Assembly: GCA_016841445.1 (NCBI GenBank)
Contig: JAENZD010000005.1
Location: 62,001-126,000 of the forward strand
DNA length: 64,000 nt
Direction: 5' to 3'
DNA from: Anaerolineaceae bacterium
GTDB taxonomy: Bacteria; Chloroflexota; Anaerolineae; Anaerolineales; Anaerolineaceae
Both the position numbers and the translations under genes were made by a program. Of this stretch, positions 1 through 64,000 are shown in pieces (the stretch's first letter is position 1; each line of letters starts with the position of its first letter). The notes beneath the pieces are model-generated. The model made no database searches and was not told the DNA's origin. It saw only the letters and a program-made list of their open reading frames with translations.

Positions 1-959
1 ATGAATGCCAATGAAATCAATCCAATCCCTCCAACCAGCATATAAATTTGCTGCGCCCGGATCAACCCGAAGCGTTTAACGACCACATTGGAAAATGGGA
101 TTCCAACCCCCAGGGGGATGAACAGATACACCATCAAGATGATCGTGCTGGTTCGGGTGACATAATCCGCCAGGTAAAAAATCGACCCCGTTGCCATTGC
201 GTTCATTAAGGTTAGTAAAAAATTCATGGAAACAAAAACCCAAAATGATTTATTGGATAAGGTGTAACCCAGTGATGGCCAAAACTTGATAGGTTTATCC
301 ACAATTGCAAATGCCCGACGTTCTTTAACCTTTAATGTGGTCAGGATGATCAAGAATGCCGCTATGATCCCAACTGCGACCATAGAAAGCTGCAAACTTA
401 ATAAAGAAGAATCGGTGCTGCCGGATTGAGGACGAAACAGATCAGGCAAAAGAAAACCGAAGACATAACCCAGCATCCCAAATAAAGCGGATGAGATAGA
501 GAGCTGATTGCGCTCAATATCCGATTCTGATAGCTCGGGCACCAAAGCCCCATATACCAACCCAATAATGGTATAACAGGTGTCATACAGGAGCATGGTG
601 ACCAGCATCCACCAGAAAAGGCTGAGCTCTCCTGCCCCCTGGGGTGCGAACCAAACCAGGATGAACGTGAGAGCGAGAAAAGGTGCTGTGAACCGCATAT
701 ACGGGATCCGCCTTCCCAATCTTGATCGTGTGTTATCAGTGATGAAACCAAAAAGTGGGTCATTGAGTGCATTCCATACAGCATAGATCACAGAAGCAAT
801 CCCAATCCATTTCGCTGATAATCCCAGGTAATCTTGATAGAAAATCGGTAATAAGGCAGCAAAGATGCTTGAAACAGTTGCTGTGCCTAAAGATGCAAGG
901 CCATAAAACAGCTTCGTCGAAAAATTTAGACGCTTCTTGATCGGAGTTGTGGTTATCAT
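1..959 (-). CDS. GPH-family (MelB-like) MFS sugar:cation symporter, truncated by window edge
   Basis: The reverse strand reads open from an ATG at 959 to base 1 without a stop, about 319 codons, so the C-terminus lies outside the window. The product is a polytopic membrane protein. Near residue 50 it has WNALNDPLFGFITDNTRS followed by RLGRRIPYMRF, the loop 2-3 signature of glycoside-pentoside-hexuronide:cation symporters. It would import a sugar or glycoside with a cation. A GAGGAATTCCT ribosome site lies just upstream of the chosen start. It is divergent from the TetR gene at 1135, which may control it. The substrate cannot be read from the sequence. Confidence 0.8.
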   Translation of the reverse strand, partial: MITTTPIKKRLNFSTKLFYGLASLGTATVSSIFAALLPIFYQDYLGLSAKWIGIASVIYAVWNALNDPLFGFITDNTRSRLGRRIPYMRFTAPFLALTFILVWFAPQGAGELSLFWWMLVTMLLYDTCYTIIGLVYGALVPELSESDIERNQLSISSALFGMLGYVFGFLLPDLFRPQSGSTDSSLLSLQLSMVAVGIIAAFLIILTTLKVKERRAFAIVDKPIKFWPSLGYTLSNKSFWVFVSMNFLLTLMNAMATGSIFYLADYVTRTSTIILMVYLFIPLGVGIPFSNVVVKRFGLIRAQQIYMLVGGIGLISLAF

Positions 960-1075
960 AGGAATTCCTCAGCAGATTAATGTAGGCGTTGATTTTGTTA
1001 TTGTACATGTATTTTAAGAATTAGGCGGTGAATTCACAGGAGAATGGTATAAAATAGTGAGGGTGATAATTTTTC

Positions 1076-1105
1076 TTGCTTTATTCATACCTCTGAAGTT
1101 ATAAT
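1076..1105 (+). promoter_or_regulatory. Putative sigma70-type promoter of the tetR-like gene
   Basis: A TTGCTT -35-like box (1076-1081) and a perfect TATAAT -10 box (1100-1105) are separated by 18 bases. The predicted start of transcription is about 23 bases upstream of the ATG at 1135, leaving room for the TGGAG ribosome site. Confidence 0.5.
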
Positions 1106-1134
1106 CATATTCTTTCATTTTTACTGGAGATACA

Positions 1135-1830
1135 ATGCCCACTGAAACTTTCAACAGCCTCCCCGAGGAAAAACGCGCTCGCATTCTGGATTTGGCGATT
1201 GAGGAATTTGCTGCCTACTCATATAAAGCAGCGTCCATTTCGAATATTGTCAGGCGAGCCGGGATCGCAAAAGGTAGTTTTTACCAGTATTTTGGAGATA
1301 AAAAAGGGCTATACCGCTACATGGTTGAAATCAGTACCGATCAAAAAATGACTCTGGTCAAAGATCTACGTCCACCCGAAAATAACGCCGGGTTGTTCGG
1401 CTATATGCGCTGGCAGTTCCTGTCAGAGGTGCTGTTTGAGATCCGTCACCCTGAACTGGCGCAAATTGCTTACCGAGCTTTTTCAGAAGGTGTCCCTTTC
1501 CCGGATATTCGAGAGGAGCTTCGCAGGCGGGGCACAACTCAATTCTTCAAACAGCTCATCACCCAGGGGATTGTGCGCGGTGAGGTTGCTGTCTGGGTCG
1601 ACCCGGATATCGCAGCCTTCATGATGGAAGTCCTGTTTTACCAGTTCGGTAAATACTTCATTGAAAGATTGGGTCTAACTGAAGATGATTTCACCAACAA
1701 CTCCATCTATGAGAATCAGGAAGCCCAGCAACTTCTTTCAAATTTGATGGATATCCTGGAAGCAGGTATCAAAAGAGATCCTGAACAGCGGAAGGACTTC
1801 CCATCGACAGTTGAAGTTCCCTCTGGTTAA
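1135..1830 (+). CDS. TetR/AcrR-family transcriptional regulator
   Basis: This 231-residue protein has an N-terminal TetR DNA-binding domain (about residues 10-58). It includes ARILDLAIEEFAAYSYKAAS and the recognition helix segment IAKGSFYQYFGDKKGLYRYM. The C-terminal two thirds is a helical ligand-binding and dimerisation domain without a recognisable ligand signature. TetR proteins repress nearby genes until a small molecule binds. The best local target is the divergent symporter, about 175 bases away. The start is supported by a TGGAG site upstream. A terminator follows the stop. Confidence 0.87.
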   Translation: MPTETFNSLPEEKRARILDLAIEEFAAYSYKAASISNIVRRAGIAKGSFYQYFGDKKGLYRYMVEISTDQKMTLVKDLRPPENNAGLFGYMRWQFLSEVLFEIRHPELAQIAYRAFSEGVPFPDIREELRRRGTTQFFKQLITQGIVRGEVAVWVDPDIAAFMMEVLFYQFGKYFIERLGLTEDDFTNNSIYENQEAQQLLSNLMDILEAGIKRDPEQRKDFPSTVEVPSG

Positions 1831-1880
1831 AATTTATATAATAATTCACACGAAATCACAGCCTGATCAAAGAATCAAAA

Positions 1881-1912
1881 AAGACCGCATTATGAAATGC
1901 GGTCTTTTGTTA
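1881..1912. terminator. Intrinsic terminator, probably bidirectional
   Basis: A perfect 10-bp stem, AAGACCGCAT / ATGCGGTCTT, with a 6-base loop is followed by T-rich sequence and preceded by an A-run. It can therefore stop the TetR transcript on the plus strand and the sat-cysC transcript on the minus strand. Confidence 0.8.
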
Positions 1913-1931
1913 TAAATTGAAAGCTAAAGAT

Positions 1932-3701
<1,770 letters not shown>

Positions 3702-3777
3702 TCATTGTAGCACATTCATCTTTAAATATGAACCCAAAATTACCCACGTTTCCACCAGTTTTTATTGAATCTTCATA

Positions 3778-3799
3778 TATAATAAGACTGATTAATCAG
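3778..3799 (+). promoter_or_regulatory. -10 box plus palindromic operator candidate for the glycosyltransferase gene
   Basis: A TATAAT box (3778-3783) is followed four bases later by a perfect 12-bp palindrome, CTGATTAATCAG (3788-3799), placed where transcription would start. No good -35 box is visible. The position supports translation of the next gene from 3857 and not from the upstream in-frame ATG at 3728. Confidence 0.4.
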
Positions 3800-3856
3800 A
3801 GTTTAATGTGTTTTAATCAGAAATCTTTTCTGAAGGAAAAAGATGTGGGATTGGCT

Positions 3857-4978
3857 ATGAAGTTATTATATGTTGCAGGGCGATGGGATCCAACCATACA
3901 AAACGAATACAGCGGATCGGATTATGGTGCTTTTCACATGCTTAAGAAGCAGGCGGATTTCGACGTTGTTATGGTCGGTCCTCTTGAAGGTAATCCCTCC
4001 CTGATTGAGAAATTTTTCTTGCAGGGATATGGTGTCCTGACAAAAAAGCGGTTGATCAAATATTACCCTTCATGCTTAAGAAAAATTGGAAAGGCTATCA
4101 ATCAAGCTGTCAAAGATCATCAACCTGATGTCATCTTTTCTAAATATTCATCGCCTATGGTTCATGTGGATATTGACCGGCCTTTTGTTTATATGTGCGA
4201 CTCAACGATCCAATGGGCAAAAAAGTATTGGCGGGAATTTTCAAGACTGGGATTCGATATCATGGAAAAATGGGAGGCGAAATCCATTCAAAAGAGTGAC
4301 CGTATCATCACATTCAGTGAAGCGAATGCAAAGATTATCACATCGACCTATCATAAAGAGCCTGAGCAAGTCAGAGTGATGCCCATCCCCGCCTATATTC
4401 CAGCCAAATATTTACCCCTAAAAGGATCTATCAATAAAGAAATCGGTAAAACATTAAACCTGCTGCTGGTGGGGAAGCGGTTCAACCTCAGGGGAATCGA
4501 TATTGCTATCGAAGTGACCCAAAAATTGAATGCGCAGGGCGTCAATACCAAATTGCAGATTGTGGGCATCGAGGGGGAAGATCAGGAATATGTGAGTTTC
4601 ATGGGTGTCTTTGAAAAAGAAAACCCGCAGCAGATCAAGTCCTATTTTGATTTCTTCCGCGTGGCTGACCTGTTGATCCACCCATCAAGGTTCCATTCTG
4701 CCGGCATTGTGATCAGCGAAGCATCCGCCTTTGGTTTACCGACCATCACAAATGCAGTCGGAGGGTTGGCCACCTCAGTTCAGCATGATCAAACTGGGAT
4801 CGTATTACCTGAAGGTAGTTCTCCCCAGGCCTACGTTGATTCAATCAAGCGTTTGATAAACGATAGTGATCGCTATCATCAATACCGGGTTAATGCTCGC
4901 AATAGATTTGATGACATTCTTAATTGGGAAAAAGCAGGCTTAAGGTTTGCACAGATCATCAAAGAAGTACTGCCTTAA
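3857..4978 (+). CDS. Glycosyltransferase, GT4-like (GT-B fold)
   Basis: The 373-residue product from the ATG at 3857 begins MKLLYVAGRWDP, a typical GT-B first strand. An in-frame ATG at 3728 would add 43 unlike residues that lie upstream of the predicted promoter, so it was not used. The C-terminal donor domain contains LIHPSRFHSAGIVISEAS followed by AFGLPTITNAVGG, the EX7E-type nucleotide-sugar signature of family 4 enzymes. It probably transfers a sugar to a lipid, protein or polysaccharide at the cytoplasmic face. It sits between PAPS synthesis and a sulfotransferase, so its glycan may be sulfated. The donor and acceptor are unknown. Confidence 0.8.
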   Translation: MKLLYVAGRWDPTIQNEYSGSDYGAFHMLKKQADFDVVMVGPLEGNPSLIEKFFLQGYGVLTKKRLIKYYPSCLRKIGKAINQAVKDHQPDVIFSKYSSPMVHVDIDRPFVYMCDSTIQWAKKYWREFSRLGFDIMEKWEAKSIQKSDRIITFSEANAKIITSTYHKEPEQVRVMPIPAYIPAKYLPLKGSINKEIGKTLNLLLVGKRFNLRGIDIAIEVTQKLNAQGVNTKLQIVGIEGEDQEYVSFMGVFEKENPQQIKSYFDFFRVADLLIHPSRFHSAGIVISEASAFGLPTITNAVGGLATSVQHDQTGIVLPEGSSPQAYVDSIKRLINDSDRYHQYRVNARNRFDDILNWEKAGLRFAQIIKEVLP

Positions 4979-5031
4979 TCCTATACGACACCAAACTCAT
5001 ATGGGATCAATAAATTCATAACAAAAGCCTG

Positions 5032-6006
5032 TTACTTAATACCAGCAATAAGCTTCTCTCGCCAAATATTGAGCCTTTGAGCGAACTTCAATCCTCTGCT
5101 ATCCAAACTTGAAGTTTTGAAATCGAGTTCTTTCATCAATCTCCCGCAAATCGCTTCGATCATCATCTGATCATAAATATCTAAATGACCTTCCCAACGC
5201 GTGAGGGGTGCTTTACTGATTGACTGATATGTTTCATTGAACATTGAATTTCCGTGCCAGAACTCATTCATCCGGGTCGGTTTCAGCAAAATCTCCGTCA
5301 TTCGAATATCGAGGAAATCAGCAACTTCCGCCATTTTCTCCGCTGGATTTTTTAACAAATCACCAAATCGGACCATCAAGTATCGATTTTTGCCAAAGGT
5401 TTTAACATTTCGCAGTCCGGCATTTGTTGATCGGACCCAATTCTTCCCGAATCGCCTGGCTGACCAATCAGCGTGTTTTCTTTCATAAGAATAGAAGTTG
5501 CCCCTTGGATCACGAACGATGTGGATGCATTTTGGATTGCTCCACCAGCTGAAGATTTCCTTTGTATGCAATTCATTATAGGGGGTTTTTTCAAGCCAAT
5601 GTTTTGATACATCGGTTAACAGTCCGGTGACTTTGCCAAAACTTAACATCACAGCATTTAGAAAATCTGCTGGATTTTCACTGGAGGGGACGATATTCCG
5701 GATCATTTCCTCGCTGACAGCATTATAAGATATTTCAGAATAATCACGGTCAGGATAATTCTTTTGATGTTCAGGCGGATTTTCTAAGTTCCACTCGAAA
5801 ATATTAATCAACAGTTTTTCCGCCAGATTCAGCTTTTCCTGGTAAGATGCATTTTGGATCGCAGGTAAGAAGCGCCGGAAGAACATCGTTTCTTCAGGGT
5901 AAGCAACAATTTCCGGATGACCATCCAGAAGGGATGCCATCAGGCTCGTACCTGCCTTGGGATGTCCACAGATAAAAACCGGGCTGTTGATAAAATCAGT
6001 TGCCAT
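5032..6006 (-). CDS. PAPS-dependent sulfotransferase family protein
   Basis: This 324-residue protein opens with FICGHPKAGTSLMASLLDGH, the 5'-phosphosulfate-binding loop of the sulfotransferase fold. It also carries IHIVRDPRGNFYSYERK, the 3'-phosphate-binding motif with Arg and Ser in the usual places. It would move sulfate from PAPS to a hydroxyl or amine. It is convergent with the glycosyltransferase (53-base gap), and the PAPS synthetase is nearby. No signal peptide is seen, so it acts in the cytoplasm. The acceptor is not identifiable. Confidence 0.82.
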   Translation of the reverse strand: MATDFINSPVFICGHPKAGTSLMASLLDGHPEIVAYPEETMFFRRFLPAIQNASYQEKLNLAEKLLINIFEWNLENPPEHQKNYPDRDYSEISYNAVSEEMIRNIVPSSENPADFLNAVMLSFGKVTGLLTDVSKHWLEKTPYNELHTKEIFSWWSNPKCIHIVRDPRGNFYSYERKHADWSARRFGKNWVRSTNAGLRNVKTFGKNRYLMVRFGDLLKNPAEKMAEVADFLDIRMTEILLKPTRMNEFWHGNSMFNETYQSISKAPLTRWEGHLDIYDQMMIEAICGRLMKELDFKTSSLDSRGLKFAQRLNIWREKLIAGIK

Positions 6007-6251
6007 ATTTTAAACCGAATCGTTCGAAGGCAGAAAAATCATTGCCTCAATTGACCATTGATACAATTTAGAAGATCCCTTAAGAACAGTCTATTCATTC
6101 ATCATTAAAATTGATACATGGTTCTAAACAAATCACCCGTGAGGGTGAGACCAATGGTTGGGTTATCTACATTTTACCCCCTCTCTTAAAAGATGGATGT
6201 CGTTTACAATATCAGTGAGGACCCCTGTTTGATAAAAAGAAAGGTTATAAA

Positions 6252-7184
6252 ATGAAGAAAATCTCACGACACAGTCTTCTTATAATGGGATGCGTCTTAA
6301 TGCTCATATCTGCATCGATAGCCTGCTCCCTTGGTGACGAAATTAATCAATCATCGAACGAGGTCTCAATCCAGCAAACCAGTGTTGTCCTCAAAGAAAC
6401 CGAAACAGCGCTCAACAACCAGATAGCTCTAAACCAGACGGCCTCTGCTCTGGAAAATATAGAAACCTCCCCAAGCGTTCCGGAAATCTTAACCCCGGAA
6501 CAACCAGATGTCTCCTATGAAGGGATCAGCTTCTCATTTGACACCGGTATTGCAAGCAGCATATTTCCTTCGACCATCCCAGGGCAGAATATGGGTGAAG
6601 ACTATATGCCGGGTGATACCTACCCAACATATTACGAATTTTCATTGAACGGCTACCCAATCAATGACCATTTCCATGACCCCATGATCAGGGTTTACCC
6701 AGTAGCAGAATACCGAAGCATCAGCAGTTTTGCCTCAGAAATGATTGACACCTTGGGGGCAGTGCTTGTCAATAATCCTGCTGGCGGCCCAAATGCCAAT
6801 TTGCCCTTCTTGCCAATCTGGAATGCAGCCCAAATCTTTTCAAGTAATGTCCTCTATTTTAATTTCCAAAACGGTTCAGGGGTTCGCTTTTTAACAATGT
6901 ACGGCCAGGCAGCCTACCCTGTTGACAACCAAAATCTGTTCTATACCTACCAGGGTTTAACAAATGATGGGCAGTTTTACATCAGCGCAATTCTTCCTGT
7001 TACGCACCCAGACCTCCCTTACGATGGCGGGAGTGAAGTCGACGATTGGATGACATTCGACGAAAATTATCAGACCTACCTCAACGATACAGTCAGCTGG
7101 TTGAATAGGCAGGATCCCTCAGAGTTTATTCCCAGTTTAACATTGCTCGATGAAATGATGGAATCATTTTCGAGTACACCTTGA
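6252..7184 (+). CDS. Putative lipoprotein of unknown function
   Basis: A 310-residue exported protein. It begins with a lysine-containing, hydrophobic signal ending in a lipobox-like SASIAC at about residues 21-26, so Cys26 is probably lipidated. A Gln/Thr/Asn-rich linker follows to about residue 95, then a globular domain rich in aromatic residues. I do not recognise the domain. An AAAGG ribosome site precedes the ATG. It is followed after about 60 bases by the yjbQ-like gene on the same strand. It may be specific to this lineage. Confidence 0.75.
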   Translation: MKKISRHSLLIMGCVLMLISASIACSLGDEINQSSNEVSIQQTSVVLKETETALNNQIALNQTASALENIETSPSVPEILTPEQPDVSYEGISFSFDTGIASSIFPSTIPGQNMGEDYMPGDTYPTYYEFSLNGYPINDHFHDPMIRVYPVAEYRSISSFASEMIDTLGAVLVNNPAGGPNANLPFLPIWNAAQIFSSNVLYFNFQNGSGVRFLTMYGQAAYPVDNQNLFYTYQGLTNDGQFYISAILPVTHPDLPYDGGSEVDDWMTFDENYQTYLNDTVSWLNRQDPSEFIPSLTLLDEMMESFSSTP

Positions 7185-7242
7185 AGCCTGTCTTTCGGTA
7201 GAATATTAAAGTCAATATTTCACAATTGTGAAAGGGCTTTTA

Positions 7243-7662
7243 ATGAAAAGTTATCGGAAAGAGTTATGGTTCAATCTTCCAACCCGACGGGGATTTCTCA
7301 ACATCACACCGGATGTAAGAGATGCCCTGCATGAGAGCGGCGTTGAGGAAGGCTTATGCCTGGTCAATGCCATGCACATCACCGCATCGGTTTTCATCAA
7401 TGATGACGAAACAGGTTTACACACGGACTATGAAAAATGGCTTGAGGCTTTAGCGCCGCATGAGCCGATTGGGCAGTATCAGCATAACCGTACAGGTGAG
7501 GACAATGCGGATGCGCACCTCAAACGCCAGGTCATGGGGCGTGAAGTTGTTGTAGCCATCACAAAAGGACGCCTCGATTTTGGACCCTGGGAACAAATCT
7601 TCTATGGCGAATTTGATGGGCGGCGCAGTAAACGCGTACTGGTAAAAATTATCGGGGAGTAG
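7243..7662 (+). CDS. YjbQ family protein (UPF0047, secondary thiamine-phosphate synthase type)
   Basis: A 139-residue protein of the YjbQ/UPF0047 fold, with the family hallmarks [20 protein letters not shown] and [18 protein letters not shown], containing the conserved His and Asp residues. Family members have weak thiamine-phosphate synthase activity, and their real role is unclear. The ATG at 7243 is chosen over a GTG at 7228 because AAAGGG lies 6-9 bases before it. A terminator follows. Confidence 0.88.
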
Positions 7663-7683
7663 TGAGAACTACATTCACAAATT

Positions 7684-7719
7684 AAAAAGTCTCTTCATTG
7701 TTATTGAGAGACTTTTTTT
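7684..7719 (+). terminator. Intrinsic terminator
   Basis: A stem of AGTCTCT and AGAGACT (7688-7694 with 7707-7713), extended by A/T pairs, is followed by a seven-base T-run. It lies 22 bases past the yjbQ-like stop. Confidence 0.75.
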
Positions 7720-7749
7720 ATTGTTTTCTCTATTCAGAATAAACTTCGT

Positions 7750-8211
7750 TCACCCTACGAAGGGTTCATGAGCTTTTACTTCTTCTTCTCTTTGTTCATA
7801 AGCCTGGAATAATTCATCCAACTCTGCATGGGTTGCCAAACCCTCAAGTCTGGGAAAATGTTCTTCTTCTTCCTCATCCAGGTGATGGGCATTGACTTCA
7901 GCCAGTACTTTTGCTTTTGCTGAAAAAATTTCATCGTCAATATCCAGATCCATCAATTCCCAAAGTAAAATGCGGTCCAGATGATGTTCTTGCATTGCTT
8001 CCAATGCACCCTTGTGCGCTTTCCCGCTTTTTGATTTCAGATAAGTAAAAATTGATGCATCTTCTCCTTCAATGTGGGGATAAAGAGCACCCGCTAAAGC
8101 CTGCCGAAATTTATTCTTTTCTTCGCTGGTTTCCGAATTTGACAATTGCTCTGCCAGATGGCGTTGCACTTCGTGGTCTTTCCTGAGATGCTCGATAAAT
8201 GGATGGGACAT
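7750..8211 (-). CDS. Hemerythrin HHE-domain protein
   Basis: A 153-residue four-helix-bundle protein with spaced iron-ligand candidates: HLRKDHEVQRHL near the N-terminus, LYPHIEGEDASIF, MQEHHLDRILLWE and VNAHHLDEEEEEHFP. These match the H-HxxxE-H-HxxxD pattern of HHE cation-binding proteins. Such proteins bind a diiron centre and are linked to oxygen, nitric oxide or iron-stress handling, which suits an anaerobe. An AGGAGG site precedes the ATG. No partner gene is apparent. Confidence 0.88.
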   Translation of the reverse strand: MSHPFIEHLRKDHEVQRHLAEQLSNSETSEEKNKFRQALAGALYPHIEGEDASIFTYLKSKSGKAHKGALEAMQEHHLDRILLWELMDLDIDDEIFSAKAKVLAEVNAHHLDEEEEEHFPRLEGLATHAELDELFQAYEQREEEVKAHEPFVG

Positions 8212-8473
8212 ATTGGGGTTTCCTCCTTTGTGACCTTTTATTACTCATTCATAATACCGGATTTACCAATCCATTGACCACTTAGGTGATGACCCGGATT
8301 GAGAATTGGCTGGGAATGACGCTTTATTATTGAAATCAGCGATGCGTGAAAGGCTGACTGCTATAAGCCCTTGTGATAGTTTAGCATAATGATAAATACA
8401 ACGTTTAATCAAAATCAATCAAATAAGCAAGTAATTACGGAACGACAAGATGTCGGTTGTTATCCCCGATCGA

Positions 8474-8689
8474 TTAACTCGGGTCAGGAAAATCAGCCTC
8501 CTCTTCCCAAACAAAATTCTGATCGTTTGCATTCCTTGCCTGCTCTCGCTGATGCTTCTCAAGCAACGTGTATCCGAGTGCTGCCATCCCTACCAGCCCC
8601 AACAGGCCGCCAGCCCGCCGGATTGGGCGTCGAAACCCTCGCCGGAATGGATGGTGATGGATCATTGAATGTCGAAAATGTCGTCTCAT
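8474..8689 (-). CDS. Small His/Arg-rich single-span membrane protein
   Basis: A 71-residue protein starting MRRHFRHSMIHHHPFRRGFR, then one hydrophobic segment (GGLLGLVGMAALGYTLLE), then an acidic tail. The ATG at 8689 is preferred to an upstream ATG at 8740 because TTGGAG sits 8-9 bases before it. The basic N-terminus and acidic C-terminus suggest a membrane-anchored accessory protein, possibly metal-binding. I do not recognise a family. A competing plus-strand frame over the same bases looks like a shadow. Confidence 0.5.
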   Translation of the reverse strand: MRRHFRHSMIHHHPFRRGFRRPIRRAGGLLGLVGMAALGYTLLEKHQREQARNANDQNFVWEEEADFPDPS

Positions 8690-8842
8690 TATTTTTGCTC
8701 CAATCTCTTTATTGATACCTATCATCATAACCGACCACAAATTCCTATACCATAGATTTTCTATGCATTTGAGTTCACGCTAAAACTTTAATCCATCCGC
8801 GTGAGGTAAAATCAAAAAGAAAACTCAACGACAAAGGTTCTT

Positions 8843-10558
8843 ATGTTCCTGCCCACAACCTCAGCCGAACTTAAACAACTTGGCTGGAAACAATTGGATG
8901 TCATCCTCATAACAGGTGACAGCTATATCGACAGCCCCTTCATCGGTGTCAGCGTGATTGGGAGAGTCTTACAGAAAGCCGGCTACAAAGTCGGTATCCT
9001 TGCACAGCCTGATCTGCAAACAGGAGATGATATGACTCGCCTGGGTGAGCCACGGCTTTTCTGGGGAGTCACTGCAGGCAGCATTGATTCAATGGTGGCA
9101 AATTTTACTGCTACCGGCCGTCCACGACACACCGATGACTACACGCCTGGTGGTCTTAACACAAAGCGTCCCAACCGCGCCACATTGGTCTATGCAAACG
9201 CGATTCGCCGTTACTTCAAAAACACCGTCCCCATCGTACTGGGAGGGGTTGAGGCTAGCCTTCGCCGGATTGCCCATTATGATTTCTGGACCGACAGCAT
9301 CCGGCGGTCAGTTTTATTTGATGCTAAAGCAGATTACCTGCTCTACGGTATGGCCGAAGGTTCAGTGCTCGATCTGGCAAGCGCTCTTGATGCTGGAGAT
9401 GATGCTACCCACATTCGTGGACTGTGCTATATTGCCAAACAAATCCCGCTTGATTACCTTGAACTGCCCAGCTTTGAGCAGGTCAGTGAAGATAAAGATG
9501 CATTCATTGACATGTTTCATACTTTTTATCGTAATAACAACCCCATCAGTGCGAAAGGCCTGGCACAACTTCACCGCGACCGGTATCTGATCCAAAATCC
9601 ACCTTATCCATATCTCGACCAGTCAGCATTAGATCAGGTCTACGCGCTCCCCTTTGAACGCGCCCAGCACCCGCATTACGCGCAGCAGGGTGAAGTTAAA
9701 GCCCTGGAAACGATCCGTTTTTCCATCCCAACGCACCGAGGCTGCTACGGCGAGTGCAATTTCTGTGCAATCGCTGTCCACGAGGGTCGTACCGTGAGGT
9801 GGCGCAGCCAGGAATCTATCATTAAAGAAACACAGGAAATTACGCAAATGCCTGATTTTAAAGGCATCATCTATGACCTGAGCGGTCCAACCGCCAACAT
9901 GTATGGTTTTGAGTGCCCGGTCAAACTCCGAAAGGGTCCCTGCGAAGGCAAAAGCTGTATCTTCCCGGAGACCTGCCCAACCTTACCGGTCGATCACCGG
10001 CAGCAAACCGAGCTGCTACGAAAATTGCGCCAGGTTGAAGGCGTTAAGAAAGTCTTCATCGGTTCTGGACTGCGTTATGACCTAATCCTTTCTGACCAAA
10101 AACATGGGGATGAGTACCTGCGTGAACTGGTTAAACATCACATCTCCGGCCAGCTTAAGATCGCCCCGGAGCATACCCAACCTGAGATCTTAGCGAGAAT
10201 GAGAAAACCGGATCAGGGCAAATTACTGGCTTTCAAAAGCCGCTTTGAAGCCCTCAGCAGCGATGTGAAGCGAAAACAGTTCCTGACCTATTACCTGATT
10301 GCGGCGTACCCGGGCTGCACGATCCAAGACATGCAAAAGCTAAAATCGTTTGCCAGCCAGGAGCTAGGCATCCTGCCGGAGCAAGTGCAGGTCTTCACAC
10401 CCACGCCTTCTACCTATGCCAGCGTGATGTACTACACAGAGAAAGATCCTTTTACTGGTGAAAAGCTCTTCGTTGAGAAGAATCCAGCGTCCAAAAAGCG
10501 CCAAAAAGAAATCATCACAGGACATAACAAACCGCCGCGTCACCACCGGCGGAATTGA
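8843..10558 (+). CDS. YgiQ family radical SAM protein
   Basis: A 571-residue protein of the YgiQ/UPF0313 family. The N-terminal third is the B12-binding-like region (LDVILITGDSYIDSPF, GVSVIGRVLQKAGYKVGI). The radical SAM core has the CxxxCxxC cluster in RGCYGECNFCAI (about residues 302-313), followed by further family cysteines near residues 355-380 (GPCEGKSCIFPETCP). The substrate of YgiQ proteins is unknown. Full length agrees with the family (about 560-740). It is monocistronic. Confidence 0.92.
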   Translation: MFLPTTSAELKQLGWKQLDVILITGDSYIDSPFIGVSVIGRVLQKAGYKVGILAQPDLQTGDDMTRLGEPRLFWGVTAGSIDSMVANFTATGRPRHTDDYTPGGLNTKRPNRATLVYANAIRRYFKNTVPIVLGGVEASLRRIAHYDFWTDSIRRSVLFDAKADYLLYGMAEGSVLDLASALDAGDDATHIRGLCYIAKQIPLDYLELPSFEQVSEDKDAFIDMFHTFYRNNNPISAKGLAQLHRDRYLIQNPPYPYLDQSALDQVYALPFERAQHPHYAQQGEVKALETIRFSIPTHRGCYGECNFCAIAVHEGRTVRWRSQESIIKETQEITQMPDFKGIIYDLSGPTANMYGFECPVKLRKGPCEGKSCIFPETCPTLPVDHRQQTELLRKLRQVEGVKKVFIGSGLRYDLILSDQKHGDEYLRELVKHHISGQLKIAPEHTQPEILARMRKPDQGKLLAFKSRFEALSSDVKRKQFLTYYLIAAYPGCTIQDMQKLKSFASQELGILPEQVQVFTPTPSTYASVMYYTEKDPFTGEKLFVEKNPASKKRQKEIITGHNKPPRHHRRN

Positions 10559-10618
10559 AGTGAAATTATTTATTCGACGAAACAGACCTCTGAACTCTTA
10601 AAAAAAATAGGAGAAACA

Positions 10619-11257
10619 ATGGCTGAGCAATCCCCTGCAATCCAATTATTCACCAATTTCCAAAACTGGATGAAAGATCATGTGCCGGACGTTAAATTTC
10701 GCCCTCCGGTAGAAGCAGCAGCATTGGACCATTTTTCTGAGTTGAGTGAGATTGAAATACCTCAAATGCTTGGGCAAATATTATCGGTTTCGGATGGTGA
10801 AACCCGTGCCTCTGCTGGGGCTTTCGGCAACTGGCGGATGCTATCGGTAAAGGAAATACAAGCAGCCTGGGGATTATTAACAAAATTAGCAGATAAAGGG
10901 GCATTCTCCGACCAGGAACCTGAAGTCCCTCCCTACATTCATCCCGTTTGGTGGCATCCCGGATGGATCCCATTCGTCAGCAGTGATCAGGGGCATTATT
11001 TCTGTATTGATACGGCTCCAATCGAACTGATCAGAAAGGGACAGGTCATCCTTTTTCAACAGAACTTGCCTGAGCGGTTGCTTATAGCCGGAAATCTACT
11101 GGCATGGTTTAAACGAATTTTAATGGATCTAGAGTCAGGCGTCTACAATTATGATCCCGAAGCGGGCTTTGATGGCGAAGGATTCATGTGGTCTGCACTG
11201 GAGGGAAAGCACCTCTTTGACATCGACAGAGGAAAATTAATTACCAAAAAATCTTAA
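10619..11257 (+). CDS. SMI1/KNR4 (SUKH) domain protein
   Basis: A 212-residue cytoplasmic protein. The arrangement of an early Leu/Pro-rich helix, FGNWRMLSVKEIQAAW, HPVWWHPGWIPFVSSD and GHYFCIDTAP is typical of the SMI1/KNR4-SUKH superfamily. Many SUKH proteins are immunity proteins for polymorphic toxins, others are housekeeping scaffolds. No toxin gene is adjacent, so an immunity role is not supported here. AGGAG precedes the ATG. Confidence 0.78.
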   Translation: MAEQSPAIQLFTNFQNWMKDHVPDVKFRPPVEAAALDHFSELSEIEIPQMLGQILSVSDGETRASAGAFGNWRMLSVKEIQAAWGLLTKLADKGAFSDQEPEVPPYIHPVWWHPGWIPFVSSDQGHYFCIDTAPIELIRKGQVILFQQNLPERLLIAGNLLAWFKRILMDLESGVYNYDPEAGFDGEGFMWSALEGKHLFDIDRGKLITKKS

Positions 11258-11446
11258 AATAGTGCAATAAAAAAATATGTCACTAAAATATAAATAAACC
11301 ATTCTATTGCTGAAAAATGTCGATGACTGTCTTTATGGATAGTTCATCTGAACCTTGCCTGCAGTCACAATTCCGGAGTGGAGTTACGAAACTTGTATTA
11401 ACCCGGTTATTTTTATTTTCATACAACCGGAATAATAAAATTAATA

Positions 11447-11452
11447 TATAAT
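11447..11452 (+). promoter_or_regulatory. Putative -10 box in the 11258-11499 gap
   Basis: A perfect TATAAT lies 48 bases upstream of the next ATG. Just before it an inverted repeat CCGGTT (11403-11408) / AACCGG (11425-11430) could be an operator or a weak terminator of the SUKH transcript. The rest of the gap is AT-rich with nothing recognisable. Confidence 0.35.
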
Positions 11453-11499
11453 AGTCTCGAGATTTATTTTTCACTAGACTATTTTGGGAGACATTAGTT

Positions 11500-11877
11500 A
11501 TGAATAATTCATCATATCCTTATATCCAAAAACCAGGCAAAGTCCAGGCAATCGCCATCATGACCCTGATCAATGGCATCTTGAATATTTTAGTTGGGAT
11601 AGGGCTCACGATTGGTGTAGTGTTCAGTACATTAGGAATAGGTTTACTTTGCGCCCCTGTCACCATCCTACCATCAGTACTCGGTATCTTCGAGATCATC
11701 GGGGCGACCAAGCTCATGGCGAGCCCACCTCGGAAGTTTAATGTCCAAACCATCGCGATCATGGAGATCGTCGGCATCATTATCGGTAACGTGCCTTCAC
11801 TGGTGGTCGGCATCCTTAACCTCGTATTTTATAACGATCCTGAAACCAGGGCGTTTATTGACTCCTTGCCAGCTTAG
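11500..11877 (+). CDS. Small polytopic membrane protein
   Basis: A 125-residue protein with hydrophobic segments at about residues 17-40, 45-68 and 82-108 (MTLINGILNILVGIGLTIG, LCAPVTILPSVLGIFEIIG, AIMEIVGIIIGNVPSLVVG). It ends with a short soluble tail. It resembles small DUF4064-like membrane proteins, but I cannot assign it. The following gene also encodes a zinc-ribbon membrane protein about 105 bases downstream, possibly co-transcribed. Confidence 0.65.
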   Translation: MNNSSYPYIQKPGKVQAIAIMTLINGILNILVGIGLTIGVVFSTLGIGLLCAPVTILPSVLGIFEIIGATKLMASPPRKFNVQTIAIMEIVGIIIGNVPSLVVGILNLVFYNDPETRAFIDSLPA

Positions 11878-11982
11878 TTTAAGTCAGAAAATCATCACAG
11901 GTTTCATAAATTTTCTATTTTATAAAAGCACATATACGAGATTGAAAATACTGCATATTAAACCTAAATAACAGGTCAACCA

Positions 11983-12819
11983 ATGGATGATATCATTCAA
12001 CTTACTTGCCCAGCTTGTGGCGGAAGTCTTAATGTTAGCCCCAACGCTATCGTGCTAACCTGCCAGCACTGCGGAACCGAATCCTTTGTTCGCCGGGAAG
12101 GAGGTTCAGTCATGCTGGAATCCTTCGCTCGGTGCCCCCGATGTGGTCGGAATGACCGGGCAGAGAAGGTGTCTGCTATCATGAGCAGTCAAACACAAAA
12201 TATCAGCTCCAGCGAAATTCAAACCAGGGTGGTCATGAATCCGTACGGGCAACCGGTTTATCAGCAAGTCGCAGTACCCAAAGTTGTTACCCAGAGTTCG
12301 GAACTCGCTAAAAAACTAAAGCCTCCCGAAAAGCCCAAACTCTATCCACAACCAGTCCCAAAAATCTATCCGAGGCGTAAATCAAACACAGCTCTGACAT
12401 TTGGCATTATTTTCTTAGTCATGGCATTTTTGGGTCTGATTTTCACCGTGATTGCTTTATCAACGAGTATGTTTGGTGCAAACGATACACAAAGCATGGC
12501 CTTATTGTTGTGTGGACTGCCGACTTTATTATTCGGGGTCGTCGGGATTGGATTGACGATCCTGGGGATCACTTCTGCAGGAGCGAAGAAACTGAAATTT
12601 CAGCAAGACTGCCAGTCTGTCGAACAGGAAAATAAAAAGGTTTTCGGAAATTGGAAAGCAGCCAATCAGCAGCTGATAGCAAAATGGCAGGCTGCCAGGA
12701 ATCGTTGGGAGGATCTTTACTACTGCCATCGTGATGATTGTGTTTTTATCCCGGAAGAAGGGACCTGCGCATCTCTTGGGAAAATCAAGGAATATCTCGA
12801 AAAAGAAAAACCTTCTTGA
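11983..12819 (+). CDS. Zinc-ribbon protein with two transmembrane segments
   Basis: A 278-residue protein. A first zinc ribbon has CPACGG and CQHCG (about residues 8-31), and a second CPRCGRND motif sits near residue 46. A Pro/Lys-rich linker (KPPEKPKLYPQPVPKIYP) leads to two hydrophobic helices (about 130-155 and 168-195), then a helical tail ending in DDCVFIPEEGTCAS. The layout suggests a membrane-anchored protein with cytoplasmic zinc ribbons. Function unknown. Confidence 0.72.
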   Translation: MDDIIQLTCPACGGSLNVSPNAIVLTCQHCGTESFVRREGGSVMLESFARCPRCGRNDRAEKVSAIMSSQTQNISSSEIQTRVVMNPYGQPVYQQVAVPKVVTQSSELAKKLKPPEKPKLYPQPVPKIYPRRKSNTALTFGIIFLVMAFLGLIFTVIALSTSMFGANDTQSMALLLCGLPTLLFGVVGIGLTILGITSAGAKKLKFQQDCQSVEQENKKVFGNWKAANQQLIAKWQAARNRWEDLYYCHRDDCVFIPEEGTCASLGKIKEYLEKEKPS

Positions 12820-12950
12820 AGCTATTAAATTGCATATCTTAGTGCAATTGTAATGCTTTCTTAAGTCAGCTAAAAGAACGATAATCTGGGGGTATTCTTA
12901 TATAAATAGCCCGTTTAGTATCATTTATTGCAAGTCATTCATCTGAGTTT

Positions 12951-13268
12951 ATGAAAACAAATCGACGTTTAAACCGCGAAAAATTAACAGTCCATAAAAT
13001 GATCCGCCTCTATTGCCGGAAGAACGACCATTCGGATGATGGTTTGCTGTGCCAAGATTGTCAGCGTCTATTAGATTATGCCATTTTACGCATTGATAAT
13101 TGCCCGTTCGGCCTGGAAAAACCAACCTGTGCAAACTGCAGCATTCATTGCTATCAATCCGAAATGCGCGAAAGAATACGCCAGGTCATGCGCTTTTCTG
13201 GCCCGCGTATGCTGCTGTACCATCCCTATTTAGCCATCATGCACTTGAAAGATAAGCTTTTCTCATGA
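12951..13268 (+). CDS. YgbA-like 'nitrous oxide-stimulated promoter' family protein
   Basis: A 105-residue protein rich in cysteine: MIRLYCRKNDHS, LLCQDCQRLLDYA, KPTCANCSIHCYQ, then MRFSGPRMLLYHP. This cysteine pattern and the closing GPRML..HP motif match the YgbA family. In Escherichia coli ygbA is induced by nitric oxide. A metal or iron-sulfur-linked role in nitrosative stress is plausible but not shown by the sequence. It stands alone, about 90 bases before the kinase-like gene. Confidence 0.8.
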   Translation: MKTNRRLNREKLTVHKMIRLYCRKNDHSDDGLLCQDCQRLLDYAILRIDNCPFGLEKPTCANCSIHCYQSEMRERIRQVMRFSGPRMLLYHPYLAIMHLKDKLFS

Positions 13269-13359
13269 AATATTACACCAGGGGCAGTAAAATTAGAAGG
13301 TAGCCGTCATTAACCGACTAATCCTTCGCAAATGTAGAAAATGCAGAAGCCCAAAACTT

Positions 13360-14400
13360 ATGCCTCATTTATCGATACAAACCTTCCTTCCGCAGGTTGA
13401 AACCTATCTCAAAAACGCCCGTCCTTTGAATATTCCAGGATGGTCACCTGACAGCCCTTCAGAGGTCCTCCCGCTTGGACAGGGTGAGTACAATATGAAC
13501 TTCATCATTCAGCAGGGTGGCGTGCGCTGGGTACTGCGGGTCAACACTGGGTCGCAGATCGGGCTTTCGGATCGCGAGCAAATTGCTTATGAATATAAAA
13601 CCCTGGCACTCTTGGAACCAGCTGAGGTTGCCCCAAAACCTTATTTTCTTGATAACTCGTTCCACTATTTGCCCTACGGCATTCTTGGAATGGCGTTTCT
13701 GCCTGGCGAAAAGTTGGATTACACCCGGGACATTGAAGATGCGGCAAGACTATTTGCCAGGTATCATCAGCTCGAAATTCCTGAAGTTGCTGACCATTTG
13801 ATCAAGGAAGAACAGCCCCTTTCCCTCACCTATCAGCGCTGCTTGCGAATGCTGAAGGTCTACCTCGAATCAGACCTGGCGGACCCTGATCTGTCCAGCT
13901 ATCTATGCGAAGTCCGAGATTGGGCAAATACCGCCCGTCTTCGAGAAAGTTACTATCAAAATGATCCCTGGTACTGCATCATCAATACAGAGGTTAACAA
14001 CGGAAACTGGATTGTGAACCGCCAGGATGACACTTTCCACCTTGTGGACTGGGAGAAACCCTTATGGGGAGACCCTTCTCAGGACCTATCCCATTTCCGG
14101 GTGCCCACCACGACCTTGTGGAAAACGGATTACCGCATGACAGAAACCGATAAAGCCAGGATGATGTCAGCTTATAAAAATGCGATCGACGATTCCCACC
14201 TCCGGGACACGATCGAAGAGCGCACCCGGCTGCGGGACCCTTTCAACTGCCTGCGCGGCGTCTCCTGGTGTGCAATGGCCTGGGTGCAGTACCGGCGCGG
14301 CGACCACCTGCTGAAAAATGTAGATACTTTTAGAAAACTAGCCATGTACACGGATATTAATTTTGTCAGAAACCTATTTGATCCGTTTCTACAATCTTGA
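13360..14400 (+). CDS. Aminoglycoside-phosphotransferase (APH)-fold kinase with an atypical catalytic loop
   Basis: A 346-residue protein with an N-lobe (GQGEYNMNFIIQQGGVRWVLR, residues about 43-64) and a C-lobe of the APH/choline-kinase fold. The usual HGDxxxxN catalytic loop is replaced by INTEVNNGNWIV (about residue 209), and the metal-binding Asp lies in FHLVDWEKP. The distal Asn and Asp are kept, but the catalytic-base Asp position is Glu. It may be a distinct subfamily phosphorylating a small molecule. The substrate is unknown. The nucleoside hydrolase follows in the same direction. Confidence 0.75.
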   Translation: MPHLSIQTFLPQVETYLKNARPLNIPGWSPDSPSEVLPLGQGEYNMNFIIQQGGVRWVLRVNTGSQIGLSDREQIAYEYKTLALLEPAEVAPKPYFLDNSFHYLPYGILGMAFLPGEKLDYTRDIEDAARLFARYHQLEIPEVADHLIKEEQPLSLTYQRCLRMLKVYLESDLADPDLSSYLCEVRDWANTARLRESYYQNDPWYCIINTEVNNGNWIVNRQDDTFHLVDWEKPLWGDPSQDLSHFRVPTTTLWKTDYRMTETDKARMMSAYKNAIDDSHLRDTIEERTRLRDPFNCLRGVSWCAMAWVQYRRGDHLLKNVDTFRKLAMYTDINFVRNLFDPFLQS

Positions 14401-14518
14401 AACAGACCCTGATGGTTTTTGATAAAAACGATCTCGCCATTATTTTCTACTAACAACTTGACCGCATGCAAGTGAATTGATCATGGAGACAACTTTCTCA
14501 ATTATCAGGAAATAAAAC

Positions 14519-15391
14519 TTGACCCAAAAAATAATTTTCGACTGTGACAACACTCTTGGCCTTCCCCTGAAGGAAGTGGATGACGGGCTGACGCTGCTTT
14601 ATCTCTTAGGCGTACCGGAAATAGAGATATGCGGAATCACAACCACATTTGGCAACGGCAGAATTGAACAGGTTTTAAGACAAACCCAAAAGCTCGTTGA
14701 AGCGCTCAATATCGGCATACCAGTCTACAAAGGTGAGGGAAAGCCTGACGATAAGCCGGATACTTCAGCAGCAAAGTTCCTGGTCGAGATGGTGAACCAA
14801 TCTCCAGGTGAAATCACCTTGCTTGCGACAGGTCCTCTGGGCAACCTGCACGCAGCATCTCTACTAGATCCTGATTTTTTCATGAAGGTCAAAAGGATCG
14901 TTTGTATGGGTGGTTATTTGAAGCCCATGAAACTGGGTTACCGAAACCTGCACGAATTGAATTTCTCTGCAGACCCTAAAGCAGCCCTGGCTGTGTTAAA
15001 CGCCCCTTGCCCCGTGACAGTCTTTCCGGGCAGCGCCTGTCTGGATGCACCTTACCAGTTGAAAGACATCTGGTCTTCAGATTTTTGGTCATTGAAGATG
15101 AAATCGATTCTGACTCAATGGCTGCTGGCATTTGGAATGTACTGCGGGGTGAGCGTTTTCTATTTATGGGATTTGCTGCCCGCAGTTTTCTTAACGCAGC
15201 CAGGCTTCTTCGAAACCACAGACTTCCCGCTTCATTCGACATTAACGGACATGAAAGAAGGTATGCTGATTAGTGGAGGGTCATCTGACCTTCCCTTTAT
15301 CACCATTGGAAGGGGTATTACGGATAGAAATGGATTTCTTAAGTGTTTGGAAAAAGCCTGGCGCGCCACCCTTCATAGGCATCCGCTCTAA
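14519..15391 (+). CDS. Nucleoside hydrolase (inosine-uridine preferring type)
   Basis: A 290-residue protein of the IU-nucleoside hydrolase fold. The N-terminal calcium site reads IIFDCDNTLGLPLKEVDDGL, with Asp residues where the family has DxDxxxDD. ITLLATGPLGNLHAA and RIVCMGGYL are the other signatures. It cleaves ribonucleosides to base and ribose, which could supply pentose to the cell. The start is a TTG with CAGGAA about 9 bases upstream. A terminator follows. Confidence 0.85.
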   Translation: MTQKIIFDCDNTLGLPLKEVDDGLTLLYLLGVPEIEICGITTTFGNGRIEQVLRQTQKLVEALNIGIPVYKGEGKPDDKPDTSAAKFLVEMVNQSPGEITLLATGPLGNLHAASLLDPDFFMKVKRIVCMGGYLKPMKLGYRNLHELNFSADPKAALAVLNAPCPVTVFPGSACLDAPYQLKDIWSSDFWSLKMKSILTQWLLAFGMYCGVSVFYLWDLLPAVFLTQPGFFETTDFPLHSTLTDMKEGMLISGGSSDLPFITIGRGITDRNGFLKCLEKAWRATLHRHPL

Positions 15392-15430
15392 TCATCCATC
15401 GATATTTTTTTAGCCTTCATCCTGAAAATA

Positions 15431-15475
15431 AAAAAATCGGGCTATTTCAGCACCCGATTTTATTTATTGTTTTTT
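15431..15475. terminator. Intrinsic terminator shared by convergent genes
   Basis: Stem AAATCGGG (15434-15441) with CCCGATTT (15453-15460), T-rich on the plus side and A-rich on the other. It sits between the stops of the nucleoside hydrolase and gltX and can serve both. Confidence 0.75.
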
Positions 15476-15485
15476 TGAATATCTC

Positions 15486-16907
15486 TTACGCTGCTTCCAG
15501 CTTTTCAATCCCAGCCTTGATCCGCTTCAGCGTTTCCTCTTTCCCCAGGATCTCTGCCAGTGCTGTAGCACCGCCTGGGGTGGCCATCACGCCTGAAAGA
15601 GTTGTCCGGATTGGCCACATCACTGTACCGGTTTTATAACTCTTTTCTTTACCAAAGGCTTTCAAGGTCTGGAAGAGCTGGTCGTTATTCCAGGGATCCA
15701 GATTGTCTAAAATCGGGGTTACGGCTTTTAGAATATCCAAACTGGTATCCAGGTCACTTTTCGATTTCTCATGCCGGTACATCTCAGCATCATACTCCGG
15801 GACCTGCACAAAGAAGTCCACCATGCCAGGGATATCTGTAAATTTCTCAGTTCTGACCTGCAGCAATTCGCTAATTTTAGTTGTGTTAAAACCCGCTAAC
15901 GGCTCAGGATAATAAGGCTCAGCCAGTGTATGGAATTCGTCCAATGTCATCGCCCGGATATGTTCACCGTTCAACCAGGTCAATTTATCAAATGAAAACG
16001 CTGCGCTGGATTTATTGATCCGGTCAATGCTAAATATCTCTTCAAGTTCTGAGAGTTTAAAGTACTCCTGGTCAGTCCCCGGGCTCCACCCTAATAAAGC
16101 AATATAGTTCAGGATCGCTTCAGGCAGGTAGCCCATTTTCACGAGGTCTTCAAAGGAAGGGTCCCCAAGGCGCTTGCTGAACTTGCTGCCGTCTTCCTTG
16201 ATGATCAACGGCAAATGAACATATTCGGGTACCGTCCAACCAAAGCTATCATATAAGAGGTTATATTTAGGCGTGGATGAGAGGTATTCCTGCCCGCGCA
16301 TCACGTGTGTGATCCCCATCAAATGGTCATCAACAACATTGGCAAAATTATAGGTCGGATACCCATCTGATTTCAGTAATACCTGGTCATCGAGCTGTGA
16401 GTTTTCGATCGTGATTTCACCATATACAAGGTCCACAAATGTTGTACTGCCACTGTCAGGAATCCGCTGGCGGATGACAAAAGCCTCCCCCGCTTCCATT
16501 TTCTCTGCAATATCTGCCTGCGTCAGGAAGCGGCAGGGGTCACGGCGAGATGGGGATTCCTCTTCTTCGGATGGGTCACCTTTTTTACAGAAACAGCGAA
16601 ACGCATCGCCTTTCGCCAATAAACGCTGGGCATGCTCCTGGTAGATCGGCAAACGCTGGGATTGGACATAAGGGCCATATCCGCCATCTTTCATCGGACC
16701 TTCATCATAAGTCAAACCTGCCATCTTTAGGCTTTTATAAATAGCGGCCAATGATTCAGGGATGTTGCGTTCCTGGTCGGTATCTTCAATCCTCAGGATG
16801 AAAACACCGTGATTCCTGCGTGCAGTCAGATAAGCATATAACGCTGTGCGCAGGTTGCCGATATGCATATAACCGGTTGGGCTGGGGGCAAAACGAGTCC
16901 TTACCAT
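15486..16907 (-). CDS. gltX: Glutamate--tRNA ligase
   Basis: A 473-residue class I aminoacyl-tRNA synthetase. The HIGH-like signature is FAPSPTGYMHIGNLRTALY (about residues 6-24), and the KMSKS-like motif is GSKFSKRLGDPS near residue 240. It charges tRNA-Glu. Whether it also charges tRNA-Gln cannot be decided here. Full length is normal (about 470-500). It is transcribed alone toward the nucleoside hydrolase. Confidence 0.95.
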   Translation of the reverse strand: MVRTRFAPSPTGYMHIGNLRTALYAYLTARRNHGVFILRIEDTDQERNIPESLAAIYKSLKMAGLTYDEGPMKDGGYGPYVQSQRLPIYQEHAQRLLAKGDAFRCFCKKGDPSEEEESPSRRDPCRFLTQADIAEKMEAGEAFVIRQRIPDSGSTTFVDLVYGEITIENSQLDDQVLLKSDGYPTYNFANVVDDHLMGITHVMRGQEYLSSTPKYNLLYDSFGWTVPEYVHLPLIIKEDGSKFSKRLGDPSFEDLVKMGYLPEAILNYIALLGWSPGTDQEYFKLSELEEIFSIDRINKSSAAFSFDKLTWLNGEHIRAMTLDEFHTLAEPYYPEPLAGFNTTKISELLQVRTEKFTDIPGMVDFFVQVPEYDAEMYRHEKSKSDLDTSLDILKAVTPILDNLDPWNNDQLFQTLKAFGKEKSYKTGTVMWPIRTTLSGVMATPGGATALAEILGKEETLKRIKAGIEKLEAA

Positions 16908-17028
16908 AAATAAATTCGACCTTTCATTGTTTATTTTTCGTCCCTCAAAATCCTACCACAAAACAGTTGTCTTCATTTCGACAATTCTGACCAGACTGGA
17001 TAAATCTGTGAAAATGCAATAACAGGGC

Positions 17029-19455
17029 TTATTCAACCCAAAGGGGTTCAGGGACTTCATAGATCATGACACCGCCTTGCGCATAACCCATTCCCAGGTT
17101 GTTATCGAATTTTATCGGATTAACAGAATAGGTGCTCAACTCCAGTGAACCGATATAGATATACCGGATATCATATTGCCGGATGATGGAAAGGGCTGTT
17201 TCCCAATTCATTGATTCATATAACGTCCGCAGGTCGCCTTCCCGACTGCCGACTTCCTCGTATCCACCCCGCCACTGCCCCTCATGCCCTGGCCATCCCA
17301 GCACACCTGGTTGACCTGTTAAAGTCGAGACTCGGGCAAACCCGGAATACTGCCCCCCAACCGCTTCAGCCACTACACCCAACGGCGCATCAGATAACCA
17401 TTCAATCGCGGCGGCTTCATTTGGACTGTACCTCTGAAAATAACCGCTGGCATCAAGGGAATAGCCATCCACAGGATCAAAGTTGTTCGTTTTTGAAGGG
17501 TATGCAAGAACAGGATATACCAGCCCGGAGATCATGAATACAATGATGATGACTCTTGAAAGCCAACCTCCCTTTTTCAGAATAACGACAGCAGCAAAAG
17601 AGGCTGAAAGTGACCACAACATCCAGGCTTGGTAATAAAACTTAAAGATGGTATTCATTCGTGCGCCAAAATTATCACGCAAGTAAACAAATTCAGGCGC
17701 AAGCACCATCACCCCACCCAGAACCACCATCAGCAGGACAAATGGGATGGGTCCTGAAAAATGGGGGTTTTCCTGACCTTTTCTGGTCATCCCAATCAGG
17801 AAAGCCAATCCTGTTACTAACAGCAGTGCCAGAGTAACCAGGGTAATACCATAACCCAGTCGATGCACGGCAGCGCTGCTCAGAAGTCCTATAAATGACG
17901 ATGCACCCTGGGATGTGATCAACTGCTGCCCTGCCTGGGTTTGGGCTAAACGGAAGCCCAGACCCAACGAGAATACCACCAGGAACAAGATCAACAAACC
18001 GGTCAGCCCAGCGCCCCATCCCCAGGCGCCTTTTCCTCTGCGGCGCAAAAGCCAAATAAAAAACAGGATAATCGGGACGAAAAGCGTGCCAAACATTAAC
18101 CACAGATAAAGTCCTCTTGTGGGGTAGATCAAATTGGGCAAGATACCGCCTGCCTGCGATTGAAAGCTGATGAAGAAGGGGAAATAGATCAACAAAGAGA
18201 TTATGCCAAGCGGAATTGCCAGTTTCAAGACGTCCCAAAAGCGGTCTTTATCCCAGCCCCGGGTCATCACCCGCTGAAAGAGGAATGCGCCGACCAATAG
18301 TGTAAAATAAACCGGCAGGTCCCAGGTGTTCAGGAATGCAATGCCGCCCAGGGTAACCACACTGACCAGAAACATGTCCCAGCGGTAAGGCCAGGAGGAC
18401 CCCAGGAGCCTTCCTTCATGATCCATCCCCCCTCTGAACACAGCCAGGGCAATCCCAATCAGCAGCATCACGAAAGGCATCACCAGCACATGGGGATGAA
18501 GATCGCCCAATACAAATGAAAAAGCGGGGAACTCATCGATGGGTGAAAGACCACTCACATTCCCCAACAGGTCAATGTCTTGCACAACCCGGGACGCCTG
18601 CCACCACCACCAGAATCGCTGAGGGATCAGAGTCAGCGGTCGGGATGGTGGTGAATTCAAGCTCTCAATATTGATCCACTGCCAGAATCTTGAACCACCT
18701 GAGTCAGGGTTCCAACCCACACCAGCCTGGTGCAGGATTTCTAATACCCCTTCCAGGTTGCTGATAAACAGTAGAAAAAGAGGTCCGAGCAGTGCCCAAA
18801 ACAAACTGTTGATTTTTTCCTTTATTGTTTTTCCAAAGGAGACCAGAAGATTGTAAACCACCCCGTAAGCACCCAGCGCACTGAGGGAAAAGGTCGAGAT
18901 TAAAGCCAGGTTGAATGCCACACCTCCGCTCGTGGATGTCAATTTAGCCAGCATTCCCGCCAAAATATAACCAAAATGATAATAAGAAATAGAATAGCCT
19001 GAAAGCCAGGGATCGTGCGGCGGGAAAGTTTGGGAATTCAGGATAGAATTGATAAATGCCAATTCCATGGGCTTTTCTGTCCCTGTTGCATCAGGGTTGG
19101 AGGAGCGCACCAGCGCCATAAAAGTAAAACTGAGCAGAAAGACACTTTCTGCGGCCAGGGCCAGGCGCCAATGATCCTTCATCCAGTCCCAAATCTCACG
19201 CCACCTTTTCCACCCTGCCCAAATACTCAGGAGCATCACCAAAAACAAAGCCAGCAGGATGCCGCCTTTATTATTTTGAAGTATCCCCAGCCAGCTCAGC
19301 AGCCAGAAGAAAAATCCCCAAAGCAGCAGCCCCAAGATGCGGCTCAACGTGAATCCCCGGCCGGGCAGTTTCCTAAATAAGTGATAGGCTAGTGGGAAGG
19401 TCACCCAACCCAGCAGCATGAGTAAAAAATACCAGGATAATAATTGCCAGATCAT
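17029..19455 (-). CDS. Chlor_Arch_YYY / DUF2298 domain polytopic membrane protein
   Basis: An 808-residue integral membrane protein with many hydrophobic segments along its length. It has the conserved periplasmic-loop motifs DPWLSGYSISYYHFGYILAG and DEFPAFSFVLGDLHPHVL. These match the YYY/DUF2298 family found mainly in Chloroflexota and some archaea. The topology resembles GT-C type glycosyltransferases, so a lipid-linked sugar transfer role is a reasonable inference. GAGG precedes the ATG. It is separate from gltX (about 120-base gap). Confidence 0.85.
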   Translation of the reverse strand: MIWQLLSWYFLLMLLGWVTFPLAYHLFRKLPGRGFTLSRILGLLLWGFFFWLLSWLGILQNNKGGILLALFLVMLLSIWAGWKRWREIWDWMKDHWRLALAAESVFLLSFTFMALVRSSNPDATGTEKPMELAFINSILNSQTFPPHDPWLSGYSISYYHFGYILAGMLAKLTSTSGGVAFNLALISTFSLSALGAYGVVYNLLVSFGKTIKEKINSLFWALLGPLFLLFISNLEGVLEILHQAGVGWNPDSGGSRFWQWINIESLNSPPSRPLTLIPQRFWWWWQASRVVQDIDLLGNVSGLSPIDEFPAFSFVLGDLHPHVLVMPFVMLLIGIALAVFRGGMDHEGRLLGSSWPYRWDMFLVSVVTLGGIAFLNTWDLPVYFTLLVGAFLFQRVMTRGWDKDRFWDVLKLAIPLGIISLLIYFPFFISFQSQAGGILPNLIYPTRGLYLWLMFGTLFVPIILFFIWLLRRRGKGAWGWGAGLTGLLILFLVVFSLGLGFRLAQTQAGQQLITSQGASSFIGLLSSAAVHRLGYGITLVTLALLLVTGLAFLIGMTRKGQENPHFSGPIPFVLLMVVLGGVMVLAPEFVYLRDNFGARMNTIFKFYYQAWMLWSLSASFAAVVILKKGGWLSRVIIIVFMISGLVYPVLAYPSKTNNFDPVDGYSLDASGYFQRYSPNEAAAIEWLSDAPLGVVAEAVGGQYSGFARVSTLTGQPGVLGWPGHEGQWRGGYEEVGSREGDLRTLYESMNWETALSIIRQYDIRYIYIGSLELSTYSVNPIKFDNNLGMGYAQGGVMIYEVPEPLWVE

Positions 19456-19655
19456 TCATCAGCCTCGAAAAAGTCTATTCAGTTCATCAATATGAATAAT
19501 TCTATTGTTAATGGTTTAATTATAACAAGAACGTTTGAAAAACGAACCATGTGGCACGAACAATGCATCCTTCTGTGTCATAATATATTATTATGGAACG
19601 ATAATGAATGATTTTCCGTCTAAATGGATGAAAGCGCACCGAAAAAAGGAATAAT

Positions 19656-21230
19656 ATGCAAATAAGTCAAACAGCCGAACGTCATTTGCCATCCAGGACT
19701 AGAGAAAAAACAGCGTTGCCCCGATCCCGACGGCGAAAAATTCACCGGGCTGACATTTTGGTAGGGCTTCTGTCCTTAGTGGTGATCATCCCCTTAATTT
19801 TCACAAGTGGGGTCTTAATTTATTTCCAAAGCCATCAGCTCAACCTTCCCGGGGTCCATGTTTTTGATCAGGATGTTGGCGTGATGAGCTTGGGTGATAC
19901 AACAACTTTGATCGATGGTTATTGGAACCAATCACGACGAATAAATCTTCAAATACCTGGTGATGCGCAGATTTCCTATCTTTTATCCCCAGCGGAACTG
20001 GGCTTATGGGTAGATCCAGGCGAAACCGCCCTGGCGGCTTACCGGGTCGGCCGGGAGGCGCACCCGTTTCAGGATGTTTTTGCTGCCCTGCAGGGTGAAC
20101 AGCAATTAGTGATGCCTGTCCTGTATTATGATGAAATGATCGCACGCCAAACGCTCGAATCGATCAAAGAAGAGATGACAGTCCTCCCGCAGAATGCAAA
20201 GCTTGCCTACCAGGACGGTGAATGGGCTGCATTGCTTGGGATTAATGGGCAAACCCTCGATGTTGAAGCAACCCTCGCTGATCTGTATACCAACGCGTTC
20301 AATATACTGGTTACTGGGTCGCTTTACTTGTATTCAACAGACCTTTCACCTGAAATTGCTGATCTTTCACCTGTACTGGATAATATCGCCCAGGTTGCCG
20401 CACAGGAATTCCGATTCCAGGCATATGACCCGATCACCGATGAACGCCTGGAATGGTCAGTTCCTGTCGAGATCAAACAAAATTGGGTCAGCGTAGATCC
20501 CGGCACCCACCAGGTAGGATTACAGGTCAATTCTGAGGATGTCGATAGTTTAATTGAAAATTGGGAGATGTCCCTTGGTGATTCTCGTTCTTTCGAAACC
20601 ATCCCTGAAACGGATTCGATCATTGAAAAATGGGAGGATGGCAGCCCTGTTATGGTCACGATCCATCATGCACCAACTACCTACACTGTCAGTGCTGGTG
20701 AAAGCTTGTGGGCCGTTTCTCTCAAACTCGGTATGCCGATGTGGCATATTATGGATGCCAATGAAGGCTTGACGGCTGACAACATCTCGGCAGGGATGGT
20801 TCTGACAATCCCTTCCAAGAATATTTTGCTGCCCCTGCCTGTCGTCCCTGAGAAACGAATTGTGATCGACATCGGCGACCAGACCATGACAGTTTACGAA
20901 AATGGACAGGTCAGGAATCATTACATCGTCAGTACTGGTATGTCAAACTCACCGACCATGGCCGGAATTTTCCAGATCCAAAGCCATGAGATCAACGCTT
21001 ATGCCTCCAACTGGGACCTCTGGATGCCTCATTTTATGGGCATCTACGAAGCCTGGCCTGGCTTCATGAACGGGATCCACGGCCTCCCGCTACTCTCAGG
21101 CGGTGGACGCCTTTGGTCCAGCAGCCTGGGTTCACCTGCTTCATATGGCTGCATCATCCTTGACCTTGCAGCCGCAGAGAACCTTTACTTCTGGGCAGAA
21201 GAAGGTGTGGTGGTTGAGATAACCTATTAG
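19656..21230 (+). CDS. L,D-transpeptidase with LysM and VanW-type peptidoglycan-binding region
   Basis: A 524-residue envelope protein. A basic N-terminus is followed by one membrane span (about 36-58). A long extracytoplasmic region resembling the PG-binding domain of VanW/YkuD proteins comes next. A LysM module sits at about 345-390 (TYTVSAGESLWAVSLKLGMP). A C-terminal YkuD catalytic domain (about 400-524) has the catalytic IHGLP histidine and the nucleophile in SPASYGCIILD. It would form 3-3 cross-links or anchor proteins to peptidoglycan. AAGGA precedes the ATG. Confidence 0.9.
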   Translation: MQISQTAERHLPSRTREKTALPRSRRRKIHRADILVGLLSLVVIIPLIFTSGVLIYFQSHQLNLPGVHVFDQDVGVMSLGDTTTLIDGYWNQSRRINLQIPGDAQISYLLSPAELGLWVDPGETALAAYRVGREAHPFQDVFAALQGEQQLVMPVLYYDEMIARQTLESIKEEMTVLPQNAKLAYQDGEWAALLGINGQTLDVEATLADLYTNAFNILVTGSLYLYSTDLSPEIADLSPVLDNIAQVAAQEFRFQAYDPITDERLEWSVPVEIKQNWVSVDPGTHQVGLQVNSEDVDSLIENWEMSLGDSRSFETIPETDSIIEKWEDGSPVMVTIHHAPTTYTVSAGESLWAVSLKLGMPMWHIMDANEGLTADNISAGMVLTIPSKNILLPLPVVPEKRIVIDIGDQTMTVYENGQVRNHYIVSTGMSNSPTMAGIFQIQSHEINAYASNWDLWMPHFMGIYEAWPGFMNGIHGLPLLSGGGRLWSSSLGSPASYGCIILDLAAAENLYFWAEEGVVVEITY

Positions 21231-21272
21231 CAGTAGAATAGTTTCCAGAAAGATGGCTATAAATTTCATAAA

Positions 21273-21311
21273 ATGCGGACAACCACCTAAGATTGTCCGC
21301 ATTCGAATTTT
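21273..21311 (+). terminator. Intrinsic terminator-like hairpin
   Basis: A perfect 10-bp stem, ATGCGGACAA / TTGTCCGCAT, with a 10-base loop is followed by TCGAATTTT. It lies 42 bases after the L,D-transpeptidase stop. Confidence 0.65.
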
Positions 21312-21460
21312 AATGATACAGATGATATCCAAATTGCCAAACCTCAATACATCAATACTGCTTGTCTTGCTATCATAACCTTTCGGGATATTTATGTTTT
21401 ATTCCCCCAACCTATAATGTGGAACGCAACTTGCAATAAAATCAAAAGCAAACCTACATT

Positions 21461-23578
21461 TTGCCAGAAAGCAATTCGTTCACTATGACTGTTGATTTTT
21501 CAGCATTTTTGAATATCCTCACACAATACCCGGGTGACTTGGTTTATCACCTCGTGGTAAGTATTTCTCTGCTTTCTTTATTTCTCCTGGCTGTTCTGAA
21601 CCTCAGGTATCCCAATAAATCTGCTGCTGCAAAACGAATCTTAATTGGCAGCAGTATCCTACTGATCATTCAATTAACCTTTTTCATGCTGGACCGGATT
21701 TTCTCACCCTCAATCTTCACAGTCTATTCACCCTTCGCAATGATCGAAAGGATCATCGGAGCCCTTGTGGTCATCTGGGCAGTTTGGCTTTTTGCTGATG
21801 GCAACCATAAAATTACAAAAATCAGCATCAGTATATTTTTGAGTATTTTTATGGTCTTCTTCGGTGCCGCTTCAATCTTTTTGAATAACTTTGATTCGCT
21901 GGTAATCTCCGAAATCGTACGTCTTCACCTCCTTTTATGGCAGGTGATGACCCTTTTCCTTGTACTGCTGGGATTGATCATTTTATCTATTCTCCGTCCA
22001 AGTCAATGGCCATTTGGGATTGCGATGCTGGCCATCCTGGGTGCAGGCTATCTTGTTCAGATCCTGCGCTTTGACCCTGCCAATATTGGTATGGGTGCAG
22101 TCAGGATTACACAAGTCCTGACCATCCCTTTAATGCTGACCCTAAGCAAGAGGATTTCACAAAAGCAAAAAACAGGTGCAAAAATACCGGCTGACCTCGC
22201 CCCAGAAGTACCTCAACATGAACGCATCGACATCAAGCCCATGCTGGTTAATGAACTGCTGATCATCGCAGTAAAAGAAAAACGGGCAGAAAAACTGGAA
22301 GCCATTGTTCGTGCACTCAGCTTGAGCACCATGGCAGATTTCTGTTACCTGGTTAAGATAGTACCAGGAGAAAATCAGCTTAATGTGATGATCGGATATG
22401 ACCTGATCAGGGATATCATCCTGCCGCCGGTCGAACTTGGAATCTACGAATTACCCCAGATCATGAAAGCCTGGGAAGCGAACCGTTTCATTAAAATGTC
22501 ACAATCAGATATCGCTGCTCAGGACGCCATCACCCTCACAGGCATACAAAATTATCATCGCATCGGCAACCTGCTGGCTTACCCGTTGAATCTACCTGGG
22601 GAGCCATTAACCGGGGGTGTTATTTTCCTTTCTCCGTACACTGACCGACAGTTTAACTCGGAAACTGTAACCTTGATGGAAAGAATAAGGGAAACCTTAT
22701 CACAGGTCCTGTTTGAGTCAAATACGCACGAAGACCTCTCTAAAACCTTGGAAAGCTTACGGAATGCACATTCCCAATTGCTGGATGAAAAACAAGCTTT
22801 ATCTCAATCTTTGATTGAGAAAGATACCAGGATCGGCGAACTTGAAAAATCGATAAAGCAGTGGAAAGCTAAATACCAGGTTGACAGGTTGGACTGCGAC
22901 CAGCGCATTGATCATATGAAAGATGAAATTGCACGTCTGACGGTTGAAAAAGAGAACCAAACCATCAATCCAGAGCAGCTGGAACAATTGCAGGCAGAAA
23001 TACGTCAATTAACCGAGCAAAAGGATCGTATCCAGGCGGCTTTACGCGAAGCAAATCTCCGTATTGCAGAATTGGAAAGCCTTCAAGGCCAGACTGGCCC
23101 CATCCGCTTATCACTGGATAACCAGGTGGTCAACCTGGATGCCATCGGCGCAAATATCAGGTTGGATCTGTCGGCAAAATTGGCTCAGAAAAGGATTGAC
23201 CTGGATATTTCGAACCCGCAATCCCGGGCACTGATCAAAACGGATCCCGGACTGCTCCATTCGGTGATCCGCCACCTGCTTAACAACGCTGTTAAAGCGT
23301 CTGCTGAAAGTGACCGGATCCTTTTGGATATGAACCTTTCCTACGAGACCGGAATGCTGATCCTCCAGGTCACGGATCACGGTGACGGGCTGACACCAGG
23401 AGAACAATCGAAATTGTTTAGCCTTGAACCACCAGAAATGACTGGGATTGGCAGTCTGCAATCTATCCGTGAAGCCATCCGAGCGATCCGGGTCATGAAT
23501 GGAAAAATCTGGTTGAAGAGTAAAAAAGGCCTTTTCACAACGTTCAGGGTTCAGTTGCCTGTTCGCATCATCGATTGA
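21461..23578 (+). CDS. Membrane histidine-kinase-like protein (HATPase domain, no clear phosphoacceptor box)
   Basis: A 705-residue protein. Six or seven membrane segments lie in residues 15-230, a GAF-like region at about 255-420, a long coiled coil at about 425-535, then a C-terminal HATPase domain. The ATPase shows an N-box, LLNNAVKASAESDRILLDM, and a G1 box, VTDHGDGLT. No convincing H-box (HE-L-R-TP) precedes it. The only similar string is THEDLSKTL at the start of the coil. It may be a degenerate or unusual sensor kinase. No response regulator is adjacent. The start is TTG 21461 or ATG 21485. Confidence 0.75.
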   Translation: MPESNSFTMTVDFSAFLNILTQYPGDLVYHLVVSISLLSLFLLAVLNLRYPNKSAAAKRILIGSSILLIIQLTFFMLDRIFSPSIFTVYSPFAMIERIIGALVVIWAVWLFADGNHKITKISISIFLSIFMVFFGAASIFLNNFDSLVISEIVRLHLLLWQVMTLFLVLLGLIILSILRPSQWPFGIAMLAILGAGYLVQILRFDPANIGMGAVRITQVLTIPLMLTLSKRISQKQKTGAKIPADLAPEVPQHERIDIKPMLVNELLIIAVKEKRAEKLEAIVRALSLSTMADFCYLVKIVPGENQLNVMIGYDLIRDIILPPVELGIYELPQIMKAWEANRFIKMSQSDIAAQDAITLTGIQNYHRIGNLLAYPLNLPGEPLTGGVIFLSPYTDRQFNSETVTLMERIRETLSQVLFESNTHEDLSKTLESLRNAHSQLLDEKQALSQSLIEKDTRIGELEKSIKQWKAKYQVDRLDCDQRIDHMKDEIARLTVEKENQTINPEQLEQLQAEIRQLTEQKDRIQAALREANLRIAELESLQGQTGPIRLSLDNQVVNLDAIGANIRLDLSAKLAQKRIDLDISNPQSRALIKTDPGLLHSVIRHLLNNAVKASAESDRILLDMNLSYETGMLILQVTDHGDGLTPGEQSKLFSLEPPEMTGIGSLQSIREAIRAIRVMNGKIWLKSKKGLFTTFRVQLPVRIID

Positions 23579-23649
23579 AATCAAAATCGAATTGGATATA
23601 ATTATTTATAAAGTATTACAATTAAAATAGATAGAAAACGGAACATATT

Positions 23650-24756
23650 ATGCCTTCAAATCGAAGAAAAACACCTAAAAAAAGTGGGCGGCCACGCTTG
23701 AAATTCTATGAATTCATTGCCATCATGGTATTTCTGAGCCTGGTTTGCCTTTTGGTTTTCATCGTTGCCTCCGGGCTGCTGTATACCGGTGATTCTTTGG
23801 GAAGTGCCCAGGCGTATGCACTCCAGACCCAAATAGCCCTCAATACTGACCCCACACCGACCCCATTCCTTCCGGATGGCCAGGGTGGTCAGACCGACAT
23901 TACGAACAATGTTAATCCTGCTGGAACACCTGAAGCAGCCGAACCGACTGAGAGTGAACCCACCCCCACCACCCGGGTCTTACAACAACCAGAAGGCCAG
24001 GTGAACATCCTCCTGCTCGGTTCCGATGCCCGACCGGCTGAAGGCGGCTTTCGCACGGATGTGATTGTCCTGGTATCCCTAAATCCAAAGGGTGAATTCG
24101 TCAGCGCTATCTCCTTCCCCAGGGACCTTTTCGTCAACATCCCGGGCTATGGCAATAACAGGATCAATGTTGCTTTCCCATATGGCGGTTTTGACCTTCT
24201 TGCCGACACATTTGAGTTGAACTTCGGGATCCGACCAGACAGGTACATGCTGGTTAACTTCTCGGGCTTCAAAGCGGTTGTCGACAGCCTGGGTGGGATC
24301 AATGTGCAGGCTGCCCAAAACCTGAGCGATTCCTGCGCAACATGGATCGACCCCAGCGGATACTGCAGCGTTGGACCGGGACAGGTACATATGAACGGTG
24401 AGGTTGCCCTGTGGTATGCCCGTTCACGTTACAGTACAAGCGATATTGACCGCGCTCGCCGTTCGCAGGAAGTGATCAAGGCAATTTTCAACCGCATGAT
24501 GAACCTGGATGCCATCTTACAAGCACCTGACATGTACAATATTTATAAGTCCTATGTGGAAACGGATATTGGCCTGACCGACATTGTCCCACTGCTTCCC
24601 CTGGCGACCAAGGTGTACGGCAGCGGTGATATCCGAAGCTATGTGATCGGCTATAACCAGGTTTATGATTGGATCACACCCCAGGGAGCCCAGGTGCTCC
24701 TGCCGGATTATGGGTTGATCCAGGAAATTCTCATCGAAGCACTACAGCTCCAATAG
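23650..24756 (+). CDS. LytR-CpsA-Psr (LCP) family protein
   Basis: A 368-residue single-span membrane protein (span at about residues 26-50) with a Thr/Pro-rich linker to about residue 115 and an extracytoplasmic LCP domain. The domain shows NILLLGSDARPAEGGFRTD, SAISFPRDLFVNIPGYG and the arginine-rich WYARSRYSTSDIDRARRSQE. LCP enzymes attach anionic polymers or polysaccharides to the cell wall or protein. Here it could ligate the glycans made elsewhere in the genome. A terminator follows. Confidence 0.92.
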   Translation: MPSNRRKTPKKSGRPRLKFYEFIAIMVFLSLVCLLVFIVASGLLYTGDSLGSAQAYALQTQIALNTDPTPTPFLPDGQGGQTDITNNVNPAGTPEAAEPTESEPTPTTRVLQQPEGQVNILLLGSDARPAEGGFRTDVIVLVSLNPKGEFVSAISFPRDLFVNIPGYGNNRINVAFPYGGFDLLADTFELNFGIRPDRYMLVNFSGFKAVVDSLGGINVQAAQNLSDSCATWIDPSGYCSVGPGQVHMNGEVALWYARSRYSTSDIDRARRSQEVIKAIFNRMMNLDAILQAPDMYNIYKSYVETDIGLTDIVPLLPLATKVYGSGDIRSYVIGYNQVYDWITPQGAQVLLPDYGLIQEILIEALQLQ

Positions 24757-24795
24757 CAAATCCTTCAACCTCAATTCCATAACATAGATCGTTCA

Positions 24796-24825
24796 GAGAC
24801 GCCAGATTTGGCGTCTCATTTTTTC
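24796..24825 (+). terminator. Intrinsic terminator
   Basis: Perfect 8-bp stem GAGACGCC / GGCGTCTC with an AGATTT loop, then ATTTTTTC. It lies 39 bases after the LCP stop. From here to the next promoter (24826-25050) I see no gene, only short weak hairpins such as CTGGT / ACCAG near 24948. Confidence 0.85.
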
Positions 24826-25050
24826 ATCCCTGTTTTTCACAATCCAAATTGTCTTATCAAAAAGAATGATTCTGATAGAATTAAATATGAATTCTTTAGA
24901 AACCTACATCCCTGTAAGCCAATATGAACTCTCTCTTTCGAGCTGACCTGGTTCCAGTCTGACCAGCGACGGGGATAACCTCAAAATATATTTACCAGGA
25001 AAAGGACAAGGTGAAGGTTCCATTTTGAAAAAAGCAGCTTTGAGAATTAG

Positions 25051-25079
25051 TTGACAAAGTTAGCGGATTCGCTTAAAAT
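25051..25079 (+). promoter_or_regulatory. Strong sigma70-type promoter of the recombinase-like gene
   Basis: A perfect TTGACA (25051-25056) and TAAAAT (25074-25079) with a 17-base spacer lie 43 bases upstream of the ATG at 25123. The start is backed by a GAGG ribosome site. Confidence 0.7.
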
Positions 25080-25122
25080 TTTATCAGTTAAGGCTATACG
25101 AATTCATAAGAAATGAGGTCCG

Positions 25123-26076
25123 ATGACAGACCAACTGCAAGAAACCCAGGGTACCCCTGCCCACCTGACAGAGAAGTCCCTCCTGAAACCCGCTATCAAG
25201 GCCTGGCGAATCTATTTGAACGATCAGGGAAAATCACCCTATACCGTAAAAGCCTTTATCGCCGACCTGAACCTGCTGGATGATTTCCTGATGCCGGATA
25301 AAATCATTGGTGAAATTACCTTAAAGGACCTGGAAAATTTCACAAACTGGCTTGAAAACGAGCGCGGCGTTCCTTGCAGTCCGAAAAGCCTGTCACGCAG
25401 GATCACATCGCTGAAAAGCTTCTTCCGCTGGCTGCAGAAAGGCGGAGTCCTGCTGGTTGATCCCGCTGATAAGCTCTTGCAGCGTACGGTGACAAGCCCC
25501 CTGCCAACAGTCATGACACTCCAGGAAGTCAAAATCGCACTCATGACCGCGGCTGCCCTTCGAAAATCTGAAACACCGGATGCCCGACCGTACACCCTCC
25601 TCAAGCTTCTATTGGAAACCGCGATCAAAAAAGGTGAATGCACAGGGATCAGCCTCAATCATTTATCTGTTGAGGATCCACAGGATGCTTACGTTTTCAT
25701 CCGCTATACCAACCCACGCTACCGCTACAAGGAAAGAAAGATCTCCCTTTCAGAAGATTGGGTGAATGCTTTCAATGAATATGCCAGCCAATATGAACCC
25801 CAGGAAGAACTCTTCCCCTGGACAGCGCGCCGGTTGGAATACATTCTAGAAGATATCACCGAGGCTGCCGCCTTTAACAAGCGGATATCCTTTGACATGT
25901 GCCGCTGGACCAGCGTCCTGACGGATTTGATCGACGGCGTCCAACCGGATAAGATCCGCCAGAAGCTTGGCGTTTCAAAAATCCAGTTCAGGGAGGTCAA
26001 GCGTAAACTGCGGCAGCTCGCCCTGCAGCAGGGTTTTAATTTAGCCGATGATGAGGAAGAGGATAAAGAAGAATAA
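25123..26076 (+). CDS. XerC/XerD-like tyrosine-recombinase homologue lacking catalytic residues
   Basis: A 317-residue protein with a SAM-like core-binding domain (about 22-115: SPYTVKAFIADLNLLDDFL, LSRRITSLKSFFRWLQ) and a C-terminal catalytic-fold domain. Aligned by eye with XerC, the first Arg position reads TAIKKGE, not TGLRxSE. The HxxR site reads FDMCRW. LGH becomes LGV, and the nucleophile Tyr position is Lys in IQFREVKRKL. The beta-hairpin Lys (YKERKISL) is kept. It is therefore probably a DNA-binding protein without strand-cleavage activity. No att-like repeats or tRNA flank it. Confidence 0.75.
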   Translation: MTDQLQETQGTPAHLTEKSLLKPAIKAWRIYLNDQGKSPYTVKAFIADLNLLDDFLMPDKIIGEITLKDLENFTNWLENERGVPCSPKSLSRRITSLKSFFRWLQKGGVLLVDPADKLLQRTVTSPLPTVMTLQEVKIALMTAAALRKSETPDARPYTLLKLLLETAIKKGECTGISLNHLSVEDPQDAYVFIRYTNPRYRYKERKISLSEDWVNAFNEYASQYEPQEELFPWTARRLEYILEDITEAAAFNKRISFDMCRWTSVLTDLIDGVQPDKIRQKLGVSKIQFREVKRKLRQLALQQGFNLADDEEEDKEE

Positions 26077-26113
26077 GGATTTTCTTGAAAATATAAGCAA
26101 GAATTGATAGACC

Positions 26114-26145
26114 ACGTAGAGACGTTGCATACAACGTCTCTACGT
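26114..26145. repeat. Dispersed palindromic repeat, copy 1
   Basis: Perfect 14-bp arms, ACGTAGAGACGTTG and CAACGTCTCTACGT, around a 4-base CATA loop. A shorter variant with the same core is at 36850-36871, so this is likely a REP- or MITE-like family. It could also act as a terminator between the convergent recombinase-like and tilS genes. The region 26146-26289 holds nothing else recognisable. Confidence 0.75.
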
Positions 26146-26289
26146 TATTCAGTAGAAATGATTCGATATTGGTTATTTTCTATTTGATATTAGCGTCTAA
26201 TTGTTTTTTTGTTCTCTAAACCATTGAGACAACCCGCTGGGGCATCAGAACGGTTAATTTTTCTTTTTTTGAGCGCTCATCAATCTATT

Positions 26290-27729
26290 TTATTCCCCCA
26301 TCTTCACCAACCGCAACTGCAGCACCCGCTTTGTTTCATCCGTCACTTTAAACGCTTCCGACGGCCGCATGCCAACCACCCAGGCCACATCATCCCCGGA
26401 ACATACCAGCGGCCAGATATCTCTCAAATGCTCCGGCACCTTCTGCGTGATAAAAAAATCCTGGAATGATTGATGCTGATCATCCATCCCCAGCGGCTGC
26501 CAACGCTCTCCCTCCTGCCGCCCGCGCACCAACAGGGGCATCACCAGTTTATCACCGTCCAGCCAGGCTTCGTATGGTCCAACCTGTCTGACCTGCTCCC
26601 GCCAATCTTCTGGGAGCTGATCCTTCCATTGCGCTGCAATTTGCCATCCGTTTCGGAGAACCAAGGGTTTTTCTACCGCCAGTTCAGTCAAAAATAGATC
26701 ATCCGCCAGCAAGGGCTTTCCCCAGTCCGGCAGGTCAGCTCCCCATGTTTTAACCACCAGCACATCCCGCAAGACGACCAGGTTCAGTCGCCCCACCAGG
26801 TCGATCTCACCTCGTTCTGTTGGCTGTTCAGCAAAAGCCAGCCCCCTCAAAATAACTTCATAGCCAACATCTCGCAAGTCTGATCGCAGTGTTGAAATCG
26901 CCTGCATCAGCACCCTGCCCTGGATTGCCTTGGGGAGCTTGAGGAAACCTGTATGGTCCAACGCCACGTGATCTTTCGTTCCCCTCACAAAGACTTTTAG
27001 CCAAGCTTCTTCAGTCATTCCAGCCAGCATGTGCTCGTCCTCACGCAGGGCTTCCGTCATCCGCCATAAGACCTGCCTGATTTGAGGATTGTAGATTTCA
27101 AGTTCCGGGATCAGGTCATGACGCAGTTTATTGCGGAAGAAAGTCGTATCCTTGTTGCTCTCATCCTCCACTGCTGCCCAGCCAACCTGCGCCAGGTATT
27201 CAATGATCTCAATCCGCCAGGTACCCAGAAGCGGCCGCACCAGGGGAATTTCGGGATCCCACACAGGCAGAACCTTACGGTAGTCCATCCCGGTCAAGCC
27301 CGAAAGTGCTGACCCCCGCAAGAAATGCATCAGGACCGTCTCAACCTGGTCATCGGCGTGATGAGCGACGGCGACTGCGCCTGCTTCTTCCTGGTTTGCC
27401 ACATCGAAAAGGAATCGATAGCGCATCTCACGCGCCGCCTCTTCTATTGACTTACCATAACGGTCAGCATATTCCGCCACATCCACCCGGTCTTCAATAA
27501 ACGGCAAATCCAGCAATTCCGCCATCATCCGCACAAACTCAGCATCCTGAGATGACTCCGCTCGCAGCCCGTGATCGAGGTGAGCGACCACCAGGGATAA
27601 TCCCAGGCTGTCCAGGCCATGCATTAAGGCCAGGCTGTCCGCTCCACCGGATACCCCCACCAGCAGTTTTTCATCCTTTGATACTTGGCATTTTTCTGCC
27701 GTACTTTGAGCCAGTTTTTCAATCAGCAT
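26290..27729 (-). CDS. tilS: tRNA(Ile)-lysidine synthetase
   Basis: A 479-residue N-type ATP pyrophosphatase. The PP-loop is VGVSGGADSLALMHGL (about 24-39), with further family motifs at VVAHLDHGLR and AVAHHADDQVETVLMHFLRG. The C-terminal part is the tRNA-binding region. It converts C34 to lysidine in tRNA-Ile(CAU), allowing AUA decoding, and is essential in most bacteria. It starts about 70 bases from the divergent coaE-like gene. Confidence 0.93.
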   Translation of the reverse strand: MLIEKLAQSTAEKCQVSKDEKLLVGVSGGADSLALMHGLDSLGLSLVVAHLDHGLRAESSQDAEFVRMMAELLDLPFIEDRVDVAEYADRYGKSIEEAAREMRYRFLFDVANQEEAGAVAVAHHADDQVETVLMHFLRGSALSGLTGMDYRKVLPVWDPEIPLVRPLLGTWRIEIIEYLAQVGWAAVEDESNKDTTFFRNKLRHDLIPELEIYNPQIRQVLWRMTEALREDEHMLAGMTEEAWLKVFVRGTKDHVALDHTGFLKLPKAIQGRVLMQAISTLRSDLRDVGYEVILRGLAFAEQPTERGEIDLVGRLNLVVLRDVLVVKTWGADLPDWGKPLLADDLFLTELAVEKPLVLRNGWQIAAQWKDQLPEDWREQVRQVGPYEAWLDGDKLVMPLLVRGRQEGERWQPLGMDDQHQSFQDFFITQKVPEHLRDIWPLVCSGDDVAWVVGMRPSEAFKVTDETKRVLQLRLVKMGE

Positions 27730-27801
27730 AATTAAATTATAGCACTCAACGTCCTTTGTTAAAATGAAATGAGGTATACTATTCCTTGGGATCAGGAAAT
27801 A

Positions 27802-28908
27802 ATGAGCACTCGTGTTAAAATCATCGGTCTAACCGGAAACATTGCTACAGGAAAGAGCGTCGTGCGCCGCATGCTGGCCAATTCTGGCGCCCTTGGATTG
27901 GATGCCGACTGGATTGCTCACCGCATGCTCTATCCGGAAGGTCCAGCATTCCATCCGGTGATTGAGATATTTGGAGAAGACCTTCTGACTGAACACGGTG
28001 AGATTTCCCGCCAAAAACTGGGAGAGATCGTCTTCAGCAACCCCCGGAAATTAACCCAATTGGAAGACCTGACCCACCCCCTTGTGACGAAAAGCATCAT
28101 CAAGCGCATTGAAGCATCAACCTGCCCGGTTGCCGCTATCGAAGCCATCAAATTACTCGAATCCGATCTGGTTGGGATCTGCGACACGATCTGGGTCAGC
28201 CATACCAGCACCGAAAGCCAGATCAAACGCTTGATGACCGCTCGCGGGATGACCCGTGAAAACGCAGAATGGCGCATTTCAGCCCAACCGCCCCAATCCG
28301 AGAAACTTAACCCCGCTGAAGTTGTTATTAATACCGAAGGATCTTTCCGGTCCACATGGCGCCAAATCCAAAGTGCGCTTAATGATACAATTAAATGGAA
28401 TCAACCTTCGGATGCCATGCACCTTAACAGGCTGGACCCCGACCGCCACCACCCGGTTAACCACCTCCTCCCCCACAGGGTTGAGGACTTTTGGCGGATC
28501 CATTCCCGCAGGGATATCCCATCCTTTTATGAAACCCTGGGGACGAGAATGGTCCTGCCCATCCTGGATGGTGACCGGATCCAGAGGCTGCTTATTTGGG
28601 ACGATTGGAACTTCACCGCTGTCTTGCGGCAAGTCCTCTCACCCGACACAGGATGGCACCGCACAGTGGACGTCCTGACCGCTTTCGAAGCGGATGCCCG
28701 GTCAAAGCAATGCGAGATCCTGCTCCTCCCGGATGTGATCGCAAAAGACATGCAGGCAGTTCTGGAGCAGATGGACTTTGAACTGCACATGCCTCAATCG
28801 CTATCCTATACAGCCTGGCGGCAGGCCGGAGAAGGCCTGATAACATCAGAACAAACACAGGTCTGGGTAAAAATACTCACCCAGCCGTATGAAAAAGAAA
28901 GGGAATAA
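27802..28908 (+). CDS. coaE: Dephospho-CoA kinase with an extra C-terminal domain
   Basis: The N-terminal 200 residues are CoaE: P-loop IGLTGNIATGKSVV, then LDADWIAHRMLYP and LTHPLVTKSI. CoaE phosphorylates dephospho-CoA in the last step of CoA synthesis. A second domain of about 170 residues (from MHLNRLDPDRHHPVNHLLPH on) is not part of ordinary CoaE. I do not recognise it securely. Its length and mixed pattern could suit an acetyltransferase-like fold. The ATG at 27802 is chosen over 27769 because CAGGAAAT directly precedes it. Confidence 0.85.
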   Translation: MSTRVKIIGLTGNIATGKSVVRRMLANSGALGLDADWIAHRMLYPEGPAFHPVIEIFGEDLLTEHGEISRQKLGEIVFSNPRKLTQLEDLTHPLVTKSIIKRIEASTCPVAAIEAIKLLESDLVGICDTIWVSHTSTESQIKRLMTARGMTRENAEWRISAQPPQSEKLNPAEVVINTEGSFRSTWRQIQSALNDTIKWNQPSDAMHLNRLDPDRHHPVNHLLPHRVEDFWRIHSRRDIPSFYETLGTRMVLPILDGDRIQRLLIWDDWNFTAVLRQVLSPDTGWHRTVDVLTAFEADARSKQCEILLLPDVIAKDMQAVLEQMDFELHMPQSLSYTAWRQAGEGLITSEQTQVWVKILTQPYEKERE

Positions 28909-28932
28909 ACGCCGTAACAGCGCAGCACACAT

Positions 28933-29826
28933 ATGAGTGAATTTCTAAACGAACTGCTATTTCTCATCCAACGCTTCGGGTGGGCGGACCTCCTGGATAT
29001 CATCCTGGTGACCGCCATCTTCTATGCCCTGCTGGCCATGCTGCGCGACACTGATGCCCTTGTCCTCCTGCGGGGCGTATTCTTCATCGTCGTCCTGCTG
29101 GGCTTGTTCACTGCGCTGTTTGATCTGCCTGGCTTCTCTTGGCTGATCAGTACGGTCCTGCCCGCACTTGTTTTCGCCATCCCGGTGATCTTTGCACCTG
29201 AAATCCGGCGAGGTTTGGAGCGTGTGGGACGCGCCGGAAACGTGAACCTGTTCACCCGCATGCGCGATGTGGATAAAGAAAAGCTCGAAGAAACCCTGAT
29301 TGCCGTGATCAGTGCCTGCACCCGTCTTTCCGAGCGACACCACGGCGCATTGATCGTCATGCAGCGGATCCAGGGGCTCAGGGACTATGTCGAGACCGGC
29401 GTACCGATGAATGCACAGGTGACTCCTGAACTCCTGCTGCAGATCTTCTACCCCAACACCCCCCTGCACGACGGTGCGGTGATCATTGTGGACAACACGA
29501 TCGTGGCAGCCTCCTGCGTAATGCCTCTTTCCGCCAGCGGTGTGCTGAATCGCTCCCCGGAGCGCACCATGGGCTTGCGCCACCGGGCTGCCCTCGGCAT
29601 CTCCGAGGTTAGCGACGCCATCGCCGTTGTCGTTTCAGAAGAAACCGGCAGCATCTCGATTGCCCAGGACGGTAAGATGATCCGCCGGCTGAACATTGAT
29701 CGCCTGACGAACACCCTGCATGCCTTCTTCCAGCCCGCTGAAACCCCTCGCAGTGAAGACCTGCTGAGCCGCTTCCTGAATATCTTCAACCCCAAGAAAC
29801 CTGGCGACCGAGAGAGGGGTGAGTGA
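28933..29826 (+). CDS. cdaA: Diadenylate cyclase CdaA
   Basis: A 297-residue membrane enzyme with three hydrophobic segments in the first 90 residues and a DAC domain. The DGA motif is in LHDGAVIIVDN and the RHR motif in GLRHRAALGISE. It makes cyclic di-AMP from two ATP. It overlaps the next gene (TGATG), the classic cdaA-cdaR pairing. It follows coaE by 24 bases, so these genes may be one transcript. Confidence 0.95.
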   Translation: MSEFLNELLFLIQRFGWADLLDIILVTAIFYALLAMLRDTDALVLLRGVFFIVVLLGLFTALFDLPGFSWLISTVLPALVFAIPVIFAPEIRRGLERVGRAGNVNLFTRMRDVDKEKLEETLIAVISACTRLSERHHGALIVMQRIQGLRDYVETGVPMNAQVTPELLLQIFYPNTPLHDGAVIIVDNTIVAASCVMPLSASGVLNRSPERTMGLRHRAALGISEVSDAIAVVVSEETGSISIAQDGKMIRRLNIDRLTNTLHAFFQPAETPRSEDLLSRFLNIFNPKKPGDRERGE

Positions 29827-31046
29827 TGAATTTCTTGCGCAAGCTCATCAAAAACCTGCCCACCTTCCTGACCGCCCTGGCCTTTGCCGTCGCCGTCTGG
29901 GTCTCCGCTGTCTCCCAGGCGGACCCCACCGAGACGCGTGCGCTCCCCCAACCCATCCCGCTGGAAGTGATCGGGCAGAACCCCAACCTGATGATCGTCA
30001 ACGACTTCACTGACGAGATCACGCTGACCCTTCTGGCACCCTCCACGATATTAGACCAGCTCGCCGGTGACAGCAGCGTGATTGAAGCCACCCTGGATCT
30101 TTCGGGGCTGACATCCGGCGTACATACCCTCACACCTCAGGTCAATATCGGCCTCGGCCCGGTGGACGTGGTGCGTATCAGTCCTGCCACGATCTTTATC
30201 GAACTTGAAACCATCGTAGAGGAAACCGTTCCCATCGTCGTGACCACAACCGGCAGCCCCGCAGTGGGCTTCCAGACCACCACACCGGAGCTGAGCTCAG
30301 AAGTTGTCCGCATCACAGGGGCACAGTCTTTTGTGGAATCAGTCGACCAGGTGTTGGCGGAAGTGGATGTGGACAATGCCACCGAGACGATCGAACGAAC
30401 AGTAACCCTGACAGCTTACGATGCTGAAAACAACCCCGTTGAATCGGTAACCCTCAACCCCGAGACGATCAACGTCACCATCCCCGTTGAACAGAGTGTC
30501 GGCTACCGCACCGTTGGCGTCAAACCTGTCACCACAGGAGAGCTTGCATTTGGCTATCGCTTGCTGAACATCTTCTCTGTCCCACCGACGGTGACCGTGT
30601 TCTCTTCCGATACCAACCTGGTGGAAAGCCTGCCCAGTTCCGTCGAGACCACACCTATCAACATCAACGAAGCTGATGTCACCCTTGAAACCCGCGTAAC
30701 CCTCGATCTGCCGGAAGGTGTGAACGTGGTCGGCAGCCAATTCGTGACCGTTCGGATCGAGATCGAAGCCATCATCGACAGCCGCCGATTCACCGATATC
30801 CCCGTGATGATCGAAGGGCTGGGTGCAGGTTTTGACGCAGTGCTCTCCCCTGAAAACGTGGATGTGATCCTGGAAGGTCCGGTAGCTATCCTGGACTCGC
30901 TCGCGCCTGAGAGCCTGCTGATCGTGGTGGACCTGACCGACCTGGGGCGCGGCGTGCACACCCTGGCCCCCGAAGTTCGATTGGATAACGAAGAGCTGAC
31001 AGTAGAATCGATTTTACCGAGTGCGGTCGAGGTGACGATAAATTAG
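29826..31046 (+). CDS. cdaR: YbbR-domain protein CdaR, regulator of diadenylate cyclase
   Basis: A 406-residue protein with an N-terminal membrane segment (LPTFLTALAFAVAVWVSAV) and four extracytoplasmic YbbR repeats. Each has a TL/SVEVTI-like strand ending (for example PETINVTIPVEQSVGYRTVG and ENVDVILEGPVAIL). CdaR binds and modulates CdaA at the membrane. The ATG at 29826 overlaps the cdaA stop by one base, pointing to translational coupling. glmM, the usual third member, is not here. Confidence 0.93.
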   Translation: MNFLRKLIKNLPTFLTALAFAVAVWVSAVSQADPTETRALPQPIPLEVIGQNPNLMIVNDFTDEITLTLLAPSTILDQLAGDSSVIEATLDLSGLTSGVHTLTPQVNIGLGPVDVVRISPATIFIELETIVEETVPIVVTTTGSPAVGFQTTTPELSSEVVRITGAQSFVESVDQVLAEVDVDNATETIERTVTLTAYDAENNPVESVTLNPETINVTIPVEQSVGYRTVGVKPVTTGELAFGYRLLNIFSVPPTVTVFSSDTNLVESLPSSVETTPININEADVTLETRVTLDLPEGVNVVGSQFVTVRIEIEAIIDSRRFTDIPVMIEGLGAGFDAVLSPENVDVILEGPVAILDSLAPESLLIVVDLTDLGRGVHTLAPEVRLDNEELTVESILPSAVEVTIN

Positions 31047-31111
31047 GGGAATCCCCGTTAAGGTTCCTCGCATTCCGTTTCATTTCTGGGAAAAACTTGG
31101 AGCACATTAGC

Positions 31112-31294
31112 TTAAATCAACACATTTTCCAGTGGTAACATAACAACTGCGCATAGCACATTATCGTCAATTACCTCAATCTCATTCTCACCTTTCAATA
31201 TTCTTAACACTCCAAAGATGGCCCTCGCGTGCTGGCGGTCCTCCCAATGATTGATTCTCTTGGCATCACGAGGAGCGTTTGCGAAGTGGTGATC
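31112..31294 (-). pseudogene. Possible coding remnant without a start codon
   Basis: A reverse frame of 60 sense codons between two stops, with protein-like composition (HHFANAPRDAKRINHW, ARAIFGVLRILKGENEIEV, DDNVLCAVVMLPLENVLI) but no ATG or good alternative start. It lies downstream of, and on the same strand as, the PD-(D/E)XK-like gene. It may be the tail of a decayed gene. I recognise no family. The rest of 31047-31383 shows nothing. Confidence 0.3.
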
Positions 31295-31383
31295 TCATCT
31301 TTTCATCAAGAATCGTTTTCATAAAATCCAAAAATTAGATTTTAGAGAAAATTCAGTTGTGTTTAAGAAATTTGATCACCCGT

Positions 31384-32094
31384 TTAGCCATTTTCCGGAT
31401 TTACTGGCAAATATAACTGCTTCACCCTCTGATGAAGTTCCCCTTCTCTCTCAATCCCCAGCGTTTTCTCCATCCCCCTAATCTCCTTGCCCCAATCCTC
31501 CTTGCTCTGCGGACAGTTCATAGCGTCGCGTCTTTTATCCCCATAGAAATAGATGAAAAGCATCCGAGTAGGGATCGCTGGCTTGCATTCCTTCATCAGG
31601 AAGTATAACGTCGCCAGCCTGTTTGCGTATTGATAATATTTCTCTTTCCAGATGTCCAATAATGAAGTCTGATCGGAAAAAGCAGCCATCGTCCTTTCCA
31701 ATGCGGCATTGATCTTTGCAAGGCTTTTCTCATTCGATGCACCGCAGTGGCTTTCAATCTCTTTGACGTGCGCTTTGGCTTCCACCAGCAGCCATTCCCG
31801 TTGTTGATCCTTATAGGTGATTTCTCCCACCGCATCCCAATTCTGTGAGTTGCCATGTGCTGGCCAAAATGCTTTCCAGTGTCCTCTCGCATCCGGGTCA
31901 GAGATAAATTCAAGCCCTACCAGTTCTTTATCAAAATTGAATCGATCATCCGTTTGATGATATCCAAAATCCAGCCAGCGAATGCTTTCGCCCCCTGTCA
32001 TTTCAATGATTCGATCAGATAATTCTTTCCGGTGATAGCCCAAATATCGCAGCAGGTGCCATTCACTTCCATAACCACAACCGATTCTTCCCAT
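31384..32094 (-). CDS. Uncharacterised protein with a PD-(D/E)XK-like motif
   Basis: A 236-residue protein with a strong AGGAGGG site. The segment NWDAVGEITYKDQQREWLLV followed by EAKAH has the D...(15 residues)...ExK spacing of the PD-(D/E)XK nuclease superfamily. Tyr/Trp-rich helices follow (IWKEKYYQYANRLATLYFL). A nuclease or nuclease-fold binding protein is a fair inference, not proven. It stands in an accessory stretch with broken genes. No methylase or toxin partner is adjacent. Confidence 0.6.
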   Translation of the reverse strand: MGRIGCGYGSEWHLLRYLGYHRKELSDRIIEMTGGESIRWLDFGYHQTDDRFNFDKELVGLEFISDPDARGHWKAFWPAHGNSQNWDAVGEITYKDQQREWLLVEAKAHVKEIESHCGASNEKSLAKINAALERTMAAFSDQTSLLDIWKEKYYQYANRLATLYFLMKECKPAIPTRMLFIYFYGDKRRDAMNCPQSKEDWGKEIRGMEKTLGIEREGELHQRVKQLYLPVNPENG

Positions 32095-32324
32095 TGACCA
32101 ATCCCTCCTTATATTGAAAGGTGAATATATAGTTTGCCCTAAGAGGATTATAACATCGACCCAGCATCACTTCAGATGTAAAGCCTCTCTCATCCTCTTC
32201 CTACTCAATTGAAAATTCGGCTGATGTTATAATGGTCACATCCACGATCCTCAGAATCTTTATCACCGATGCCACAACTTATCACCTTCTTAACGCCATA
32301 AGGTCTACCTCACCTGGAGTTTAT

Positions 32325-33224
32325 ATGATCCACTGCAAAAAATGTGAAATCGATAACCCTGAAACTGCTTTAACATGTCAGAACTGCGGAGCGGACCTTT
32401 TAGAGCAATATCTCACGCCGGAAAAGACAAAGCGGCTGGGAAAATGAATTGCCTATCCGATCTTAGTGATCCTGGCGACCGTTATTCCCGGTGTCATCAG
32501 CAGCCTGATTGCAGGGCGTTTTGAATTCATCTGCCCCTCGATTGGTTTTGTATTTGCAATCATCATCGTTCTCACCGCCAACAAAGTCCCAGCCGCCAGT
32601 GACAACCCATACTACAACCGCGCCATCTACCACGCCAAGAGGGATCCACACCAGGCAACCGCGGATTACACTCAATATCTCGATCAGATAGGGGATGACC
32701 CCAAAATGGCTGGCATTCGCAGGTCTATTCTCAAAATCCGGCTCCAGCTTCATGAAGAATTGGGGATGACGGAAGAAGCCAAAGCCGGTGCAGCGGAAAT
32801 CGTCGACCAGCTCAACGGAATGATCCGGGACTCGAAAAAATCTCCCAGCCAAGCCAAGAAATTTATTAAAGAGCGGGATGACCTCGTCAGAGCTCATCAA
32901 CTCACCCTAAAAACAGCCCCCCTGTTCGGCCATTGTATCCTGTGCGGCAGGAATCAGGAGGGTAGGAGTTTTGGGTTTTCATACGGTAAGTTATCCGGGG
33001 CTGGCATCCTTCCAATCCCGGGAGTCGGCATTATTGGTGGTTCAAGCTACCGGATCACCGGTCACAAGAGCTGTCATCTTTGTTATCAGTGCTACTCCGG
33101 TTTCAGCGAGGAGAGGGGAAGTAAGCTAGCCATCCGGGCGATGAAACCAGCACTGAAAAAGCAAGGATACGATTCTTTTTTCACCCCCGACCAGATGTCT
33201 TCAATGACGATCAGTAAAGGTTAA
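32325..33224 (+). pseudogene. Zinc-ribbon membrane protein gene interrupted by an in-frame TGA
   Basis: From an ATG at 32325 (GGAG upstream) the frame encodes MIHCKKCEIDNPETALTCQN and CGADLL, a zinc ribbon, then KTKRLGK and a TGA at 32445-32447. The same frame continues at once as IAYPILVILATVIPGVISSL, two hydrophobic helices, a helical region, and a C-terminal part with CILCGR and CHLCYQCY. A TGG-to-TGA change (GKWIAYP) would restore one 299-codon protein like the zinc-ribbon membrane proteins nearby. Re-initiation at the GTG at 32466 is possible but lacks a ribosome site. Either a recent nonsense mutation or a sequencing error. Confidence 0.65.
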
Positions 33225-33231
33225 ACTCAAC

Positions 33232-33579
33232 CTATCCTTCACCGCCCCGATCAGGTATGGCTTTTCCCACAACATAGATATATTGCAGGGGGGTCGAACC
33301 GGCATTCCGAATATTATGGGTTGTATTCGGTGGGCAGTACAGGACGGAATCCGCATCGAAAGGTATGGATCCCGAATCACTGTACTCAAATTCACCTTCC
33401 CCTGCCAGAACGATGATTATTTCTTCATAGCTATCCGTGCTGTGTTCGCCAACTGTTTCACCGGGCTGCAGCGTGACTTTTCCCGAGCGCAAGGTAACGG
33501 TCTCCGGCGGTCCACCAAGCAGCTTGAGGTATTTCTCTCCATGGTCGTTTGCATTGATCTTCTTCGGGTAAGCCTTCAT
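33232..33579 (-). CDS. Cupin-domain protein
   Basis: A 115-residue single-domain cupin. Motif 1 reads GETVGEHSTDSYEEIIIVLAG with candidate metal ligands His and Glu, and motif 2 is PPNTTHNIRNAG with a His. Small cupins can be sugar isomerases, oxygenases or sensors. No activity can be assigned. The ATG at 33579 with AGAAGG upstream is preferred to a TTG at 33600. Confidence 0.8.
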   Translation of the reverse strand: MKAYPKKINANDHGEKYLKLLGGPPETVTLRSGKVTLQPGETVGEHSTDSYEEIIIVLAGEGEFEYSDSGSIPFDADSVLYCPPNTTHNIRNAGSTPLQYIYVVGKAIPDRGGEG

Positions 33580-33755
33580 CGATTCCAGCCTTCTATTCAA
33601 AATTCTGCGGAATTTTCCCTATAAAAAAAATGAGCCGAAAATGTAAGTTTGCGCGCCAACACAAGCTTATTTTTCCCGTCACCGGTCTTCATTCATCTGC
33701 CTAATTTCAGCTGATACAGATCAGTTCTCGTCAGGTTGAAAACCCAACCACCATT

Positions 33756-34289
33756 TTACGCTTCTGACTGCTCCTGGTTGTAATATTCCGAGAGCTTCAT
33801 GAACCAGGGGTTGATCATCTGGCGGACGACATCCGCACCCGAATCCGTGCCTGACTTATTGCTGATGTTTTCCAGGTAGAAATAATGCCGGATGGCGTCT
33901 TTGAAGATGATCTCTAGATGCTCTTCGTAGCTCCAGGTCTTGGGAGCAAAACCGCGCCCGATCATCTGGCTGCCCCGGTTAAGGAAGGTCATATCACTGG
34001 CCGGGTACACGAACTGCTCGATCTGCTTTCCAGAAGGGTTGCGCAGGATGATGACCTGATCCTGTGCATCATCAATCGCCATGGCCATATCCGGTTTAGC
34101 CTGCTTGCTCTTGCTTTTTGCCATCAGCATCGGGTCATTCGGCCCAAACTGTGGGAAGTGCTCAGCGAGATAGCCACGGAAACCCTTTTCCTTACTTTTT
34201 GATCGCAGCCGGCTGATCCCCCATGAGATGAGCGCAATCAACATGAATATAAGAAAATAAAATACAAACGATCCAAAAAAATCACCCAT
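33756..34289 (-). CDS. Uncharacterised membrane-anchored protein
   Basis: A 177-residue protein with one N-terminal hydrophobic helix (FFGSFVFYFLIFMLIALISW), a basic stretch, and a soluble domain (about 60-177) with no motif I recognise. A GGAGATATC site precedes the ATG. It is divergent from the WG-repeat gene, with about 200 bases between them that include a likely promoter region but no further gene. Confidence 0.6.
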   Translation of the reverse strand: MGDFFGSFVFYFLIFMLIALISWGISRLRSKSKEKGFRGYLAEHFPQFGPNDPMLMAKSKSKQAKPDMAMAIDDAQDQVIILRNPSGKQIEQFVYPASDMTFLNRGSQMIGRGFAPKTWSYEEHLEIIFKDAIRHYFYLENISNKSGTDSGADVVRQMINPWFMKLSEYYNQEQSEA

Positions 34290-34495
34290 GATATCTCCAT
34301 TCTAGAGGTCCTGAAAATATTATATCATGCTCAAGGGTTGCGTTTATTGAACCATGTAAAAGTCATGAAGAAATCTTTGCTTTAATTGGAGATTGGCCAA
34401 ATTTCGTTAAAATGACGCAGGTTTTAGTTATAGTTTTATATCATATGATAAAATAATAGCTGATAGATTTTCAGAAAAGATCAAGGGAGAGAAAT

Positions 34496-35830
34496 ATGGT
34501 ACAAACTAATTGTCCAAATTGTGGTAAAGAAATTTCCGACCAGGTCAAGTCCTGCCCTCATTGCGGTTTCGATTTACAGGAGAAAGCTGCGACACCTGCT
34601 GATCGAGGTGAAGCAGCACCCAAGAAAATGTCTAAAAAGACAATGTGGTTCATTATTGGTGGGGTCGCACTCGTGATCCTGCTGGTGATTTGCCTGATAG
34701 TTGCTGTGATTGCGGGCGTCTTCACATTCGGCGGCACCTCCAGGGGATCGGCAGATGAAAACCTGCTATTTGATGATGGCCTCGTCCGGTTCAGCTGGGA
34801 CGGCGAGGAATACGGCTATCTCGATAAAAAGGGTGAAATCATCATTAACCCCCAATTTGATTACGCTACGGCGTTTCAGAACGGGTATGCAATTGTCACC
34901 AGCGGTGATGAATACGGTGTGATCGATAAAAAGGGGGATTATATCATCAACCCCTCCTACGAAGAGCTGGCGTTCGGTTCCGAAAAGGATTATATCTTCA
35001 TTTTTGCAGATGATGACGAATGGGGCTACATGGATCTTAAAGAAGAAGTCCTGATCAGACCAAAGTATGATTATGCCAGCCAATTCTTTACAGACTTTAA
35101 ACTGGCAATTGTTTATCTTGATGATGCTTATGGTGCGATTGATAAGAATGGCGACTACATCTTCAGACCTAAATTTATTTTATTCCAGGGCTTTACCGAC
35201 AGCGGCTATACAGGTGCTGCAATGGCTAATGACTCCGATAGGGAATGGGGTGTGATCAACACTGAAGGAGAATTCGTCATTGAAACGCAGTACGAAAACT
35301 TTGTCTATGTCTGCGAGAATGATCTGGTCCGGATCGAAGATGATGACGAATTTGGGTTTGTGGACCTGGATAATGAAGAAGTCATTGATATTCAGTTCAG
35401 CGATGCCAGCTGTTTTGTTGATGGTTATGCTGCAGTAGCAAATGATGATGACGAATGGGGTGTGATCAACGAAAAAGGAGAATACGTCATTGAACCAAGG
35501 TATGAGTTTATCAATTCTTTTAATGAAAACGGGATCTTCCTTTACACGGATGATGATGAATATGGTTTCGTGAGTATTAAAGATGGCGTCATCCTCAGGG
35601 CAAATTATGAGGATGCTTATGATTTCAAAAACGGTCTGGCTGCTGTGCTTGATGACGATGAGTGGGGGTACATCAACACCAAAGGTGAATGGGTGATTGA
35701 ACCTCAATTTGACTTCGCATCCTCATTCTACGATGATGGTTATGCCGTCGTTTCCGATCATGGTGATTACGGTGTGATCGATAAAAGAGGGAACTTTGTG
35801 ATCGAACCGGATTTCGAGAGTATTGATTAG
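34496..35830 (+). CDS. Zinc-ribbon membrane protein with ten WG repeats
   Basis: A 444-residue protein. An N-terminal zinc ribbon (CPNCGKEISDQVKSCPHCG) is followed by a transmembrane helix (about 48-74) and then ten repeats of roughly 37-39 residues. Each is centred on an acidic DDDEWG/DEYG-type motif followed by V/F-I/D-x-KG. WG (KWG) repeats form solenoid or propeller-like binding surfaces. The extreme Asp/Glu content suggests calcium or cation binding. The ribbon is probably cytoplasmic and the repeats outside. A strong terminator follows. Confidence 0.85.
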   Translation: MVQTNCPNCGKEISDQVKSCPHCGFDLQEKAATPADRGEAAPKKMSKKTMWFIIGGVALVILLVICLIVAVIAGVFTFGGTSRGSADENLLFDDGLVRFSWDGEEYGYLDKKGEIIINPQFDYATAFQNGYAIVTSGDEYGVIDKKGDYIINPSYEELAFGSEKDYIFIFADDDEWGYMDLKEEVLIRPKYDYASQFFTDFKLAIVYLDDAYGAIDKNGDYIFRPKFILFQGFTDSGYTGAAMANDSDREWGVINTEGEFVIETQYENFVYVCENDLVRIEDDDEFGFVDLDNEEVIDIQFSDASCFVDGYAAVANDDDEWGVINEKGEYVIEPRYEFINSFNENGIFLYTDDDEYGFVSIKDGVILRANYEDAYDFKNGLAAVLDDDEWGYINTKGEWVIEPQFDFASSFYDDGYAVVSDHGDYGVIDKRGNFVIEPDFESID

Positions 35831-35885
35831 GGAAAGTTTTTTGAAACCTTAACAACTTACACAAATCTTTAAATGAATGCTGGAC

Positions 35886-35920
35886 ATGGGCTTCTCTCCA
35901 CCGGAGAAGCCCATTTTAGT
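35886..35920 (+). terminator. Intrinsic terminator
   Basis: Perfect 11-bp stem ATGGGCTTCTC / GAGAAGCCCAT with a 7-base loop, followed by TTTAGTT. It ends the WG-repeat transcript. Confidence 0.8.
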
Positions 35921-36003
35921 TATTAATACCATAATCAAAGAAGCCGCAAAATCAGGTCTTCTTTTGCATACGCTTGCTTATTGATCCCTTCACAAGCTTC
36001 CGT

Positions 36004-36192
36004 TTATTGATTGCTTTCTATCTGGTAGATCATCGCTTGATGGTACGTATGGCTCATCAAACCCAACTGCATATAGGATATGCCGCCTAAAGGCTTCCAG
36101 CCCGTCTCGATCATGCGGTTGACCTCTGTGATCAATTCTTTCAACGCCTTTTCCGGGTTTGCCCTGCTCGACCAAACAACTTGATACTGCAT
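36004..36192 (-). CDS. DUF1737 domain protein
   Basis: A 62-residue protein, MQYQVVWSSRANPEKALKEL followed by ITEVNRMIETGWKPLGGISY and a YHQAMI tail. This matches the small DUF1737 fold (GW-PLGG...QAM). Function unknown; such proteins occur singly or fused to other domains. Confidence 0.75.
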   Translation of the reverse strand: MQYQVVWSSRANPEKALKELITEVNRMIETGWKPLGGISYMQLGLMSHTYHQAMIYQIESNQ

Positions 36193-36329
36193 GACTCACT
36201 TGCCTTTCAAATAAACAATTCAGGACGGCCACCTGTCAATCAAAATAGCGTCAATGGGGTCGGTAATCATTAATGATCGTCAGGTTGGAGCCCCGACCTG
36301 CGACTCATTCTATTGTAGTGATTGATATC

Positions 36330-36776
36330 CTATACCCACGCCACATAAGGCCCTTCGCCCCGCAGCAGTTCCGCCAAACGCTCACCCTCGCGGGAACCCG
36401 CCCGGTCTGCCAGGAGCGGGATCAGTTTATTTCTTGTGAGGGTTTCGCTGGTGTCGTTCACATTGGTTTCAATCTCAACGCCAACATCTTTCAGCAGCAA
36501 CCGTATTGTGGCTTCGTCGATCTCTAATTTTGCGGTCAGTTCAGCAATCGTATAGGTTTTCGGATTAGCTTCGATGACGGCATCCAGGAAGTTCGCGATT
36601 CGCTTCAAATAATCCACCACCTGGGAAACGTCTATATCCGTCCACTCGATCAGCTCTTCCACAGACGCCATCAAATTATCCCCACTCGCCTGAATATCCA
36701 TAATGACCGCATTGGGATCTCGACCAATGCGTTGACCTTTCTCATCAACGGGTTGATTCAAGTGTAAATCACTCAT
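36330..36776 (-). CDS. Uncharacterised helical protein
   Basis: A 148-residue soluble protein. The centre (TYTIAELTAKLEIDEATIRL) resembles a winged-helix or HTH segment, and the C-terminus is ADRAGSREGERLAELLRGE. No family is recognised. AAGG precedes the ATG. It could be a small DNA-binding protein. Confidence 0.55.
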   Translation of the reverse strand: MSDLHLNQPVDEKGQRIGRDPNAVIMDIQASGDNLMASVEELIEWTDIDVSQVVDYLKRIANFLDAVIEANPKTYTIAELTAKLEIDEATIRLLLKDVGVEIETNVNDTSETLTRNKLIPLLADRAGSREGERLAELLRGEGPYVAWV

Positions 36777-36849
36777 TCTGTCGCCTTTCGTGATTAGATA
36801 TTTTTTATTATAAACCCATAATCTTTAAAAATACCCGTACAGAGCCGTT

Positions 36850-36871
36850 GAGACGTTGCACTTAACGTCTC
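36850..36871. repeat. Dispersed palindromic repeat, copy 2 (short form)
   Basis: GAGACGTT and AACGTCTC around GCACTT. It shares the core GAGACGTTGCA...AACGTCTCT with the perfect palindrome at 26114-26145. Confidence 0.6.
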
Positions 36872-36997
36872 TCCCTGTCAGAAATACCTTATCTCAACTC
36901 CACTTAAAAAAATTATCATCCACGGCGGTAGATCACAATATTATTCTTGCTCTGTTTGGAAATTTACTAAGGATTTATCTCTTGACTTTTTCCCCTA

Positions 36998-37034
36998 TTG
37001 GGGCTTCACCCGGTTTCCTCAGGTGAAGCCCCAA
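36998..37034. terminator. Strong hairpin after the VWA gene
   Basis: A perfect 13-bp stem, TTGGGGCTTCACC / GGTGAAGCCCCAA, with an 11-base loop begins 15 bases past the VWA stop. Neither strand has a proper T-run, so it may be a 3'-end stabiliser or weak terminator. The rest of 36872-36997 shows nothing. Confidence 0.5.
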
Positions 37035-37048
37035 CCCCTTCCCCCTGG

Positions 37049-38974
37049 TTATACTCGAACTAAAACTGCCATCATCATTTCCGGAAATGCTAGGGTCGAT
37101 GGTGCTATCTGCAGGAACGAACGCCCCATTACACCCTGTCCGGCTTTGATATCCAAATCCTTCTTGAGATACTCTGGCAAGATACCGCATTGAATCGTGA
37201 AATCCTGTCCACCCATCTGGATGTTGAGATGATACACGGGCGTGGTAAACGGCAGCCCTCCCAGCAAACTGTCTTCCTGCTCACCATGCGGGGGCGCATC
37301 TTTCACCAGTTCTTTGGGAACATAATTCAAAGTAAGTGATGAGATCAGGTGCATTGCCAATGATCCACCACCGAAATCCATCTTGCAGGTCGGTACATCA
37401 CCATCCAAATTCAATGGGATACGCCATCCCCGGTAGCGCAGCGGCTGCCGGCTGAAGACGATCACCCCGCGGCCGGGGTCAATCTGGAGGAACAAGTCTT
37501 TCAAAACATCCATCCCCAACATCAGATCAACAGGTGTACCCAACGCGTTTGAAAGCGAATTACAAGCCTGGGCATCATGGGTAAAGGTCACCGGCCCATC
37601 TACAAACCGCCACGTGTGAGGTACACGCCCAATTGATCTCTCAGCACCTGTATCGATCAGCACTGAAACTCCTTCCACATCAGCAATCATCGCCCCTTTG
37701 ATAAATGCCAGTGGGTAATCTCGGATGGATTGGTAGCCGCGTTTATTTTCATAGGACATCTGGTGGATCCGTTTCCGCTGCAAGGCATCCATCCCTATTT
37801 CCATTTTTTGCGACATTTCAGAATACTTATTAAAGGTGTCCCCGGATATACTGTTCTTATAGCGGCGTAGTGATTCCTTCATCATCATGGATGAACCCTG
37901 CCGGTCCCCTGCCCTCTCCATTTTCAAGGCTTCAGTCGCTTTATCAGCCAGGTCCACCTCCGCAAACCGCTCCATTAACCCCGGATCCTTTTTAACAGCG
38001 ATTTCATCCGGCTCTGGAACAACATTGAACACCAGGTCGGTCTGCTCTTTCTGGGTATTCTGATCCAGATCAAAAGCGCTCAACTTCACCGGGATAGTGA
38101 TTGCATCACCTGAAACCCCTGCCAGGTTGGAAAGCTTAAGAAAAATCGATTGCGCCTGATCAGCCGACATGCTCCCTATATGGATTTTTGCCTGACCGCC
38201 ATTTCTTTCAAACCGCCAACCGCCAGAAACATCAAGCACAATCGCATCTGGTAAGGTTAATGTGATTTGAACATCCTTCAGAACAAAATTAACGATCTCA
38301 TCAAATTCGCGTTCGAATACCAGTGGGATGGCATTGACTGTTTCCAAGAAATGGAAGCTCCCACCGCCCAGATTCGCCATTGCCTCCAGCAAGTGCTCAT
38401 CATAATCCTGCCCCACACCAAAACATGAGGTTGAAATGCCGCGGGTGAACAGCTCCTGTGCATGCATTGAAAGAAAATTCGGATTCCGCTCGCCAACATT
38501 CGCCAGTCCATCCGTCAGGAGCAGCGTGCGGTTGAAGGTTTTATCTTTCAGCGCCTCTGCCACCTCCCGTGAGCCGGTCAACCAGCCGCCGTACAAATTC
38601 GTACTGCCTCCCGTTTGAACGCTTTCAATTTTTCGCTTGATCGCCTTCTTCACCGCCGGTGTCAGAACCTGGGAATGAGCCAGCGTATCAACGGTATTGT
38701 CATAGATCACAACAGCCGCACGGTCCTGCGCACTCATCAAATCAATCACATGCTTGGCAGCCTCTTTGACGAAGTGCAGTTTATCACCATGCATCGATCC
38801 GCTGCGGTCGATCACCAGTGAGAGGTTCAGCGGCAAATGTGGCCGGTCTTCCGCAGCGGGTGGGGCTTGCAGCTTGATTTCCACGATCCGCTCCCCTGCC
38901 TTGCCAGCCGGGATCACAGCCTTATCCGCAATGACCTGGATCTTAATTGTTGGGTTACCTTTTTGTTTTTTCAT
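37049..38974 (-). CDS. VWA-domain protein fused to a retropepsin-like aspartyl protease region
   Basis: A 641-residue protein. The VWA domain (about 35-215) has an intact MIDAS, VIDRSGSMHGDK, with the later Thr and Asp in TGGSTNLYGG and LLLTDGLANVG. A middle beta-rich and helical region follows. From about 430 there is a clan AA-like segment: VLIDTGAERSIG and later LMLGMDVLKDLFLQID. A second, degenerate copy follows (MHLISSLTLNYVP, GVMGRSFLQI). No signal peptide, so likely cytoplasmic. The ATG at 38974 follows a GGGAG site and clears the upstream merR-like gene. Possibly a metal-dependent scaffold with peptidase activity. Confidence 0.75.
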   Translation of the reverse strand: MKKQKGNPTIKIQVIADKAVIPAGKAGERIVEIKLQAPPAAEDRPHLPLNLSLVIDRSGSMHGDKLHFVKEAAKHVIDLMSAQDRAAVVIYDNTVDTLAHSQVLTPAVKKAIKRKIESVQTGGSTNLYGGWLTGSREVAEALKDKTFNRTLLLTDGLANVGERNPNFLSMHAQELFTRGISTSCFGVGQDYDEHLLEAMANLGGGSFHFLETVNAIPLVFEREFDEIVNFVLKDVQITLTLPDAIVLDVSGGWRFERNGGQAKIHIGSMSADQAQSIFLKLSNLAGVSGDAITIPVKLSAFDLDQNTQKEQTDLVFNVVPEPDEIAVKKDPGLMERFAEVDLADKATEALKMERAGDRQGSSMMMKESLRRYKNSISGDTFNKYSEMSQKMEIGMDALQRKRIHQMSYENKRGYQSIRDYPLAFIKGAMIADVEGVSVLIDTGAERSIGRVPHTWRFVDGPVTFTHDAQACNSLSNALGTPVDLMLGMDVLKDLFLQIDPGRGVIVFSRQPLRYRGWRIPLNLDGDVPTCKMDFGGGSLAMHLISSLTLNYVPKELVKDAPPHGEQEDSLLGGLPFTTPVYHLNIQMGGQDFTIQCGILPEYLKKDLDIKAGQGVMGRSFLQIAPSTLAFPEMMMAVLVRV

Positions 38975-38993
38975 TTCACACTCTCCCTTTGGT

Positions 38994-39602
38994 TTATTTA
39001 TTAAATAGCGAACGGGCAAAAGACAGCAGCCGGTCGATCTTATATCTGAGCTTCTGTTCAGTTGACTCCCGGATGTTCAGCTCGACTCCATCCGAAAGGA
39101 CCACCCGCCGCCAGATCTCCGGTTTTGATTCAGATTGTTGTTTTTCGATCCTCAGTTTTGGGGCCTCTATGCTGAAGCTGGGCTGGTTATTGTATTGACG
39201 AAATGGCTTGCTCTCCGTGATCATCTCGTGGGCGGATTGAGCTGTTTCCAAGTCCTTAATGTAATCCAGGGCATTCCCGGTTTTGACCTCTTTTCTGCTT
39301 TCATTCGTTATAACCTTATTTGACTTGATCTTCTCCAGCAAATCCTCCTGTGAATCCCTGTAATGGATGATCTCGGATGGCGTCAGCTGGTCAAGGATGG
39401 CTTTGATCTCATCCAGCGGCAGATGCATCTCCTTGAGGATCAGGATCAGATCCAGCCTATCGAGATGCTCCTGGGTGTAGCTGGCGTTCTTGCCGCGCGT
39501 CTCCGGCCCGGGCAGCAGCCCCTTGGACATGTAGTAGTGCAGCGTCCTGGTTGAAAGTCCGCTGTGTTTTTCAAGATCTTCAATCGATAAATTCTCAGTC
39601 AT
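38994..39602 (-). CDS. MerR-family transcriptional regulator
   Basis: A 202-residue protein with an N-terminal MerR winged helix (LSIEDLEKHSGLSTRTLHYY, MSKGLLPGPETRGKNASYTQ) and the dimerisation helix entry (EHLDRLDLILILKEMHLPLD). The C-terminal region is unusual and has no cysteine metal site. It lies 19 bases upstream of the VWA gene on the same strand, so both are probably one operon. A consensus promoter with repeated operators precedes it, consistent with autoregulation. Confidence 0.85.
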   Translation of the reverse strand: MTENLSIEDLEKHSGLSTRTLHYYMSKGLLPGPETRGKNASYTQEHLDRLDLILILKEMHLPLDEIKAILDQLTPSEIIHYRDSQEDLLEKIKSNKVITNESRKEVKTGNALDYIKDLETAQSAHEMITESKPFRQYNNQPSFSIEAPKLRIEKQQSESKPEIWRRVVLSDGVELNIRESTEQKLRYKIDRLLSFARSLFNK

Positions 39603-39624
39603 CCCTTTCTTCCTTGCTTTATTT

Positions 39625-39667
39625 TACAGTATTACTGTTATTATACAGTATTGCTGAGAGTTGTCAA
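39625..39667 (-). promoter_or_regulatory. Consensus promoter with tandem operator for the merR-like/VWA operon
   Basis: On the minus strand TTGACA (39667-39662) and TATAAT (39645-39640) are separated by 16 bases, both perfect. Two copies of CAGyAATACTGTA (39656-39644 and 39637-39625) are spaced 19 bases apart. One lies inside the spacer, the other just after the -10. The second is nearly palindromic (CAGTA-n-TACTG). This is where a MerR-type regulator would bind. The remaining 39668-39935 has no gene. Confidence 0.75.
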
Positions 39668-39939
39668 GAGATTAATGGAGATTTGGGGATAGTGAGACTT
39701 TAATGGTAAACGGATGTGTCATCAGTTCAAGACAGTAGGGAAGGCTCATAACAGTCGCCGTAAGGATTCTTAATAAATATTGGGGCTTTTCGAAGCAATA
39801 AAATTTTGCTGGACTTTAGGTTTGAGATCGATAATTACGTTTCATATAAGACTGAACATCCTTAGCAAAATCAATAAACATCGCAAGTCATTGATTTTCT
39901 CTCCCCCCCCCCACATCTCCCCTTCCCCTTCCCATTGGG

Positions 39940-39945
39940 TATAAT
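39940..39945 (+). promoter_or_regulatory. -10 box of der, implying a leaderless or near-leaderless mRNA
   Basis: TATAAT ends 8 bases before the der ATG (39954), so transcription should start at or within two bases of the start codon. No Shine-Dalgarno sequence is visible. A run of ten C (39903-39912) and a pyrimidine-rich tract lie just upstream. Confidence 0.5.
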
Positions 39946-39953
39946 CATTTCCT

Positions 39954-41324
39954 ATGGCAAAACCCGTTGTTGCCCTGGTGGGCAGACCTAATGTTGGCAA
40001 AAGTACCCTCTTCAACCGCCTGACCGGTGAACGTCTGGCGATTGTGGATGAGATTCCCGGCACCACCCGCGACCGTCTCTTGGCGGATGCGGACTGGAAC
40101 GGTTATTCCTTTTTTGTGATGGACACTGGCGGTATTGACCCGACCCAGATCAAGGGGCAAGCGCCCCTTTCGATCGGTTCCAAAGATTTCATCAATGAGA
40201 TCAAGGAACAAGCCGATCTCGCCATCTACGAAGCAAATGTGATCCTGTTCGTGGTCGACGGCCAGGCTGGTGTGACACCCGCGGACCATGAAATTGCAGA
40301 TATCCTCCGCCGCAAGCAAATAAATGTGGAAGGGGAACTGAGACCGCCCATCATCCTGGTGGTTAACAAAGCAGAGAGTGCCAAGATTCGCCAAGTATCA
40401 GCAGAGTTCTACGAGCTGGGTATGGGCGTTCCTTACGTGGTCTCAGCCATGCACGGCACCGGCACAGGCGACCTGCTGGACGAGGTTGTAAATCATTTCA
40501 AGGACCTCCCGGAAGAAACTGAGGAAGATCTATCGGTCAAAATCGCCATTGTCGGGAAGCCCAACGCGGGAAAATCCAGTTTATTGAATAAGATCATCGG
40601 TGAAGAACGCGCGATCGTCAGTGAAATCCCCGGGACTACCCGTGATGCCATCGATACAAAGCTGGACTACAATGGTATTGAGGTTACCCTGATTGATACT
40701 GCTGGCATCCGGCGGCGGGGGAAAGTAACACCAGGCGTCGAGAAATACAGTGTTATTCGAAGTATGAATGCCATTGAACGTGCCGATGTCGCCATACTTG
40801 TGATCGATGCCACCACCAGCATCACAGCACAGGACGCCCACATCGCCGGTTATATCAAAGACGCATGGAAGAGTGCTATTGTTGTCGTTAATAAATGGGA
40901 TCTTATCGAAAAGGATTCTTACACCATCAATGATTATACGGCCAACATCCGCCAGGAATTGAACTTCATGGATTATGTCCCAATGGTCTTCATCAGCGCC
41001 CTGACGGGTAAAAGGGTCGATCAAGTCCTCCCGATGGCGCTGCAGGTGCAGGAAGAACGCCTTGTGCGTTTAAGCACCTCACAGATCAACAGGATCATTC
41101 AAAATGCCCAGGATAGGCACGCAGCCCCTTCAAAAACAGGCAGGTCACTCCGCATCTATTACGGTACCCAGGTCCGCAGCGATCCTCCAACCTTCATGTT
41201 GTATGTCAATGAGCCTCAATTAGCGCATTTCAGCTACCTGAGATACCTGGAAAACCAAATCCGGGAGGACTATCCTTTCATTGGAACCCCAGTCCGGCTG
41301 GTGCTGAAAAGACGACGGGAATAA
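39954..41324 (+). CDS. der: Ribosome biogenesis GTPase Der (EngA)
   Basis: A 456-residue double GTPase. G-domain 1 begins VALVGRPNVGKSTLFNRL and G-domain 2 (about residue 190) IAIVGKPNAGKSSLLNKI. Each is followed by a DTGG/DTAG G3 motif and NK-D G4 motifs (VVNKAES, VVNKWDL). A C-terminal KH-like domain follows. Der assists 50S subunit maturation. The size is normal. The G4 of domain 1 reads NKAE in place of NKxD, a conservative change. lepB follows after 64 bases. Confidence 0.95.
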   Translation: MAKPVVALVGRPNVGKSTLFNRLTGERLAIVDEIPGTTRDRLLADADWNGYSFFVMDTGGIDPTQIKGQAPLSIGSKDFINEIKEQADLAIYEANVILFVVDGQAGVTPADHEIADILRRKQINVEGELRPPIILVVNKAESAKIRQVSAEFYELGMGVPYVVSAMHGTGTGDLLDEVVNHFKDLPEETEEDLSVKIAIVGKPNAGKSSLLNKIIGEERAIVSEIPGTTRDAIDTKLDYNGIEVTLIDTAGIRRRGKVTPGVEKYSVIRSMNAIERADVAILVIDATTSITAQDAHIAGYIKDAWKSAIVVVNKWDLIEKDSYTINDYTANIRQELNFMDYVPMVFISALTGKRVDQVLPMALQVQEERLVRLSTSQINRIIQNAQDRHAAPSKTGRSLRIYYGTQVRSDPPTFMLYVNEPQLAHFSYLRYLENQIREDYPFIGTPVRLVLKRRRE

Positions 41325-41388
41325 TGTTCATTCATTTCCAAATGCGTTATAATCATACCTATTCAAACCAGGAAATCAGTTTTCAACC

Positions 41389-41994
41389 ATGGTAGATCAA
41401 TTTCAATCCGAACCCATACCCGACGAAGAAGATCAAAAAGACGCCCCTCGCGGCAAACGCACAAGCTGTATGGGATTCATTATCGATACCGTAGAAACCA
41501 TCTTGCTGGCGCTGGTGCTGTTCGTTGTGATCAACGCACTTTCAGCTAGGGTCAGGGTTGAAAACGTCAGTATGAAGCCCACCCTTCAACCCGGCGAGTT
41601 TTTACTGATCAACAGGGTGGCATATAAATTAGGTGAACCTGACATTGGAGATATTATTGTCTTTCATGCGCCAGGGGAATCAGAAATGGATTACATCAAA
41701 CGGGTCATCGGTTTGCCGGGTGACCAGGTGCGCATTGAAGATGGCACCGTATATGTCAATGAGCAGCCATTATATGAAACCTATGTCGCTGATCAACCCA
41801 GGTACACCGGCACCTGGGATGTGCCTGATGGGCAGTATTTTGTTTTGGGAGATAACCGAAATAACAGCAGTGACTCCCATCTGTGGGGTTTTGTCCCCGA
41901 AGATGATATCGTCGGACGTGCACTGTTGATTTACTGGCCATTTTCTGAAATAACCATCCTCAGCAATCCCGATGCCGTCCAGGCTGTGCAGTAA
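41389..41994 (+). CDS. lepB: Signal peptidase I
   Basis: A 201-residue type I signal peptidase with one N-terminal membrane span (IIDTVETILLALVLFVVINA), the catalytic Ser in ENVSMKPTLQPGE and the catalytic Lys in MDYIKRVIGLPGD. Box E is GDNRNNSSDSHLWGFVP. It removes signal peptides from exported proteins such as the envelope proteins in this window. Confidence 0.93.
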   Translation: MVDQFQSEPIPDEEDQKDAPRGKRTSCMGFIIDTVETILLALVLFVVINALSARVRVENVSMKPTLQPGEFLLINRVAYKLGEPDIGDIIVFHAPGESEMDYIKRVIGLPGDQVRIEDGTVYVNEQPLYETYVADQPRYTGTWDVPDGQYFVLGDNRNNSSDSHLWGFVPEDDIVGRALLIYWPFSEITILSNPDAVQAVQ

Positions 41995-42004
41995 AAGGAT
42001 ATTG

Positions 42005-42280
42005 ATGACAGAACCAAGCCCAATACAACCATGTATCAACTGCCAGGGCGGGATCAAGCACCTCGGGTCAGCAACTCTGATGACCTGGCTCGGGAATGAC
42101 CTGATCACTGTCCCGAATTTTCCGGCCTGGATCTGCGACATCTGCCATCATCGTTCATTTGATTCGGGTGCGCTTGCGCAATTGAGCATGCTGCTCAACC
42201 CGGAGGCAGGCACACCTATCCAACCCATCATTCGTCCCCCTAAAGATAATCCACCCCTGAAATCACCTCCACCGGCTTAA
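42005..42280 (+). CDS. Small YgiT-type zinc-finger protein
   Basis: A 91-residue protein with CINCQGG near the N-terminus and VPNFPAWICDICHH later, two CxxC pairs arranged as in YgiT/MqsA-type zinc fingers. It lacks a helix-turn-helix, so it is not a full antitoxin. The ATG at 42005 with AAAGGAT upstream is preferred to an earlier in-frame ATG inside the lepB end (41972). It lies 10 bases after lepB. The C-terminus is Pro-rich. Confidence 0.7.
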   Translation: MTEPSPIQPCINCQGGIKHLGSATLMTWLGNDLITVPNFPAWICDICHHRSFDSGALAQLSMLLNPEAGTPIQPIIRPPKDNPPLKSPPPA

Positions 42281-42402
42281 AATTTAACTTCCTCCAATTC
42301 AACCATTCCCCAATCACGATTCACCATTCCCGAGTTTTCTGTTCCTAATTTCCTGATACCCTGATTCCCTAAGTTTGTTGTTGTATATAAAATAGGATAA
42401 AA

Positions 42403-42451
42403 TTCACTTAGGAAAAAATTAGATGTTATAATTCTTAGTCACGTCAGTGAC
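42403..42451 (+). promoter_or_regulatory. Promoter and operator candidate of the microcompartment operon
   Basis: TTCACT (42403-42408), an 18-base spacer and a perfect TATAAT (42427-42432) lie upstream of the first BMC gene. At the expected transcription start an inverted repeat GTCAC-GTCA-GTGAC (42438-42451) forms an operator-like site. No regulator gene is within the operon. Confidence 0.5.
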
Positions 42452-42475
42452 CTGATTATCTTTGGAGATGATTTT

Positions 42476-43096
42476 ATGGAAAACAATATTTCAGATCAAG
42501 AGCTAAAAGGTATTGTCCATCGAATCGTTGAAAATACGTTGAACTTGCAATCAAATCAAGAACAAGCCCAACAAACACCTCAGAATACAGGTCAGTTAAA
42601 GGAAAACAATTCCCCTGATTCACCAAGCAAAAATCAAAAAACAGTCGCTATTGGCACGGATCACGGTGGTGTCGATCTAAAAGATACACTGAAGCAATAT
42701 ATGATTGAAAAAGGTTATCAAGTCATCGACTGCGGTACACACACCAAAGATTCTGTAGACTACCCCGATATTGCCCTGGATGTTTCAAGAAAGGTCGCCA
42801 AAGGTGAGGCTTGGTGGGGTGTCATCATCGATGGGGCAGGAATCGGGTCATGTATGGCGGCCAATAAAGTCCCGGGGATTCGCGCGGCGATGTGCTACGA
42901 TTATGCAACGGCATATAACAGCCGTGAGCACAATAACGCAAATGTTCTGACGCTTGGTGCTGGTTTGATCGGCGATAGTCTTGCAAAACAAATTTTAAAC
43001 ACCTGGCTGACCACCGAATTTGCTGGCGGACGCCACGAAAGGCGCGTGAATAAAATTGCTGCCATCGGACAAAGTTATTATAAAGACGGGAAGTAA
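42476..43096 (+). CDS. RpiB/LacAB-family sugar-phosphate isomerase, BMC cargo
   Basis: A 206-residue protein. Residues 1-25 ([20 protein letters not shown]) form an amphipathic helix like an encapsulation peptide, followed by a Gln/Asn/Ser/Pro-rich linker to about residue 57. The RpiB domain then starts at [16 protein letters not shown]. The usual catalytic-Cys motif (CGTGIG) reads [14 protein letters not shown], so Asp takes the Cys position. It would interconvert aldo- and keto-pentose phosphates or a related sugar phosphate. First gene of the shell operon; GGAG precedes the ATG. Confidence 0.85.
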
Positions 43097-43098
43097 TT

Positions 43099-44028
43099 AT
43101 GGCACTTAATAAAACAACGATAGAGAACCTGGTTGAGGTCATCACACGTGAAGTATTACTGGCGATGATCGAACAGGAAGAAAACCAAAAAAGCCCGCAG
43201 GGTGCAACCTGCACAATGGAAGTGGCGAATGGATTAAAAGTCAAAACCTGTTTCGATAATGCGGGTCATGTCATCAGTGCGGGCGCTGAACGCCTCACCT
43301 CAACAGTTGGTGTGATTCCCCAAGATAAGAGGCTGGCGGGGATGATCGACCACACCCTGTTGAAACCTGACGCTACCGCAGATAAGATTGCGCAGCTTTG
43401 TTTTGAAGCTCGGAAATATCACTTCGCCTCCGTATGTGTCAACCCGACCAATGTCAAGCTTTGTGCTGACCTCCTTAAAAATTCAGATGTTGAGGTCTGT
43501 ACGGTGATCGGTTTTCCTTTGGGTGCAACCCCAACCGAAGTAAAAACATTCGAAACCAAAAATGCACTTAATAATGGTGCAACCGAAATTGATATGGTCA
43601 TCAATATCGGGGCACTCAAAACCGGTGATAACGAATTGGTAGCCCGGGATATTAATGAAGTTGTTAAAGTCTCTCATGCTGCGAATGCGTTGGTTAAAGT
43701 CATCATCGAGGCGGCCTTGCTGACCGATGAAGAGAAAATCGTCGCCTGCCTGCTGGCAAAAGAAGCCGGAGCGGACTATGTGAAAACATCGACAGGATTT
43801 TCCAGCGGCGGCGCAACAGTGCACGACGTCGCCCTGATGCGCCAAACGGTTGGCCCTAACCTGGGCGTTAAAGCCGCTGGCGGCATTCATACACATGAAG
43901 AAGCGGAGCAAATGATCGCTGCAGGTGCCACACGGATCGGTGCCAGTGCAGGTGTTAAGATCATCCAGGCTGGATCTTCCGGGCAGAAACCCGAACCCAG
44001 CGCCAGTACACCTGCAAAATCCTATTGA
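43099..44028 (+). CDS. deoC: Deoxyribose-phosphate aldolase with N-terminal targeting helix, BMC cargo
   Basis: A 309-residue DeoC. Residues 3-27 ([20 protein letters not shown]) are an amphipathic helix of the encapsulation type. A linker with two cysteines ([17 protein letters not shown]) leads to the aldolase core at about residue 80 (MIDHTLLKP). The Schiff-base Lys lies in [13 protein letters not shown] and the second active-site Lys in [10 protein letters not shown]. It cleaves deoxyribose 5-phosphate to glyceraldehyde 3-phosphate and acetaldehyde. Only two bases separate it from the isomerase gene. This is the probable signature enzyme of the compartment. Confidence 0.92.
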
Positions 44029-44042
44029 TCGGAGATTGAACC

Positions 44043-44333
44043 ATGTTAATTGCAAAAGTGGTTGGAACAACTGTCTCTACTATAAAAGACGAGAAGATCA
44101 TCGGGCGGAAGCTCCTGATCGTCCGTCAAACGGATGAAAAAGGCGAGCCCTTCGGTAAACCTTTCGTCGCCGTTGATACCGTTAACGCCGGCGTTGGTGA
44201 CCTGGTCTTGACGGCAGGCGGTTCCAGTGCCCGTCAGACTACTATCACCAAAGACCGGCCGGTTGACGCCGTCATAATGGCAATGATCGACTCCCTTGAA
44301 GTCGATGGAAAAGTGACTTTCACGAAAGGCTAA
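44043..44333 (+). CDS. BMC-P pentameric shell vertex protein (EutN/CcmL family), paralogue 1
   Basis: A 96-residue EutN/CcmL-family protein, MLIAKVVGTTVSTIKDEKII, with GVGDLVLTAGGSSARQ. Pentamers close the vertices of the icosahedral shell. It lies 14 bases after deoC. Two more paralogues occur at the operon end, so this shell uses three BMC-P types. Confidence 0.92.
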   Translation: MLIAKVVGTTVSTIKDEKIIGRKLLIVRQTDEKGEPFGKPFVAVDTVNAGVGDLVLTAGGSSARQTTITKDRPVDAVIMAMIDSLEVDGKVTFTKG

Positions 44334-44338
44334 TTTTC

Positions 44339-45799
44339 ATGCAGGCATTTGATAGAGATCTGCAATCGATTCAAGAAGCACGAAACCTGGCTGCCAATGC
44401 CTTTGAGGCTTGGAAAACCTGGTCAACCGCATCACAAGAGCAGGTTGATCGCGTTTGCGCTGCGATGGCACAGGCTGCTCTGTTTGCTTCTGAACGGTTG
44501 GGGATCATGGCGCATGAAGAAACCGGTTATGGCGTCTCTGAACATAAACGCTTAAAAAATGAATTTGCTGCTCGAAATGTCTGGGAGAGTATTAAAGATC
44601 TTAAAACAGTCGGTGTGATTGGCCATGACGTTGAAAAGAAAATCTATGATATCGCCTGGCCGGTTGGCGTGATTGCAGCACTCACCCCTTCAACCAATCC
44701 AACGTCGACCGTAATTTACAAAATCCTGATCGCAGTGAAAGCACGGGATGCGATCGTTTTTGCTCCCCACCCTGCTGCTGCCAGGTGCTCTTATGAAGCC
44801 GCAAAAATCATGGCCCAGGCTGCTGAAGCTAACGGTGCACCTCCCGGATTGGTTTCTTGCATGCAGAATATCAGCCTGGATGGCACCCAGGCGTTGATGC
44901 GCCACAAATATGTTGCACTGATCCTTGCCACCGGCGGGACACCCATGGTCAGGGCAGCCCATTCCACAGGTAAACCCGCCTATGGGGTGGGACCTGGCAA
45001 CGTCCCGGTATATGTGGACCGTTCTGCGGATCTTGAGAAAGCTGCCCGGTATATTGTTGCCAGTAAAGCCTTTGACTATTCAACAATCTGCGCAACAGAA
45101 CAATCCGTGGTTGCAGACAGGCCGATTGCTGCGACCCTTGCCGCACTGATGGAACGAGAAGGTGCCTATTTTATGAATCCTCACGAGACCAACCTTACTC
45201 GAAACCTGGTCTTCCATCCGGATGGGGCTATGAACACGGCTGTTGTCGGTAGGTCCGCTAAGTACATTGCAGGGATGGCCGGTTTTGAAGTTCCCAGAGG
45301 CACACGGATCCTGGTTGCCCGTTTAACGAAAACGGGGCGGGATGAACCCCTCTCACGCGAAAAACTCACAACTGTATTGGGTTGGTATGAAGAAGAAGGC
45401 TGGGAAGCAGGCTGCGAAAGATGCATCCAGCTGATCCAATTCGGTGGACGCGGTCACAGCCTGATCATCCATGCCACCGACCCTGAAGTCATCATGGCTT
45501 TCGGGTTGGAAAAACCCGTCTTCCGGATCGCAGTCAATACCATGGGCACCCTGGGAGCGATCGGGCTTACGACGGGTGTGATGCCCTCCATGACATTAGG
45601 TGCAGGTGGCGTGGGTGGTTCGATTACTGGTGATAATATCACCGCTTACCATCTCTTTAATGTCAAACGTTTAGCTTATGAATTATCTCCCCCGCCGGAC
45701 TCAGCAATGGTCCCCGGTCAACCCAAACCCGGGCCGACTGTTGCTGAAATTGAACATACTGTCCAGCAGGTTGTTGAAGAAATATTGAACCTGAAGTAA
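44339..45799 (+). CDS. CoA-acylating aldehyde dehydrogenase (PduP/EutE-like), BMC cargo
   Basis: A 486-residue aldehyde dehydrogenase. The catalytic Cys is in FDYSTICATEQSVV, and the cofactor region includes ALTPSTNPTSTVIYK. The C-terminal 20 residues (TVAEIEHTVQQVVEEILNLK) form an amphipathic helix after a Pro-rich linker, an encapsulation peptide at the opposite end from the family norm. It should oxidise the acetaldehyde from DeoC to acetyl-CoA with NAD+. The ATG lies 5 bases after the BMC-P stop. No alcohol dehydrogenase or phosphotransacylase is in the operon. Confidence 0.9.
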   Translation: MQAFDRDLQSIQEARNLAANAFEAWKTWSTASQEQVDRVCAAMAQAALFASERLGIMAHEETGYGVSEHKRLKNEFAARNVWESIKDLKTVGVIGHDVEKKIYDIAWPVGVIAALTPSTNPTSTVIYKILIAVKARDAIVFAPHPAAARCSYEAAKIMAQAAEANGAPPGLVSCMQNISLDGTQALMRHKYVALILATGGTPMVRAAHSTGKPAYGVGPGNVPVYVDRSADLEKAARYIVASKAFDYSTICATEQSVVADRPIAATLAALMEREGAYFMNPHETNLTRNLVFHPDGAMNTAVVGRSAKYIAGMAGFEVPRGTRILVARLTKTGRDEPLSREKLTTVLGWYEEEGWEAGCERCIQLIQFGGRGHSLIIHATDPEVIMAFGLEKPVFRIAVNTMGTLGAIGLTTGVMPSMTLGAGGVGGSITGDNITAYHLFNVKRLAYELSPPPDSAMVPGQPKPGPTVAEIEHTVQQVVEEILNLK

Positions 45800-45834
45800 A
45801 TAGAATTGCTTTATTTTAGAAAGGATTAAACAAA

Positions 45835-46158
45835 ATGGCTGTAGATACAAAATTAATTGCTCTGGGAATGGTTGAAACCAAAGGTCTGGTCGGCTCGATT
45901 GAAGCCGCAGATGCCATGGTCAAATCTGCCAATGTGGTTCTGATCGGTTCGGAATACGTCGGCGGCGGGTTTGTAACCGTGATGGTACGCGGTGATGTTG
46001 GCGCAGTGAAAGCTGCCACAGATGCCGGTGCCGCTGCCGCAAAACGCGTTGGTGAACTGGTATCGGTTCATGTCATCCCCAGGCCACATGACGATGTTGA
46101 AATGATCCTCCCCAAGGGGAGCAAGGGCAGCATCGGCGGCCACAGTTCTGACAAATAA
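45835..46158 (+). CDS. BMC-H hexameric shell protein
   Basis: A 107-residue single BMC domain, [20 protein letters not shown] then [20 protein letters not shown], with a short Gly/Ser/Lys-rich tail. Hexamers tile the shell facets. The pore-loop region reads EYVGGGF. It is the only BMC-H gene in the operon. AGAAAGGA precedes the ATG. Confidence 0.95.
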
Positions 46159-46171
46159 TTCAGGCTGACTT

Positions 46172-47050
46172 GTGTCAGAGTCATACCTGAAGGCTGCGGG
46201 ACAAACCCCGGAGGAATTACTGCAGCGCGCAGCAGAGGTCATTTTGCCTGAGCAAAATGGCAGCGATCACCCATTGATTTTTGGTGAGAAAAATGGTCTC
46301 TGTGTAGGCGTTGACCTGGGTACGGCGTATACCGTCCTGGTCGTGCTGGATCGAACCGGCATTCCCCTGACGGGAGAATTCCGGTTTACACAGGTTGTAA
46401 GGGATGGGTTGGTGGTTGATTTTATCGGTGCTGTGGATATCCTGCGATCCATTAAAAGAAATGTGGAATCACGTCTCGGCAGAGAACTAACCCATGCAGC
46501 CAGCGGATTCCCACCCGGGGTTCCGAGAGCTGAAGTCCAGTCCACAGCTTATGTTGTTGAAGCAGCTGGGATGGATTGTACAGAAATGATTGATGAGCCC
46601 TCGGCTGCTAACAACGTACTCGGTATCCGAGATGGCGTCATCGTCGATATCGGCGGCGGCACCACTGGGATCGCAGTTCTGGAGGATGGCAAAGTGGTTC
46701 ATACGGCAGATGAAGCAACCGGCGGAACACACCTCTCACTGGTCATTGCCGGGGCTTCAAACATCAGCTTCGAAGCCGCTGAGACTCTGAAAAAGGATCC
46801 TGCTGAACAGAGTCGTTTGTTCCCAATCGTCAGACCGGTAATGGAAAAAATGGGTACGATCATTGAACGGAACATCCGTGGGGCGAGGACAAAGTCGATC
46901 ACTCTGGTCGGCGGGACGTCCATATTCCCCGGAATTGACAAGGTCATCCAGGAAACAACCGGATGCCCGACCCGGATAGCCCCAAGTCCATTGTTTGTCA
47001 CCCCGGTCGGAATCGCAATGCAGGATAGAAACAAAATAAGCTTGAATTAA
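46172..47050 (+). CDS. EutJ-like actin/HSP70-fold ATPase of the microcompartment operon
   Basis: A 292-residue actin-like ATPase. Phosphate-1 is GVDLGTAYTVLVVLD, phosphate-2 VVDIGGGTTGIAVLEDG and the adenosine motif LVGGTSIFPG. EutJ proteins accompany shell operons and are thought to help cargo folding or assembly. The role is unproven. The GTG start at 46172 lies 13 bases after the BMC-H stop. Confidence 0.87.
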   Translation: MSESYLKAAGQTPEELLQRAAEVILPEQNGSDHPLIFGEKNGLCVGVDLGTAYTVLVVLDRTGIPLTGEFRFTQVVRDGLVVDFIGAVDILRSIKRNVESRLGRELTHAASGFPPGVPRAEVQSTAYVVEAAGMDCTEMIDEPSAANNVLGIRDGVIVDIGGGTTGIAVLEDGKVVHTADEATGGTHLSLVIAGASNISFEAAETLKKDPAEQSRLFPIVRPVMEKMGTIIERNIRGARTKSITLVGGTSIFPGIDKVIQETTGCPTRIAPSPLFVTPVGIAMQDRNKISLN

Positions 47051-47067
47051 ATGTGTTAGGAGAAATT

Positions 47068-47694
47068 ATGGCTGAAGGTTTTTCATTACGGTGCTATTGT
47101 TTTATTGATCGGATGCAAGCGCAGTATTCAGCATTCATCGGGACGGTCACACAAGGTGATTTGCCTGTGGAAGGGATGGCTTCCCTTTACGTGGAGATGG
47201 CTCCCGGCAATGAGGTTTTCCGTGTCGTGGATATTGCAGTAAAAGCGACAGAAGCAAAACCCGGTGCCCAGATCGTCGAACGCGAATTCGGGATGTTTGA
47301 AGTTCATTCCCTCAACCAGGCTGCTGTTAAAGAAGCTGGCCGGGTTGTATTGGATCGACTGGGTCTCAAAGTTGAAGACCGCATCAAACCGCAGGTCGTC
47401 TCAAGCCAGGTTATCACACGGGTTGATTCTTACCAGGCGCAGCTTTTGAACCGTTTCCGCCGCGGCAGCATCCTGGTGCCCGGTGAAACAATGCTGGTTT
47501 TGGAATGCGCCCCTGCTGCTTATATTAATTACGCCTGCAATGAGGCTGAAAAGAACGCCAACATCAAGATCGTTCATGTTTCTTCGGTTGGTCGCTTTGG
47601 CCGGATGTGGCTTTCAGGCAGCGAATCTGAAATCGTCACAGCAAAGAATGCCGCGATCAGCGCCCTGGACGACCTGGAAGGCGTCCCCGCCTGA
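47068..47694 (+). CDS. BMC-T trimeric (tandem-domain) shell protein
   Basis: A 208-residue protein with two BMC-type halves (FIDRMQAQYSAFIGTVTQGD; RGSILVPGETMLVLECAPAA ... IKIVHVSSVGRFGRM). Trimers form pseudohexagonal tiles with larger, sometimes gated, pores that can pass bulky substrates or cofactors. The ATG at 47068 with TTAGGAG upstream is used, not a GTG at 47053. Confidence 0.88.
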   Translation: MAEGFSLRCYCFIDRMQAQYSAFIGTVTQGDLPVEGMASLYVEMAPGNEVFRVVDIAVKATEAKPGAQIVEREFGMFEVHSLNQAAVKEAGRVVLDRLGLKVEDRIKPQVVSSQVITRVDSYQAQLLNRFRRGSILVPGETMLVLECAPAAYINYACNEAEKNANIKIVHVSSVGRFGRMWLSGSESEIVTAKNAAISALDDLEGVPA

Positions 47695-47724
47695 GAAATG
47701 TCATCATCTCGATAGGAGTTACTT

Positions 47725-48087
47725 ATGCCCAAACAATTCTATACGGAACGAGATATCGAAGATATGGCGGCCCACGGTCAATATTCCCTCACCGTTGGTG
47801 AGGATGTTGTCCTGACAGAGCTTGCATTTGAAAAAGCTGAACGGTTAGGTGTTAAATTGGTTCAACCCCACCAAACACCCCCCGCAGCTCCCATCCGCCC
47901 GTATCTTTCTGACCCTGTTAAACCAGCAGGATCAGCTCAAATTTCCAGCTCAACACTGAGTGCAAGGAGTTCAGATTTGAGGGAGCGAATTCGATCTGCT
48001 GTAAAGGAGAAATTGGGAAACCAAATTGATCCCAATTTGCTGGAAACAATCATCACCCGGGTTTTGAATAATGTAGGGATTGAATAA
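47725..48087 (+). CDS. Small BMC-associated protein with C-terminal amphipathic helices
   Basis: A 120-residue protein of unknown function. The N-terminal 45 residues (FYTERDIEDMAAHGQYSLTV, then DVVLTELAFEKAERLGVKLV) resemble the leading segment seen in several BMC-associated proteins. A Pro/Ser-rich linker follows. Two helices close the protein, LRERIRSAVKEKLG and NLLETIITRVLNNVGIE, the last amphipathic like an encapsulation peptide. It may be an adaptor or scaffold that links cargo to shell. It sits between BMC-T and the two last BMC-P genes. Confidence 0.7.
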   Translation: MPKQFYTERDIEDMAAHGQYSLTVGEDVVLTELAFEKAERLGVKLVQPHQTPPAAPIRPYLSDPVKPAGSAQISSSTLSARSSDLRERIRSAVKEKLGNQIDPNLLETIITRVLNNVGIE

Positions 48088-48090
48088 GCG

Positions 48091-48411
48091 ATGCTGTTCG
48101 GACGAGTTCACGGAACCGCTGTTTGCACGATCAAATACCCCGGAACGGAAGGGGTCAAGTTATTGATCGTCCAACCGGTCAACAAGAACCTGGAACCCAT
48201 CGGTAAGCTTCAGGTAGCAGCTGATGTCGTCCAGGCTGGTGCGGGAGATCTGTGTGTGATGGTGCGTTCCCGTGAAGCAGCCCTGGCAATGCGAGACATC
48301 ACCTTTGTACCTGTTGACCTCGCACTTGTCGGCATTGTTGATGAGCTTGAAGTCCGTCCGGATGAAGACTTTGATTTTAACCTTCACACCGGCATAAATC
48401 AATTCACATAA
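48091..48411 (+). CDS. BMC-P pentameric shell vertex protein, paralogue 2
   Basis: A 106-residue EutN/CcmL-family protein, MLFGRVHGTAVCTIKYPGTE and GAGDLCVMVRSREAAL, with a longer C-terminal tail than paralogue 1. It begins 3 bases after the preceding stop. Confidence 0.9.
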   Translation: MLFGRVHGTAVCTIKYPGTEGVKLLIVQPVNKNLEPIGKLQVAADVVQAGAGDLCVMVRSREAALAMRDITFVPVDLALVGIVDELEVRPDEDFDFNLHTGINQFT

Positions 48412-48422
48412 TGGATTAACAA

Positions 48423-48692
48423 ATGGTTATTGGAAAAGTTGTTGGCACCATAGTGACGACCATCAGTCACCCGCACTACAAGAACCGGCGTTTGCTGGTT
48501 GTTCAACCCTTGCTACCTGAAGATGAAGATCCTTCTGGCGATTTTATCGCGCTTGACAACACACACGCTGGAATTGGGGACACCGTGCTGGTAAACCGGG
48601 ACGGCAATGGTGCCCGGCAGGTTTTGGAAAATCCGGATGCCTGTGTGATCTCCGTAATCATCGGGATAGTAGATTCCGTATCCATCATTTAG
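48423..48692 (+). CDS. BMC-P pentameric shell vertex protein, paralogue 3
   Basis: An 89-residue EutN/CcmL-family protein, MVIGKVVGTIVTTISHPHYK and GIGDTVLVNRDGNGARQ. It ends the microcompartment operon. Downstream, 48693-48912 holds no gene. No convincing T-tailed terminator was found, only a weak AACC/GGTT hairpin near 48696. Confidence 0.9.
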   Translation: MVIGKVVGTIVTTISHPHYKNRRLLVVQPLLPEDEDPSGDFIALDNTHAGIGDTVLVNRDGNGARQVLENPDACVISVIIGIVDSVSII

Positions 48693-48912
48693 AGGCAACC
48701 TTCAAGGGGGTTTTTAATAACAAAATCATCATAGATCAAGTACTTCAAAAACCAAAAACAATCTTTCTTATTTGTGATTCGCCATGAAACAGATTTACGA
48801 GACGGCTTGAGGTATGCAGGAATAGAAGGTGCACCATGATAAGCCAGGAAAGCGAAACCAAGGCGGTGAAAAATATCAATACATAAAAATTTTATTAAAT
48901 CTATTGAAAAAA

Positions 48913-48941
48913 TTGACTTATGAGAGCCCTCATGATAAGAT
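48913..48941 (+). promoter_or_regulatory. Promoter with palindrome in the spacer, upstream of the yacL-like gene
   Basis: TTGACT (48913-48918) and TAAGAT (48936-48941) with 17 bases between. The spacer contains ATGAG-AGCC-CTCAT, a possible operator. It separates the housekeeping run from the microcompartment operon. Confidence 0.55.
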
Positions 48942-48992
48942 TTAATTAGTCATTATTCATTTTTATTTTGCACATTAAAAGGAGTTATTTAT

Positions 48993-50075
48993 ATGTCTAT
49001 CGAACTTATATCCCGAATTTTCGGGCTCATTATTTTTGGCATTATCGGCGCTTTTTTAGGCGATTCCTTCGGAACACTGATCCAGGAAATCCCGCCTGCT
49101 ACATTAATTTCATACATCATTTACAGAATCTTGATCATATTGCTTACCGGCGGAATAGGTTATTTCGTTGCACCCTGGATATCTGTAAAACCGGTTAAAT
49201 CGATCCGAAAGCAGTTAAGCAAAGTTTCCGCTCGTACACTCGCTTATGGGTTAATCGGCCTGATTGTCGGGCTGATTGTCGCCGCGCTCATGGCTTACCC
49301 ACTTTCCCTTTTGCCGCCCATCCTGGCTCAAATCCTTCCATTCATCGCCGTACTCCTTTTTGGCTACCTTGGCATTGTATTATTCGTCTCACGCCAAAAG
49401 GAACTGCACAATGTCTTTCGAACATTTTCAAAAGGCGACGAAGCGGACGAAAAGGAGGAGACCAGCGGGTTCCAGGACTCACGCCGGATATTGGTGGATA
49501 CCAGCGCTATCATCGATGGACGCATTGCAGATATCGCCAAAACCGGGTTCATCCCTGGACGTCTGTTAATTCCCCGTTTCGTGCTTAATGAGCTTCAATA
49601 TGTCAGTGACTCAGCAGACAACCTCAGGCGGCAGCGCGGGCGGCGCGGTATGGAAGTTCTTTCAAATCTCCAAAAAGATACATCAATCCCTGTGACCATT
49701 ACCGATATTGATGTCGAAGGTGTTCGTGAGGTTGATGAAAGGCTGGTCGTCCTGGCAAGGCAGTTAAGCTGTCCGATCCTGACCAATGACTACAACCTCA
49801 ATCGTGTCGCCGAATTACAGGGTGTCTCAATTTTGAATATCAATGAACTTGCAAATGCCGTAAAAGCGATCCTTTTGCCGGGTGAAACTTTGGAAATGAA
49901 GATCATTCAGGAAGGTAAAGAGTACGGTCAGGGTGTAGGTTACATGGAAGATGGCACCATGGTTGTGGTGGAAAACGGTCACAAGTTCATCAGTAAAACT
50001 ATCGAAATTGAAGTGACAAAAGTTCTACAGACTGCAGCCGGTCGCATGATCTTTGCAAAACCTTTAAAAGATTAA
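48993..50075 (+). CDS. YacL-like PIN/TRAM domain membrane protein
   Basis: A 360-residue protein with four N-terminal membrane segments (to about residue 135). A PIN nuclease domain (about 165-280) begins ILVDTSAIIDGRIADI, with further acidic residues in LNELQYVSD, GVREVDERLV and ILTNDYNLN. A C-terminal TRAM domain (about 295-355) follows. The acidic cluster looks intact, so RNase activity is possible. In Firmicutes yacL lies near cysS and rlmB, as here. AAAGGAG precedes the ATG. Confidence 0.88.
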   Translation: MSIELISRIFGLIIFGIIGAFLGDSFGTLIQEIPPATLISYIIYRILIILLTGGIGYFVAPWISVKPVKSIRKQLSKVSARTLAYGLIGLIVGLIVAALMAYPLSLLPPILAQILPFIAVLLFGYLGIVLFVSRQKELHNVFRTFSKGDEADEKEETSGFQDSRRILVDTSAIIDGRIADIAKTGFIPGRLLIPRFVLNELQYVSDSADNLRRQRGRRGMEVLSNLQKDTSIPVTITDIDVEGVREVDERLVVLARQLSCPILTNDYNLNRVAELQGVSILNINELANAVKAILLPGETLEMKIIQEGKEYGQGVGYMEDGTMVVVENGHKFISKTIEIEVTKVLQTAAGRMIFAKPLKD

Positions 50076-50117
50076 TCCATCAGCCAGCTATCCAAACAAG
50101 ATATGGAGTTTAAAAAC

Positions 50118-51518
50118 ATGTCTTTACGAGTTTATAACACGCTTACCCGAGAAAAATCCGATTTCAAGCCCATCGAAGAGGGGAAAGTCCGCATGTATGT
50201 ATGCGGTCCAACCGTCTACGATAGTGCACATGTTGGGCACGCGATGTCCGCGCTTGTCTTTGATGTGGTACGTCGCTATTTGATGTATAAAGGTTTTGAA
50301 GTCGATTACGTCATGAACTTCACGGATGTTGATGATAAGATCATTGACCGTGCTAACCGCCTGGGTGTTGACCCATTTGAACTAGCTGAAGGATACATCG
50401 AAGAATTCAAGAAAGACCTCAAGGACCTGAACATTCTCTTTGCCACTGAAAATCCTAGGGCGACTGAAGAGATCGAAACCATCATTGATATGGTCGCTCG
50501 TTTGCTGGAAAATGATGTTGCTTATGAAGTTGACGGTGATGTTTACTTCCGAGTGGAAAAAGCAAAAGATTATGGGAAGCTTTCCGGTCGAAAGCTCGAA
50601 GAAATGAACGCGGGCAGCCGGATTCGTGTGGATGAACGCAAAGAAAATCCCATGGATTTTGCAGTCTGGAAATCTGCGAAGGAAGGTGAACCCGCCTGGG
50701 ACAGCCCCTGGGGACCGGGCCGGCCGGGCTGGCATATCGAATGTTCAGCGATGAATCTCAGTCACCTGGGGCAGCAAATTGATATCCACGGCGGCGGGAA
50801 TGACTTGATCTTTCCTCATCACGAAAATGAAATCGCCCAAACAGAAACCATCACAGGTAAACCCTTCGCCCGGTATTGGATGCATAACGGGATGCTGCAA
50901 CTCAAAGGCGAAAAAATGTCTAAATCATTGGGCAATCTCGTACCGATTCGCGATTTTTTGAAGGAGCACACAGGGGATGTCATGCGGCTGATCGTTCTGA
51001 GTTCCCACTACTGCAGCCCTCTGACATTCAACGATGAAGTTATCCAGGCTAATGAACGGGCACTCGAGCGGCTGCTTTCAGCCAAACGTCCTGCAATGCC
51101 TGACGCAAACGGTGCACCACAGCAGACTCTCCAGGAATTACAGGCACAAGAAGATAAAACCAACCAGGAATTCATCAATGCCATGGATGAAGACTTCAAC
51201 ACAGCAGGGGCATTGGCCTCAATTTTCGACCTGGTCCGCAGTATCAACCAGGCAAGAGCAGCAGGTGCTTCAGATTCTGAACTGGAATCTGCCCAGGAGA
51301 CCTTTGGTGAGCTCACAGGTGTTTTAGGTCTTGTTTTTAATGAAAAAGAAATTGTACTGACTGCTGCAGATGCCTTCATCGATTTACTATTAGACCTGAG
51401 ACAAGAACTACGAAAACAAAAAAACTACGACCTTTCGGACCGCATTCGTGATGACCTGATGGAAAAGGGCGTTGTTATCGAAGATACCCCCCAGGGATCA
51501 ACCTGGCGCTGGGAGTGA
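50118..51518 (+). CDS. cysS: Cysteine--tRNA ligase
   Basis: A 466-residue class I synthetase with the HIGH-like [11 protein letters not shown], the zinc site Cys in [15 protein letters not shown] and HIECSAMN, and KMSKS in [11 protein letters not shown]. The ATG at 50118 ([10 protein letters not shown]) with GGAG upstream is preferred to an in-frame ATG at 50103. It charges tRNA-Cys. The rlmB start lies three bases after its stop. Confidence 0.95.
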
Positions 51519-51521
51519 CCT

Positions 51522-52262
51522 GTGAGTGATTGGATCACCGGGCGAAATCCGGTCTATGAAGTCCTGAGAGCCCGTCGCCGCCAAATAGAGCAGTTGTGGA
51601 TAGCGCAGGGAGCAAAAGAACTGGGGCGTTTGGCTGAAATTATCAACATGGCCAGGTCCTTCAAAGTACCTGTAAAATTTGTCCCCCGAAACGATCTGGA
51701 TCGCATAGAATCGCATCACCAGGCTGTAGCCCTTAAAACAAGTGGCTACCCTTATACTGGTCTGGAATCAATCATTCTGACTGCACAGTCACGTTCTGAA
51801 GCGGTCTTTGTACTGCTATTGGATCAAATCCAGGACCCTCAAAATCTGGGAACGTTAATACGTTCTGCAGAAGCATTTGGTGTGCATGGTGTAATTATCC
51901 CCACTGCCAGGTCAGCCTCCATAACCCCTGCCGTCGTCAATGCTTCGTCTGGCGCGACAGAGATGCTCCAAATTGCGCAGCATAATATTGCCCAGGCGAT
52001 GGACAGGCTCAAAGAGGTTGGTGGGTGGATGGTTGGCCTGGAAGACAGTCCAGAAGCCCAACACCCTAGTCAGATCAACTTAAATGGGGGCATCGGCTTG
52101 GTGGTCGGCAGTGAAGGCCAGGGGCTGCGCAGATTGGTCAGGGAAAAATGTGACCTTCTGATGCGCCTCCCAATGCAAGGCCAGATCGACTCATTAAATG
52201 CATCGGTAGCAGGATCAATAGCCCTTTTCCTTGCCCGTCAGGCGAGAGATACTGGGGCATAA
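51522..52262 (+). CDS. rlmB: 23S rRNA 2'-O-ribose methyltransferase, TrmH/RlmB family
   Basis: A 246-residue SPOUT enzyme with an N-terminal L7Ae-like substrate-binding domain and the knot motifs LLDQIQDPQNLGTLIRSAEA, LVVGSEGQGL and MQGQIDSLNASVAGSIALF. It methylates a conserved guanosine (G2251 type) using S-adenosylmethionine. The start is GTG, immediately after cysS, so the two are translationally close. Confidence 0.9.
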   Translation: MSDWITGRNPVYEVLRARRRQIEQLWIAQGAKELGRLAEIINMARSFKVPVKFVPRNDLDRIESHHQAVALKTSGYPYTGLESIILTAQSRSEAVFVLLLDQIQDPQNLGTLIRSAEAFGVHGVIIPTARSASITPAVVNASSGATEMLQIAQHNIAQAMDRLKEVGGWMVGLEDSPEAQHPSQINLNGGIGLVVGSEGQGLRRLVREKCDLLMRLPMQGQIDSLNASVAGSIALFLARQARDTGA

Positions 52263-52440
52263 ATTCCTAAACAATGCTAAATGATTAAGTAGCAATGCCA
52301 CCAAGCGTTTTCATGAATTACCTTAAAATATCCATTTTTAATGTGATTTAATGCGATAAAGATAGTAATATTTATAAAGTTTATATAAATCTATTGTAAA
52401 ATAATATCAGTTAACTAAAGATCACGAGAGAGGAACAATT

Positions 52441-52923
52441 ATGAAAATAAATAAAAAATTAAACGAAGCGATCAATACCCAAATTGGTGAGGAATTAAAA
52501 GCATCAAATGGTTATGCCAATATGGCCGCTTATTTCAACAGCCTTGGTTTATTGAGGCTTTCCGGCATGTTCTTTGAACAATCCGAGGAAGAACGTGAAC
52601 ATGCGATGAAATTTGTTCACTTCCTTCTTGAGGTTGAAGGTGATGTCGCTATCCCAGCAGTACCGGCTGTTCCTTATACCTTTGAGTCAATCAAAGGTTG
52701 TTTTGAAACGGCTCTTGCATGGGAAAAAGAGGTCACTGGAAATATCAACAACCTGATGGATATAGCAGTTGAACTCAAGGACTATGTCTCACAGGATTTC
52801 CTGCAGTGGTATGTTAACGAACAGGTTGAAGAAGAAAATACCATGAACCACCTGGTTGCTTTAACAGAAGCCCTGGGTGATCGCCCAATGCTCATGCTTG
52901 AGGCCTATCTGTCAAAAGAATAA
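52441..52923 (+). CDS. Bacterial non-heme ferritin
   Basis: A 160-residue four-helix ferritin. Ferroxidase ligands appear in ASNGYANMAAYF, FFEQSEEEREHAMKF and the later NEQVEEENTMNHL. It oxidises and stores iron as 24-mers. GAGAGGA precedes the ATG, and an AT-rich region with TATAAA-type boxes lies before it. A strong terminator follows. Confidence 0.93.
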   Translation: MKINKKLNEAINTQIGEELKASNGYANMAAYFNSLGLLRLSGMFFEQSEEEREHAMKFVHFLLEVEGDVAIPAVPAVPYTFESIKGCFETALAWEKEVTGNINNLMDIAVELKDYVSQDFLQWYVNEQVEEENTMNHLVALTEALGDRPMLMLEAYLSKE

Positions 52924-52945
52924 TTTGAAAACATAGGTTAAAAAT

Positions 52946-52980
52946 CGGGCTGTCAGTAAATCGATTGACAGCCCGTTTTC
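52946..52980 (+). terminator. Intrinsic terminator of the ferritin gene
   Basis: Perfect 10-bp stem CGGGCTGTCA / TGACAGCCCG with a 10-base loop, then TTTTC. Confidence 0.85.
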
Positions 52981-53060
52981 ATTTAAACCATCACTTGAAA
53001 CACCTCAAATCACCTTCAGGTAAAAGGGACGCTTTAAAGATACGAAGTCACCATAACCCA

Positions 53061-53110
53061 GCCTTCCCCTGGGGGAAGGTGGCACGCCAAAGGCGTGACG
53101 GATGAGGGGG
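53061..53110. repeat. Structured REP-like intergenic repeat
   Basis: Two adjacent perfect hairpins: CCTTCCCC/GGGGAAGG (53062-53079) and CACGCC/GGCGTG (53083-53097), followed by ACGGATGAGGGGG. From memory, elements of this form (CTTCCCC-GGGGAAGGTGGC...GGCGTGACGGATGAGGGG) recur between genes in many anaerobic bacteria. Only one copy is in this window. Confidence 0.6.
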
Positions 53111-53155
53111 AAAATATAAATCCGATCCAGGAATCTGATTTCTATTAGTTGATAT

Positions 53156-53680
53156 CTAGTTCAGGACTAAAAACCACATCACAAACAATGAGATCATCAA
53201 AACAGCAATTCCAAGACGGGCGAAAACGGCCCAACCGCACCCCGCCGCCATACTGGTCATTGAACGCAAGGCAGCTTTTGTATTTTTGATCCGGATGAGC
53301 TCGATCAAAAACAAGATCAAAAATGCCGCTCCCAAACCGGCGATCGGTGTTAAGAAAATGCTGACAAGGATCATCCCCAAAAAACTCAGTAAAATTCCCC
53401 ACCAACTTGCCCCCTTCGCTCTTGCGCCACCAACCATGAAAATATTATCAAGCACATTTCCCAAAAGCATGAGCATAGTGATCACAACAAACGTGGCAAT
53501 CGTCAGTGTAAAGGTCCATGGACCAACATGATAATTAAACAGGGTTGAAATCCCCCAAACAAGGATAGAAACCCAGATGACCGTGAGTCCTGGGAAAAAG
53601 ACCAGGAATAATCCAAAAAAACCAATCAGCATCCCCAATATTACGACGATCAATAAGGGGATTTCAATCCATATCGGCAT
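53156..53680 (-). CDS. DUF456 family membrane protein
   Basis: A 174-residue protein with four to five hydrophobic helices and the glycine-rich segments GGARAKGASWWGILLSFLGM and FLTPIAGLGAAFLILFLIE, typical of DUF456. Function unknown. The ATG shares its A with the serS stop (TAATG), suggesting coupled translation. Confidence 0.85.
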   Translation of the reverse strand: MPIWIEIPLLIVVILGMLIGFFGLFLVFFPGLTVIWVSILVWGISTLFNYHVGPWTFTLTIATFVVITMLMLLGNVLDNIFMVGGARAKGASWWGILLSFLGMILVSIFLTPIAGLGAAFLILFLIELIRIKNTKAALRSMTSMAAGCGWAVFARLGIAVLMISLFVMWFLVLN

Positions 53681-54960
53681 TATTCAGGACGAATTACGTC
53701 ATATCCCCGCATTAATGGACGCAGAACTTCCGGTATGACAACTGACCCATCTGCCTGCTGGTAATTTTCAAGGACAGCGATCAGCGTTCTTGGCATCCCT
53801 AACCCGGAACCGTTCAGCGTATGCAAAAAGCGAGTCCCTTTGCCATCTGCAGGCCGGTAGCGGATCCCAGCCCGTCGCGCCTGGAATTCCCCCACATTTG
53901 AAATTGAAGAAATTTCAAGCCATTCGCCGCAGCCTGGCGCCCAAACTTCAAGATCATATGTTTTATGTGATCCAAATCCTAAATCGCCAGTTGACTGCAG
54001 TAAAACCCTGTATGTCAGTCCCAAGCTGGCGACAGTCTCTTCGGCATCACGCAGCATTTTTTCATGTTCTTCAGCTGAATGTTCTGGTTTGCAGTAGGTA
54101 TACATTTCAACTTTATCGAATTGATGTCCACGCTTAATGCCGCGTACATCTCGCCCTGCGCTCATCTTTTCACGTCTGAAGCAGGCTGTATAAGCTGTGT
54201 AACGGATCGGCAGTTGTTCTTCATCCAGGATATCACCCATGTGAAGCCCTGTCAGCGGCACTTCAGCCGTCGGTACCATCCACAAATCCTCTTCAACATC
54301 CCGGTATAAATTATCTTTGAATTTTGGTAGTTGTCCGGACCCAAACAGGATCTCTTCACGCACCATAAAAGGCGGATATTTTTCCAAATATCCCTGGCGA
54401 ATATGTAAATCCACCATCCAGAAGATCAATGCGCGCTGCAGTAGTGCTCCGGCACCGCTCAAAACATAAAATCTCGAACCTGCCAGCTTGACCCCACTCT
54501 CAAAATCCAGAATGCCAAGTTCTGGACCAAGCTCCCAATGCGGTTTCGGGTCAAAATCATATTCAGGTATGTTACCCACTGTTCTCAAGACAACATTATC
54601 ACTGTCGTCGACACCTACCGGGACATCCTCGTCAGGAATGTTGGGAATTTCAGCCAGCAATGATTGCAGTTCCGTCTCAACATCATGCAGATGCGAATCG
54701 ACCTTATCGATTTTTTCACCCAGCTCACGCATTGATTCAATTTTTACCTGGCGTGCATCCTTATCTTTCATCCGCCCAATTTCTTTTGATACCGAATTAC
54801 GTTCTGAACGCATATCCTCAACCTGCACAATTAGGTCTCGCCGCTCTTCATCCAAAGCGATCATTTGTGACACCGGCGACGGATCCATCTGCCGTTTCTT
54901 CAGTGCTTCCCTGACGCGTTCAGGTTCTTCTCGGATCAATTTCATATCAAGCATGTTCAA
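53680..54960 (-). CDS. serS: Serine--tRNA ligase
   Basis: A 426-residue class II synthetase. An N-terminal coiled-coil tRNA-binding arm (about 30-100) precedes motif 2 ([20 protein letters not shown]) and motif 3 ([19 protein letters not shown]). It charges tRNA-Ser. The following gene (DUF456) overlaps its stop. Confidence 0.95.
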
Positions 54961-55038
54961 TCAACTCCCATAGCTGGTGATTATCATTTGATTTTACCTT
55001 AATCTCTAAAATTGAATATCGATAAAATCATTAATCCA

Positions 55039-55731
55039 TTATTGATTTAACAGCTTAATTAAGGTTTGAGCATTCTCCCACGCATAACCGCGATGGGTGT
55101 TATCAAAGTAACAGAAAACATCTATCCCGGTCTCATTCCAGAAATTGATGCGGTCAACCCATAAACCCAGCTCATCCAGGTCATATGGGTCGTTATAAGT
55201 TCTTCTCGGCCCGTGAAGTCGAATATAAATGAAATTGGTTGTGGTCAGGATGGGGGATTTCTTAAAATCGATCTCGTAAACACAAAAAGCGACCTCATAT
55301 TTTTTAAGGAGGCTATAAACATCATCCCTGAACCAGGTATTGTTCCTGAATTCAATGGTATGCCGATATTCTTTTGGAAGATGCTCAAGAAAATTTTTCA
55401 ATCGTTCGGGGTCTACCCGCCATTGGGGAGGTAATTGAAATAAAATAGGGCCGCATTTATCTTTAAATTCAGAGATTCGCACGAAAAATCGAGTGAGGGT
55501 TTCTTCAGGTTCAAGCAGGTTTTTCATATGTGTGATGTATCGGTTAGATTTAACTGAAAAAATGAAGTCGGAAGGGACACGATCGCGCCAGTTCTGAATG
55601 GTTCTTCTCTTGGGTAACTGATAGAAAGTATTATTGATCTCAACCGTTGAGAAATGGTTTGCGTAATAAGTTAACTGCTCAGGTTTTTCCAGGTTTTCAG
55701 GATAAAAACGTCCTGTAAAATCCGGATACCC
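55039..55731 (-). pseudogene. DUF72 (YecE-like) gene lacking its 5' end
   Basis: The frame reads DUF72 signatures GRFYPENLEKPEQLTYYANH, FSTVEINNTFYQLP, VKSNRYITHM and PLQW-like downstream residues through to IDVFCYFDNTHRGYAWENA, about 230 codons. Above 55731 the expected start (M..IGTSG.SY) is missing. The frame continues through unrelated codons to a TAA near 55810 without any ATG, GTG or TTG. The first ATG inside is at 55527, in the middle of the domain. The gene therefore appears to have lost about 15 N-terminal codons. Confidence 0.7.
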
Positions 55732-55779
55732 TGGGGAAGCTTTTGGATATTCCTGCTGATTGTATTCCTGGTCACATAG

Positions 55780-56034
55780 GCTGGCGGCGTTTGGATTGGC
55801 CCATTTGGACCCACTTTATATGATGTCGCATGGTTACCCTTCTTGCTGGTTGGTCTGTTTTTTACCATCCTGCTGGTTGCAACAGTCCCGCCTCGCCCCA
55901 CACGAACCCCGGTAACCGTGGAACAGGCAAGAGAGACTGAAGCAGAACGTACAGTTTTGGCTGGTTTGACAATTTATTTCTGGATCGCATTGATCTTTAC
56001 GATTGTTGCTATCCTTCTGGGATACATCATCTGA
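55780..56034 (+). pseudogene. Fragment of a small two-span membrane protein
   Basis: From an in-frame TAG (55777-55779) the frame reads AGGVWIGPFGPTLYDVAWLP, LLVGLFFTILLVATVPPRP, then TIYFWIALIFTIVAILLGYI and a stop. No start codon with a ribosome site precedes it, apart from a weak TTG at 55843. Upstream of the TAG the same frame is hydrophobic (FWIFLLIVFLV). It looks like a gene whose 5' end was lost or mutated, directly opposite the truncated DUF72 gene. Confidence 0.5.
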
Positions 56035-56086
56035 TTTTGGATTGTGCTGCTTGAAATTTTGATCGAAAAATAAATAACAAAAGGAC

Positions 56087-56122
56087 AAACAGGCATGAAG
56101 ATTTTTCTCATGCCTGTTTGGT
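56087..56122 (+). terminator. Intrinsic terminator-like hairpin
   Basis: Perfect 12-bp stem AAACAGGCATGA / TCATGCCTGTTT with a 9-base loop, followed by GGTATTTGT. It lies 52 bases after the membrane-protein fragment. Confidence 0.6.
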
Positions 56123-56210
56123 ATTTGTGACCAAATCCTGACATAAACAACCAAATCCTTGCAGCAATTACAAGAATATTTTTCGAAGTGTTTTTATAAA
56201 AAGGCATCCT

Positions 56211-57302
56211 GTGAAGAAAAACAATTTTTCCGTTACAATTAAGAACCATTTTGATGAAAAATATGACTGGATTAACACAGGAACACCAATGAAATCTTCG
56301 GCAAGGAGTAGACACATTAATCGGTTCATATATGTGTTGGGCTTTACACTTTTAACTGGCATCATTATCTTTTTGATGTTCTCCACGATTATTGAAGCGT
56401 GGAAATCTCATTCGATTGGCGGAATCTTCATGCTAATCGTTGTTATTGGCAGCATTATTGCCATTTATCATGAAGGAAAATCACTGGCATATTTAAGAAA
56501 TATACAAGGCCAAAATCCAACAAAAAGGATTGTCTTTGAGTTCCTTGCAGTCTTTGCCGGTGGGATACTCGCTTATTTCTTCGCACAAGATATTGGTTTG
56601 GGTCCCGTGGTTGCTGCAGGGTTAGTCGGGATACTGGCATATCTCGTCATTCCAGACCTTGGGGCGCCGGCATACTGCGGTGCATTTGTGGGAATGACCT
56701 CTGAAATCCTCTTATTTAACCATTTTGAAGTCGCCATTGCCAGCCTGATCACAGCATTAGTATTCATCCTGGCCAGGAACGTCTTTGCTGGTGTCGGGGG
56801 AAAATTAGGGGCAATGGCATTAATCGGGACGTCCATCGCCGGTTTTGGTTTGGGTAGGAATTTCCTGTTTACACCTGTATCTGATTGGAAGACAAATGCA
56901 ATCGTGATCTTGATCGCATTAATCGCAGCCCCGCTGACATACTATTTCAACCGACATCGGGGAAACGGCCCAGTATTAGCTTCATCGGTGGTAGGGCTCG
57001 CTGCTGGATTGATCTTGCCAACCTTATTTCCTATAGACGGAAATACCTTTGCTGTTGTAGCGATTTGTGCCAGTTTTACCGGAATGACCAGTAACGAACG
57101 CTGCCCGAACTTTTGGCATATGGTGGCTGCAGGATTGTTCACCGGCATTATTTTTGTTTTCAGCGCACCTTTATTGGGCGGTGCAGGCGGAAAATTGGGG
57201 ACAATCGCCTTTGGATCCGCCCTCTCAGCTTGCGGCTATTCTCGAATTGTGAAATGGATAAAAAATAGGACAGAAGACCGAAGACCGGACACCAAAAACT
57301 AG
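56211..57302 (+). CDS. Polytopic membrane protein with an internal duplication
   Basis: A 363-residue protein with about ten hydrophobic helices. Two halves repeat: GPVVAAGLVGILAYLVIP ... CGAFVGMTSE ... FAGVGGKLGAMALIGTSIAG in the first, and GPVLASSVVGLAAGLILP ... CASFTGMTSNE ... LGGAGGKLGTIAFGSALSAC in the second. Such inverted or tandem repeats are typical of channels and transporters. No family is recognised. The GTG at 56211 has AAGG upstream. An ATG at 56289 is an alternative. Confidence 0.7.
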   Translation: MKKNNFSVTIKNHFDEKYDWINTGTPMKSSARSRHINRFIYVLGFTLLTGIIIFLMFSTIIEAWKSHSIGGIFMLIVVIGSIIAIYHEGKSLAYLRNIQGQNPTKRIVFEFLAVFAGGILAYFFAQDIGLGPVVAAGLVGILAYLVIPDLGAPAYCGAFVGMTSEILLFNHFEVAIASLITALVFILARNVFAGVGGKLGAMALIGTSIAGFGLGRNFLFTPVSDWKTNAIVILIALIAAPLTYYFNRHRGNGPVLASSVVGLAAGLILPTLFPIDGNTFAVVAICASFTGMTSNERCPNFWHMVAAGLFTGIIFVFSAPLLGGAGGKLGTIAFGSALSACGYSRIVKWIKNRTEDRRPDTKN

Positions 57303-57369
57303 TTGCAATTTGAATTTCCTATTCCCTTTCACTTTCACTCTCTCAACTTCCCATTTTGCCTAAACACGC

Positions 57370-57375
57370 TATAAT
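57370..57375 (+). promoter_or_regulatory. -10 box implying a leaderless CAP/LysM transcript
   Basis: TATAAT ends 9 bases before the ATG at 57385, and no Shine-Dalgarno sequence is present. Initiation would fall at or next to the start codon. Confidence 0.4.
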
Positions 57376-57384
57376 AATGCCATT

Positions 57385-58326
57385 ATGCGACATGTATTGA
57401 AAGCCCTTTTGGTAATTTCTCTGGTCACATGGCTGTCCTTAATGATCACTCAACCCGCCTCTGCCCAAACCGGCACCGCTGCAGAATTGATTGCTGGGGT
57501 TAACGCTTTGCGGCAAAACCAGGGATTGGCACCCTACGCTGTCGATTCCTACCTGATGAGTTACGCCCAATCGCACAGTGATTACATGGCTTCTCTCGGG
57601 ACATGGACCCACATAAGGGCGGACGGCAGCACAGCCTTCGATGTCGGTATCAAAGAAAACGTAGCCATGGGTACAAATATGTCCGTGAGCTTCTGTATCT
57701 ACACCGTCTGGTCTGATTGGGTCCACTGGGAGACGATGGTAGGGTATCAAACTGGCAGTGTTGGAGCAGGTGTTGCTGTTGCCAATGGTAATGTTTTTTA
57801 TACATTGAATGTCTCCCCGGGCAATACTGCAAATACTGAATACACTTCAATAAACCTGGAACCAATCGCTCAAAGCACGTCTGAATATATTGGGCAGGTT
57901 ATCACTAACACACCTGATCCGGATGGGATCATTATGCACACAGTCCAGTATGGTGAAACACTGTGGTCGATTGCTATTGCTTATGGTGTGACCATTGATG
58001 AAATTCTGACGAACAGCGGTCTTTCCCTGGGGACAACGGAAGTAGTGGAAGGTCAGCCGTTGTTGATCCGACCCGCAACAGATCCTACTGAAGCACCCAC
58101 CAGCACCGCCACCCCAGATCCCGGAACGCCCACACCCACGCAGCCCCGCCCGACCATGACCCCCTTCCCAACCCGGACACCCATGCCCACACATACCCCC
58201 ACACAGCCTCCATCTTTCGTTACCCGCACTCTTGGGCAAACAAGATATGTCGCCATAGGGTTGATCCTGGCCAGTGGGCTAGGGATCATCCTGGTCATCT
58301 ACCTGGGATTCCTTAAAAAGTCTTAA
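57385..58326 (+). CDS. CAP (SCP/PR-1) domain protein with LysM and C-terminal membrane anchor
   Basis: A 313-residue exported protein. The signal peptide (about 1-27) ends near QPASAQ. A CAP domain (about 30-155) has LIAGVNALRQNQGLAPYAVD, SHSDYMASLGTWTH and ENVAMG. A LysM module (about 190-235) reads HTVQYGETLWSIAIAYGVT. A Pro/Thr-rich wall-spanning linker (TPTQPRPTMTPFPTRTPMPT) and a C-terminal membrane helix follow. It likely binds peptidoglycan. The CAP activity is unknown. Confidence 0.87.
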   Translation: MRHVLKALLVISLVTWLSLMITQPASAQTGTAAELIAGVNALRQNQGLAPYAVDSYLMSYAQSHSDYMASLGTWTHIRADGSTAFDVGIKENVAMGTNMSVSFCIYTVWSDWVHWETMVGYQTGSVGAGVAVANGNVFYTLNVSPGNTANTEYTSINLEPIAQSTSEYIGQVITNTPDPDGIIMHTVQYGETLWSIAIAYGVTIDEILTNSGLSLGTTEVVEGQPLLIRPATDPTEAPTSTATPDPGTPTPTQPRPTMTPFPTRTPMPTHTPTQPPSFVTRTLGQTRYVAIGLILASGLGIILVIYLGFLKKS

Positions 58327-58342
58327 TTGCCGCAAATTTTGC

Positions 58343-58372
58343 TTGACAATATTCATAAAATTATGATATATT
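58343..58372 (+). promoter_or_regulatory. Promoter of the GNAT/MFS leader region
   Basis: Perfect TTGACA (58343-58348), an 18-base spacer and TATATT (58367-58372). Transcription would start near 58380, giving a leader of roughly 760 bases before the first acetyltransferase gene. Confidence 0.65.
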
Positions 58373-58397
58373 CGTAATGTTGATAATTCGCCTGCAC

Positions 58398-58568
58398 GCC
58401 AGGCACCAGATTAATCGAATTTTATAAGAAAGGAACGCATCCGCATGACAAACGCATTTTACATCAGCCTTATGCTTCGTGAAAAATCTGCCGCCGTTGT
58501 TGGCAGCGATTCACCATACGCGGAGTGCGCCTGTTGATATTTAGCCTTACCTAAACTGGTAACCTGGC
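58398..58568 (+). promoter_or_regulatory. Possible long-range antiterminator pairing
   Basis: GCCAGG-C-ACCAG (58398-58409) can pair with CTGGT-AA-CCTGGC (58556-58568): 11 base pairs with a small internal loop. The 3' arm shares GGC (58566-58568) with the terminator stem that starts at 58566, so the two structures exclude each other in part. The 30-codon leader ORF lies between the arms. Confidence 0.4.
58445..58537 (+). CDS. 30-codon leader peptide candidate
   Basis: MTNAFYISLMLREKSAAVVG then SDSPYAECAC and a TGA, preceded by AGAAAGGAACGCATCCGC. It sits between a strong promoter and tandem intrinsic terminators. The arrangement is that of a ribosome-mediated attenuator. There is no obvious run of one amino acid, so sensing of a translation inhibitor is more likely than amino-acid control. 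Confidence 0.5.
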   Translation: MTNAFYISLMLREKSAAVVGSDSPYAECAC

Positions 58569-58600
58569 CACGGGCAATCTCCAAAACCCGTGGCCTTTTT
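58566..58600 (+). terminator. First leader terminator
   Basis: Perfect 9-bp stem GGCCACGGG / CCCGTGGCC with a 12-base loop and a T5 tail, 29 bases past the leader-peptide stop. Confidence 0.85.
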
Positions 58601-58630
58601 CATTAATAACTACCAAAACCTTAACCAAGA

Positions 58631-58667
58631 AAAAGCCATGGGACAAAAGAAACCCGTGGCTTTTTTA
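58631..58667 (+). terminator. Second leader terminator
   Basis: GCCATGGG / CCCGTGGC (one G-T pair), extended by AAAA/TTTT, ending in T6. The 3' arm and tail (CCCGTGGC-T-run) repeat those of the first terminator, suggesting duplication. Confidence 0.75.
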
Positions 58668-58698
58668 TTCTAAAAACGCCGGACAAGAGGAGAAGAAA

Positions 58699-58839
58699 AT
58701 GTACAACCTGATCATAACAGTATTTATAAGTGACCTGATTAAAAACGATGAAACCCGCAAACCTTTGAAGAATGGAATGCCAGCCATCCTTAACCAAAAA
58801 GGTGTTCAGGGGAAAAATACTTCCCCACCGTTTCATTAG
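58699..58839 (+). CDS. 46-codon small ORF after the tandem terminators
   Basis: MYNLIITVFISDLIKNDETR onward, ending PPFH, with a strong AGAGGAGAAGAA ribosome site. No family is recognised. It is either a small protein or a second leader ORF, since it lies inside the long leader of the acetyltransferase gene. Confidence 0.5.
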   Translation: MYNLIITVFISDLIKNDETRKPLKNGMPAILNQKGVQGKNTSPPFH

Positions 58840-58920
58840 TTCAACTCACCTCACGCAGGATCGAAAACTGCGTTTGTAACGGCAGATCAGAGAATGGATC
58901 AGCCAGTAAGGAGGAGCGCA

Positions 58921-59115
58921 ATGTACCACTTCACATTTATTGATGAAGCCTCCACGGTAACAGAAAAAAAAGAAATCGAAATGCAGGAAAGCATATTGGA
59001 TCAACAAACCAATAAATCAAAAAAATCTAAAAGCCTATTAACAAGGACAGTTAATTTCCTGCACCAATATATTGACCAAAACAACAGTATTCGCATTTTC
59101 ACCAACAGGGATTAA
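58921..59115 (+). CDS. 64-codon small ORF upstream of the first GNAT gene
   Basis: MYHFTFIDEASTVTEKKEIE onward, rich in Lys, Ser, Gln and Asn, with a near-perfect AAGGAGGAGCGCA site. The stop at 59113-59115 lies 25 bases before the GNAT start, so translational coupling is possible. No family is recognised. Confidence 0.5.
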   Translation: MYHFTFIDEASTVTEKKEIEMQESILDQQTNKSKKSKSLLTRTVNFLHQYIDQNNSIRIFTNRD

Positions 59116-59140
59116 TGCGGAAAATATGATCGGAGAAGAA

Positions 59141-60148
59141 ATGGTTGCAACAGCCTTAGAAACAAAATTACGCCCTTTCAGGTTCGAGGATGGCCCCGCT
59201 GTTATCGATCTCTTCAATGCACATTCCCAAAAATTATTTGGGTGGAATGATTCCGAATTGGATGATCTGATGAACGAATGGACATCTCCTGGTATTAACG
59301 TCGCAGAAACAGTCCGCGTGGTTGAAAATGAAAATGGCGAGATCATTGGCTATATCAATGTATGGGATAATACCAACCCACATGTCATTAAATATACATG
59401 GGGTATTCTCCATCCAGACGCCTGGGATGCAAACATCTATCGGCAGATGTTGCGGTGGGCTGAAGACTGTGCCAGGGCTCGCATATGCCTGGCACCAGAG
59501 GGTTCAAGAGTGGTTATGAACCATGGCACATCTAATAAAGATATCCCCCACAAGAATGCTTTGGAAGCGTATGGATATTCTTTAGTTCGTCATTTTTACC
59601 GCATGCTAATAGAGCTTGATACGCCACCCATCAATCCACTCATCCCTGATGGCTTAAGGATTGTCCCCATCGATATTAAAAGCGAACTCAGGGCAGCCCT
59701 GGTTGCTATGGATGATGGATTCAAGGATCACTGGGGGCATGTAGTCAAGCCCATTGACGAGATGCTCGAGCAGTGGAAGCACTATCTCCAAAATGATAGT
59801 GATTTTGATCCAAGCTTATGGTATCTAGCAAAAGACGGTGACGAAATCGCTGGCATCTGCCGTTGTTCAGCAAAAATGGTTGAAGATCCCGACATGGGCT
59901 GGGTCAACCAGTTGTGTGTTCGAAAGCCATGGCGCAGGCGCGGGCTTGGAATGGCTTTATTGCTGAACAGCTTCCAGGAATTTTACCGGCGAGGTAAACA
60001 GCGCGTTGGGCTGGGCGTAGATGCTTCCAGCTTAACCAATGCTACTAGGCTATACGAAAATGCGGGCATGCACATCAGCCTGCAATATGACACTTATGAA
60101 ATGGAAATTCGCCCCGGGAAGGACCTGGCGAAGAAAGCGTTAGCTTGA
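59141..60148 (+). CDS. Double-domain GNAT acetyltransferase (first copy)
   Basis: A 335-residue protein with two GNAT folds, as in mycothiol-synthase-like proteins. The N-terminal domain (LRPFRFEDGPAVIDLFNAHS) is degenerate in its acetyl-CoA loop. The C-terminal domain keeps it in LCVRKPWRRRGLGMALLLNS and ends with LGVDASSLTNATRLYENAGM. The ATG at 59141 with GGAG five bases away is preferred to 59126. It may acetylate a drug, amine or thiol. An MFS exporter follows by 27 bases. Confidence 0.82.
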   Translation: MVATALETKLRPFRFEDGPAVIDLFNAHSQKLFGWNDSELDDLMNEWTSPGINVAETVRVVENENGEIIGYINVWDNTNPHVIKYTWGILHPDAWDANIYRQMLRWAEDCARARICLAPEGSRVVMNHGTSNKDIPHKNALEAYGYSLVRHFYRMLIELDTPPINPLIPDGLRIVPIDIKSELRAALVAMDDGFKDHWGHVVKPIDEMLEQWKHYLQNDSDFDPSLWYLAKDGDEIAGICRCSAKMVEDPDMGWVNQLCVRKPWRRRGLGMALLLNSFQEFYRRGKQRVGLGVDASSLTNATRLYENAGMHISLQYDTYEMEIRPGKDLAKKALA

Positions 60149-60175
60149 TAGCGAAGCTAAGAATTTAAGAACCTT

Positions 60176-61483
60176 ATGCCGAATACAAAGTTGAAAGAAA
60201 TGGAAACAACACTCGCGAAACCAGAAAGTCCTATACGGACGCGTATCCTATCCAATACCCTGATCGTTTTCATGATAGCGATGGTCTTTGCCAACATCGC
60301 TTCTGAAATGTATATGACCATGCTGCCGCTTTACTTGAAATATTTAGGCGCGGATGTCATCCAGATCGGTGTCTTCTTTACCGTCTCCCAGATTGTCCCG
60401 CTCATATTACAGGTCCTGGGCGGATGGATCTCAGATACGATTGGAAGGCTCAGAAGCGTTGCCATTGGCAGCCTGATCGGTCTGGGGGCGTTCATCAGCC
60501 CGATCTTTGTGCCCACCTGGCAGTGGCTGTACCTTTCTGAAACACTAAATGCAATGACACGTTCGCTGATCGGCCCAAGCTTTGGTGCATTTATCGCAGA
60601 AGAAACCGCAGAAGAACATCGCGGGAAAGTCTATGGGATCACGGATACGATCTATACGGTTGTGACCGTGATTGGACCGCCCCTCGCCGGCTGGTTAGCG
60701 GATAATTATGGATTCAGGATCATGATCGCCGTCGCAGCTGGGATTTATATATGTGCGACAACCATCCGGTTGGTGCTGGCAAAAGTTGTAGGGAAAAGAC
60801 AAAAAGAAGTCATATCTGAAAAGCTGTCCTTCTCTTCCCTAAAGACTAATTTCAAAACAATCCTCGGCCTTGCCTTAGCTGGCGGTGTGCTCACATGGCT
60901 CCTGCTCACTGACGGGGTCCGCGATATTGCCTTCTCAATGTCATTCAGATTGATGCCAATCTATCTTGGAGAAATCGGCGGGATGAGCTTACAAAAAATT
61001 GGTTGGCTGACATCCTTCTTTGGCATCGCCATGATGATCACGACCATACCCGCAGGCTGGTTCGCCGATAAATTCAGTGAAAGGATCGCCATTGCACTGG
61101 GATTTTTCCTTGAGTTTGTCGCTATGCTGCTCCTGATCAACGTAGAAACATTCATTGGTTTTGCCAGTGTTTGGGCTATCTTCGGTATTGGTGTCGGCTT
61201 AATGTCCCCAGCTTACCAATCCCTGCTGAGCAAGGTGCTGCCAGAAAGATTGCGAGGGACGGGTTTTGGGCTGATCCATGCCAGCCTGGGTATCTTCTCA
61301 TTACCAGCGCCAGCCATCGGCTCACTATTGTGGAAAACCATCAACCCACAAGCGCCATTTTATATCACAGCGATTATTGCACTCATCACGGTTATACCCG
61401 CCTGGTTTAAGTTCAAACTCAATAAGCGGGATCTCGAACGGGCTGCAGCGGCAAATGGCTATCATACGGAAGAAGAAAAATAA
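60176..61483 (+). CDS. MFS transporter (drug-efflux type)
   Basis: A 435-residue, 12-helix major facilitator. The loop 2-3 motif reads GGWISDTIGRLRSVAIGS, and the mirrored GWFADKFSERIAIALG follows in the second half. The N-terminus is cytoplasmic and polar. It is in line with the first GNAT gene, so modification and export of one compound is plausible. The substrate is not identifiable. Confidence 0.85.
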   Translation: MPNTKLKEMETTLAKPESPIRTRILSNTLIVFMIAMVFANIASEMYMTMLPLYLKYLGADVIQIGVFFTVSQIVPLILQVLGGWISDTIGRLRSVAIGSLIGLGAFISPIFVPTWQWLYLSETLNAMTRSLIGPSFGAFIAEETAEEHRGKVYGITDTIYTVVTVIGPPLAGWLADNYGFRIMIAVAAGIYICATTIRLVLAKVVGKRQKEVISEKLSFSSLKTNFKTILGLALAGGVLTWLLLTDGVRDIAFSMSFRLMPIYLGEIGGMSLQKIGWLTSFFGIAMMITTIPAGWFADKFSERIAIALGFFLEFVAMLLLINVETFIGFASVWAIFGIGVGLMSPAYQSLLSKVLPERLRGTGFGLIHASLGIFSLPAPAIGSLLWKTINPQAPFYITAIIALITVIPAWFKFKLNKRDLERAAAANGYHTEEEK

Positions 61484-61498
61484 AACGAATACATCACG

Positions 61499-61642
61499 TG
61501 CAGGAAAAGGGTGAAGCAGGTGAAATGAATGGGTGAGAACTGCTTGGAATTGTTCCCGAAAAACAAAGCAATGTGAGGTTTGCAGCAAACAGTCCTCACC
61601 ATTACCATTTCACTTGCGGGGGTGCACATCACCCATCCTGCA
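61499..61642 (+). ncRNA. Structured leader RNA before the second GNAT gene
   Basis: Nested pairings cover the whole gap: TGCAGG/CCTGCA (61499-61504 with 61637-61642), GGGTGA/TCACCC (61509-61514 with 61629-61634), GTGAAATG/CATTTCAC (61520-61527 with 61606-61613), and AATG-GTGAG/CTCAC-CATT (61528-61537 with 61595-61603, one bulged G). The element ends 12 bases before the AAGGAG site of the next gene. It does not match a riboswitch class I know. No T-run follows it, so translational control or mRNA stability is more likely than termination. Confidence 0.5.
61529..61576 (+). CDS. 15-codon leader peptide candidate
   Basis: MGENCLELFPKNKAM and TGA, preceded by CAGGTGAAATGA. The start codon lies in the 5' arm of the leader hairpin and the stop in its loop, so a ribosome on this ORF would open the hairpin. 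Confidence 0.4.
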   Translation: MGENCLELFPKNKAM

Positions 61643-61669
61643 GGTATTAGTCTCAAGGAGAAAGAAATA

Positions 61670-62671
61670 ATGAAAGAAAATGAAATTTTATTGACAGATG
61701 CACCTCAAATACAGGGACTTTGGTTCAGAAAATTCGCTGGTGACTCAGATTATCCAAACATGCTCGCCATCATAGAGGCTGAGGCAGAAGCAGATCATGA
61801 AGAACGAGCGATATCCCTGGAACAAATCAAGAATGATTATGCCCACCTGACCAACTCTGTTCCTGAAAAAGATATGATATTTGCAGAGGTTAATGATGAA
61901 GCGATCGCCTATTCCCGGACGGTTTGGTACCAGGAAGAAGACCCTAACGATCGGATCTATTCGCTTTTTGTGTTTATCAAACCGGAATGGCGGGACAAAG
62001 GTATCGAAAAAGCAATGCTGCTTTGGTGCGAAGAACATCTCCGCTCAATTGCTAATTCTCATCCCCAGGACAGCAGACGCTTTTTTCAAACAGGCACAAA
62101 TGCCGTAAAAACATCAACGGTGCGGTTGTATGAATCCATAGATTACAAACCTGTTCGCTACGGGTACGAAATGTCACGGACGCTGGAAAATATCCCTGAA
62201 GCTGACTTTCCAAGAGGAATCGAAACTCGTCCTGTTGATAAGAAAGATATACGAACCATTTGGGATGCATCCATTGAAGCATTCCGTGATCATTGGGGAT
62301 TTTCCCAGCCAAGTGAAGAAGATTTTGATGGCTATATAAAATCGAAATACTTCCAACCAGAGTTGTGGCAGGTTGCCTGGGATGGTGATAAGGTCGTTGG
62401 CAGCGTCATGAATTTTATTGACCATGACTATAACGAAAAATATCAGAAATTGCGCGGCTACACAGAAGAGATCACAACCCATCGTAACTATCGCCGCCAG
62501 GGCATCGCCAAAGCGCTGATCGTCCGCAGTATGCACCTGCATAAAGCAAAGGGCATGACGGAAGTTGCATTAGGCGTGGATACCAATAATCCTAACGGTG
62601 CATTACAGCTCTATGAAAGCCTGGGATACAAACAGGAAAAAACCTGGATAACCTTTAGAAAACCGCTTTAA
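61670..62671 (+). CDS. Double-domain GNAT acetyltransferase (second copy)
   Basis: A 333-residue homologue of the gene at 59141. Both acetyl-CoA loops are visible: IKPEWRDKGIEKAMLLWCEE in the N-terminal half and THRNYRRQGIAKALIVRSMH in the C-terminal half, followed by LGVDTNNPNGALQLYESLGY. The ATG at 61670 with AAGGAG upstream is clear. It lies between two MFS genes. The duplication of a GNAT-MFS unit suggests related but distinct substrates. Confidence 0.83.
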   Translation: MKENEILLTDAPQIQGLWFRKFAGDSDYPNMLAIIEAEAEADHEERAISLEQIKNDYAHLTNSVPEKDMIFAEVNDEAIAYSRTVWYQEEDPNDRIYSLFVFIKPEWRDKGIEKAMLLWCEEHLRSIANSHPQDSRRFFQTGTNAVKTSTVRLYESIDYKPVRYGYEMSRTLENIPEADFPRGIETRPVDKKDIRTIWDASIEAFRDHWGFSQPSEEDFDGYIKSKYFQPELWQVAWDGDKVVGSVMNFIDHDYNEKYQKLRGYTEEITTHRNYRRQGIAKALIVRSMHLHKAKGMTEVALGVDTNNPNGALQLYESLGYKQEKTWITFRKPL

Positions 62672-62693
62672 AACGAGAATAACAAATGAGATA

Positions 62694-62737
62694 GCCCCCT
62701 TACCAGGTAATGATTCAACTGGTAGAGGGGGCATTTT
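62694..62737 (+). terminator. Intrinsic terminator
   Basis: GCCCCCTTACCAG (62694-62706) pairs with CTGGTA-G-AGGGGGC (62719-62732), one bulged G, followed by ATTTT. It separates the second GNAT gene from the last MFS gene. Confidence 0.75.
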
Positions 62738-62788
62738 AATAGGTCTCATGGTAAAATCAAACCCGTTTTATAAATGGGATCTTTTTCA

Positions 62789-64000
62789 ATGCGACTTCAA
62801 TTCAATCGTGATACCAAACTTTTTCTAATTTCCACTCTGCTATTTGGGTTTGCTTTTAGTGTCTGGGAATTATTTTTTAACCTCTATATCCTCTCCCTGG
62901 GATTCAGCAGTGATGTGCTGGGTCTGATTCGCTCTGCGACACCTTTAGCTGCGCTTATCCTGGGCCTGCCCCTTGGTTTGCTCTCAGACCGCATCGAGCG
63001 CCGCACCAGCATGCTTTTCGGTTTGTTAATCGGTTCTATCGGAATGGTCTTTGAAGTTCGGCTGCTCAGCCCCGCCCTTATCTTTTTGTTTGGATTGGTT
63101 CAGGGGGCAGGTTTCATGCTTTATCAAATTGCAAAACCTCCTTTTATTATGGCGATCACTAAAGAGAAAAACCAGGCGCTTGTCTTTAGCTTGAATTTCG
63201 GATTACTGACTGTTGCCTCAATGCTCGGCAACATCATCGCTGGTCAGGCTCCCGGATTTTTTGACCGATTGTTTGGGATCACCGCAGGAAGCCCTGCCTC
63301 ATATCAATGGGTCATCAGCGCAGGTATTGCTTTTGCATCAATAAGCCTGATCCCCATTTTCATGATCTCGGAACCGAAAAAAGATATTGGAAGAAAGCTC
63401 CTAAGAACACCCATCAAAACAGTCATAAAGAAATTAGCTGGTAATCCCATCGTCCGCCGGTTAGCCATCATCAATGTGATCACAGGCTTTGGGGCGGCAT
63501 TGCTCATACCCTATCTAAATGTGTTCCTGCGCCAGAAATTCCAGATCAGTGATGACCTCCTGGGCTTGATTTTTAGTATTTCATCCTTACTCGTTTTTAC
63601 CGGTTCATTGATTTCATCCTGGTTGGTGAAAATTACCCGCAGCCGTATTATTCCGACCGTCGCGACCCAAAGCATCAGCATCATTTTCCTCTTTGGGTTG
63701 GGTTTCTCACCATTTTTATGGATGGCAGCCCTCAGCCTGATGCTCAGAAATGTGCTGATGCAAATGTCCTCTCCCCTGCTCGACAACTACGCCATGCTCA
63801 TCAGTGAACCGGAAACACAGGGCAGCATTGCCAGCGTGCGCGGCATAGGCTGGCAATTAGGCCAGACGGTGGGGATTTTTCTTTCCGGGATCGTCCAAAC
63901 GCGATTCGGCTTCCCTCCCTTGTTTGCGGCAACCGGAACGCTTTATGCAATTGCCATCTTCATGACCTGGACCTATTTCCGACCTGAAGAAAAGAAGACG
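62789..64000 (+). CDS. MFS transporter, truncated by window end
   Basis: An open frame of 404 codons from the ATG at 62789 runs to the last base. It encodes a 12-helix-type facilitator with the loop motif GLLSDRIERRTSMLFGLLIG and, in the second half, NVFLRQKFQISDDLLGLIFS and LDNYAMLISEPETQGSIASV. The C-terminus (FRPEEKK) suggests few residues are missing. A TAAAAT box lies 30-odd bases upstream. A drug or sugar exporter role is inferred only. Confidence 0.8.
   Translation, partial: MRLQFNRDTKLFLISTLLFGFAFSVWELFFNLYILSLGFSSDVLGLIRSATPLAALILGLPLGLLSDRIERRTSMLFGLLIGSIGMVFEVRLLSPALIFLFGLVQGAGFMLYQIAKPPFIMAITKEKNQALVFSLNFGLLTVASMLGNIIAGQAPGFFDRLFGITAGSPASYQWVISAGIAFASISLIPIFMISEPKKDIGRKLLRTPIKTVIKKLAGNPIVRRLAIINVITGFGAALLIPYLNVFLRQKFQISDDLLGLIFSISSLLVFTGSLISSWLVKITRSRIIPTVATQSISIIFLFGLGFSPFLWMAALSLMLRNVLMQMSSPLLDNYAMLISEPETQGSIASVRGIGWQLGQTVGIFLSGIVQTRFGFPPLFAATGTLYAIAIFMTWTYFRPEEKKT

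Follow-up and report, generated by a model that had tools for sequence, protein, structure and literature searches.

A stand-alone homologue of the EutQ N-terminal region, encoded in an Anaerolineaceae sugar-phosphate microcompartment operon, is a probable shell-cargo adaptor

How metabolosomes join their cargo to the shell is an open question, and a natural, enzyme-free adaptor of 120 residues would be a minimal tool with which encapsulation could be tested and engineered. The window analysed here, a stretch of 64,000 nucleotides from an Anaerolineaceae bacterium (contig JAENZD010000005.1), raises this question through one small gene (47725..48087, forward strand, stop included). Its open reading frame, proposed in the initial annotation, was borne out: it has 120 codons beginning with ATG, a likely ribosome-binding site upstream (AGGAG, 47714..47718, forward strand, read from the sequence), and intact orthologues in nine of the ten loci with relatives found in genome_contigs. 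These relatives are 49-84% identical to the window protein and belong to MAGs that carry the label Anaerolineaceae, Brevefilum or Chloroflexi; the tenth locus, L009, was excluded from the alignments on account of its Ns and an apparent frameshift. Similar ribosome-binding sites stand 5' of most orthologues, with a weaker one in L010.

The gene lies inside a compact, same-strand operon for a sugar-phosphate (SPU) microcompartment, in the order rpiB, deoC, BMC-P, AldDH, BMC-H, eutJ, BMC-T, adaptor gene, BMC-P, BMC-P. The first two genes encode cargo enzymes: rpiB (42476..43096; PF02502, 2e-55), which begins with an encapsulation-peptide-like helix and predicted client (42476..42547), and deoC (43099..44028; TIGR00126, 4.3e-85), with an N-terminal peptide at about residues 5-24. 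They are followed by a BMC-P gene of the EutN/CcmL type (44043..44333), an acylating aldehyde dehydrogenase (AldDH, 44339..45799; TIGR02518, 6.4e-171, 569.5 bits and thus under the cutoff of 620.1) with a C-terminal peptide-like tail (about 45740-45796), an EutM-like BMC-H (45835..46158; NF012018, 3.2e-39, 133.2 bits against a cutoff of 133) and eutJ (46172..47050; NF011660, 3.2e-103). Immediately 5' of the adaptor gene is a BMC-T of the double-layer CcmP / HO-5816 type (47053..47694; 4ht5, 2.7e-64), whose product gave no Pfam family at E 0.001. Two BMC-P genes (48091..48411 and 48423..48692) end the series, all of it on the forward strand. According to the 2021 catalog, all SPU subtypes have DeoC-type (PF01791) and RpiB-type (PF02502) enzymes in common, and SPU6, placed in Anaerolineae, is tied to EUT3 via AldDH and BMC-T (PMC8217296). 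The window locus was assigned to the SPU6 type by gene content and the catalog's Anaerolineae remark only. Its own genome has one adaptor copy and no match to PF06249 (EutQ) at E 0.001.

The initial annotation had described a short N-terminal domain, a linker and a single terminal helix. The N-terminal domain and the disordered linker were recovered, but AlphaFold2 gives two C-terminal helices rather than one. In the model (mean pLDDT 76, pTM 0.36), the N-terminal module of residues 1-46 (47725..47862) has a b-a-b-b-a-b arrangement, with strands and helices within residues 4-46 at a pLDDT of about 79-89 by block of ten. Residues 47-78 (47863..47958) are unstructured, with pLDDT below 50 at 67-79, and were taken as a flexible linker from the model and from their low identity. 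The helices H3 (residues 79-97, 47959..48015) and H4 (residues 103-117, 48031..48075) complete the protein. By hydrophobic moment, H3 was not clearly amphipathic (fraction of shuffles reaching the value 0.52) and H4 only weakly so (0.06). Mean identity to the window protein across the 21 family members, itself counted, differed by region: it was 0.64 in residues 1-46 and 0.62 in residues 83-117, against 0.19 in linker residues 63-82. Within the linker, the family alignment revealed a conserved motif, PPAAPIRPYLS (residues 52-62, 47878..47910). Its PYLS/PYMS core is present in 14 of the 21 members, by inspection in 14/16 SPU-type and 0/5 EUT-locus copies, and the linker is variable elsewhere.

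No Pfam family matched the window protein up to E 10, which agrees with the earlier remark that it has no enzymatic signature; on the same search we dropped the reading as an enzyme. Neither the BMC shell domain PF00936 nor EutN_CcmL PF03319 was found in it by Pfam. Searches for solved-structure relatives by sequence gave chance matches only (best E 0.78). Foldseek with the AlphaFold2 model against the PDB produced 232 matches up to E 10, the best at 0.34 and none at or below 0.001, and VIA-align gave Z >=2 in 191 of 880 chains and Z >=5 in none; these structural searches say nothing firm on fold novelty because the whole 120-residue model was used rather than the module alone.

The only NCBIfam match of the window protein was EutQ (E 0.038, residues 3-57, below cutoff). 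Since the single sequence finds EutQ at no better than this value, profiles were needed. The profile of the 21-member family matched residues 1-105 of E. coli/Klebsiella EutQ at E 1.3e-8 (probability 95.6), aligning adaptor residues 2-120 with EutQ 1-101 over the full length and collinearly. The score was 50.6, as against a mean of 10.6 and a maximum of 19.5 for 200 column shuffles (0/200 reaching it). Both halves contributed on their own: the N-domain alone matched seven EutQ N-termini at E 1.1e-12, and the last 44 adaptor residues alone scored 24.1 against H3/H4 of EutQ (maximum 14.6 in 100 shuffles). Measured against the EutQ family (PF06249 / NF012001), the protein is homologous in the N-terminal part and has no C-terminal cupin. 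It probably works like the EutQ N-terminal adaptor, but it is no EutQ member, as the cupin is absent.

This homology has functional implications, because the EutQ N-terminal region is reported as a non-catalytic shell-cargo adaptor in Salmonella (PMC12487888). In that account, shell and cargo separate once EutQ 9-99 is removed, whereas loss of the cupin does not prevent compartment formation; H1/H2 bind the shell and are needed for shell association, and H3/H4 bind cargo peptides. The same source reports that L89A or V93A abolishes binding of the EutC peptide. Klebsiella EutQ carries the letters of the Salmonella paper at positions 64, 67, 75, 89 and 93, and these map to L85, R88, K96, I109 and V113 of the adaptor. 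Residue class is kept at three of the five, R67 (R88; R in 17/21 family members), L89 (I109; I/V in 21/21) and V93 (V113; V in 19/21), and E64 and Q75 are replaced by L85 and K96 in the window protein.

On the shell side, EutQ without residues 1-100 loses EutM in pull-downs, its binding was mapped to EutM K53 and D57, which were needed in vitro, and to Q64, and Q64K abolished binding of the Salmonella proteins, as described in the 2016 study (PMC4827028). The window BMC-H keeps the equivalents of K53 and D57 and has K for Q64. That study took the EutQ-binding EutM surface as presumed cytosol-facing, which does not fit a lumen-side bridge (PMC4827028). As a separate observation, the residue at EutM position 57 is D in the Anaerolineales loci with a stand-alone adaptor, versus E in seven other Chloroflexota SPU loci (L064, L065, L067, L068, L071, L072 and L095); it is possible that this position co-varies with the type of adaptor.

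We therefore looked upon the protein as a dedicated adaptor, the EutQ N-terminal region as its own gene, and from the sequence comparisons we consider this reading probable. Residues 1-46, the predicted counterpart of EutQ H1/H2, would dock on the shell through the EutM-like BMC-H, the BMC-T of the preceding gene, or both, and the flexible linker would set the reach. The hairpin of H3, a predicted binding site for cargo peptides, and H4 would take up the encapsulation peptides of RpiB and AldDH, and probably that of DeoC, and in this way the shell might capture the core. Which half meets the shell and which the cargo we infer from the Salmonella EutQ data and the mapped residues. The initial annotation had arrived at an adaptor from the layout, and full-length homology to a non-catalytic region with a published adaptor role gives that suggestion good support. 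Its comparison with proteins that nucleate cores stays conjectural: in the nearest system studied, assembly is said to begin at the shell, and EutQ is the bridge to the cargo. What the analysis shows is the gene, the operon, the homology to EutQ 1-101, the retention of most key EutQ residue classes and the association of the module with BMC genes (below). Speaking against it are the changes of Q75 and E64 to K96 and L85, the K at BMC-H position 64, and one genome with an rpiB-deoC-BMC-P locus and no detectable copy (G104), as well as the weak amphipathicity of the two helices, the lack of a cupin-mediated dimer and the cytosol-facing surface assumed for EutM.

The cargo enzymes offer a further comparison. 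The Anaerolineales SPU loci examined encode helical extensions at the N-terminus of RpiB and DeoC and at the C-terminus of AldDH, and the last helix of the window protein had been likened to such neighbouring tags. For RpiB the likeness was clear: H4 scored 22.8 in hhalign against its N-terminal peptide, a value reached by 0/100 shuffles (maximum 12.8). The AldDH tail also matched (15.5, 0/100 shuffles, maximum 12.3), aligning mainly to H3. The DeoC peptide was not significantly similar to H4 (11.6, reached by 6/100 shuffles), and for this enzyme the suggestion did not hold. The similarity of H4 to the RpiB peptide could also be explained if the protein were only a core condenser, in which H4 acts like an encapsulation peptide and promotes cohesion among those of the cargo, the N-domain serves folding or solubility, and the shell is not contacted directly. 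The finding that the N-terminal peptide of PduM targets the core and not the shell (PMC12108088) would fit this explanation, too. We nevertheless regard it as unlikely, given that the N-domain equals the helices in conservation, is the part common to several microcompartment types, and corresponds to the H1/H2 segment required for shell association in Salmonella (PMC12487888).

The distribution of the family is in line with the adaptor reading. The family model matched 14 of 400 Chloroflexota genomes at E <=0.01, 12 of them strongly (E <=3.9e-8); the two weakest, G137 and G270, are kept in the tally but treated as chance matches because their E is above 1e-3 and they have no PF03319 match. BMC-P is present in 30 of the 400 genomes and in 11 of the 12 strong ones, all within those 30 (Fisher p 7e-13). 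Four of the 12 (G000, G200, G224 and G343) gave a row to the model or share a protein with one; outside the model rows BMC-P was present in 7/8. G387, the one strong genome without BMC-P, is assembled in about 200 contigs and has its copy beside BMC-T. In the order to which the window belongs, the adaptor was found in 11 of 12 sampled genomes bearing BMC-P. In G104 (L055), whose locus contains rpiB, deoC and three BMC-P genes, no genome-wide match to an adaptor or module model was detected at E 0.01, so the adaptor is not universally required. Cargo-tag-like N-termini are seen in this SPU locus despite the lack of a detectable copy.

The homologues had been expected to be confined to SPU loci, which is not so. 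Five Anaerolineales ethanolamine loci (G216, G028, G160, G224 and G337) carry a copy at the locus end, together with eutA, eutB, eutC, eutL, AldDH, BMC-H, EutQ, EutJ and BMC-T, and EutT in 2/5. In Anaerolineales ethanolamine loci, EutQ proteins bear the module themselves. Four of the genomes (G028, G160, G224 and G337) have a second copy in a compact SPU locus. Among 24 neighbour rows, in which contigs L002/L101 and L010/L060 each appear twice and one row is the aminotransferase discussed below, BMC-T lies upstream of the adaptor in 17 and BMC-P downstream in 18. This steady company could mean that the protein assists a specific shell protein or EutJ, for instance as an assembly factor for BMC-P or BMC-T, and does not link cargo. 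We find that improbable, since five compact SPU loci (L010 = L060, L058, L062, L096 and L098) keep the adaptor with rpiB, deoC and BMC-P and have no BMC-T, EutJ or AldDH in the locus. Still more improbable is that the gene is what remains of an EutQ gene after loss of the cupin and no longer serves as a bridge. Full-length homology to EutQ 1-101 without a cupin and the module-bearing EutQ of the ethanolamine loci would suit this reading, but the gene is conserved and intact in nine of ten genome_contigs loci and occurs in nearly all sampled BMC-P-bearing genomes of the order, and copies coexisting with full EutQ in five ethanolamine loci are not simply decayed EutQ.

Returning to the adaptor, we found its N-terminal module also in fused form. 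In six other Chloroflexota genomes (G372, G144, G184, G011, G002 and G015), RpiB carries the module as a fusion, preceded by an N-terminal peptide, and these SPU genomes have no stand-alone gene. Eight genomes (G000, G168, G200, G028, G160, G224, G248 and G337) have a stand-alone copy in the rpiB-deoC locus; the reading of G343 stopped short of rpiB, and the copy of G318 sits on another contig. In none of these rpiB-deoC loci did both forms occur together. Neither form was present in at least six loci (G104, G345, G131, G235, G264 and G363), nor in G203, which is cut at the 5' end.

A comparable division of parts was observed in other phyla. The EutQ proteins of Enterococcus faecalis and Listeria are described as being without the first three helices (PMC12487888). 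In the eut loci of Acetoanaerobium, Cetobacterium and Fusobacterium vincentii, EutQ consists of a short N-terminal peptide-like stretch and the cupin, without the module, and a separate ORF of 88-115 residues carries the module, a linker and a helical-looking C-terminus. This ORF lies 5' of eutH and, in Cetobacterium and Fusobacterium vincentii, beside eutN. The family C-terminus scored only 17.1 against the H3/H4-like C-termini of the three small ORFs (shuffle maximum 16.3, 0/100). The Cetobacterium ORF is the weakest case, with E 0.38 under the model m0 described below, rising to 7.7 when the larger set was searched; the enlarged model m1, among whose rows it is not, gave 3e-4. A small module ORF was not detected in Listeria and C. 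difficile; these and the two Fusobacteriota have a TIGR02536-type protein that ends in the module. In the F. nucleatum eut cluster, the assembly role of two hypothetical proteins was left open in 2024 (PMC11796344); judging from position only, we infer that they are the ORFs seen in F. vincentii.

How far the module extends was assessed with a family-only model (Pn, from the window-protein family), applied to 4301 mechanically called ORFs of the window and the fetched loci and to 4301 reversed decoys. At E <=0.5, Pn matched, outside the family, eight EutQ, two TIGR02536-type proteins, one PduM, the aminotransferase and the small stand-alone ORFs from Acetoanaerobium and Fusobacterium. The first ORF unrelated to microcompartments, from the window, appeared at E 0.82 and the first reversed decoy at E 15. 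RpiB, Salmonella PduM, C. difficile TIGR02536 and a malate-dehydrogenase-like fusion reached only E 1.3-3.8, among chance hits, and Enterococcus EutQ was absent from the Pn match list for the 4301 ORFs; under Pn alone, the evidence for a wider module is thin. A second model, m0, was seeded with the window-protein family, EutQ and the aminotransferase only. With it, four more PduM copies, RpiB from four loci, two additional TIGR02536 proteins, the C-terminus of PduL and the malate-dehydrogenase-like fusion all came in at E <=0.12. Seeds apart, no ORF outside BMC loci reached E 0.12, and the first decoy came at 2.8. The model m2 includes rows of PduM, RpiB, PduL and TIGR02536, so that its E-values for these are not independent, and the independent figures for the wider module are those of Pn and m0. 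The NCBIfam model TIGR02536 itself matched the 115-residue Fusobacterium protein (model 162-205 against residues 3-44, E 6e-6) through its C-terminal end, independently of our module models.

A 27-row module alignment (A3) matched 23 of the 400 Chloroflexota genomes at E <=0.01 and 19 at E <=1e-5. Its weakest four (G095, G130, G233 and G277; E >1e-3) are included in the 23 but treated as chance, being weak and having no PF03319 match. BMC-P was present in 18 of the 19 strong genomes (p 2e-22, with 30 BMC-P genomes in 400), an association inflated by the fact that A3 rows come from 10 of the 19; among strong genomes that gave no rows it was present in 9/9 (p 6e-13 over 390 row-free genomes). 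Twelve BMC-P genomes had no A3 match, ten of them from one family. Beyond the Chloroflexota genomes, the searches covered genome_contigs, scanned once with the window protein, as well as E. coli and plasmid-type records, and tblastn of the window protein against plasmids gave no match.

Several other proteins carry the module. A PduL-like protein (named by eye) in the eut locus of Acetoanaerobium noterae (L076:3598-4500) has it at the C-terminus, and a malate-dehydrogenase-like protein (also named by eye) in L073 (G231:C79, about 57617-57739, minus strand) begins with it, in a locus with BMC-T, EutJ, AldDH, BMC-H and BMC-P. A 498-residue class III aminotransferase-like protein likewise begins with the module and adjoins an APH-type kinase (L031 / L063, G387:C125); the 14 kb of this contig that were read contain no shell genes. 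From the pairing, one might guess at a B12-free ethanolamine kinase and phosphoethanolamine lyase sent to a microcompartment. Sharing of the module by EutT is borderline, its N-terminal module scoring 22.1 against the window family (shuffle maximum 19.7) and E. coli EutT giving E 10 under m0, and so is that by P0004, a hypothetical protein of Enterococcus, for which the enlarged models gave only 0.84 and 0.18. The initial annotation had named clear homology to a known enzyme, for example a cobalamin adenosyltransferase, as evidence that would count against its reading, and no such homology emerged: PF01923 is absent from the window protein, and the similarity to the N-terminal module of EutT is weak. 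Identity with EutT was rejected on this basis.

We lean slightly towards a general view, in which the module of about 45 residues would be a shell-docking domain of metabolosomes that is paired with encapsulation-peptide-like helices to make adaptors. It would occur as a gene of its own, in SPU loci of Anaerolineales and in eut loci of some Clostridia and of Fusobacteriota; as a part of EutQ, PduM and TIGR02536 proteins; or fused to enzymes, namely RpiB, PduL, EutT, the malate-dehydrogenase-like protein and the class III aminotransferase. If true, PduM and EutQ would belong to a single adaptor system, and in Gram-positives other genes would partly supply the helices that EutQ is said to lack there. 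The two F. nucleatum hypothetical proteins would gain a suggested role, if they are the same as the F. vincentii ORFs (PMC11796344). In the open-licence texts consulted, we found no prior description of the stand-alone form or of the shared module. Published sources state that homologues of PduM are not known outside Pdu (PMC12108088), that Pdu operons appear without an EutQ homologue (PMC4827028) and that no specific additional adaptors exist in metabolosomes (PMC6971018), and these three printed statements would need revision. As PduM is reported to be without relatives outside Pdu, sharing of the module would be a new finding, and one open to direct test.

Among known systems, the N-terminal region of EutQ (residues 1-99) from Salmonella, E. 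coli and Klebsiella comes closest, having like the adaptor a module, a linker and an H3/H4 hairpin, and a place in a BMC locus. The predicted order of module, disordered linker and helix pair equals the published order of H1, H2, flexible region, H3 and H4. In contrast to EutQ, the adaptor, at 120 residues and with no Pfam family, has no cupin / acetate-kinase domain, its linker motif PPAAPIRPYLS is SPU-specific, and the cargo of its operon is RpiB, DeoC and AldDH, differing from that of the EutQ system. EutQ dimerises through its cupin, and the valency of an adaptor without one therefore differs.

PduM, which is reported to link core and shell in the Pdu BMC, its loss partly separating the two, resembles the adaptor in that its C-terminal 43 or so residues match the module (hhalign of the family N-domain with PduM, 25.1 against a shuffle maximum of 19.1). 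This is a weak, profile-based match, Salmonella PduM giving E 0.004 under m0 but E 2 under the family-only model. The order in PduM is the reverse of that in the adaptor, with the encapsulation peptide first, the module last and an extra domain in the middle. The TIGR02536 family of Gram-positive and Fusobacterial eut loci also has a C-terminal module like that of the adaptor, and its gene lies just 5' of EutN, as PduM does 5' of PduN. Its members, of 190-241 residues, have a further domain that is absent from the window protein, for which the NCBIfam scan gave no full-length TIGR02536 match. CcmN, CsoS2 and PduB 1-37, the linkers named alongside EutQ (PMC12487888), perform the same job of connecting cargo and shell, and their likeness to the adaptor is one of function.
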